A stretch of DNA of 26,742 nt, from IMG/VR virus record IMGVR_UViG_3300046809_000051, positions 1 to 26,742 of that record. The stretch is one strand, 5' to 3'. The position numbers and the translations under genes were made by a program. Below are positions 1 through 26,742 of this stretch, one piece after another (position 1 is the first letter of the stretch; the number at the start of each line of letters is the position of its first letter). Source of the stretch: a virus. The notes under the pieces were generated by a model that was given only the letters and a program-made list of their open reading frames with translations, was not told the DNA's origin and ran no database searches.

Positions 1-194
1 GGCCCGTCAGCGCACAGAAGCTGCTGGGTGAAGCCATGGCTACCGATGACGGCATGTGGCCCTACGTGGTCAAGGCATTCGAGAAGAAGAAGCTGACCGC
101 AGAAGACGCACTCCGCAACGCCCGCTTGGCCCGCATTCTCCGCTGGCACGATTGGGACAGGACGAAGAAGGAGCCCATTTTATGGACCCCTTAG
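1..194 (+). CDS. Partial CDS, C-terminal end of unknown protein
   Basis: The reading frame is open from the window edge (first whole codon at base 3) and stops with TAG at 192-194. The visible 63 residues include EKKKLTAEDALRNARLARIL, a charged helical stretch, followed by a Trp-containing tail. The start lies upstream of the window, although an in-frame ATG exists at 36. The next gene's AAGGAG and ATG sit inside its last codons, so the two are translationally coupled. No family is recognised. It could be a short complete gene starting at 36, but the open frame before that ATG favours a longer protein. Confidence 0.6.
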   Translation, partial: PVSAQKLLGEAMATDDGMWPYVVKAFEKKKLTAEDALRNARLARILRWHDWDRTKKEPILWTP

Positions 195-316
195 ATTTTC
201 CCGTGAGCTTTCCGCTTGGCATCATCGTGATCCACGAGCGCGTGCTGGAAGAGGACCGCGAGGTAACCAAGGAGCCTATTGGGTTCGTGCATTTCAAGGA
301 CAAGGAAGAAGAATGA
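182..316 (+). CDS. Small hypothetical protein, 44 aa
   Basis: The protein starts MDPLDFPVSF and ends in an acidic/lysine tail (KDKEEE). ATG 182 is preceded by a good AAGGAG (168-173) at 8-base spacing, which is why this start is preferred over an upstream in-frame start near 56 that lacks one. It overlaps the preceding gene by 13 bases and the next by an ATGA junction, so it is part of a coupled early operon. The composition suggests a small soluble protein with one central beta-strand region (GIIVIHERV). No function is recognised. Confidence 0.6.
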   Translation: MDPLDFPVSFPLGIIVIHERVLEEDREVTKEPIGFVHFKDKEEE

Positions 317-789
317 CACTCTATCTCGACCTTGACGGGGTCTTAGCTGACTTCGACAAGGCAGCGGGCGCCGCAATGGGCACCGACAACATCTACAAGT
401 ACGAGTTCGTTTGGGGCACGGGGAAGTTCTGGGACAAGATCAACGAGGACCCATCGTTCTTCGCCCACCTCGATCCCATGCCCGACTGCTTCCAGCTGTG
501 GCGCGCGGTTTGCCCTCTCGATCCCGTGATCCTCACGGCGATCCCGAGCACCAACGGGGATAAGGTCGCAAAGCAGAAGAAGCAATGGGTTGAAGACTAC
601 CTTGGCTACTATCAGGTCATCACCTGCCCGACCAAGGAAAAGCCGAACTTCTGCAAGCCCGGGGATATCCTGATCGATGACCGAGCGGTGAACCGCGACG
701 CATGGATAGCTAAGGGCGGCACCTACATCATTCACACGACAGCCGCGCGCTCCATTGGGGCGCTTCAGGCATTGGGGATTATCGACTGA
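313..789 (+). CDS. HAD-family 5'(3')-deoxyribonucleotidase-like phosphatase
   Basis: This 158-residue protein opens with YLDLDGVLADFD, the HAD motif I (DxDGxxxD) that supplies the nucleophilic Asp (residue 6) and the acid/base Asp (residue 8). Motif II is probably the Thr of LTAIPS, and motif IV is GDILIDDR, with an Asp pair for Mg2+. Length and motif layout match the small cytosolic/phage NT5C-type nucleotidases, which dephosphorylate deoxynucleoside monophosphates. It starts with an ATGA overlap on the previous gene and a GGAAG ribosome site. It is followed without a gap by a dATP/dGTP diphosphohydrolase-like gene, which supports a role in reshaping dNTP pools during phage replication. Substrate preference cannot be read from sequence; a nucleic-acid-end phosphatase is an alternative. 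Confidence 0.85.
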   Translation: MTLYLDLDGVLADFDKAAGAAMGTDNIYKYEFVWGTGKFWDKINEDPSFFAHLDPMPDCFQLWRAVCPLDPVILTAIPSTNGDKVAKQKKQWVEDYLGYYQVITCPTKEKPNFCKPGDILIDDRAVNRDAWIAKGGTYIIHTTAARSIGALQALGIID

Positions 790-1235
790 TGCCATCACAG
801 AAGACACTCGACAGATTCGAGGAAGAGCGGCAGTGCGTAGAGCAACCGCGTAGCCTTGACGAGCTATATAAGCGCGCCGACGCAGCTAGGGCCATTGCTG
901 CACAAGAGCCTCCGCTGGTCCGCGTGTTCGCCTCCGGCGCCACCCGTGACCTTGACGAGAACAAGCTGGACTTCGACGGCTTCTTTTCGCCGCTCGTGAT
1001 GGAAGAGTTCGCGAAGTACATGCACGGCAAGCGCAAGATGGCCGATGGCTCCATGCGTGACAGTGACAACTGGCAGAAGGGTATTCCGCTCGACGCCTAC
1101 ATGAAGAGCATGTGGCGCCATTTCTTCGCGGTGTGGAAGAGCCACCGTGAGGGCACGGTTTCCCGCGAGGACCTGATGGGCCTGATGTTCAACGTGCAGG
1201 GCTTCATCCACGAGACGCTGAAGAATGGCGTGTAA
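789..1235 (+). CDS. dATP/dGTP diphosphohydrolase-like protein (DUF5664 family)
   Basis: The 148-residue protein has the pattern of the phage dATP/dGTP diphosphohydrolase N-terminal family (formerly DUF5664). SGATRDLDENKLDFDGF corresponds to the usual entry motif, DNWQKGIPLDAYMKS to the conserved NWxKG segment, and WRHFFAVW to the conserved RH helix. A last helix containing FNVQGFIHE follows. Family members such as MazZ hydrolyse dGTP or dATP to the monophosphate plus pyrophosphate, in some phages supplying dGMP for 2-aminoadenine synthesis. The His-rich end of the family signature is less clear here, so activity is not assured. It begins on the TGATG overlap with the HAD nucleotidase, and together they suggest a dNTP-to-deoxynucleoside route. 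The N-terminal 40 residues are charged, helical and of unknown role. Confidence 0.75.
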   Translation: MPSQKTLDRFEEERQCVEQPRSLDELYKRADAARAIAAQEPPLVRVFASGATRDLDENKLDFDGFFSPLVMEEFAKYMHGKRKMADGSMRDSDNWQKGIPLDAYMKSMWRHFFAVWKSHREGTVSREDLMGLMFNVQGFIHETLKNGV

Positions 1236-1488
1236 AGTCCACAGGGACGCGCACGGCACTAGCTACCAAATACCAGCAGCAGAGACCATCAAGACCCCGG
1301 GGCGGCAGACGCTTCCGGGGTCTCCGCTGTTAGACGTGTGGTGGGCTAGGCGTTTCAAAAGCCGCGCCGAAGAAACCCTTATCATCAAACAAGAGAACAT
1401 GACGGATCGCGCTGACGTGGTCGAGCTAACGCTTGGCCAAGTCTACGACCTGATTGCTGCTCTCAACAAGGCAGTAGAGAACACATGA
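1225..1488 (+). CDS. Hypothetical protein, 87 aa (start uncertain)
   Basis: The open frame runs from ATG 1225, overlapping the preceding gene by 11 bases, to TGA at 1486-1488, overlapping the RNA ligase start by ATGA. A second possible start at ATG 1399 would give only 29 residues (MTDRADVVEL...) and would leave 1236-1398 as leader. The middle holds a Pro/Gly segment and a WWARRF patch. The last 29 residues look like one amphipathic helix. Neither start has a strong Shine-Dalgarno. The stretch also contains a perfect 9-bp inverted repeat (1292-1323), so coding status of the first half is uncertain. No family is recognised. Confidence 0.45.
   Translation: MACKVHRDAHGTSYQIPAAETIKTPGRQTLPGSPLLDVWWARRFKSRAEETLIIKQENMTDRADVVELTLGQVYDLIAALNKAVENT
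1292..1323 (+). repeat. Perfect 9-bp inverted repeat (hairpin) in early operon
   Basis: AGACCCCGG (1292-1300) and CCGGGGTCT (1315-1323) are exact reverse complements around a 14-base loop. There is no following T run, so this is not an intrinsic terminator. It sits between the diphosphohydrolase gene and the RNA ligase, inside the weakly supported first half of the 87-residue reading frame. It may be a processing or attenuation structure. Confidence 0.55.
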
Positions 1489-2078
1489 ACGTTTTCGAAC
1501 CGTTCCCCAAGCTTGCCCGTCTTTCAAGGGGCTGCACGATTACCGAGAAGCTCGATGGAACGAATGCCCAGATCATCATCCGCAAGCACGAGGGGCTCCC
1601 GGTGCCTACCGACTTTAGCTCATGGCTGGAGCAGGAGGATGGTTGGTACGAAATCACGGCAGGGTCACGCACGCGCCTGATCCGTCCCGGCAAGGACACT
1701 GATAACTACGGCTTCGCAGAGTGGGTTTGGTCTCACGCGGCTGAGCTAGTGAAGCTGGGCGAAGGCCGACACTTTGGCGAGTGGTACGGCCGGGGCATCC
1801 AGCGCAACTATGGCTTAGCTGAGCGCCGCTTCGCTCTGTTCGACACCAGCCGTTGGCCTGAGCAGCGCCCGCGTCCCGCGTGTGTCGAGGTGGTGCCTGT
1901 GCTCCACAGCGGCGAGTTCTCAACTGACGCGGTCGAGTCCGCGATGCTGAAGCTCGCCACCTATGGCTCAGTAGCAGTACCGGGCTTTATGTTTCCCGAG
2001 GGCGTCGTGGTCTACCACAGCGCCTCTCGCACATCCTTCAAGAAAACCTTCGATGACCGGCACAAGGAGGCCGCATAA
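1485..2078 (+). CDS. RNA ligase-like nucleotidyltransferase (Rnl2-type core)
   Basis: The 197-residue protein carries ligase motif I as EKLDGTN, with the probable adenylated lysine at residue 22. It also has an AGSRTR motif near 59-64 (motif Ia), FGEWYG near 97-102 (motif III, acidic Glu99), PEGVVVY (motif IV) and a C-terminal SFKKTF (motif V lysines). These are the elements of the covalent nucleotidyltransferase fold of the RNA ligase 2 family, which seals nicked RNA using ATP. T4 Rnl2 is about 330 residues; here only the catalytic core is present, with no separate C-terminal domain. In phages such enzymes often repair tRNAs cut by host defence nucleases. The start is fixed by an ATGA overlap with the previous gene. 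Confidence 0.88.
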   Translation: MNVFEPFPKLARLSRGCTITEKLDGTNAQIIIRKHEGLPVPTDFSSWLEQEDGWYEITAGSRTRLIRPGKDTDNYGFAEWVWSHAAELVKLGEGRHFGEWYGRGIQRNYGLAERRFALFDTSRWPEQRPRPACVEVVPVLHSGEFSTDAVESAMLKLATYGSVAVPGFMFPEGVVVYHSASRTSFKKTFDDRHKEAA

Positions 2079-2080
2079 CT

Positions 2081-2266
2081 ATGACCAACGCATTCAATTC
2101 CAAACACGAGACCCCTATCGGTGGCACCGAAGTCGCTGAGCGCCTTAAGGGCATTCTGAAAGCGGCTGGCGTCAAGATGCTCATCACTGACGCTCGCGTG
2201 TCGGCCATCTTCCCTGACGGCTCCGTGGCACGCTACCAAGAACTCTACATGGACACCGAGCAGTAA
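2081..2266 (+). CDS. Hypothetical protein, 61 aa
   Basis: The small soluble protein starts MTNAFNSKHE, three bases after the RNA ligase stop, with CAAGGAGG just upstream inside the ligase end as a strong ribosome site. A helix (TEVAERLKGILKAAGVK) is followed by two predicted beta strands (KMLITDARVS and IFPDGSVARY), an alpha-beta-beta layout seen in many small phage proteins. No family is recognised. Its position between the ligase and a metallopeptidase gives no functional hint beyond early expression. Confidence 0.7.
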   Translation: MTNAFNSKHETPIGGTEVAERLKGILKAAGVKMLITDARVSAIFPDGSVARYQELYMDTEQ

Positions 2267-2269
2267 CCC

Positions 2270-2617
2270 ATGACCCCTGATGTGGAAGTAGTGCTCCGCA
2301 CCCTTCCTCGCAGGATCAAGGTTGGTGCTTACGATTGGCGCATCAAGGTCGATCCGGGTCCTAGCGAGGACTACGGGGAGACCAACTTCGACAAGGCCGA
2401 GATAACTATTTGGCCAGCTAACCACCAATCTCCCGAACGCATCGTCGGCACCGTTATCCACGAGCTACTTCACTGCATCTACGGCGATGCGGGGCTAGAC
2501 GTGAATGACGAAGAGGAGCGTGTGGTGGTCAGCTTTGAGACCGGCCTTGTCTCGCTGTTCCGCGACAATCCCAAGCTACTCAACTGGATCAAACGAGGAC
2601 TGAAGCAATCACCATGA
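2270..2617 (+). CDS. Predicted zinc metallopeptidase with HELLH motif
   Basis: The 115-residue protein has an N-terminal beta-rich part (RIKVGAYDWRIKVD, AEITIW) and then TVIHELLHCIYG, a HExxH zinc site with His64, Glu65 and His68. An acidic helix follows (NDEEERVVVSFE), which could supply the third ligand. The fold order (strands, HExxH helix, EEERVV helix, C-terminal LFRDNP-LLNWI) matches a common family of small phage and bacterial metallopeptidase-like proteins related to the SprT/ImmA-type gluzincins. A target, perhaps a host regulator, is not evident. It begins three bases after the previous gene and ends in an ATGA overlap with the next. Confidence 0.75.
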   Translation: MTPDVEVVLRTLPRRIKVGAYDWRIKVDPGPSEDYGETNFDKAEITIWPANHQSPERIVGTVIHELLHCIYGDAGLDVNDEEERVVVSFETGLVSLFRDNPKLLNWIKRGLKQSP

Positions 2618-2988
2618 ATGACGACAAGCTGAAGCAGATGCTTAAGTTGGTTGGTGAGTATCGAGCCGAGGAGGCTGCCACCGGCTCTTGGTTAGCTACG
2701 GAGGACAAACGCAACACCGATAACCTCGACCTGTTCGAAGCGATGTTGCGCGAGGCTTACCCAGACGTGACCCTTGTGGTCGCTGGGCATCACATCATGG
2801 CCATGCGCCAAGGGAAGCCGCTTCCTATTGAGGTGGCTAGCCCGGACACGCTGATCTTCAACCACCACATAGCGCAGAAGATTTGGGGAGACCCTTATCT
2901 TTACATTCTTGCTCAGCTTGCAGCTAAACCGCCAGCGGCCCGGGACGAGCTACTGCGGCAGCTGTTCTACAACAGGAAGCCTCAATGA
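2614..2988 (+). CDS. Hypothetical protein, 124 aa
   Basis: The mostly helical soluble protein starts MNDDKLKQML at an ATGA overlap with the metallopeptidase. It has an N-terminal charged helix, a central strand (DVTLVVAGHHIMAMRQG) and a second part with FNHHIAQKIWGDPYLYIL. Two His-His pairs (GHH and NHH) could bind metal but this is not a known motif. The last helix (RDELLRQLFYN) leads into an ATGA overlap with a 37-residue membrane protein. No family is recognised. Confidence 0.7.
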   Translation: MNDDKLKQMLKLVGEYRAEEAATGSWLATEDKRNTDNLDLFEAMLREAYPDVTLVVAGHHIMAMRQGKPLPIEVASPDTLIFNHHIAQKIWGDPYLYILAQLAAKPPAARDELLRQLFYNRKPQ

Positions 2989-3098
2989 TAGTCGCTTTGC
3001 TGCTCAACCACATTCTTGATGCTATCGGCATCTTCGCCATCATCACCACCACAATCAAAATCTCGCTTCGCTATCCGCTGAGGCGTTGGTTCTACTAG
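2985..3098 (+). CDS. Small single-span membrane protein, 37 aa
   Basis: ATG at 2985 overlaps the previous stop (ATGA), and the frame ends with TAG at 3096-3098, just before TerB. Almost the entire protein is a hydrophobic segment (IVALLLNHILDAIGIFAII) followed by a basic tail (RYPLRRWFY), so the C-terminus should face the cytoplasm. It immediately precedes the TerB/TerC module, which contains another small membrane protein, so it may be part of that system. The frame is supported by the coupled start and membrane-protein composition rather than homology. Confidence 0.6.
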   Translation: MIVALLLNHILDAIGIFAIITTTIKISLRYPLRRWFY

Positions 3099-3109
3099 AG
3101 GAAAACACT

Positions 3110-3544
3110 ATGGGTCTGCTCTCGAAAATCTTCTCCGACGCCAAGCGTGCTGTGAACTCGTACGTTGGCGACGATACGTTCCTGAAGGGCGTAGCTAGCG
3201 CTGCTGCCAACGTGACCGCCGCTGATGGCGTGGTCGAAGACAGCGAAGTCGATGCTGCCATCAAGGGCATGCAGTCGAACGCCATCGTCGCGGCTTCCTT
3301 CAACTCCACCCAGATCAGCGATGCCTACGGGCTCGCCCTGATCCGCGCGAAGACCCGTGCGGGCCGCATGGAGAACAAGCGCAACATCGAGGCCCTCGTG
3401 ACCCGGGAGGTTACCGTGCGGCAGGACGTGTTCCTGATCGCTGCGGACGTGGCTGATGATGGCGGCATTGGTCAGCAGGAAATGGCTGTTCTGATGGACA
3501 TCGGCGGCCTGCTGAACCTCGACGCCAAGAAGCTGCTGGGCTGA
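3110..3544 (+). CDS. terB: TerB-family (tellurite resistance-type) protein
   Basis: The 144-residue protein starts MGLLSKIFSD at ATG 3110, behind GAGGAAAACACT; an upstream in-frame start at 3086 has no ribosome site. The all-helical TerB domain covers most of the length. The acidic motif AADGVVEDSE (residues 37-46) and its degenerate counterpart ADDGGIGQQE in the second half mark the duplicated metal-binding helices of the family. In bacterial Ter systems TerB is a cytoplasmic/membrane-associated protein that pairs with the membrane protein TerC. Here a TerC gene lies 0.5 kb downstream, so the pair probably works together at the inner membrane. The amphipathic N-terminal helix could help membrane contact. 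Its regulation is not visible. Confidence 0.85.
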   Translation: MGLLSKIFSDAKRAVNSYVGDDTFLKGVASAAANVTAADGVVEDSEVDAAIKGMQSNAIVAASFNSTQISDAYGLALIRAKTRAGRMENKRNIEALVTREVTVRQDVFLIAADVADDGGIGQQEMAVLMDIGGLLNLDAKKLLG

Positions 3545-3639
3545 TGGTCGTCATTAGCGCCTCAGACATTCTCGCCCTCGCCATGGTCGTCATGGGAGGG
3601 CTTTACGCGCTCTGGCTCATCTTCAAGGCCGGGCGCTAG
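3544..3639 (+). CDS. Very small membrane protein, 31 aa
   Basis: ATG 3544 overlaps the TerB stop codon (TGATG) and the frame ends at TAG 3637-3639. The protein is one transmembrane helix (ILALAMVVMGGLYALWLIF) with a short basic end (KAGR), giving a predicted outside-N, inside-C topology. The tight coupling to TerB suggests equimolar synthesis and a possible role in anchoring TerB or completing a TerB-TerC membrane complex; this is inference from position only. Confidence 0.55.
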   Translation: MVVISASDILALAMVVMGGLYALWLIFKAGR

Positions 3640-3658
3640 CTAACCAACAAGGAACACC

Positions 3659-3892
3659 ATGTTCTCCAAGATCAAAGCTTTCTTCGTTCGCGTCGAACAC
3701 GACGTTGAGGCGATCATCGCGAACTTCACCGACACCATCACGAAGCTGGAGGCCGCCGCGAAAGCGAAGGCCACCGAGTTCGACACGCTGACCGAAGAAG
3801 CTGAGGCCCTCAAGGCCAAGGCGAGCGCCGCGCTTGCTGCTTCCGACAAGGCGGCTGCGGTTGCCGACAAGATCAAGGCCCTCGTTGCCTAA
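3659..3892 (+). CDS. Ala/Lys-rich coiled-coil protein, 77 aa, in Ter module
   Basis: The protein starts MFSKIKAFFVRVEHDVEAII behind CAAGGAACACC. After the amphipathic N-terminal helix, which resembles the start of the TerB protein, it becomes a continuous Ala/Lys/Glu heptad-type helix (residues about 25-75) without Pro or Gly, so it is probably an elongated oligomer. It lies between TerB and the TerC leader. The same style of start site (AAGGAACA-CAC-ATG) is used by TerB, this gene and TerC, which suggests a common expression programme. No family is recognised. Confidence 0.75.
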   Translation: MFSKIKAFFVRVEHDVEAIIANFTDTITKLEAAAKAKATEFDTLTEEAEALKAKASAALAASDKAAAVADKIKALVA

Positions 3893-4039
3893 GAGATTTC
3901 CCCGACTGTCTGTGCACGGGCACCGGGCGCCGGTTGGACGGCGAGACGCTCTGATCCAACAGAGGTCCCTAGGCTAACGCCTGTACGGGGGACCGCAGAG
4001 GGTGTGAGCCCCTCACAATCAATTCAAAGGAACAACACT
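3893..4039 (+). promoter_or_regulatory. Structured 5' leader of terC; candidate riboswitch
   Basis: The 147 untranslated bases before the TerC start hold several helices. These are ACCGG-GCG-CCGGT (3922-3934); TTGGA (3934-3938) with TCCAA (3955-3959); CTCTG (3949-3953) with CAGAG (3960-3964); GGTCCC (3964-3969) with GGGACC (3989-3994) enclosing AGGC-TAAC-GCCT; and TGTGAG-CCC-CTCACA (4003-4017), ten bases before the AAAGGA ribosome site. The second and third overlap so that they exclude each other, as in a switch. YjbE/YkoY-type TerC genes are the classic targets of the yybP-ykoY Mn2+ riboswitch, but the diagnostic GGGGAGUAG of that class is not present. The function is therefore proposed, not shown. 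Confidence 0.4.
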
Positions 4040-4702
4040 ATGGACACTATGTTCTGGGCCGCACTTCTCGGTATCGTATGGATTGACTTGCTGCTCTCCG
4101 GCGACAACGCGGTAGTTATCGCGTTGGTCAGCCGCCAGCTGCCAGCTAACAAGCAGAAGTGGGGCATCATCGGGGGCACCGTGGCCGCTATCGGCCTCCG
4201 GGTGGCCATGGCGTTCTTCGCTGCGGCGCTTCTGGGCGTACCTGGGCTCAGCCTGATCGGCGGCGTCTTCCTGCTCTACGTGGCAGCTAAGCTAGTCATG
4301 GGCGAAGACGACGAAGAGGGGGCTGTGAAGCCCGCAGTGACCCTGTGGGCCGCTATTGCCACCATTGCAGCTGCGGACGCCAGCATGAGCCTCGACAACG
4401 TCATGGCCATTGCCGCGCTGTCTCACGGCTCGATGCTGCTTATGGCGCTGGGCGTGCTCCTGTCGATCCCGCTGGTTATCGCTGGGGCCGCTATCATCTC
4501 CAAGGTCATTGGTCGCTTCCCGGTCCTCGTGTGGGCCGGTGGTGCTCTGTTGGCTTGGGTGGCTGGGGGCATCATTGCCTCTGACCCGTGGGCCGTGCCT
4601 TACGTTGACCACTACATGACAGCGGCGGCCTGCGTGGTTGCCGTGCTGGCCGTTGGTTGGTTCTCCAAACTGGATAAGGCCGATGCAGCAGCCGGAGCCT
4701 AA
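4040..4702 (+). CDS. terC: TerC/YjbE-family integral membrane protein (putative metal transporter)
   Basis: The 220-residue membrane protein starts at ATG 4040 behind AAAGGAACAACACT; an in-frame extension upstream to 4004 would lie in the leader and has no ribosome site. About seven transmembrane helices are visible. The two family signatures are WIDLLLSGDNAVVI (Asp16, Asp22, Asn23) and ADASMSLDNVMAI (Asp113, Asp119, Asn120), the acidic intramembrane motifs of TerC proteins. An acidic cytoplasmic loop (GEDDEEG) separates the halves. Length and spacing match the YjbE subfamily, linked in bacteria to Mn2+ export or metallation of exported proteins. With TerB upstream it forms a phage-borne Ter module. 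Possible roles are metal homeostasis, membrane stress protection or superinfection exclusion. Confidence 0.93.
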   Translation: MDTMFWAALLGIVWIDLLLSGDNAVVIALVSRQLPANKQKWGIIGGTVAAIGLRVAMAFFAAALLGVPGLSLIGGVFLLYVAAKLVMGEDDEEGAVKPAVTLWAAIATIAAADASMSLDNVMAIAALSHGSMLLMALGVLLSIPLVIAGAAIISKVIGRFPVLVWAGGALLAWVAGGIIASDPWAVPYVDHYMTAAACVVAVLAVGWFSKLDKADAAAGA

Positions 4703-4829
4703 CATCATTCAAGTCTACATCACCGACTTCTACGCCACCCACGGCCACTACGTAATCAGCGGATTGGGGCACTGGCCTTCCTATAGCTATTGGCTGATCC
4801 CGGGGACATGGAGAGACGATGAAACCTGA
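4683..4829 (+). CDS. Hypothetical protein, 48 aa
   Basis: ATG 4683 lies inside the end of terC in another frame, and the frame ends with TGA after RDDET. The protein starts MQQPEPNIIQ and is rich in aromatic residues and histidine (VYITDFYATHGHYVI, HWPSYSYW). It has the strand-turn-strand look of a tiny beta protein. It overlaps the next gene by 11 bases. The evidence is continuity of the packed operon and plausible composition; no family is recognised. Confidence 0.5.
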   Translation: MQQPEPNIIQVYITDFYATHGHYVISGLGHWPSYSYWLIPGTWRDDET

Positions 4830-4995
4830 GTTCATACGCGGCCAAAAGCCGCCCTACGAAGTGGTGCGAACCCCTCGTGGGTCCGTTGTCGTTTGTGAGG
4901 CCCATGTGGTCACCGACGAACTCAAGGAAGGCGAGGCGCAGGCTTTAGCCCGGGCCCTCAACATGGAATTTGAAACAAGGATGCTGCGGCAATGA
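4819..4995 (+). CDS. Hypothetical protein, 58 aa
   Basis: ATG 4819 overlaps the previous gene and has GGAGAGACG upstream as ribosome site. The frame ends in a 4-base ATGA overlap with the next gene. The protein starts MKPEFIRGQK, has two predicted strands (YEVVRTPRG, SVVVCEAHVV) and a C-terminal helix (GEAQALARALNMEFETRML), a compact beta-beta-alpha layout. No family is recognised. Confidence 0.6.
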   Translation: MKPEFIRGQKPPYEVVRTPRGSVVVCEAHVVTDELKEGEAQALARALNMEFETRMLRQ

Positions 4996-5207
4996 ACGAG
5001 CGCGAACGAGAACACGCACCATATCACGAGCGGCGGCTGGAGCAGCAGCAGCTGGACGCCCTCCTGCGCATTGAGGAGCAGCTATTCGCCATCGGCAAGG
5101 CGCTCACGGCCCGCACGGTAATCACGGGGCCCGCTGAGGAGCCTGAGGAAGAGCAGCCAAGCGTGAATGCGCGCGGCGAGATTAAGCCCCGGGGCAAGCG
5201 TAAGTGA
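4992..5207 (+). CDS. Hypothetical coiled-coil protein, 71 aa
   Basis: The protein starts MNEREREHAP. An Arg/Glu/Gln-rich helix (ERRLEQQQLDALLRIEEQLF, residues 13-32) is a likely dimerising coiled coil. It is followed by an acidic linker (PAEEPEEEQP) and a basic tail (IKPRGKRK) that could touch nucleic acid. The start is fixed by the ATGA overlap and the end overlaps a GTG start by four bases. No family is recognised. Confidence 0.65.
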   Translation: MNEREREHAPYHERRLEQQQLDALLRIEEQLFAIGKALTARTVITGPAEEPEEEQPSVNARGEIKPRGKRK

Positions 5208-5380
5208 AGCTGCAAACCTTTGACTGCGGCGAGCTAGTCGAGCAGCTGGCCGAAGTCATCGAGCAGTACATGGAGGATCACCCAGAGACCACGCCCGACG
5301 AAGTCGCAGCGACGGTCAGCTACGTGCATGGGTGCATCTTCCGGTTAGCTAGCGACACACCACCAAGCAAATTGCATTGA
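5204..5380 (+). CDS. Hypothetical protein, 58 aa, GTG start
   Basis: GTG 5204 overlaps the previous stop (GTGA) and the frame ends with TGA 5378-5380. The product reads MKLQTFDCGELVEQLAEVIE..., with two helices separated by an acidic turn (EDHPETTPDE) and a C-terminal Ser/Lys tail. There is no strong ribosome site of its own, so translation is probably coupled. No family is recognised. Confidence 0.55.
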   Translation: MKLQTFDCGELVEQLAEVIEQYMEDHPETTPDEVAATVSYVHGCIFRLASDTPPSKLH

Positions 5381-5387
5381 GGGATAC

Positions 5388-5714
5388 ATGAGCGTTTATA
5401 CCGGAAACTTCGATTGGGATAACTGGCAGGATGTCTGCAAGGACTTCGATATGAAGGAGCCTCTGCCTGACGAGGTGATTGCGGCTGACTACGACGGCGG
5501 GGGCTATGATGGCGCCGCGTTCGTTGTGTACCGCAACGGCGACAAGTATTACACCGTGAGTGGTTCACACTGCTCCTGCTACGGCCTTGAAGACCAATGG
5601 GAGCCCGAGGAGTACACGAAGGAGCAGCTGATTGCGGCGCTTCAAAAGATGGAGCCAGGGTGGCGCAGTGAGGCCGAGAACACGGTGCTCGCGAAGCTGT
5701 TGCAGCCCGCGTGA
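5388..5714 (+). CDS. Hypothetical acidic protein with HCSCYG motif, 108 aa
   Basis: ATG 5388 follows GAGGGATAC, a good ribosome site. The protein is acidic and rich in Asp, Gly and Tyr. It carries a DYDGGGYDGAAFVVYRNG segment and then GSHCSCYGLEDQWEPEE. The Cys-Ser-Cys after a His could bind a metal. The same HCSCYG block occurs in small phage and bacterial proteins of unknown function that I can recall only as a pattern. The end overlaps the following GTG start by four bases. Confidence 0.75.
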   Translation: MSVYTGNFDWDNWQDVCKDFDMKEPLPDEVIAADYDGGGYDGAAFVVYRNGDKYYTVSGSHCSCYGLEDQWEPEEYTKEQLIAALQKMEPGWRSEAENTVLAKLLQPA

Positions 5715-5833
5715 GCCGCTGGCTATACCAATGGCATAACGGCTGTTGGGCCCACCACCTTATCCAGAACGCGCTCATTGAGAAGGCGTGGGGCAAGGAT
5801 TGGCGCAAGAGACTAAATGTGAGGCTAGGCTAG
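5711..5833 (+). CDS. Hypothetical Trp-rich protein, 40 aa, GTG start
   Basis: GTG 5711 overlaps the previous stop (GTGA) and the frame ends with TAG 5831-5833. The product starts MSRWLYQWHNGCWAHHLIQN and is rich in Trp, His and Arg, with an aromatic/basic pattern typical of tiny conserved phage proteins. It is the last gene of the + strand block before the terminator. Support is the coupled start and the non-random composition. Confidence 0.5.
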   Translation: MSRWLYQWHNGCWAHHLIQNALIEKAWGKDWRKRLNVRLG

Positions 5834-5909
5834 TAGCTGAGGCTGTCCAAAGGCCGGAAGGCCAACTCCGCGTAGCAAACGGTGCCGCACGAAAGTCCAC
5901 CCGTGGACG
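5834..5909 (+). other. Short non-coding stretch with two hairpins before the terminator
   Basis: Between the last + strand gene and the terminator there are two small inverted repeats: GGCC-GGAA-GGCC, closed by a stable GNRA-type tetraloop, and GTCCAC-CC-GTGGAC. With the terminator at 5910-5955 this could be the 3' end of the operon mRNA protected from decay, or a small RNA. No known RNA family is recognised. Confidence 0.35.
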
Positions 5910-5955
5910 AAAAAACCCCCTAGGAATCCATAATGGACCCTAGGGGGAATTTTTT
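5910..5955. terminator. Bidirectional intrinsic terminator between convergent blocks
   Basis: A6 (5910-5915), then CCCCCTAGG (5916-5924) and its exact complement CCTAGGGGG (5939-5947), then AATTTTTT (T run 5950-5955). TCCA/TGGA extends the inner stem around a TAA loop. The A run on one side and the T run on the other make it work in both directions, ending the + strand early block and the - strand late block. Confidence 0.92.
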
Positions 5956-6316
5956 AGCCAGCCTTAGCTGCCATAGCGGCGGCAACAGCAGCCATAGTGT
6001 CTGCTACGCCAGTTACTCCCACAGCCACCGGAGAAACCGGGACATCCGCGACTGCGGGCTCAATAGGAGAGACAGGGGCCGGAGCGACAGCGAGAGCCGA
6101 AGGCGCAAGGGCCGCAGCTACCGCAGTGAGACCAGCGGCCTCAGCGGGCGTAGTGGCAGCGGCGACAAGCTGCGCCGTGAGGGCGTCAACGTCGGCCTGC
6201 GCCTGCACGAGTTCGGCTTTCGCGGCATCGCGCTCAGCTGCGACGGAGGCAACCGAGGAGGCGAGGGTGGCTACCTTGGTAACCGCGTCAGTGAGTTTAG
6301 AGAGGTCGAGAGGCAA
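5954..6316 (-). CDS. Ala-rich coiled-coil protein, 120 aa, last late gene
   Basis: The preferred start is TTG at 6316, nine bases after AAAAGGA on the - strand; a TTG at 6361 in the same frame has no ribosome site. The protein begins MPLDLSKLTDAVTK and forms an Ala/Val/Glu helix with heptad character to about residue 60. It then changes to an Ala/Pro/Val-rich tail (APAPVSPIEPAVADVPV) and ends in a Met/Ala helix. Its stop lies inside the T run of the terminator, so it closes the - strand block. It resembles linker-plus-coil virion or accessory proteins, but no family is recognised. Confidence 0.6.
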   Translation of the reverse strand: MPLDLSKLTDAVTKVATLASSVASVAAERDAAKAELVQAQADVDALTAQLVAAATTPAEAAGLTAVAAALAPSALAVAPAPVSPIEPAVADVPVSPVAVGVTGVADTMAAVAAAMAAKAG

Positions 6317-6330
6317 TAGAGGGTTTCCTT

Positions 6331-6359
6331 TTGGGCGCCCTATGGTAGAAGTTGGGCGC
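6331..6359. promoter_or_regulatory. Phased direct repeats TTGGGCGC, possible operator
   Basis: TTGGGCGC occurs at 6331-6338 and again at 6352-6359, 21 bases apart, which is two helical turns, so both face the same side of DNA. They lie in the short gap between the divergent 120-residue (-) and 63-residue (+) genes, where a regulator controlling the lone + strand gene would bind. GGGCGCCC around the first copy is also a palindrome. Chance occurrence in GC-rich DNA is possible. Confidence 0.3.
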
Positions 6360-6375
6360 AAATTGGAGTGAGCAG

Positions 6376-6567
6376 TTGATTACTTTGCTTTTGATGTTTG
6401 CCGCGCTTGGGCTGGTAGTTGTGATGAACGTGGCCGCCCGCCGTATCCGAAGGAACGGCAGCTGGCACATGCACCACGCAGGCCAAATGAAGCGCTGGAG
6501 TGGATGGCGCTGGGATACGCGCCCCATGGACGCCCAAGAGCAGGCAGACTACCGCGAGCTTCGCTGA
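6376..6567 (+). CDS. Small membrane protein on the opposite strand, 63 aa
   Basis: The start chosen is TTG 6376, six bases after GGAGTG; a TTG at 6352 in the same frame has no ribosome site. The N-terminus is one membrane helix (ITLLLMFAALGLVVVMNVA) followed at once by RRIRR, so the C-terminus stays in the cytoplasm. The tail is rich in Trp, Arg and His (GSWHMHH, RWSGWRWDTRP) and acidic at the end. It is the only + strand gene in the late block, between two - strand genes, and stops four bases before the end of the hydrolase gene. Such placement fits a separately expressed accessory gene, for example one affecting the host membrane, but no family is recognised. Confidence 0.6.
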   Translation: MITLLLMFAALGLVVVMNVAARRIRRNGSWHMHHAGQMKRWSGWRWDTRPMDAQEQADYRELR

Positions 6568-6571
6568 GGGG

Positions 6572-8074
6572 CTAAACGCACCTAGAGAAGAACGACACTA
6601 CGTCGGACGGAATAAAGTTCGACGGGTCTCCGTGGTCACCAGTGGACGTGATGATGCCACTCTCTGGCGCGTAAGGCGCGATGAGGGGCTGGAAGATGTC
6701 CGTGTGCTGGGCGCGCGGAACCACCGTATCTGCGTATGAATGCGTGAAGCGTACCGGCATGGTGAAGCGTTGAAGCTGAGCGCTGGTGAACAACACGGGA
6801 TCGTGCCCCGCAGTCTGCGTCGCGTAGGTACCGGTACCCGGGATGCCATACGCTGTTTGAATGGCGGTGGTGTACGATGCGTTGCCGTACATGTTCGCCA
6901 AGTTGCTCACGGGGTAGATGCAGTAGAGCCCCTTGATGTTCGGGATCAAATTGTCAGCAACAATCTTGAAGCCGCTCGATCCGCCCATGCTCTGCGCGAT
7001 CATCAGGACTCTGTTGATCGTGAAGCGTGATGTAACTTGGTTGTAGAGGTTCACATAATGGGTATTGGAGGCGTCGTTGCCCCACAGATTACCTCCAGCT
7101 AGCGAAGCGCAGAGGATATGGCCCGCGTTAAGGAGCGCATCTCTGATGCCAGCCTTGAGGCTGTCGGTCTCCCACACGTTGGCGACTTCGCCGGAGCCGT
7201 GACAGTATAACACCATGGTCCCTGAGAGGTCCCGCTTTGTCGGGATCAGAATGTCCATGTTGGTGCCCGAGACGGGCTGTTGCCAGCTAGTGTATAGCTG
7301 GCCGGACTCATAGATGCCGCGTGTAGTGGTGAACGGGTACGTTGCCGACCGCCATACTTTACGCTCACCGGCAGTCCACTTGGCCTTCGAGAACGTAACG
7401 TCGTCGAGGTAGCCAAAGATATTCGAGTTACCGTTGCCATAGGCGCCGATGCCGAGGGCCGCAGTGCCAGCTACGGGCGTCTTGGTCTTGGTAGCTGAGT
7501 TGCCGATGCCATTGACTTCGATATTGATTGTGTTCGCGGTCGTATCAACCCAACAGATAACGTCGTACCATTGGTTAGCCGTAGGGGCGCCAAAGGTAGT
7601 AGCCGCCAACACCTGCGCGGAGCCTGCCTGCCACAGATTGAACTCAAACAGCCCAGAGGCATTGATTACGACGCCCCATTCAATGGTGGATGTGGAGGTA
7701 GAGATACCCTTGGCTGCGATGGTCTTAGGGCCCGTGGTCGTGGTCGGGTAGACCCGAAGGGCCACGGTGAAGTCGATGTTTCCGGTTTGAACTGCGGCGG
7801 TGCTGACTGTTCCGAAGTAGTTGCCGGTGGAGATTACAGCGGCGCTACCGTTAATGCCGGTAGTCTGCCCAACGGTTCCTACTTGGGTCAGCGTGAAGCC
7901 GCCGACGCTATCAGCGCGGTTTCCGCTCGCCTCGTCCATCGTCCAGAAGCTGGAAATCTTCGCAGCTAGAGAAGCGATATTGGGGTCCACGCTGGCGCCG
8001 AGGCCATAGGAAACTCTACGCTTGTTGCGCCCAATTGCCGGTGCGCCCGGAACAAAGATGTTCGTCGGCGCCAT
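6572..8074 (-). CDS. Tail-associated lectin/LamG plus alpha/beta hydrolase protein
   Basis: The 500-residue protein has a short N-terminal segment that may attach to the virion. A concanavalin/LamG-type beta sandwich follows (about 40-235: FWTMDEASGNRADS, WYDVICWVDTTANTINIEVNG, GYLDDVTFS). The C-terminal alpha/beta hydrolase runs from about 270 to 500. The catalytic triad is visible: nucleophile Ser362 in IAQSMGGSSG, Asp449 in SYADTVVP and His481 in GDHGDP, with an oxyanion-type LYCHGSG at 289-295. This fits a receptor-binding protein that binds surface glycans and removes acyl groups (esterase) or otherwise trims them. It starts with a TAATG overlap on the preceding small gene, downstream of the lysis genes. 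Confidence 0.85.
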   Translation of the reverse strand: MAPTNIFVPGAPAIGRNKRRVSYGLGASVDPNIASLAAKISSFWTMDEASGNRADSVGGFTLTQVGTVGQTTGINGSAAVISTGNYFGTVSTAAVQTGNIDFTVALRVYPTTTTGPKTIAAKGISTSTSTIEWGVVINASGLFEFNLWQAGSAQVLAATTFGAPTANQWYDVICWVDTTANTINIEVNGIGNSATKTKTPVAGTAALGIGAYGNGNSNIFGYLDDVTFSKAKWTAGERKVWRSATYPFTTTRGIYESGQLYTSWQQPVSGTNMDILIPTKRDLSGTMVLYCHGSGEVANVWETDSLKAGIRDALLNAGHILCASLAGGNLWGNDASNTHYVNLYNQVTSRFTINRVLMIAQSMGGSSGFKIVADNLIPNIKGLYCIYPVSNLANMYGNASYTTAIQTAYGIPGTGTYATQTAGHDPVLFTSAQLQRFTMPVRFTHSYADTVVPRAQHTDIFQPLIAPYAPESGIITSTGDHGDPSNFIPSDVVSFFSRCV

Positions 8075-8349
8075 TAGAAATTCTCGACGGCCGCGACCAC
8101 CTGAGTACCCGAGGCAACGATGCCATACACAGCGTCTGTGGTCTCAAGGGCAACGCTTGCGCCGACGACGCCGGGGAGCAGAAGGCCGTTGTTAACGGTC
8201 ACGCTGGAGTTGCCAAGGTAGACCGCAGTGGTGCCGGTGTTCTCAATAACAACAGTGTCACGGCCAGAGCGCTGAGCGACGATAAGGGTAGGAGTGGCGC
8301 CAACGGTCGCCTGCGAGGTGGCGAAGTTGGAATTGAGGTTCTTGCTCAC
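8074..8349 (-). CDS. Small beta-rich structural-type protein, 91 aa, GTG start
   Basis: GTG 8349 overlaps the previous stop (GTGA). The sequence is Ser/Thr/Val/Gly-rich and alternates strands (TPTLIVAQRSGRDTVVIENT, AVYLGNSSVTVNNGLLL, VVAAVENF), without Cys, and looks like a single beta sandwich. Proteins of this size and pattern occur beside tail fibres and as capsid decoration. Coupling to the lectin-hydrolase gene suggests it is a partner or base for that tail protein. No exact family is recognised. Confidence 0.7.
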   Translation of the reverse strand: MSKNLNSNFATSQATVGATPTLIVAQRSGRDTVVIENTGTTAVYLGNSSVTVNNGLLLPGVVGASVALETTDAVYGIVASGTQVVAAVENF

Positions 8350-8510
8350 TTAGGGTCTCTCTTGAACCATTTGAAATAGATTTGCGTCCCCACCCAAACG
8401 ATTGACACGAATAGGAATAGGCTTTGTAGGAACGGATTAATGAGCGGCAGCGCTAGGAAATACTGAGCGAGGCCGACGCCTGCCGTGGCGTTGGTTGCGT
8501 GGTCTACCAT
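8346..8510 (-). CDS. Small membrane protein of the lysis cluster, 54 aa
   Basis: The frame runs from ATG 8510, overlapping a tiny upstream frame as TAATG, to TGA at 8346, overlapping the next GTG. It starts MVDHATNATA, has a hydrophobic region (VGLAQYFLALPLINPFLQSLFLFVSIVWV split by two prolines, possibly two short spans) and a basic tail (KWFKRDPK). Size, topology and place next to holin-like and lysozyme genes suggest a holin, antiholin or pinholin-type role. It has no Shine-Dalgarno of its own. Confidence 0.6.
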   Translation of the reverse strand: MVDHATNATAGVGLAQYFLALPLINPFLQSLFLFVSIVWVGTQIYFKWFKRDPK

Positions 8511-8575
8511 TAGATTGTCTTTGCGCTGTTGGCGGCGCGGTATTCGCGCTGATACTCTACACTCGTTTTGCCCAT
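8510..8575 (-). CDS. Possible mini-gene, 21 aa
   Basis: ATG 8575 lies inside the end of the holin-like gene and the frame stops with TAA at 8510, whose last A begins the next ATG (TAATG). The peptide is MGKTSVEYQREYRAANSAKT plus Ile. The EYQREYRA block is a recurrent pattern in very short phage proteins. Its main role might be to carry ribosomes from the holin-like gene to the following membrane-protein gene, which otherwise has no ribosome site. Confidence 0.35.
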   Translation of the reverse strand: MGKTSVEYQREYRAANSAKTI

Positions 8576-8970
8576 GCGTTCGCCACAGTGGCGACCACAG
8601 TAGAAGCGCCAGTCAGAGTAAATACAGATTTGACTATGAGGTCAGCGTAGGCCAACTCTTCGGCAGGGACCTTAAGGACGGTCCAGCCTAGGGCGGGGAA
8701 CGTAGACACAAAGAAGATAGCTGTGTGATAGCCCAAGACGGGGATGACCCCGAGACCCCACGCTACCCAAAAGACTTTATGAGAATGCATCGAGAGGGCT
8801 AGGTCCCTCTGCGCGTTCTGCCTCGCTACTTCAGCTTGGATAACCGCCACATCGATGGTAGCCGCGTTAGCGTTCTGAGCTACAGCGGCGTCCTGCCTTT
8901 TCTGTAGGTACGCGAGGAGGCCACTCAGTAAGCCCGGTAGACCTGTGAGTAGACTGAAGAGCCACGTCAT
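8557..8970 (-). CDS. Holin-like membrane protein, 137 aa
   Basis: The protein starts MTWLFSLLTGLPGLLSGLLA (first hydrophobic segment) and continues with a polar helix rich in Ala, Gln and Arg. Two further membrane spans follow (VFWVAWGLGVIPVLGYHTAIFF and VKSVFTLTGASTVVATVANAWA) before a short basic end. This three-span layout, with a helical connector, fits the 3TM holin family known from gene transfer agents and proteobacterial phages. It would form the inner-membrane lesion that releases the lysozyme. A strong AAGGAGACCACGG lies before ATG 8970, which overlaps the previous stop (ATGA), so this is probably the best translated gene of the lysis group. Confidence 0.7.
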   Translation of the reverse strand: MTWLFSLLTGLPGLLSGLLAYLQKRQDAAVAQNANAATIDVAVIQAEVARQNAQRDLALSMHSHKVFWVAWGLGVIPVLGYHTAIFFVSTFPALGWTVLKVPAEELAYADLIVKSVFTLTGASTVVATVANAWAKRV

Positions 8971-9215
8971 TCCGTGGTCTCCTTCCGAGCCTGATAGGCA
9001 GACAGGAGGACCGCGAGGGTACGGAAGACCACCTTAGCTAGACCAACCGTAGCTACGATGGCCGGAGCGTACTTGCCGAGGTAGGGGACCGACGACAAGT
9101 CAATGGCCCCAAGTTGGTCGCAAGCCTCAGCAAGTCCGCTGAAGACAATAAGCAGGGCGCCCGCCTGAAGGAGCTTAGAACTCTTCAGGGCGTCCAAGAT
9201 TACATGGAGGTGCAT
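8967..9215 (-). CDS. Small membrane protein of the lysis cluster, 82 aa
   Basis: The protein starts MHLHVILDALKSSKLLQAGA and has two hydrophobic segments (LQAGALLIVFSGLAEAC and YAPAIVATVGLAKVVFRTLAVLL) before a charged end (QARKETTE). It begins two bases after the lysozyme stop and runs by ATGA into the holin-like gene. Two spans and location make it a second holin or antiholin candidate. The start has no clear ribosome site, so reinitiation after the lysozyme gene is likely. Confidence 0.65.
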   Translation of the reverse strand: MHLHVILDALKSSKLLQAGALLIVFSGLAEACDQLGAIDLSSVPYLGKYAPAIVATVGLAKVVFRTLAVLLSAYQARKETTE

Positions 9216-9217
9216 TG

Positions 9218-9871
9218 TTATCGCTTGAACAGCCGCAGGATGGCGTTGAGGATCGTGAGGAGCGTGTTGAGCAGCGAGGGCTTAGCCGGGGCAGCCGGAG
9301 GCGCCGGGGGCGCTGAGGGGCCCTGTGCGGGCGGCGTGCCCATTACGAAATACTTGGACACGTCTAGCTGATAGCCTTTGCTGTAAACCGGGTGATGCGT
9401 GGCGCTCACGGGGAAGACGAGGACCTTACCGCTGGACGAATAGACGCCTTCCTTGAACAGCAGCTTCTCTTTGTTGCGGCGCTCAGTGATTTCAGGCGGC
9501 TGGTGGTAAAGGTCGAACGCTTCGCCAATCTGGGCGATGGTGCGGCCATGACAGAGCTTAGCTAGGTTGCCCGGACCAACGTTGTAGCAGAAGGACACGA
9601 GCGCATCGAACTGTGCTTGAGTGAGCCGCGTTCCCGCAACCATAAAGGCCACTTCGAGCTTCCGCACCGGGGCCACGTAGGACTCAATGCGGTATTTGAA
9701 CATGGTGATGGCTTTATCGATGGTGATGGTCCCCATGGTCTGTGGGTCCAACCCATCGGCCTTAGTGATGCCGACACCGATTGTCCAAACACCAACGGAG
9801 TCAAGGTAGGGGGAAAGGCAAACGCCTTCGTGGCTCATGATTTCAATGAGCCCTTTGGTTGAGATGTTCAT
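9218..9871 (-). CDS. Endolysin, T4-type lysozyme (GH24) with amphipathic C-terminal tail
   Basis: The 217-residue muramidase cleaves the MurNAc-GlcNAc bond of peptidoglycan. The catalytic triad is Glu15 (SHEG), Asp24 (YLDSVG) and Thr30 (VWTIGVG), with the same spacing as Glu11/Asp20/Thr26 of T4 lysozyme. The conserved QFDALVSFCYNVGPG follows. There is no signal peptide, so export depends on the neighbouring holin-like proteins. After the domain comes a Pro/Ala-rich linker (PAQGPSAPPAPPAAPAKP) and a terminal amphipathic cationic helix (LLNTLLTILNAILRLFKR). That helix resembles the membrane-active tails that help some Gram-negative phage lysins disturb the outer membrane. It sits four bases after the fibre gene. 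Confidence 0.93.
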   Translation of the reverse strand: MNISTKGLIEIMSHEGVCLSPYLDSVGVWTIGVGITKADGLDPQTMGTITIDKAITMFKYRIESYVAPVRKLEVAFMVAGTRLTQAQFDALVSFCYNVGPGNLAKLCHGRTIAQIGEAFDLYHQPPEITERRNKEKLLFKEGVYSSSGKVLVFPVSATHHPVYSKGYQLDVSKYFVMGTPPAQGPSAPPAPPAAPAKPSLLNTLLTILNAILRLFKR

Positions 9872-9874
9872 TAC

Positions 9875-11035
9875 TTACAATTCGAATGCGTTGAAGTCTA
9901 AGCTGTTTAGGCTGACTGTGTTGCCAGACCCGGTAGCTAGCGTCAGGTCGAACCAATAGGCGGTGCCCGGGGTCAATCCGGTGACAATGGCTGAGATGGC
10001 GATACCTTCAGAGAAGCTTGCGCCCGCGACCGTCATAGTCTTGGTTTGGCCAACAGCGGTGCCTGACGCCGCAGTACCATTAGCCGGAGCGGTGCCTGTC
10101 CCGTATCGGATGCCATAAGTCCCAGAGGCGACTGCGGGACAAGTCAGCACGCCTGTAAACTCTAGTCGCACGCGGCTACTGTAGGCTGGTGTGATTACAC
10201 TCGATGCCCCAAGGCCCATCATGACGGTGGTGGCACTTGACGTACCAGCGGGGGAGCCTAGGGACGTTTGGGCCACAGCCCCGCTTAGTATCTTCGCCTG
10301 CACATGAGCCGTTGTGGCAATCTTCGTGCTATTGTCGGTAGTGGCCGGAGTCGTGGACGTAGGTGTACCAGTGAGAGCCGGTGACGCCAGCGGAGCCCTT
10401 GAGGCATCCGTAGGATGAACGTGGTCTTCACGGGCGTACTTCGTCGCAACACCAACAGCCGCAGTGCCGTCCACGAGAGGCGTAGCCGTGGCAGCCGCAG
10501 GGACAACGGGAAGCGCTGCTTGCACAAAGGCCGTGGTGGCTAGCTGTGTCGTGTTGGTGCCCGCAGTAGCCGTAGGGGCCGTAGGAGAGCCAGTGAGAGC
10601 TGGGGAAGCCAGAGGCGCCTTGAGGGCCAGCGCCGACGTGGTGGCTGCGGCATCGGCCCGCGAGGTGTCCGTAGGGTGTACGTGGTCCTCATGGGCCCAT
10701 TTGGTGCTCGTGCCCACAGCCGCTGTGCCGTTAATTAGAGGCGTAGCAGTGCCTGCGGCAGCTTGCACAGGAGCGGCGGCGCCTGCTGCACTCGTGGCGG
10801 CATTAGTCGCACTTGTGGCAGCGTTCGCTGCGTCAATGTCCGCTTGGGCCACGAGGGCCTGAATCTGGGACAGAACATCGGCAGCTACAGCTACCGGAAT
10901 ATAGTTGCCGCCGTTGGGATAGAACGAGCTTGGGGCCTGAGCGTTGCCGCTAGCGGGATTGGTGTTGCCGTCGTTCTGCGTGGGGTAGTCGGTGGCGAAG
11001 TTGGGCGTGTCGCCGTAGAAAGAGCTATCGGCCAT
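9875..11035 (-). CDS. Tail fibre/appendage protein with internal repeats, 386 aa
   Basis: The N-terminal part (MADSSFYGDTPNFATDYPTQ) probably docks to the virion and is followed by an Ala-rich helical stretch (about 48-95). Two repeats then carry the same order of blocks: ATPLINGTAAVGTSTKWAHE / ATPLVDGTAAVGVATKYARE, then EDHVHPTD, APLASPALTG and QLATTAFVQA / KIATTAHVQA. The DHVHPTD and LTG-P-AP blocks are typical of trimeric phage fibre shafts. The C-terminal part (about 255-386) is a Gly/Thr/Ala-rich beta domain with a fibronectin-like ending (VTGLTPGTAYWFDLTL). It starts on a TAATG overlap with the adaptor and precedes the lysozyme, so it is part of the virion late operon. Confidence 0.85.
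   Translation of the reverse strand: MADSSFYGDTPNFATDYPTQNDGNTNPASGNAQAPSSFYPNGGNYIPVAVAADVLSQIQALVAQADIDAANAATSATNAATSAAGAAAPVQAAAGTATPLINGTAAVGTSTKWAHEDHVHPTDTSRADAAATTSALALKAPLASPALTGSPTAPTATAGTNTTQLATTAFVQAALPVVPAAATATPLVDGTAAVGVATKYAREDHVHPTDASRAPLASPALTGTPTSTTPATTDNSTKIATTAHVQAKILSGAVAQTSLGSPAGTSSATTVMMGLGASSVITPAYSSRVRLEFTGVLTCPAVASGTYGIRYGTGTAPANGTAASGTAVGQTKTMTVAGASFSEGIAISAIVTGLTPGTAYWFDLTLATGSGNTVSLNSLDFNAFEL
10295..10756 (-). repeat. Two-fold internal repeat in the fibre gene
   Basis: The fibre gene carries two diverged copies of about 70-80 codons (residues about 94-175 and 180-247). Both have a TAAVG-TKxAxEDHVHPTD segment, then APLASPALTG, then ATTAxVQA. DNA identity is only partial, so the duplication is old and probably kept by the periodic fold of the shaft. 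Confidence 0.75.
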
Positions 11036-11703
11036 TACCAGCCCATGCCGTCAGACTGAGACCAGTCATTGTTGAACAGGAGCGCGGGGCGCACGGCTGC
11101 GTCTGCGGTTAGCTCGTCGCTGTCCGCCATGGCCTGAAGGTTCTGGGTGATCTGGCTATAGCGCTGCTCGAATACCTGGCTGCGGTCGTCGTTGTAGAAG
11201 TCAGCCGCTGCGGAGAGTGCGCCATAGACCACAGCATCCCAAGCAACGCGGGAGATGGTGTTGGTGTCCGTGAGGTTCACTAGCGGCGCAAATTCGGCGT
11301 AGTAGACAATCTCGACAACAGAGCCCACTTTGGGCTGCGGCCCGAGCACCCAGTAGCCGCCGCGCCTTGCGAAGACTTTGGGAATGTCGGGCAACTCTGC
11401 TCGTGACATAGCTTCCTTTAGCTGTACGCGCTGGAGCGGGTAGTCGATGTAGCCGGTGTTGTCGCTGTCTACGTTGATGTCGATTAGCTCAAGAAGGTCC
11501 GAAGGGATCACGAGGCCCAAGGTGGGGTCGAACGTGTCGGGGATCGTATAGCGGACAATCTTCTCCATGAAGGGAACGCGAAGCTCGCGCTGCAACCTCA
11601 TGATCGACTGAGAGATAAAGGTGGTCGCAAGCGCCGGGTTGCCGTTCAAGTCGCTGCGGTTCATTAGCGCGAGAAATTGCGCGGTTAGCTGGCTGAGGTT
11701 CAC
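11035..11703 (-). CDS. Head-tail adaptor, SU10 adaptor-type, 222 aa
   Basis: The start is GTG 11703 behind AGGACGCAAGCGCT. The protein opens with a helix (NLSQLTAQFLALMNRSDL) and then SQSIMRLQRELRVPFME, an amphipathic helix. A beta part follows with LGLVIPSDLLELIDINVD and VFARRGGYWVLGPQPKVGSVVEIVYY, and the last helices hold AWDAVVYGALSAAADFYND. This order (helical bundle, beta insert with G-Y-W-GP, helices around a dRS-FEQRYSQ) matches connector proteins that bind under the portal ring in short-tailed phages such as SU10. Its place two genes after the capsid protein agrees. Confidence 0.75.
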   Translation of the reverse strand: MNLSQLTAQFLALMNRSDLNGNPALATTFISQSIMRLQRELRVPFMEKIVRYTIPDTFDPTLGLVIPSDLLELIDINVDSDNTGYIDYPLQRVQLKEAMSRAELPDIPKVFARRGGYWVLGPQPKVGSVVEIVYYAEFAPLVNLTDTNTISRVAWDAVVYGALSAAADFYNDDRSQVFEQRYSQITQNLQAMADSDELTADAAVRPALLFNNDWSQSDGMGW

Positions 11704-11719
11704 AGCGCTTGCGTCCTAA

Positions 11720-12046
11720 TCAAATACGTTTCTTGGTGGCGATGAACTGGTCAAGCTCGCGTCGCTTCAGCATCGCCATCGTTTCTCGGATGGGCGCCGT
11801 CATGACATCGAAGCCATAGTTCGTGAGAAGGTCTTCCACGACAGCGATGGGGATAGACGCGGCCAGATAGAAGTCATTGGCGCGCGTGTTGGTGCTGGCT
11901 AACCGTCTGTCAGCCAAGTCAGCCAAAAAGCTGTCTGGAATTTCTTGGGTCGTGTTGACGTAGAGGCTCTTGCCGTCTGCGTCCTGCTCGAAGCTAACCA
12001 GCGAATTGATTAGCTGGGGCTCTTCGTAAAAGGTGTCACTGGACAT
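11720..12046 (-). CDS. Hypothetical head-region protein, 108 aa
   Basis: The protein starts MSSDTFYEEP and is a soluble alpha/beta protein ending in a basic helix (MAMLKRRELDQFIATKKRI). It lies between the capsid protein and the adaptor, the place where head-completion or small virion proteins are found. The ATG directly follows the T run of an intrinsic terminator and has no Shine-Dalgarno, so it should be expressed only from read-through transcripts and at a low level. No other Met or good alternative start occurs nearby. No family is recognised. Confidence 0.65.
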   Translation of the reverse strand: MSSDTFYEEPQLINSLVSFEQDADGKSLYVNTTQEIPDSFLADLADRRLASTNTRANDFYLAASIPIAVVEDLLTNYGFDVMTAPIRETMAMLKRRELDQFIATKKRI

Positions 12047-12085
12047 AAAAAAAGTGAGGGGGCCCGCCGTCGCGGGGCACCCCTC
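12047..12085 (-). terminator. Intrinsic terminator after the major capsid gene
   Basis: On the - strand a GC-rich hairpin (GAGGGG paired with CCCCTC, extended by GCCC/GGGC and GC/GC with two single-base bulges, loop near 12068-12071) is followed by ACTTTTTTT. It comes about 30 bases after the capsid stop. It would end most transcripts there and raise the capsid level over downstream genes. Confidence 0.88.
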
Positions 12086-12114
12086 GTATCCTCTAGAGTA
12101 AGGAAAAGGTCGGC

Positions 12115-13023
12115 TTAGAAGCCGGTGGTGGCGTTGTCGATCACCATCGCGCTAGCCGCGTAGTTCTTGTGCTTGAGACTAAACTCGCCAACGATCATCT
12201 GCTTCTCAGCATCGCCGGTCTTCGCCAGCGTCTGCCGGGTCCACGGGCGCAGGGTGGCCTGCGTCCACATCGACGGTTCGAAGATCAGCGTATTCTTCGC
12301 CTTGAGGAAGCGGTTGATTTCCACCTTCTGCTCACCGAACGGCGAAACGTACAGGTTCACCGCGTTGACGATGTTGTTCGACTTCGGGTCGGTGAACGTC
12401 CGGTAACGACCGGCCGCCGACGCGAACGCGGCAACGACAATCGAGTTCGACGGAGTAACGTGGATGCGGTCCGGGTCCGCGCCAGCGGTGAAGGCGTTCT
12501 GGAGGCCGATCAGCAAGCCCGCTTCGCTGAGGTTGGTGGCGGCGCCCATGTAGTTGATGCTGCCCGCAGCGACCTGCTGCTGCACGCCAGCCATGTTGCG
12601 CGCGGTCGAGGACGAACCGGCATTCAGAACCTGAGCGGTGCCGACGAAGGCATTCTCAAGGTCGCGCTTGAGGGCCGCCGAAGTCTTGCTCATCTGATAC
12701 GCAAGCTCCTTCGCGCGGCCATAGGCCAGAGACGCCTGCGCGGTCTCGGAGACCTTCACGGCTTCCACGAAGATTTGCGTCTGGTTGTTGCGCATGACCG
12801 TGGGGGTCACGGTGATGTCGGACGGGTCAGCACCTTCAACAGCCGCAGCGCCAGTGCCGTTCACAGAGCGCAGCGAGTCTTCCTGCCACTGGAACAGCGG
12901 CTGATGGATTTTCTCGCTGCCGATGCTCGACAGGAACGGGGTCTTGCGGGGAGAGATGTTGGTGATGATGTCGGAGATGTTCTCTTTGAGGCCGACTTCC
13001 TGAAAGGTCTGATAGGTAGCCAT
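12115..13023 (-). CDS. Major capsid protein (SU10-type, DUF5309 family)
   Basis: The 302-residue protein starts MATYQTFQEVGLKENISDII and continues with SPRKTPFLSSIGSEK, the N-terminal pattern of the DUF5309/SU10 major head protein family, which has the HK97 fold. Other landmarks are QTQIFVEAVKVSETAQA, a long helix region with LKRDLENAF, and the C-terminal P-domain and strands (VEINRFLKAKN, MWTQATLRPW). It follows the scaffold gene and is followed by a strong terminator. Unlike nearly all neighbours, this gene contains no AGCTA/TAGCT word, perhaps reflecting codon choice in the most expressed gene. The start is the ATG at 13023; its Shine-Dalgarno is weak (AGAAAG about 14 bases upstream). Confidence 0.95.
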   Translation of the reverse strand: MATYQTFQEVGLKENISDIITNISPRKTPFLSSIGSEKIHQPLFQWQEDSLRSVNGTGAAAVEGADPSDITVTPTVMRNNQTQIFVEAVKVSETAQASLAYGRAKELAYQMSKTSAALKRDLENAFVGTAQVLNAGSSSTARNMAGVQQQVAAGSINYMGAATNLSEAGLLIGLQNAFTAGADPDRIHVTPSNSIVVAAFASAAGRYRTFTDPKSNNIVNAVNLYVSPFGEQKVEINRFLKAKNTLIFEPSMWTQATLRPWTRQTLAKTGDAEKQMIVGEFSLKHKNYAASAMVIDNATTGF

Positions 13024-13065
13024 AGTAAGTAAGTGTCTTTCTGAAACTAAATAGGTAGTGCGAGA

Positions 13066-14097
13066 TTAGTTGTTGTCGCCGCCGAACAACGACATGAAGG
13101 CGTCTTGGGCTGCATCCATGGAGCCCCCGGACTTCTTGAGCTTAGCTACAGCCTGTGCTCGGCCGACAGTGCGGGAGGTGTCTTGGCTGGGCTGTGCGGA
13201 GATGGTCGAGGACTTCACAATCTTCTTAGGAGCCTTGTTGACCTTCTGCGTCACGACCTTCTGCTGTCCCTTGTGGAACTGCATGGCCATGTGGATCAGT
13301 TTGAACGCGGCCGGATCAGCGAGGCTGTTGACCATGTCCTTGTTAGCTCCGACGCTGACAGCGAACTCGCGCATGTCGTTGTAGAGCTTCTGATCCCAAC
13401 CCTTGATGTAGGTTGGCGACGTTTCGTCAGTGAGCGCTTTGATGCACGCCTTAGCTGCTTCGGCCTGTGTGGCCTGCTGCTGTGACTGCACCTCTTGCAT
13501 GAAGCCGTCCAGCTGGCTCGTAAGGAACGTCTCGTTCTCAAACGCAGCCCGTGCGGCTTCTTGCAGGGCGCCAACGTCCTCAGCGGATACGGTGGGGTCC
13601 TTCATCAAGGCTGCCCAATTCACGTTCCGGTAGGGGTTAGCTGCTTCCTGCGCACGCTTCACCATAACGTCGAGTGCAGCGAGGCTCTTGGCCTGCGCCT
13701 GCTCAGCGACTTTGGTGCGCTCAGCGACTTCTTGGGATTTCTTCGTCAGGCTGGCCTCTTGGCCAAACAAACGCTTGAGGTCCTTTACGGCAACCTCGTG
13801 CTCTTCCTCACCTACTTTGACCTTGACGTATGTTCCCTCATCGTCGGCGTACTTCTTCTTGTCCGCCTTGGTCTCTTCGGTTTCGCCTTCGGTCTCTTCA
13901 GTGTCCTCGGATGACGTTTCCGCGTCCTCGGTTTCACCGTCGTTCTCGTTAGCGTCGGTATCAGCTTCCGTGTCCTCCACGGCTTCCGCCGTTTCGGTCT
14001 CGCCCTCTTTGTGCTCCTCTTCGGATGGCTTCTCAGCGTCCAAGAGCTTCAGAAAGGCATTAGTGCCATTGTCGTCAAAATCTTCAGTAACGTCCAT
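13066..14097 (-). CDS. Scaffolding-type protein, acidic, 343 aa
   Basis: The N-terminal third is strongly acidic and repetitive (residues about 20-85, dominated by Glu, Asp and Thr). A short folded segment follows (TYVKVKVGEEEHEVAVKDLK) and then a long coiled coil (AERTKVAEQAQAKSLAAL and beyond). The C-terminus is basic and Gln-rich (KVVTQKVNKAPKKIVKSS) and ends in a short helix (AAQDAFMSLFGGDNN). Low-complexity acidic start, central coil and basic capsid-binding end are typical of head scaffolds, and the gene stands directly before the capsid protein. Sequence similarity to a named family is not certain. No strong ribosome site precedes ATG 14097. Confidence 0.82.
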   Translation of the reverse strand: MDVTEDFDDNGTNAFLKLLDAEKPSEEEHKEGETETAEAVEDTEADTDANENDGETEDAETSSEDTEETEGETEETKADKKKYADDEGTYVKVKVGEEEHEVAVKDLKRLFGQEASLTKKSQEVAERTKVAEQAQAKSLAALDVMVKRAQEAANPYRNVNWAALMKDPTVSAEDVGALQEAARAAFENETFLTSQLDGFMQEVQSQQQATQAEAAKACIKALTDETSPTYIKGWDQKLYNDMREFAVSVGANKDMVNSLADPAAFKLIHMAMQFHKGQQKVVTQKVNKAPKKIVKSSTISAQPSQDTSRTVGRAQAVAKLKKSGGSMDAAQDAFMSLFGGDNN

Positions 14098-14114
14098 AAG
14101 GATAGTTAGCTCTG

Positions 14115-14378
14115 TCAGTCAGTGGGTTGGTTTTCGAGCGCTTGCTGTTTAGCTAGCGTCTCTGCGGCCTCAGCAAATTTGCTCATGAGGCTCGTGAACT
14201 CGGTAAAGCCCGAGTAGGCAGCGTGGAGGCCCTCACGTTTCTTGGTCTCGTGGGGCAGGGTGGCGAGCATGTCGGTAGCCATCTGCTGACCGAATAGCTG
14301 CATAAGCGCTTGGAAGCGCTCGTCCCCGAGGAGTCCTTTGCAGAACTCCCCGAGGGTCATGATTGTATCGTCGTTCAA
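14115..14378 (-). CDS. Hypothetical helical protein, 87 aa, TTG start
   Basis: TTG 14378 is preceded by AAGGCTAACAC and gives MNDDTIMTLGEFCKGLLGDE; an internal ATG at 14360 lacks a ribosome site. The protein is all helical (FQALMQLFGQQMATDML, FTSLMSKFAEAAETLAKQQ), with hydrophobic faces suited to oligomerisation. It lies between the Pro/Gly-rich protein and the scaffold in the head-assembly group, so an accessory role in head assembly is plausible. No family is recognised. Confidence 0.65.
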   Translation of the reverse strand: MNDDTIMTLGEFCKGLLGDERFQALMQLFGQQMATDMLATLPHETKKREGLHAAYSGFTEFTSLMSKFAEAAETLAKQQALENQPTD

Positions 14379-14381
14379 GTG

Positions 14382-15362
14382 TTAGCCTTGCTTGCTTCCG
14401 AGGTAGCCAAGCATCCGCTGGATCAGGCCGCCTTGGTCTTGCTGCTGCGCTCTAGCTGCTCCCTGTGGGTCAATGAGCTGCCCTGTAACAGGGTCGCGCA
14501 TCATCGCCGCGTTGCGCTGGAAGAAGCCCATAGGCTGTTGCAGTGGAGCGCCGCCGACCGAAGTTGGGCCCTGTGCTCCAGCAATGGAGCCGTTAGGGTT
14601 CACAGCGGGAGCGGGAGGTTGCTGGGGCTGCGGCGGCCGAGGCGCGGGGGCACCCTGCGGAAAACCGCCGCTTCCAAGAGCTAAGTTAGCTCCTGTTAGC
14701 CAGCCAGGTAATCCGCCGCCACTGGAAGGCGCTTGGAATTGCCCGAACCTGTCGGCCACCTGTTGGTTAGGTGTCATCGGGGACGGGGGCTGCATACCGC
14801 CGAAGCGGTTAGCCACCTGATCGTTAGGTGTGGGGCCCTGCGGGATAGGCGGGAGCGGGGCGCTGGTGATAGTACCCGCTGGTATCGCTGGGTGCTCTGC
14901 GCGGGCTGCCTTGTACGCTGAGGTGAGACCCTGCATGTCGGACAGGCTATTGGAGCCACGCCCGTCGCCAGCTGCGATGACAGCGCCCATGGGCCCGAGC
15001 GCAGCTTCGCCGCCTGCGGCCATAGTGCCAGCGAGGCCACGACCGCCGAGCAGGCCGAGCACTCGGCCCATAACGCCCCGCTCAGCCCCGTGAGCTAGCT
15101 CGCCTTCAATCAGCGGTCCCATGCGGGTAGCTGGTTTGCCGAAGGTCTCACGCGGCGGGGGCTGTACCTCGCCGTTGTGAATGTAACCGAGCCGTGGCTG
15201 AGACGGGCCGCCAAGCTCCGGGGGTACTTCAGAGAACTGTCCGTATGTGCGTTGGAGGCCGCGCCCGCTAGTGGCCGGGAGGCCCTGTGAGCCCCCCGAG
15301 GGCACCAAACCGGTGCCCCCGTTCTGCATCATATGTAGTATGTATGGAATGAGAGCCGTCAA
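14382..15362 (-). CDS. Pro/Gly/Gln-rich virion-type protein, 326 aa, TTG start
   Basis: The start is a TTG at 15362, overlapping the portal stop by four bases (TTGA), with GAAGG about 13 bases upstream. The first ATG pair (15332) has no ribosome site. The sequence is low in complexity: a hydrophobic start (LIPYILHMMQ), Gly/Ala-rich helices near 95-132, and a Pro/Gln/Gly-rich second half. Residues 178-190 and 197-209 repeat the block TPN-QVA-RFG, a 19-residue tandem. The C-terminus (QGGLIQRMLGYLGSKQG) is again helical. Such disordered proteins next to portal genes are often minor head or ejected proteins. The function is not recognised. Confidence 0.68.
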   Translation of the reverse strand: MTALIPYILHMMQNGGTGLVPSGGSQGLPATSGRGLQRTYGQFSEVPPELGGPSQPRLGYIHNGEVQPPPRETFGKPATRMGPLIEGELAHGAERGVMGRVLGLLGGRGLAGTMAAGGEAALGPMGAVIAAGDGRGSNSLSDMQGLTSAYKAARAEHPAIPAGTITSAPLPPIPQGPTPNDQVANRFGGMQPPSPMTPNQQVADRFGQFQAPSSGGGLPGWLTGANLALGSGGFPQGAPAPRPPQPQQPPAPAVNPNGSIAGAQGPTSVGGAPLQQPMGFFQRNAAMMRDPVTGQLIDPQGAARAQQQDQGGLIQRMLGYLGSKQG

Positions 15363-17428
15363 TGTTGGGCTGCCTTCGTCTTCTGCGCTTGGATGGCTGC
15401 CGTGCGGTCCTCTTCAGCGTTGTGGTGCTGGAGGGCAATCTGTGCGGCCTGAAGCTTCAGTTCGTCTTCGTCATGGATGATGCGGTGTGCCGTGTCGGCG
15501 TCCTGCCTGTTGTTGGTGCGGTCGTGGTCGAGCACCTTCATCGTCAGGTCGTGACGCTTAAGGTCGTTCTTCTGCTGACCTTCAACAGCAAGCCGCTGTT
15601 CCTTGATCTGATGGCTCTGTGCAGTAATGACAGCTGCTTGCGCAACGGTCTGCTTGGCCTTAACTTCCTCAACCTTGATCGGATCGGGCTGTGGTTGCGG
15701 AGGCGGTGCATTCGGATCGAGATACGCGGGCCAGCGCGTGAAGCTCTTCAGCTTCGCGATGTCAGACAGCATCTGATAACGCTGCTGCGGGCCGAACATG
15801 TTGCCTAGCGCCGGGTCCTTAGCCAGCATCTGGTAACCCTGCCCAAGCTCAGCTGCCGCCATGTCCTTCTCGCCGTAGCCGAGGTGTTGGCTAACAGTGC
15901 AAGTCTTGCGGTCGGTCCACTGATGGACGTTGCACTTGAGCGGAGCACCGGCAACCTCAATGAACTCAGGCTGCTTGACGTGTAGGATGGCCAACCGGAT
16001 GACTTCGATCATCAGGGGCACAAGGAAGTTGTTGGCGAAGTTGCGGGCCATAATCTTAGCTCGCTGGCCACTCGCCTTCATCATGTTGTCCACCAGACCC
16101 TGAGAGTTCTGGGTGCTGATGGCGTCCTTGTTGAGACCTTGAGACAGCGCAGAGATGCCCGTGGACTTCTCGTTGGAAGTGTCGAGCAGCTGGAGCGTCT
16201 GATAGATGTACGGGTTGAGGTTCGCCTGCGGGAGAGCCGCAACACTGTCCGGGCGCCTAACGTTCACGATGCCGCCGAGGCGGTTATCAAGAAGCTCGCG
16301 CGGGTTCATCAGGCCACCATTGACCACAGCGTAACGCGGGTTCGTGGTGATGGCAGTGTGATCCAACACGCCGCGCATAAGCACGGTCTTTGCGTTCTGC
16401 ACGGGCACTACGCGGGCAGCGAAGTTGTCACCGTAGAATACGCCGGGAACGGGCAGGGGCACGTAAGCGATGAAGGGGGCCTTATCGACCTCCTGCGGCT
16501 CATCGAGCAGCTTGTTGCCCGCGTGGCAGACCTTGTAGAGACGGACGCCCTTGTCTTTGTAAATCTTCATACGAACGTAGGATTCGTAGTAGACGAGATA
16601 CTCCATCTCAGACTGAATAGGGCTGTCGTAGGTCTCTGCCGCCTTAGTGGGGCCGGTCCTAGCTAAGACTTCCGGGGAGAACAGAAGCTCCTTGGCGTCG
16701 TCCGTCGGGAGCGACATAACAAGCTTCTTGTCGTAGCCCATGTCGATCAGGTCCGCTCGCGTCTTCGGCGTGCGGTGGCCGCAATAGCTGGCGTTGTGGA
16801 TACAGCGGGCCAGAGGTTCGATTAGGAACTCTTCCGGCATCAGCACGTCAATATCGACCTTGCTGCAATCCGTCTTGCGGATCAGCGTTCCGCTGTAGAG
16901 CCCCGTCATGGGGTCCTGCGTGCCGTCGAACTCGTCAACATCATCCTGCGCGGCGATGCCGTGGGCAGTCATTTCGTCAACGGGGCCGAACTTCTCTTCG
17001 CTGTACTCGTACTTCTCTTCCCAATAGACCTTAGCTACACCCGCGCGGGCCGTGAGGCCGTTGTAGATGGTGTCAGAGAAAATCTGGTAGCCGTTGTTCT
17101 TGCGGAAAATGGCGTAAGAGGCGTACTCGGTAGCAACCAAGCAGTCCGCGACGCTCATTTGATTGTCGGGATCGAACTTGGCGATGTGGTCGCCGGTAGC
17201 GAACACCTCAAGCAGCTGCGCCTGCTGCATCTTCACGCTGTCGTAAACGTCTTGCGAAGTGAAGCTGGAGGAGCCTTCAGAGTTGCGCTTGGGCCATTCG
17301 CCGTTGAGATACTTAGCTACGCGCTCGCGCTCGATGCTCAGTTTCTCTTGTGCCCAGCCCACGGCGTCTTGTGATTTGCTTAGGACGCGGGCTAAAATCT
17401 CGTCGTCCGTCAGTTGGCCTTTAGCCAT
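15359..17428 (-). CDS. Portal protein (P22-like)
   Basis: The 689-residue protein starts MAKGQLTDDEILARVLSKSQ behind TGAGGACGT. The segments FTSQDVYDSVKMQQAQLLEVF, ATEYASYAIFRKNNGYQIFS and VPVQNAKTVLMRGVLDHTAI are hallmarks of the large P22-type podovirus portal that forms the dodecameric DNA channel at one head vertex. The C-terminal 110 residues form a long Gln/Lys-rich helix (TVAQAAVITAQSHQIKEQRL onward), the barrel-like extension seen in this class. It comes right after the terminase and before the scaffold and capsid genes, the usual head order. The length is near that of P22 gp1 (725). Confidence 0.95.
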   Translation of the reverse strand: MAKGQLTDDEILARVLSKSQDAVGWAQEKLSIERERVAKYLNGEWPKRNSEGSSSFTSQDVYDSVKMQQAQLLEVFATGDHIAKFDPDNQMSVADCLVATEYASYAIFRKNNGYQIFSDTIYNGLTARAGVAKVYWEEKYEYSEEKFGPVDEMTAHGIAAQDDVDEFDGTQDPMTGLYSGTLIRKTDCSKVDIDVLMPEEFLIEPLARCIHNASYCGHRTPKTRADLIDMGYDKKLVMSLPTDDAKELLFSPEVLARTGPTKAAETYDSPIQSEMEYLVYYESYVRMKIYKDKGVRLYKVCHAGNKLLDEPQEVDKAPFIAYVPLPVPGVFYGDNFAARVVPVQNAKTVLMRGVLDHTAITTNPRYAVVNGGLMNPRELLDNRLGGIVNVRRPDSVAALPQANLNPYIYQTLQLLDTSNEKSTGISALSQGLNKDAISTQNSQGLVDNMMKASGQRAKIMARNFANNFLVPLMIEVIRLAILHVKQPEFIEVAGAPLKCNVHQWTDRKTCTVSQHLGYGEKDMAAAELGQGYQMLAKDPALGNMFGPQQRYQMLSDIAKLKSFTRWPAYLDPNAPPPQPQPDPIKVEEVKAKQTVAQAAVITAQSHQIKEQRLAVEGQQKNDLKRHDLTMKVLDHDRTNNRQDADTAHRIIHDEDELKLQAAQIALQHHNAEEDRTAAIQAQKTKAAQH

Positions 17429-17444
17429 ACGTCCTCAAAACTAA

Positions 17445-19097
17445 CTAAATAGCGTTCGTGTAAAAATCGTCGGTGACGTTGATGGCTTCCCATTTGCCAT
17501 CGCTGGCATAGGCTGCGAGCGCTAGGCTCATCACGCAGTCATCGTGCGCGCCGCCTTCGGCTTCCATCTTGCCGCTCTCGGTGACCACAAAGGTCAGCAT
17601 CTCTTCGAGCGTTTGCGTGTCGTTGATCTCGATTTCCTTGTTGCGGTCGAATGCGCGCAACTTGTCGATCATCAGCGGCTTGGTCTTCTCGCTCGTGAAC
17701 ACGCCGATATTCAGCGTCTCCTTGTCGGGCTCAATCGAGCCCTCGGTAACGTCGAGATAGATGTTGGGGTACTGCTGGTCCCTTAGCTCAACGCACGTCA
17801 CTAGGCCGTGGTTGTTGCGCTCCGGTACGAGCAATGCTTCGTTGTAATGGTACCCAAGGGCGACCAATATGTCAGCGAACACGTCAGGATGAACAGTGCC
17901 GCGCCACACCGCGACTTGTCGCAGCTGGCTATCGAGAACCTGTGCGACGCTGGGGTCACTGGGGCGCCCTTTGACGCCTGCTCGTAGTCCCATGCCCACG
18001 TCGGCGCCGATGGTATAAGTTTCTTTGTCGTCGCGCTCGCGGTAGACCTTAAGCTCACCACGGGGATGTTCCCGCAGCTTGCGTAGCGGTAATCGCTTTC
18101 CGGTGTCGTGGTCGTAGACCTCCTCAACAGCCATCTGCCTGATGGGCGTCTTGGGGGTCTTCAGCCGCTCAACGATGTAATCGGGGTTGAAGATAGGGCG
18201 GCCGGTCGAGATGAACGCCTCTTCGGGCGTCAGCGGATATTCCTGCTTGAACATGTCCGCGCCGTTGAGTGCAATCTTGCGTCGGCGCCACCACAGCTGC
18301 TCGTTATCAACGTCGATATCGTAGAGCCGCTTAGCTAGTTCAACGACGGCGTCCTCTTCAGGCACCCGCACGAAGTTAGCTGGCACAGTTGAGTCGCGGT
18401 AATCATCGCTCTCTACCCATGAGCTGAAGAACAGCTCGTAGCCGCTCTCACCACTCTTGGCGACTTTGTACTGCTCGTAGAACACGCCGGTCATGCCGTT
18501 AGCTGTGCTCTCAAGGAACGCAGCTGTACCTGGCTTGTCGGGCACGGCCTGAATGAGACCGTTGAAGTTGTTCTGTGCGAACGTGTCGGGCCAGAAGGCA
18601 ACCTCGGACAGATGCACAACGTTGAGCATTTCGCCGCGAGCAACGCCCTTGCCGCCCGCCGTAGCAACGCGAAGGGCGCTGTCTAGGCCGGAGAACACCA
18701 ACTCGGTCTTTGAAGAATACTTCGTGGTGGGCTGGACAATCGAAGGGACGTTGGAATGAATGCGGTGGTACATGTCGAAGAGCGTCGTGGTGCTCTCGGC
18801 AACATGGGCCATAACGAGACCCTTCTGGGCCTTGCGCTGGCTAACCCACCAATACTGCCACGCGGAGATAACGGTGCTCAGTCCCTGCTGGCGTGCCTTG
18901 ACGACAACGAAGCGCACCTTGCCTGTGCTCTGCTGCTGGTCGATAATCCTCTCAGCAAAGCGCTTCTGCACTCGATTGAGGATCAGCGGGGCAATGGTGC
19001 CGTCTTTGGTTCTGATCTTGACGCAGGTACGGCAGTAGAAAGCAAAGTCGTCTCGGAGGCGCTTGCGCGTCTCAATCTGCTTAGGCGTCATCGTCAT
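17445..19097 (-). CDS. terL: Terminase large subunit
   Basis: The 550-residue packaging motor has an ATPase domain with Walker A KARQQGLST (67-75), a Walker B-like VVHLSEVAFW (160-169, Ser-Glu where most have Asp-Glu) and the coupling motif ESTANG (196-201). The RNase H-like nuclease has Asp366 in YTIGADVGMG, the PERNNHG block (about 425-431) and Asp519/Asp520 in GAHDDCVMSL. It cuts concatemers and pumps DNA through the portal. It overlaps the small-subunit gene. Two ATG codons in frame (19097 and 19091) are possible starts. The type of genome ends cannot be inferred with confidence from the sequence alone. Confidence 0.97.
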   Translation of the reverse strand: MTMTPKQIETRKRLRDDFAFYCRTCVKIRTKDGTIAPLILNRVQKRFAERIIDQQQSTGKVRFVVVKARQQGLSTVISAWQYWWVSQRKAQKGLVMAHVAESTTTLFDMYHRIHSNVPSIVQPTTKYSSKTELVFSGLDSALRVATAGGKGVARGEMLNVVHLSEVAFWPDTFAQNNFNGLIQAVPDKPGTAAFLESTANGMTGVFYEQYKVAKSGESGYELFFSSWVESDDYRDSTVPANFVRVPEEDAVVELAKRLYDIDVDNEQLWWRRRKIALNGADMFKQEYPLTPEEAFISTGRPIFNPDYIVERLKTPKTPIRQMAVEEVYDHDTGKRLPLRKLREHPRGELKVYRERDDKETYTIGADVGMGLRAGVKGRPSDPSVAQVLDSQLRQVAVWRGTVHPDVFADILVALGYHYNEALLVPERNNHGLVTCVELRDQQYPNIYLDVTEGSIEPDKETLNIGVFTSEKTKPLMIDKLRAFDRNKEIEINDTQTLEEMLTFVVTESGKMEAEGGAHDDCVMSLALAAYASDGKWEAINVTDDFYTNAI

Positions 19098-19629
19098 TGG
19101 GGGCTCGTACTTCCGCGATTAGGTCGAGGAAGTCTTCAGCCTTCTCAACGCGCAGCTTCGTGCTGCTTTCTGGTTTGGGCTTCGTGTAAGCCAGTACAGC
19201 GTTAGCTGCTTTGATCTTCTCAGGGATTGCAGTGGGGCCGATAGCTAGGAGGAACAGTTCTCTGAGGGCCAGCACGGCCTTCTCTTCGTCGCTATCCGGT
19301 ACAACCATTTCGGTGTGTGGGATAACTCCCGGCCTATCAACGACTGTCACGTCCATATCGGATGGTGCTTGGTCGGTTCGTTTCATGTAATCCAAATATT
19401 TATCAGCAAGCTTGTGAGCAGCGCGCCATTGCTTGATAGCCTTGGCCTTTGCGGCCTTGCGCTCTGCCGGTGTCTTCTTGCCTTTTTTGTTCTGCGGGAC
19501 GCCCCAAGACTTAATGGCCCAAGGATCATCCTTGCGCATCTGCTTGGTCTTGGCGTCCCGCTCTTTCATTCGAGCGCGGTGCTCTGGGGTAGCCCACTGC
19601 TCTTTAGTGAATGTGGTTTTAGGTGCCAT
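19081..19629 (-). CDS. Probable terminase small subunit, 182 aa
   Basis: The start is ATG 19629, with a GTG codon immediately before it (19632) also possible; it overlaps the previous gene by 11 bases. The first 80 residues are very basic (KERDAKTKQMRKDD, KKGKKTPAERKAAKAKAIKQ) and should contact DNA. Residues about 125-160 form a helical part (EEKAVLALRELFLLAIGPTA) likely to oligomerise. The acidic C-terminus (RVEKAEDFLDLIAEV) could bind the large subunit. The assignment rests on its place directly before terL and on this architecture; no sequence signature of a named family is evident. Confidence 0.68.
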   Translation of the reverse strand: MAPKTTFTKEQWATPEHRARMKERDAKTKQMRKDDPWAIKSWGVPQNKKGKKTPAERKAAKAKAIKQWRAAHKLADKYLDYMKRTDQAPSDMDVTVVDRPGVIPHTEMVVPDSDEEKAVLALRELFLLAIGPTAIPEKIKAANAVLAYTKPKPESSTKLRVEKAEDFLDLIAEVRAPNDDDA

Positions 19630-21214
19630 CACGGTTAGGGCCTACATAGAGGCGGTTCATCAGCATGGCCGCAGCGGGGATACCGTTGCGACCGACTGCG
19701 GAAGACATGGCTTGCCGGTTAGCCTGTAGGATACGGGCATTGCGCGCCGCAATCGAAGCGTTGACAGGTGCGTTCTGAAGCAGGGCCTCTTGTACGCGCC
19801 GAGCCGTTCCCAGTGTGCGGGCGTTCGACGCCATACGCAGGGCAGGGCCAACAGTGGCGCCGAGGACATAGCCTGCCGGGCCCGCCGCCTGCCCGAAGAG
19901 GGCCGCAGCTGCGTGGTTGGCTATACCGCCCCCGCCGCCAGTATAATTGCTGGCACGCCGGATAAGGTTGGTTGCAAAGTCGCCCTGATTGAGCGTGCGC
20001 ATAAGGTCGATGGTATTCGCATCAGCGCCCATCTGGCGGGCTTTGAGGCCGCCGTTCTTCAGGAGCTTCTCAGTCTCCTGCCGCATCAGGTTGCCGAAGT
20101 TGGCGCCCGAGCCTTGTCCGCCAGCCCTTAGCTGTGCGTTCTCGATGATGTTTCCGAACTGATCTGCGCCGCTATAGGCACGCCAGTTGCGGCCCGCCTG
20201 ATTCAGTGAATCTACAGCGTCGATAGGGTTGCCGCGAACAACGTCATGAGAAGGGATGTTCTCTAGGTACTGATTGAGAACCCGCTGGGCCCGTCCGGCC
20301 GCAGCCGCCTCTTCCGTTGGCCGGAAGTTTGGGCCAACTTGTCTCGCGGTCTCTCTGAGGTCTTTGCGGAAGTTATGCAAATCCTCAATGCTCACAGGAG
20401 CCGGGGGGCCGTTCGGGTGCGTAGCGGAAGCCGCGAGACGCTCAATGTCCGCCGTGGTCTCCGGTGCTCTCGCTGGGGAGAATCTACTACGCGCACCATT
20501 CAGCGCGGCCTGCATATCGCCTGCGATGTTCGCGGTGGCCTGCGGGGAGATAGCTGTGTCGCGGATCAGCGGGTCTGCATAGCCAGCGTTGCTGAGGTCT
20601 TTTACCTGCTGCGCGTTGAGCATGGGCTGCGCGGCCTGCCTGCCTATGCGAGCAAGAGCCATCGGGGCGGCGATAGAGGCCCCCAGGTTAGCTACGGCTC
20701 CCGCCGTCTTGCTGCCGGTAAGGTCTTCGACGCCTTGGCCAGCTAAAGCGCCAGCAATCGTACCTGTGGCTCCCATGCCTGTCACGAGCCCGGGGCCCGC
20801 GTTCTTGGCGAGGGCCTGCGAGTATCGGCCTGCCGCGCTCTGCGGCTCATAGTTGGGGTCAACCATGGGGTCCGAGGCGCTGTCTAGAATAGCCTGTCGG
20901 CCCGGCAGATGGTCGTAGACCGTCTTGGCGCCGGGGATGGACTTAACAGCGTCAATGACGCGCTGGGGGGCTACAGAGTGCGCGAGGGACGCAAGGTCGC
21001 CGGGGAGCCCGAGGGCCGTAGCGGTACCTTGTTCAAGTCCCGAGCCGACGCTTTTAGCTACGTCGGAGCCGAGGCTTTCTTGGGGGGCTGCGGGGGCTGT
21101 AGGGCCCCCGAGCCTGAGTTGTAGCATGTGGAACGCCTGCTCTCGCGTTGCGCCTTCCGGGCCTTCGATAGAGTGGGTCGTTCCGTCAGGTGCAGTAAAA
21201 TCGAAAGTAGGCAT
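19619..21214 (-). CDS. Internal virion/ejection-type protein, 531 aa
   Basis: ATG 21214 follows AGGACTACGA. The N-terminal block FDFTAPDGTTHSIEGPEGAT with REQAFHMLQ is a small domain I recognise from the start of phage internal virion and transglycosylase-type ejection proteins. The rest is Ala/Gly-rich and helical, with hydrophobic stretches (LVTGMGATGTIAGALAGQG, AAGPAGYVLGATVGPAL) that could enter membranes. No enzyme motif is seen. By position and size it corresponds to the large ejected proteins (gp20/gp16-like) of P22-type phages, which help DNA cross the cell envelope. Confidence 0.68.
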   Translation of the reverse strand: MPTFDFTAPDGTTHSIEGPEGATREQAFHMLQLRLGGPTAPAAPQESLGSDVAKSVGSGLEQGTATALGLPGDLASLAHSVAPQRVIDAVKSIPGAKTVYDHLPGRQAILDSASDPMVDPNYEPQSAAGRYSQALAKNAGPGLVTGMGATGTIAGALAGQGVEDLTGSKTAGAVANLGASIAAPMALARIGRQAAQPMLNAQQVKDLSNAGYADPLIRDTAISPQATANIAGDMQAALNGARSRFSPARAPETTADIERLAASATHPNGPPAPVSIEDLHNFRKDLRETARQVGPNFRPTEEAAAAGRAQRVLNQYLENIPSHDVVRGNPIDAVDSLNQAGRNWRAYSGADQFGNIIENAQLRAGGQGSGANFGNLMRQETEKLLKNGGLKARQMGADANTIDLMRTLNQGDFATNLIRRASNYTGGGGGIANHAAAALFGQAAGPAGYVLGATVGPALRMASNARTLGTARRVQEALLQNAPVNASIAARNARILQANRQAMSSAVGRNGIPAAAMLMNRLYVGPNRDGT

Positions 21215-21226
21215 TCGTAGTCCTAG

Positions 21227-22993
21227 TTATTTCCAACCGGCCTTCTGTGCATCTTCCCAACTAGAGGGGATGGTAGGGGCCTGCTTTGGGGCGTCCTTAA
21301 TGGCCGGCCCATTACGCAGCGTTTCAAGCTTGCTCTTAGCTAGCGCCAACGCCTCTTCTTGCTTCTTGAAGCGCGGGTTCTGCGCGACGAAAGCCTCGCC
21401 CATGGTGTCTTTCACACGGTCGAGCGTAGCTTGGCGCTTGTTGATCGCGTCCATCAGTTCGGCCTCTAGGGCCGCTGCTTGAGTGGACGGGGCCGCGTTG
21501 GGCTGATTGATAAGGCCGACGCGCCGCTGCCTCTCCTCTTGGCCACCGGGGGCGCCGGATAGCTGCTTAGTGACTTCGCCTGAGAAGTTCATGGAGTGCG
21601 TAGCGATTGACTTAAGAAGTTGGTCGCGTTCGCTGCCTGCGGCAGAGGTGAGGTTCTTACCGGCGTTCAACAACGTCGCGCCGTAGCCGCCGCTATTGTG
21701 AAGCTTGATGTAGTCATCAGCCAGGTCAGTTACGTGGCTAATCATGGCCCCGCTGCTGTCCAGCTGCCCGCCTGCGCTGCCGGGGGTGGACTGAGCTAAG
21801 CCAACAACCATTTTCTGCCTAGCGGCGTACTTTGCGGTGTCGAACGAGGGGTCTACGGCTCGCGCCGCCTCATACCGCGCGCGCAATACCGGGTTACGCA
21901 GGCTCAACGAGGTAATCGGTTGGCCGCGACCTTCTAGCATAGCTGTAACTTCACGCTGGTCGTCTGGCGCCATGCTGTCGAAGCGCTCTTGGCCTGACAG
22001 GTTAGGGTCGCCACCGGGCTGCGGGCCGGTCTGGGCAGGAGCATCACCGCCGTAGCGCGTAAACTCGCCCGTGCTGTGGTTGATCTTGCCGATAGGCGTG
22101 GGTGCGCCGTTGGCGTCCTTGCCCATCACGATACCGAAGCTGCCTTTGCCGCCGCCCGGGAGCGTCGCAAAGCTAACCTCGCCAGTGTCCTTGTTGATCT
22201 TCACCAACTGGCCATTGGGGCCCATCGTGTACTGGTAGTCGGTCTTGTTCTGCTCTTCGAGGCTCTTGCCGAGCGCGTTGAACTGCGCGGCTTGGCCGGG
22301 GTTCACGCCAGCAGAGAGCGCCGCAGCTGCACGCACCAATCGGGCGCCGATGCCGTGCATCTTTGCCTTGGTCTCGTCGCTGGCTCCGAAGAGGTCTCCG
22401 AGGCCGAAACGATTGTCTTGCTTGCCGCTGCCGCCATCGTCGCTAAAGCTGAGCTTGCCGCTGCCGGGGGCACCTGTGGGTCCGCTGGCTGCATCGCCGG
22501 AGAAACCAAGGGCACCCGTGGGCTGCTGCGGTTTGACACCGGCCGCGTTGTTGATCGCGGACACACCGTCACCGCCAGGGAAGCCCTGTGCAATCTTGAG
22601 CACATTGGCGCCGTAGTTCGGGTCAGTCGCGTAGCCTGATTTACCGAGGGCTGCCGCTTGGGCTTCGAGGCCCTGTGCGCCCATCATGCCTTTGTAGCGC
22701 GGGTTAGCTAGCATGAAGTCAGCATAGCCACCGAAGCTCGCGCCCGGATTGTCGTAGGCACGGAAGCTGTCCGCTGTTGGGTAGGCGCCATTAGGGCCAT
22801 ACTCAGTCGTGGCCAACGTGTTGCCACCCGCCTGCCCATGGGACTTGATGCCGAACATGTTGTTGCCGGGGGCGTGTTGTCCCCAGCCACTTTCAAGCGC
22901 GGCCTGCGCCAAGATAAGGCGCGGATCGATACCCGTCCGCTGCGAAGCTTCTTGCGCGTGGGGCAGGTAGGTAGAATAGAAATCGTCGGCCAT
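21227..22993 (-). CDS. Virion-associated glucosaminidase (FlgJ/GH73-like), 588 aa
   Basis: The N-terminal 130 residues form a FlgJ-like N-acetylglucosaminidase. HAQEASQRTGIDPRLILAQA leads into ALESGWGQ with the catalytic Glu34, followed by NNMFGIKSHG, YPTADSFRAYDNPGASFGGY and a SGYATDPNYG motif. These are all standard for the family, which cuts glycan strands of peptidoglycan. The remaining 450 residues are Gly/Gln/Asp-rich, with a helical C-terminus (LINQPNAAPSTQAAALEAEL, DRVKDTMGEAF). It lies between two ejection-type proteins, so it is probably carried in the head and opens the wall during DNA entry, distinct from the endolysin. ATG 22993 follows AAAGGCGACAAT. Confidence 0.88.
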   Translation of the reverse strand: MADDFYSTYLPHAQEASQRTGIDPRLILAQAALESGWGQHAPGNNMFGIKSHGQAGGNTLATTEYGPNGAYPTADSFRAYDNPGASFGGYADFMLANPRYKGMMGAQGLEAQAAALGKSGYATDPNYGANVLKIAQGFPGGDGVSAINNAAGVKPQQPTGALGFSGDAASGPTGAPGSGKLSFSDDGGSGKQDNRFGLGDLFGASDETKAKMHGIGARLVRAAAALSAGVNPGQAAQFNALGKSLEEQNKTDYQYTMGPNGQLVKINKDTGEVSFATLPGGGKGSFGIVMGKDANGAPTPIGKINHSTGEFTRYGGDAPAQTGPQPGGDPNLSGQERFDSMAPDDQREVTAMLEGRGQPITSLSLRNPVLRARYEAARAVDPSFDTAKYAARQKMVVGLAQSTPGSAGGQLDSSGAMISHVTDLADDYIKLHNSGGYGATLLNAGKNLTSAAGSERDQLLKSIATHSMNFSGEVTKQLSGAPGGQEERQRRVGLINQPNAAPSTQAAALEAELMDAINKRQATLDRVKDTMGEAFVAQNPRFKKQEEALALAKSKLETLRNGPAIKDAPKQAPTIPSSWEDAQKAGWK

Positions 22994-23003
22994 ATTGTCG
23001 CCT

Positions 23004-23915
23004 TTAGAGGAACGCGCCGAGGAGCCCGATGCCGCTGCTGATGTTGCTGAGGAGCCCGGGGTCGTTCTGCGTGGAGCTGGTGCCCGTGCCCTGCGTCTGC
23101 GAGTTACCGCTGGTGGAAGTCGTCGTTCCCCAATTGGTGCCGCCGATCAGATTCATGTACTGCTGCAACGCCGAGTAAGCGTTACCGACGCCGTTGCTGT
23201 AGTTGCCCTGATTGATGTTGTTCGCAGTGCCCGTGTTGTTGAGGGCGCCGGAGTAAGCATTCTGGCCAGTGTTGACCGCAGAGTTACCCTGCGACGCCGC
23301 TGCGTTAGCTGCGTTGAGGTTGAGGCCGTTGTTGTTGTTGGCCTGCGTCTGCGCGAGGTTGAGCCCGTTGCCGTATGCCTGTCCGTAGAGGCTATTGTAG
23401 GTGTTCTGCGTGTTCTCAGCCAGCGAGCGCTGCACGAGACCCTGCGCAATGCCGTTCCGCGAACTGTCGGTGTTGTTGCCGATAGCTGCGTTCTGCTGGA
23501 TGCCCGGTAGCGTCACATCGCGCGCCTGCTCCATCGCCTGATGGGTGGCGGCGGCGGTCTGAGCACCGATGTTCTGGTTGTCAGCGTACTGCTTCGCAGC
23601 GTCCGAGATGGACTGCGTGTTGTTCGTGTTGCCCGCGTTGTAACCAGACAGAGCGCCGAGGCCCGAAGTGGCCGCGTTGGTGCCGCTGTTCGACAGGTTC
23701 ACGCCGTTGTTGGACAGCGCGGCATTGCCGTTGAGGTTAGCGTTGGTGCCGGTAGGGGCAGTGACAGCCTGCGCATTACTGAGGGCGCCACCGGCCTGAT
23801 TGAAGGCGGTAGTTAGGGCGCTCGCCTGCGGCTGCCACCCGGGGGCCGAGGTGGCCGTGCCGGAGTAGTTAGTGTTCTGGTTCTGGGTGGTCTGGGTGTC
23901 GGATTTGCTGCCCAT
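23004..23915 (-). CDS. Asn/Gln-rich ejection-type virion protein, 303 aa
   Basis: The sequence is dominated by Asn, Thr, Ala, Ser and Gln, starting MGSKSDTQTTQNQNTNYSGT. Residues about 110-190 are helical (AAATHQAMEQARDVTLPGIQ, NGIAQGLVQRSLAENTQNTY), followed by an Asn-rich stretch with an imperfect LNxAxAxxxxGN pattern. The C-terminus is hydrophobic (GLLSNISSGIGLLGAFL). A helical Ala/Asn-rich body with a hydrophobic end and this position fit the gp7/gp14-type proteins that leave the head first and form a channel in the envelope. It overlaps the preceding GNAT-like gene by 47 bases. Confidence 0.65.
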   Translation of the reverse strand: MGSKSDTQTTQNQNTNYSGTATSAPGWQPQASALTTAFNQAGGALSNAQAVTAPTGTNANLNGNAALSNNGVNLSNSGTNAATSGLGALSGYNAGNTNNTQSISDAAKQYADNQNIGAQTAAATHQAMEQARDVTLPGIQQNAAIGNNTDSSRNGIAQGLVQRSLAENTQNTYNSLYGQAYGNGLNLAQTQANNNNGLNLNAANAAASQGNSAVNTGQNAYSGALNNTGTANNINQGNYSNGVGNAYSALQQYMNLIGGTNWGTTTSTSGNSQTQGTGTSSTQNDPGLLSNISSGIGLLGAFL

Positions 23916-24243
23916 AGTTAATCCAAATGGGCCTCATCTCCCCGTCGTTACACGGGGCCGCTGGAATGAGCGGAACGAAGCCGAAAGCTGAAACGAATTT
24001 TTCCCACTTGGCATCGTGTAGCTGCGGGGAAGCGAATATGTTGCCGGGTACGGTGGGCCGGAATTGGCGCCAATGCCGCAAGCACTCTCGAAAGATGCGC
24101 GGAGACCACCGCGCCAATCGGGCATGGAGGAGGAGCATGGTCGCCCCGTCGCAGGGTCTCCGCATCTCTTCTAGCTCACACACTGCGTACTCGTTCTCGA
24201 ATACCGTGCGATAAGCTACGTGCTCAAAGTCCTCCAGCGACAA
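23869..24243 (-). CDS. GNAT-like virion-assembly protein candidate, 124 aa, TTG start
   Basis: TTG 24243 follows TAGAGGCGCGTC and gives MSLEDFEHVAYRTVFENEYA; it overlaps the previous gene by 20 bases. Features recalling a degenerate GNAT acetyltransferase are an N-terminal strand/helix pair, RIFRECLRHWRQFR, then GNIFASPQLHDAKWEKFVSA with FGFV, the usual neighbour-helix and G-F ending of that fold. T7 gp13, a non-catalytic GNAT-like protein needed for assembly of internal proteins, has the same size and the same place before the ejection proteins. The CoA-binding Gly loop is not evident. The assignment is by analogy and tentative. Confidence 0.5.
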   Translation of the reverse strand: MSLEDFEHVAYRTVFENEYAVCELEEMRRPCDGATMLLLHARLARWSPRIFRECLRHWRQFRPTVPGNIFASPQLHDAKWEKFVSAFGFVPLIPAAPCNDGEMRPIWINYGQQIRHPDHPEPEH

Positions 24244-24397
24244 GACGCGCCTCTAACTTGCGGATCGCGGCGTTGAGCGTGGCTGTAGCGTTGGCGATAG
24301 ACGCCAGCTGCTGCTGAAGGTAAAGCTGATCCCCGCCGAGCGTTGGCTGCGGCGGAGGTACATAGGTTATAAGTTTAGCTGGTGTCTTATCGACCAT
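24224..24397 (-). CDS. Hypothetical protein with Pro hinge and coiled coil, 57 aa
   Basis: ATG 24397 overlaps the stop of the tail protein (TAATG). An in-frame extension to 24457 would lie inside that gene and is rejected. The protein starts MVDKTPAKLITYVPPPQPTL and then forms one heptad-like helix (LYLQQQLASIANATATLNAA), a size and layout like small trimeric coiled-coil needle or attachment proteins. Its place right after the gp10-like gene makes a tail-plug role possible, but it is far shorter than P22 gp26. Confidence 0.6.
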   Translation of the reverse strand: MVDKTPAKLITYVPPPQPTLGGDQLYLQQQLASIANATATLNAAIRKLEARLVAGGL

Positions 24398-26040
24398 TAC
24401 CTGCGTCCCTGCGTCTTGATGTCGAGGTCTATGCCCGTCATCGTGAACGTTCGCCAATCAGGCCAGAGGACCCGCATAGCTACCCACTTGCCCGCAACGT
24501 TGAAGTCGAGCTTCGTATTGTTCACACCGTCGTATGGCTGATAGGGTGCCCAAGTGGGCGACAGGTCGTTGGGGTTATCGGATGCGCCGATAGACACCTG
24601 AAGCATCTTGCCGCCCGTGGTGTCCACGCGCGCCTGCGGATACACAGAGCTAACTAGCTTGTAGTCGCGAAGGCTGGCATCCAATTCGTCCAGGTCGATC
24701 CCGACGCGCTCTAGGTACGGGAAGGCCGTAGCTGCGGAGTTCACGGGGTAGGGCGCAACAGAGCCCGGGCCTGCTAAGTCCACGGCGTACAGCGCGGAAG
24801 TGAGGCCATACGAGCCGCTGCCGTCACCGATTGCGATGGTGATGCGCTTGCCGCCGTCTTCCTGATCCTGATACGAACCGCCCATAGCTGCGTAGCTGCT
24901 AGCCACGGTGGCGTAGGTCAGGATGTTCGAGACAGGCCCGTTGTCCGTGTTGAAGACGGAGGGCAAATCGTCAAATGACCACGTCTGAGTAGTCATGTTG
25001 TAGACAGCCTGCCGATTGCAGCCGTTCACGCCCTTGAAGGTCGTCAGCGGATCGCCCGACACGTAGCCGAAATAGATTTCATTCAGGCGCGGGTTGTACT
25101 GAATCCAGCAGCGGTTGGCCTGCGAGACGTTCATCGAGCCGAAAATGTAGTCTCGGACAGCGTTGTCACACAGGCTCTGCTCCGAGATGCCGTCATGCAC
25201 CCAAATGTCATCGATACCGAAGCAATAATTCTTGCCGTCGAGTTCGATGGAGCAGTTGGTGTTGAGGACGCCCTTCGCGTAGCTAAGCTTGGTGTAGCTG
25301 TAGACGAAAATGGAGCCGTCGGCGTGCATACGCCATGCTTCACGCTGACCGTAGATAATCAGGTCTTGGCCGAGGGAACACGCATCCATAATTGGACCAT
25401 CCATCGACTGAAGAATGTTCTCGGTAGCTAGCGTCGCCGGGTTGGTGGTGTCCCAAGAGGCCGGGATGCTATCTGCAGAGACCGGCGCTGAGGTCTTGAC
25501 CATCGTGGGGTACGTTGAGGCACCCTTGGTAACGTTGAGGGCCACGAGGGCGCCTGCGCACTGCGCGATGATCTTTGTGGTCCATGTGGGGCTCCAGCGA
25601 TCAGGATCAGAGCCCGCTGCGCTCAAGTCTGCGAAGCGTGTTGCAGTCGGCAGGAAGTACCACGGCGGCCGATCGGCACGATTGACGTACACGACGTTGC
25701 CGATGGTGTAGCTAGTCCAGTTGGTTTCTGCCGGTGACGCAACGTAGCCCGAGGGGCTGTAGAGCGTCTCGGTACCGTTGGAGTAGTAGTAGACGTTGCC
25801 AGACAGGTAGCCGAGGAACAGGTCGTTGTTGCTCTCGCCAATGCCCGCAGTGAACGAGTATCGGGGGTCGGTCTCAGCTAGCGGTGATTTGACAGTACGG
25901 TAGACAGGGGCCGGGGTGATCTTGTTGTTGCGGAAACGAACGTTGACACCGTTCGACCACGTACCCACCGGGAGGGCGTAGGGGTCTTGGTCAGTAATGA
26001 CCCCGGCAGCCCCGAGGTTTCGGAGCTTCACAATGGGCAT
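24397..26040 (-). CDS. Tail/head-closure protein (P22 gp10-like stabilisation protein), 547 aa
   Basis: The protein starts MPIVKLRNLGAAGVITDQDP and goes on with a beta-propeller-like sequence (GTWSNGVNVRFRNNKITPAP, SLGQDLIIYGQREAWRMHAD, GKNYCFGIDDIWVHDGISEQ, PRLNEIYFGYVSGD). This pattern is typical of the hub/stabilisation proteins that plug the adaptor ring in short-tailed phages. The ending (WVAMRVLWPDWRTFTMTGID) is also seen in these proteins. ATG 26040 follows AAGGACTGCCT. It stands next to the tail fibre with a collar domain and before the ejection proteins, as expected for a tail module. Confidence 0.8.
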   Translation of the reverse strand: MPIVKLRNLGAAGVITDQDPYALPVGTWSNGVNVRFRNNKITPAPVYRTVKSPLAETDPRYSFTAGIGESNNDLFLGYLSGNVYYYSNGTETLYSPSGYVASPAETNWTSYTIGNVVYVNRADRPPWYFLPTATRFADLSAAGSDPDRWSPTWTTKIIAQCAGALVALNVTKGASTYPTMVKTSAPVSADSIPASWDTTNPATLATENILQSMDGPIMDACSLGQDLIIYGQREAWRMHADGSIFVYSYTKLSYAKGVLNTNCSIELDGKNYCFGIDDIWVHDGISEQSLCDNAVRDYIFGSMNVSQANRCWIQYNPRLNEIYFGYVSGDPLTTFKGVNGCNRQAVYNMTTQTWSFDDLPSVFNTDNGPVSNILTYATVASSYAAMGGSYQDQEDGGKRITIAIGDGSGSYGLTSALYAVDLAGPGSVAPYPVNSAATAFPYLERVGIDLDELDASLRDYKLVSSVYPQARVDTTGGKMLQVSIGASDNPNDLSPTWAPYQPYDGVNNTKLDFNVAGKWVAMRVLWPDWRTFTMTGIDLDIKTQGRR

Positions 26041-26075
26041 AGGCAGTCCTTGGGGGAGTTAGGGAGCAAGCGCCG

Positions 26076-26267
26076 CTAAGGCGCGGCTGGGGCACCGGGC
26101 AGCGAAACGCCATCCCATTTCCACCAGACCTTAGCTGCGCTGAAGGTGTGGTAGATGGCCCGAGCGACTTCCTGCGGCAGCGTGACAACAATCATCACGC
26201 GCCTTAGCCAGCGCCATTTGTAGGTGCTGATGTGCGGAAGTTCGAAGTGTTTGAGGAAAGCAATCAT
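26076..26267 (-). CDS. Hypothetical basic protein, 63 aa
   Basis: ATG 26267 shares a base with the stop of the collar-domain gene (TAATG). An in-frame ATG at 26285 lies within that gene and is less likely. The protein starts MIAFLKHFELPHISTYKWRW and is rich in Trp, Lys and Arg, with a hydrophobic centre (RVMIVVTLPQEVARAIYHTF), so it may associate with membrane or virion. No family is recognised. Confidence 0.55.
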   Translation of the reverse strand: MIAFLKHFELPHISTYKWRWLRRVMIVVTLPQEVARAIYHTFSAAKVWWKWDGVSLPGAPAAP

Positions 26268-26742
26268 TACAGAGCGCGAATGCAAAAGAGGACCGTAGCT
26301 GACAGCGGGCGAGTCTCGGTGCCATCAGCGCTTCCGTTCGAAGTGGTGAATGAGAAGCCGTGCGTGTGTGTCGCGCTCTCAATGCCAGTGGTGCCGCTGA
26401 AGGCGTGCTGATGTCGCGAGTTGGCCCCGCCAGAAGTCACTGTCTGCGGATTGACGTTGAAACCAAACGAACCGCCGCCAGACAGGTTGGCCGCGAAGGT
26501 GCCAGCGCCGACCGAGACTTGGTGTGTATGGTCGGGGCTATCGTTGCCCGTAGTGCCAGAGAACGTGTGCGAGTGGTTCGCGCCCTCAGCGGTAGTGGTG
26601 CCCGAGCCAGTGTGTGTATGCGGAGCCGTCTGGGCAGCCTGCGTGGTGCCTACAGCGCCTGCGGGCCCAGAGGCATTGCGGTGACGGAGGAAGCGGTCGT
26701 TGAGGCCGGGGACGTTGAACGTGGTCGAACCGTCGCCTGCGC
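26267..26742 (-). CDS. Partial tail fibre with phage tail collar domain (C-terminal 158 aa)
   Basis: The start lies beyond the right edge. The visible part contains FNVPGLNDRFLRHRN, the collar-domain entry motif, and ends with ETRPLSATVLFCIRAL, the usual close of this domain. Between them lies a Gly/Thr/Ser-rich stretch with His-x-His pairs: HTHT, HSHT, HTHQ, HQHA and HTHG. In trimeric fibres such as T4 gp37 comparable pairs coordinate metal ions along the axis. It is the first late gene seen and precedes the tail protein, so it is probably the host-binding or baseplate-attached fibre. Confidence 0.88.
   Translation of the reverse strand, partial: AGDGSTTFNVPGLNDRFLRHRNASGPAGAVGTTQAAQTAPHTHTGSGTTTAEGANHSHTFSGTTGNDSPDHTHQVSVGAGTFAANLSGGGSFGFNVNPQTVTSGGANSRHQHAFSGTTGIESATHTHGFSFTTSNGSADGTETRPLSATVLFCIRAL

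Follow-up and report, generated by a model that had tools for sequence, protein, structure and literature searches.

What the Ter proteins do has remained unclear for decades, in part because the bacterial operons that encode them are large. The viral DNA analyzed here (positions 1 to 26,742 of IMG/VR record IMGVR_UViG_3300046809_000051, a 26.7 kb fragment hereafter called the window) contains a TerB-like gene and a terC gene within one short run of small ORFs, which raises the question of what so reduced a Ter set could do for a phage.

The gene run in the window

The gene run at 2985–4702 is real, intact and beyond chance, and inspection of the window's ORFs found all five of them present and uninterrupted (Table 1). 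A preliminary description of this DNA had reported a TerB protein, a 31-residue membrane protein, a coiled-coil protein and TerC in one run, with a 37-residue membrane protein upstream. All these ORFs were recovered, but the TerB-like protein scores below the Pfam cut-off, and a structured 5′ leader of terC had been overlooked. The coiled-coil gene cc77 had been taken as a constant part of the module, whereas it is optional and found only in L003, L005, L006, L007, L015 and the near-identical L002. Because the module is conserved in relatives, its reading frames are intact and its GC content (0.605) equals that of the rest of the window (0.592), it is not a recent, decaying acquisition, a possibility the preliminary description had considered. 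The scan for terminators and promoters was uninformative, with fewer sites than in shuffled sequences.

Table 1 Features of the module in the window.
Feature	Position	Strand	Description
s37	2985..3098	+	37-residue single-TM protein; consensus MIVAxLANHxLDAxG...TIKIARGYPVSRWFF; ATG overlaps the stop of the upstream ORF
TerB-like	3110..3544 (ATG at 3110)	+	144 aa; predicted to be cytosolic and all-helical; two acidic D-G...E motifs
s31	3544..3639	+	31-residue hydrophobic peptide; ATG on the TerB stop (ATGA overlap)
cc77	3659..3892	+	77-residue coiled-coil protein, PHROG 2380 (E=2.9e-8); optional
RNA leader of terC	3900..4016	+	candidate structured RNA; four aligned sequences, 4 pairs with changes on both sides
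TerC, YjbE subfamily	4040..4702 (ATG at 4040)	+	220 aa polytopic membrane protein, two D-x3-S-x-D-N motifs

Two further features lie in the same part of the window. An RNA_ligase-domain protein (PF09414) is encoded close to the module at 1485–2078 and is retained in L005, L006 and L015. Downstream, a strongly repetitive alanine/valine-rich ORF has long open frames on the opposite strand (5954–6361 on the minus strand, 5933–6371 on the plus strand), probably representing one true gene plus antisense open frames.

The TerB-like and TerC proteins

The TerB-like protein reaches 17.7 bits against Pfam TerB (PF05099), below the cut-off of 24.4, and its homologue on the plasmid pVL1_2 reaches 24.0 bits. 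It matches PHROG 632 ('tellurite resistance') with E=1e-18. Its AlphaFold model aligns with 2h5n (Z 11.7, rmsd 2.8 over 114) and with 2ou3, annotated COG3793 (Z 8.6, rmsd 3.6 over 120), the next, unrelated rows having Z of about 5. For a helical fold, a Z near 8 is weak by itself, and the match is carried by the gap to the next rows together with the annotation of 2ou3. Judged from this model, the protein has a TerB-type all-helical fold, and we name it TerB-like.

The TerC of the window scores 141.9 bits against PF03741 (cut-off 27.8) and 188.5 bits against TIGR03717 YjbE (cut-off 134.8), and by these profiles it is a clear member of the YjbE subfamily. Its structure model is poor (pLDDT 63) and too weak for a fold search. 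A PDB sequence search with the TerB-like protein and TerC gave no match. Both acidic motifs of TerB are kept in 23 of 23 phage copies, and both D-x3-S-x-DN membrane motifs are kept in all 24 phage TerC homologues.

The intact motifs bear on counter-defence, a role raised in the preliminary description, in which phage TerB and TerC would be decoys jamming a Ter-type defence of the host. The anti-phage system Shango does contain TerB-like domains (PMC10250203), and Methylobacterium chromosomes bear a lone TerB with 40–51% identity to phage TerB. Motifs preserved in every copy suit working proteins better than decoys, however, and no full Ter system came to light in the presumed hosts. Counter-defence thus has little backing, and we regard it as very unlikely. 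The lone chromosomal TerB genes were seen in several Methylobacterium spp. (L070–L094), and no TerC was found within about 4 kb of them.

TerB and TerC are kept together in several phage kinds

The core of the module, a TerB-like gene with a YjbE-type terC downstream of it, is carried by several kinds of phages. TerB lies directly 5′ of TerC on the same strand in 38 distinct records, with a gap of at most 732 bases. This count excludes L021 and L022, which duplicate other contigs in the set, and since many contigs are near-identical and come from related samples, the independent lineages are fewer than 38. Scans of IMG/VR with TerC and TerB, singly and as alignments, mostly recovered the same loci. 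The carriers comprise the window's own kind (L002–L007, L014 and L015), a related 46 kb kind (L020 and L023–L036), whose portal is 59–65% identical to that of the window's kind where tested, and phages of 72–119 kb, whose portal has no detectable relationship to those of the small kinds. The phage-plasmid pVL1_2 of Methylobacterium indicum is a carrier too. Across all pair-carrying phages, portal genes are either 55–94% alike or without detectable relationship. In the large phages, a terminator-like hairpin separates TerB from TerC, and several of them share a class II ribonucleotide reductase block with pVL1_2. Additional pairs are present in G430, G431, G433, G434 and G435. The preliminary description had suggested searching related phages for the five-gene order: the full order is restricted to the window's own kind, and the TerB–TerC pair is what relatives keep.

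The two genes have also been exchanged. In the TerB tree, the window groups with L020, L023 and L025 of the 46 kb kind and with L004 and L007 (support 100/100). In the TerC tree, it groups with L003, L004, L005, L007 and L015 (97/95), apart from L020, L023 and L025. The conflict between the trees indicates that phage kinds have exchanged alleles by recombination without separating the pair.

TerC alone was found in Pseudomonas Otagovirus, which has TerD and TelA, and in four divergent contigs; TerB alone was found in one record. In Rhizobium phage RHph_I1_18, 18 kb lie between the two genes. The related phages G006 and G005 (the latter 34 kb and possibly a fragment) have neither, so the cassette is accessory. 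Such patchiness is what selfish passenger genes, functionless for the phage, would show, and Bradyrhizobium phage BDU-MI-1 is likewise absent from the TerC matches in the phage collection. The conserved adjacency, the intact motifs and the exchange maintained among several phage kinds argue against passengers, and we consider this explanation highly improbable.

Tiny membrane proteins next to TerB

In 14 of the 15 distinct small-phage loci, an ORF of 22–31 codons starts on the TerB stop with ATG, GTG or TTG, the exception being L025. At other gene ends of the same phages, such a stop-overlapping ORF occurs at only 4 of 335 positions (~1%), one of them being s37. Nearly all of the TerB-stop ORFs have a mean hydropathy above 1.9 over 17 residues, with L020 at the threshold and L026 at 1.64. 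The peptide sequences vary between loci, and their pN/pS is moderately low: in the 46 kb kind it is 0.51 in frame versus 0.73 and 2.04 in the shifted frames, and it is lower in close pairs. The peptide is absent from the large phages. On these sequence signals, the TerB-stop peptide is very likely real.

The upstream protein s37 is much better conserved than the TerB-stop peptide. Its length of 37 residues is kept in an alignment of 21 sequences, and its pN/pS is 0.44 in frame versus 0.83 and 1.7 in the shifted frames. In both small-phage kinds, s37 lies directly 5′ of TerB, and the preliminary description had counted it as part of the module. Nine records carry s37 without TerB/TerC, and the idea of a TerB/TerC-specific subunit was therefore dropped. 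Neither NCBIfam nor PADLOC gave a match to the small proteins.

The gene that follows s37 in the large phages encodes an NMT1/TAXI-like, secreted solute-binding protein, and EBPR siphovirus 2 and Bradyrhizobium phage BDU-MI-1 have the same order. This pair was observed in L126, L130, L131, L144, L154, L155, L008–L016, L230 (4001–5052) and L231 (4001–5051), and the conserved pair of the large phages is usually located near the class II ribonucleotide reductase.

A candidate RNA leader before terC

A 117-base element located between cc77 and terC is common to the window, L004, L014 and L015. The hairpin CGCCG-GUUGGA-CGGCG is invariant across the four copies, and its loop is complementary to a downstream UCCAAC. 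The next stem varies while its pairing is kept (GGUCCC/GGGACC, GACCC/GGGUC, GGCUC/GAGCC and GGCC/GGCC). The last hairpin is GNRA-capped (loop GUGA or GAAA, stem GAGGG or GCGGG) and lies beside the ribosome-binding region. RNAalifold identified the pairs changed on both sides (Table 1), and the helices were also drawn manually. As the folding energy is not unusual (the single minimum free energy was not better than that of shuffled sequences, z −1.19), the proposal rests on conservation and covariation. We accordingly describe the element as a candidate structured RNA seen in four sequences.

A covariance model of the leader recovers these copies only. Additional matches to an 18-mer leader pattern in L041–L043 were rejected as chance matches, apparently inside coding sequence. 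L003, L005 and L006 have another leader with a similar last hairpin, and L007 has none. Rfam contains no family matching the leader or the whole window. The yybP-ykoY Mn riboswitch gave no match in the window (E up to 1) or in 3850–4060 (E up to 10), so in the Rfam comparison the TerC-linked leader differs from that riboswitch.

Lifestyle, hosts and the absent Ter genes

The carriers are viruses of soil bacteria, most of them with an integrase. The window itself contains no integrase, and a Phage_integrase gene above the curated cut-off is present in 14 of the 14 relatives tested, although a tyrosine recombinase gene by itself does not prove integration. The label 'lytic-type' given in the preliminary description is therefore wrong or at least unsupported.

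A resident carrier is known in pVL1_2 (NZ_AP024147.1; L117 and L121), a complete circular 128 kb plasmid of Methylobacterium indicum VL1. Its terminase (terL), portal-like, capsid and baseplate genes identify it as a phage-plasmid, and it also carries RNR, MazG, s37, DHFR and ThyA alongside TerB–TerC. Like the window, it has TerB and TerC close together (58 bp apart) and an s37 homologue about 1 kb upstream. It differs from the window in its size, its baseplate genes, the terminator-like hairpin between TerB and TerC and the lack of a TerB-stop mini-ORF.

Several similarities point to the hosts. The closest cellular TerB proteins found are the stand-alone Methylobacterium genes described above, the closest plasmid TerC matches (~52%) are from Methylobacterium and Azospirillum, and the TAXI gene of the large relatives L008–L016 is 86–90% like that of Bradyrhizobium phage BDU-MI-1. 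When the portal protein was searched against the Methylobacterium order (397 genomes) to find the host, matches reached just 24–31%. By sequence likeness, the host of the window's phage is likely alphaproteobacterial and probably belongs to Hyphomicrobiales.

The preliminary description had stated that the TerB–TerC core stands here by itself, lacking the other Ter components, and this holds beyond the window. TerD (PF02342) and TelA (PF05816) were each found in 0 of 14 TerB/TerC records (the window and 13 others, including the complete pVL1_2), whereas the control phage PPSC2 was positive for both.

These observations bear on two readings that involve a resident phage. One is superinfection exclusion, the main rival to metal handling, in which TerB–TerC would alter the inner membrane or the Sec-linked envelope, block the entry of competing phages and so serve the prophage or phage-plasmid. 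An integrase in the relatives is the setting in which exclusion pays, and the function has already been proposed for jumbo-phage Ter genes (PMC7824862). In addition, ter genes on plasmids make cells resist colicins and inhibit phages, and Klebsiella becomes more sensitive to phages when terC is lost (PMC12054061). The R478 phenotype, however, requires terZ and terD besides terC (PMC12054061), and TerD is absent here. None of the five proteins matches PADLOC, which is limited to described systems and need not include such a module. Taken together, exclusion appears somewhat unlikely.

The other reading is a lysogenic-conversion stress set, an auxiliary metabolic function that would give the host tolerance to tellurite, oxidative stress or heavy metals. 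Such a role was proposed for terC of Pseudomonas syringae phages (PMC11256456), and both the integrase of the relatives and the residence of pVL1_2 as a phage-plasmid would suit it. Tellurite resistance is thought to need more ter genes, though, with TerD and TelA absent here, and the authors who described a terB standing alone in a phage considered that gene inactive (PMC8421299). We regard this reading as improbable.

A possible function in metal handling

We favor the reading that the module is an accessory, minimal TerB–TerC membrane unit working at the inner membrane of the lysogen or infected cell, where it would deal with Mn2+ or some other divalent metal, and we put its probability at roughly 0.45. 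Of the three roles offered in the preliminary description (exclusion, counter-defence and control of Mn/metal supply), metal handling fits TerC biology best. TerC proteins function in Mn export and in the metal loading of exported enzymes at the SecYEG/Sec translocon (PMC10550928, PMC13274385). Moreover, a TerC–TerB complex is cited for E. coli, and loss of terC in Klebsiella causes greater sensitivity to Zn, Mn, tellurite and phages (PMC12054061). A reduced divalent-metal unit is the simplest reading because of these published Mn roles, the complex and the Klebsiella phenotype.

The carriers of such a unit would be temperate phages and phage-plasmids whose hosts probably belong to Hyphomicrobiales (Alphaproteobacteria). 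Its YjbE-type TerC would sit in the inner membrane and transport a divalent metal or pass it on, Mn2+ being the likeliest. On the cytosolic side of TerC, the helical TerB-like protein may dock and serve as an acidic scaffold or sensor. Translational coupling at the TerB stop would yield the single-TM peptide, which could be a small TerC subunit or regulate TerC. Together they would help the lysogen, phage-plasmid carrier or infected cell to maintain its envelope and metal homeostasis. The gene content, adjacency, intact motifs, allele swapping, lack of TerD/TelA and integrase in relatives are observed; the identity of the metal, the TerB–TerC and peptide–TerC contacts, the timing and the benefit are inferred.

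Several points stand against metal handling. For YjbE itself, no growth phenotype is known from B. subtilis (PMC10550928), and the TerC of Klebsiella, when placed in a heterologous strain, failed to act as a Zn/Mn pump (PMC12054061). The mini peptides differ between loci, with a pN/pS of 0.51, and in the large phages a terminator-like hairpin, but no mini-ORF, lies between TerB and TerC. A more elaborate form of the metal reading is a new, self-contained metal-responsive device, in which a TerB-gated YjbE transporter with a one-helix stop-start subunit, in some phages also with a metal-sensing RNA leader of a new class on terC, would adjust the level of divalent metal in the lysogen or infected cell; we regard this as improbable.

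Comparison with known Ter systems

Phage Ter genes are already known as single genes or abbreviated operons, and so is their proposed use against superinfection (PMC7824862, PMC8421299, PMC11256456, PMC6536676). No description of the two-gene TerB–TerC cassette, the TerB-stop peptide or the leader was found in the literature searched, whose coverage is incomplete, and the two-gene cassette with its peptides appears to be new. Selection in several phage kinds has reduced Ter to TerB and TerC, which stay neighbors even though their alleles are exchanged. This makes it possible to test directly, in the named strain Methylobacterium indicum VL1 with pVL1_2, which Ter unit is the smallest that works and what it does, and the conserved micro-membrane proteins and leader RNA are concrete candidates for new TerC regulators. 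The cassette offers a compact model for what 'tellurite resistance' proteins do for viruses.

The module shares with the bacterial operon terZABCDEF (R478 and Klebsiella, with the reported TerC–TerB complex) the order of TerB followed by TerC. It differs in its short YjbE-type TerC of 220 aa versus 346 aa for the plasmid gene (PMC11256456), in the absence of TerD/TelA and in the presence of tiny TM peptides. With B. subtilis MeeF, MeeY and YjbE and E. coli Alx, the window TerC shares the TIGR03717 match and the two D-x3-S-x-DN motifs, but it is phage-borne and joined to TerB and a mini peptide. Like the published phage Ter genes, the module is carried by tailed phages. Jumbo phages have abbreviated ter operons with TerC, TerD/TelA and no TerB (PMC7824862), and Pseudomonas Otagovirus similarly combines TerC with TerD/TelA. 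TerB occurs alone in PMBT3, Lana and Salmonella phages (PMC8421299), and Paracoccus phages have TerB or TerC, in separate phages (PMC6536676). Rhizobium phage RHph_I1_18 has the same two genes as the window but far apart, whereas the module described here consists of exactly TerB and TerC, adjacent to each other.
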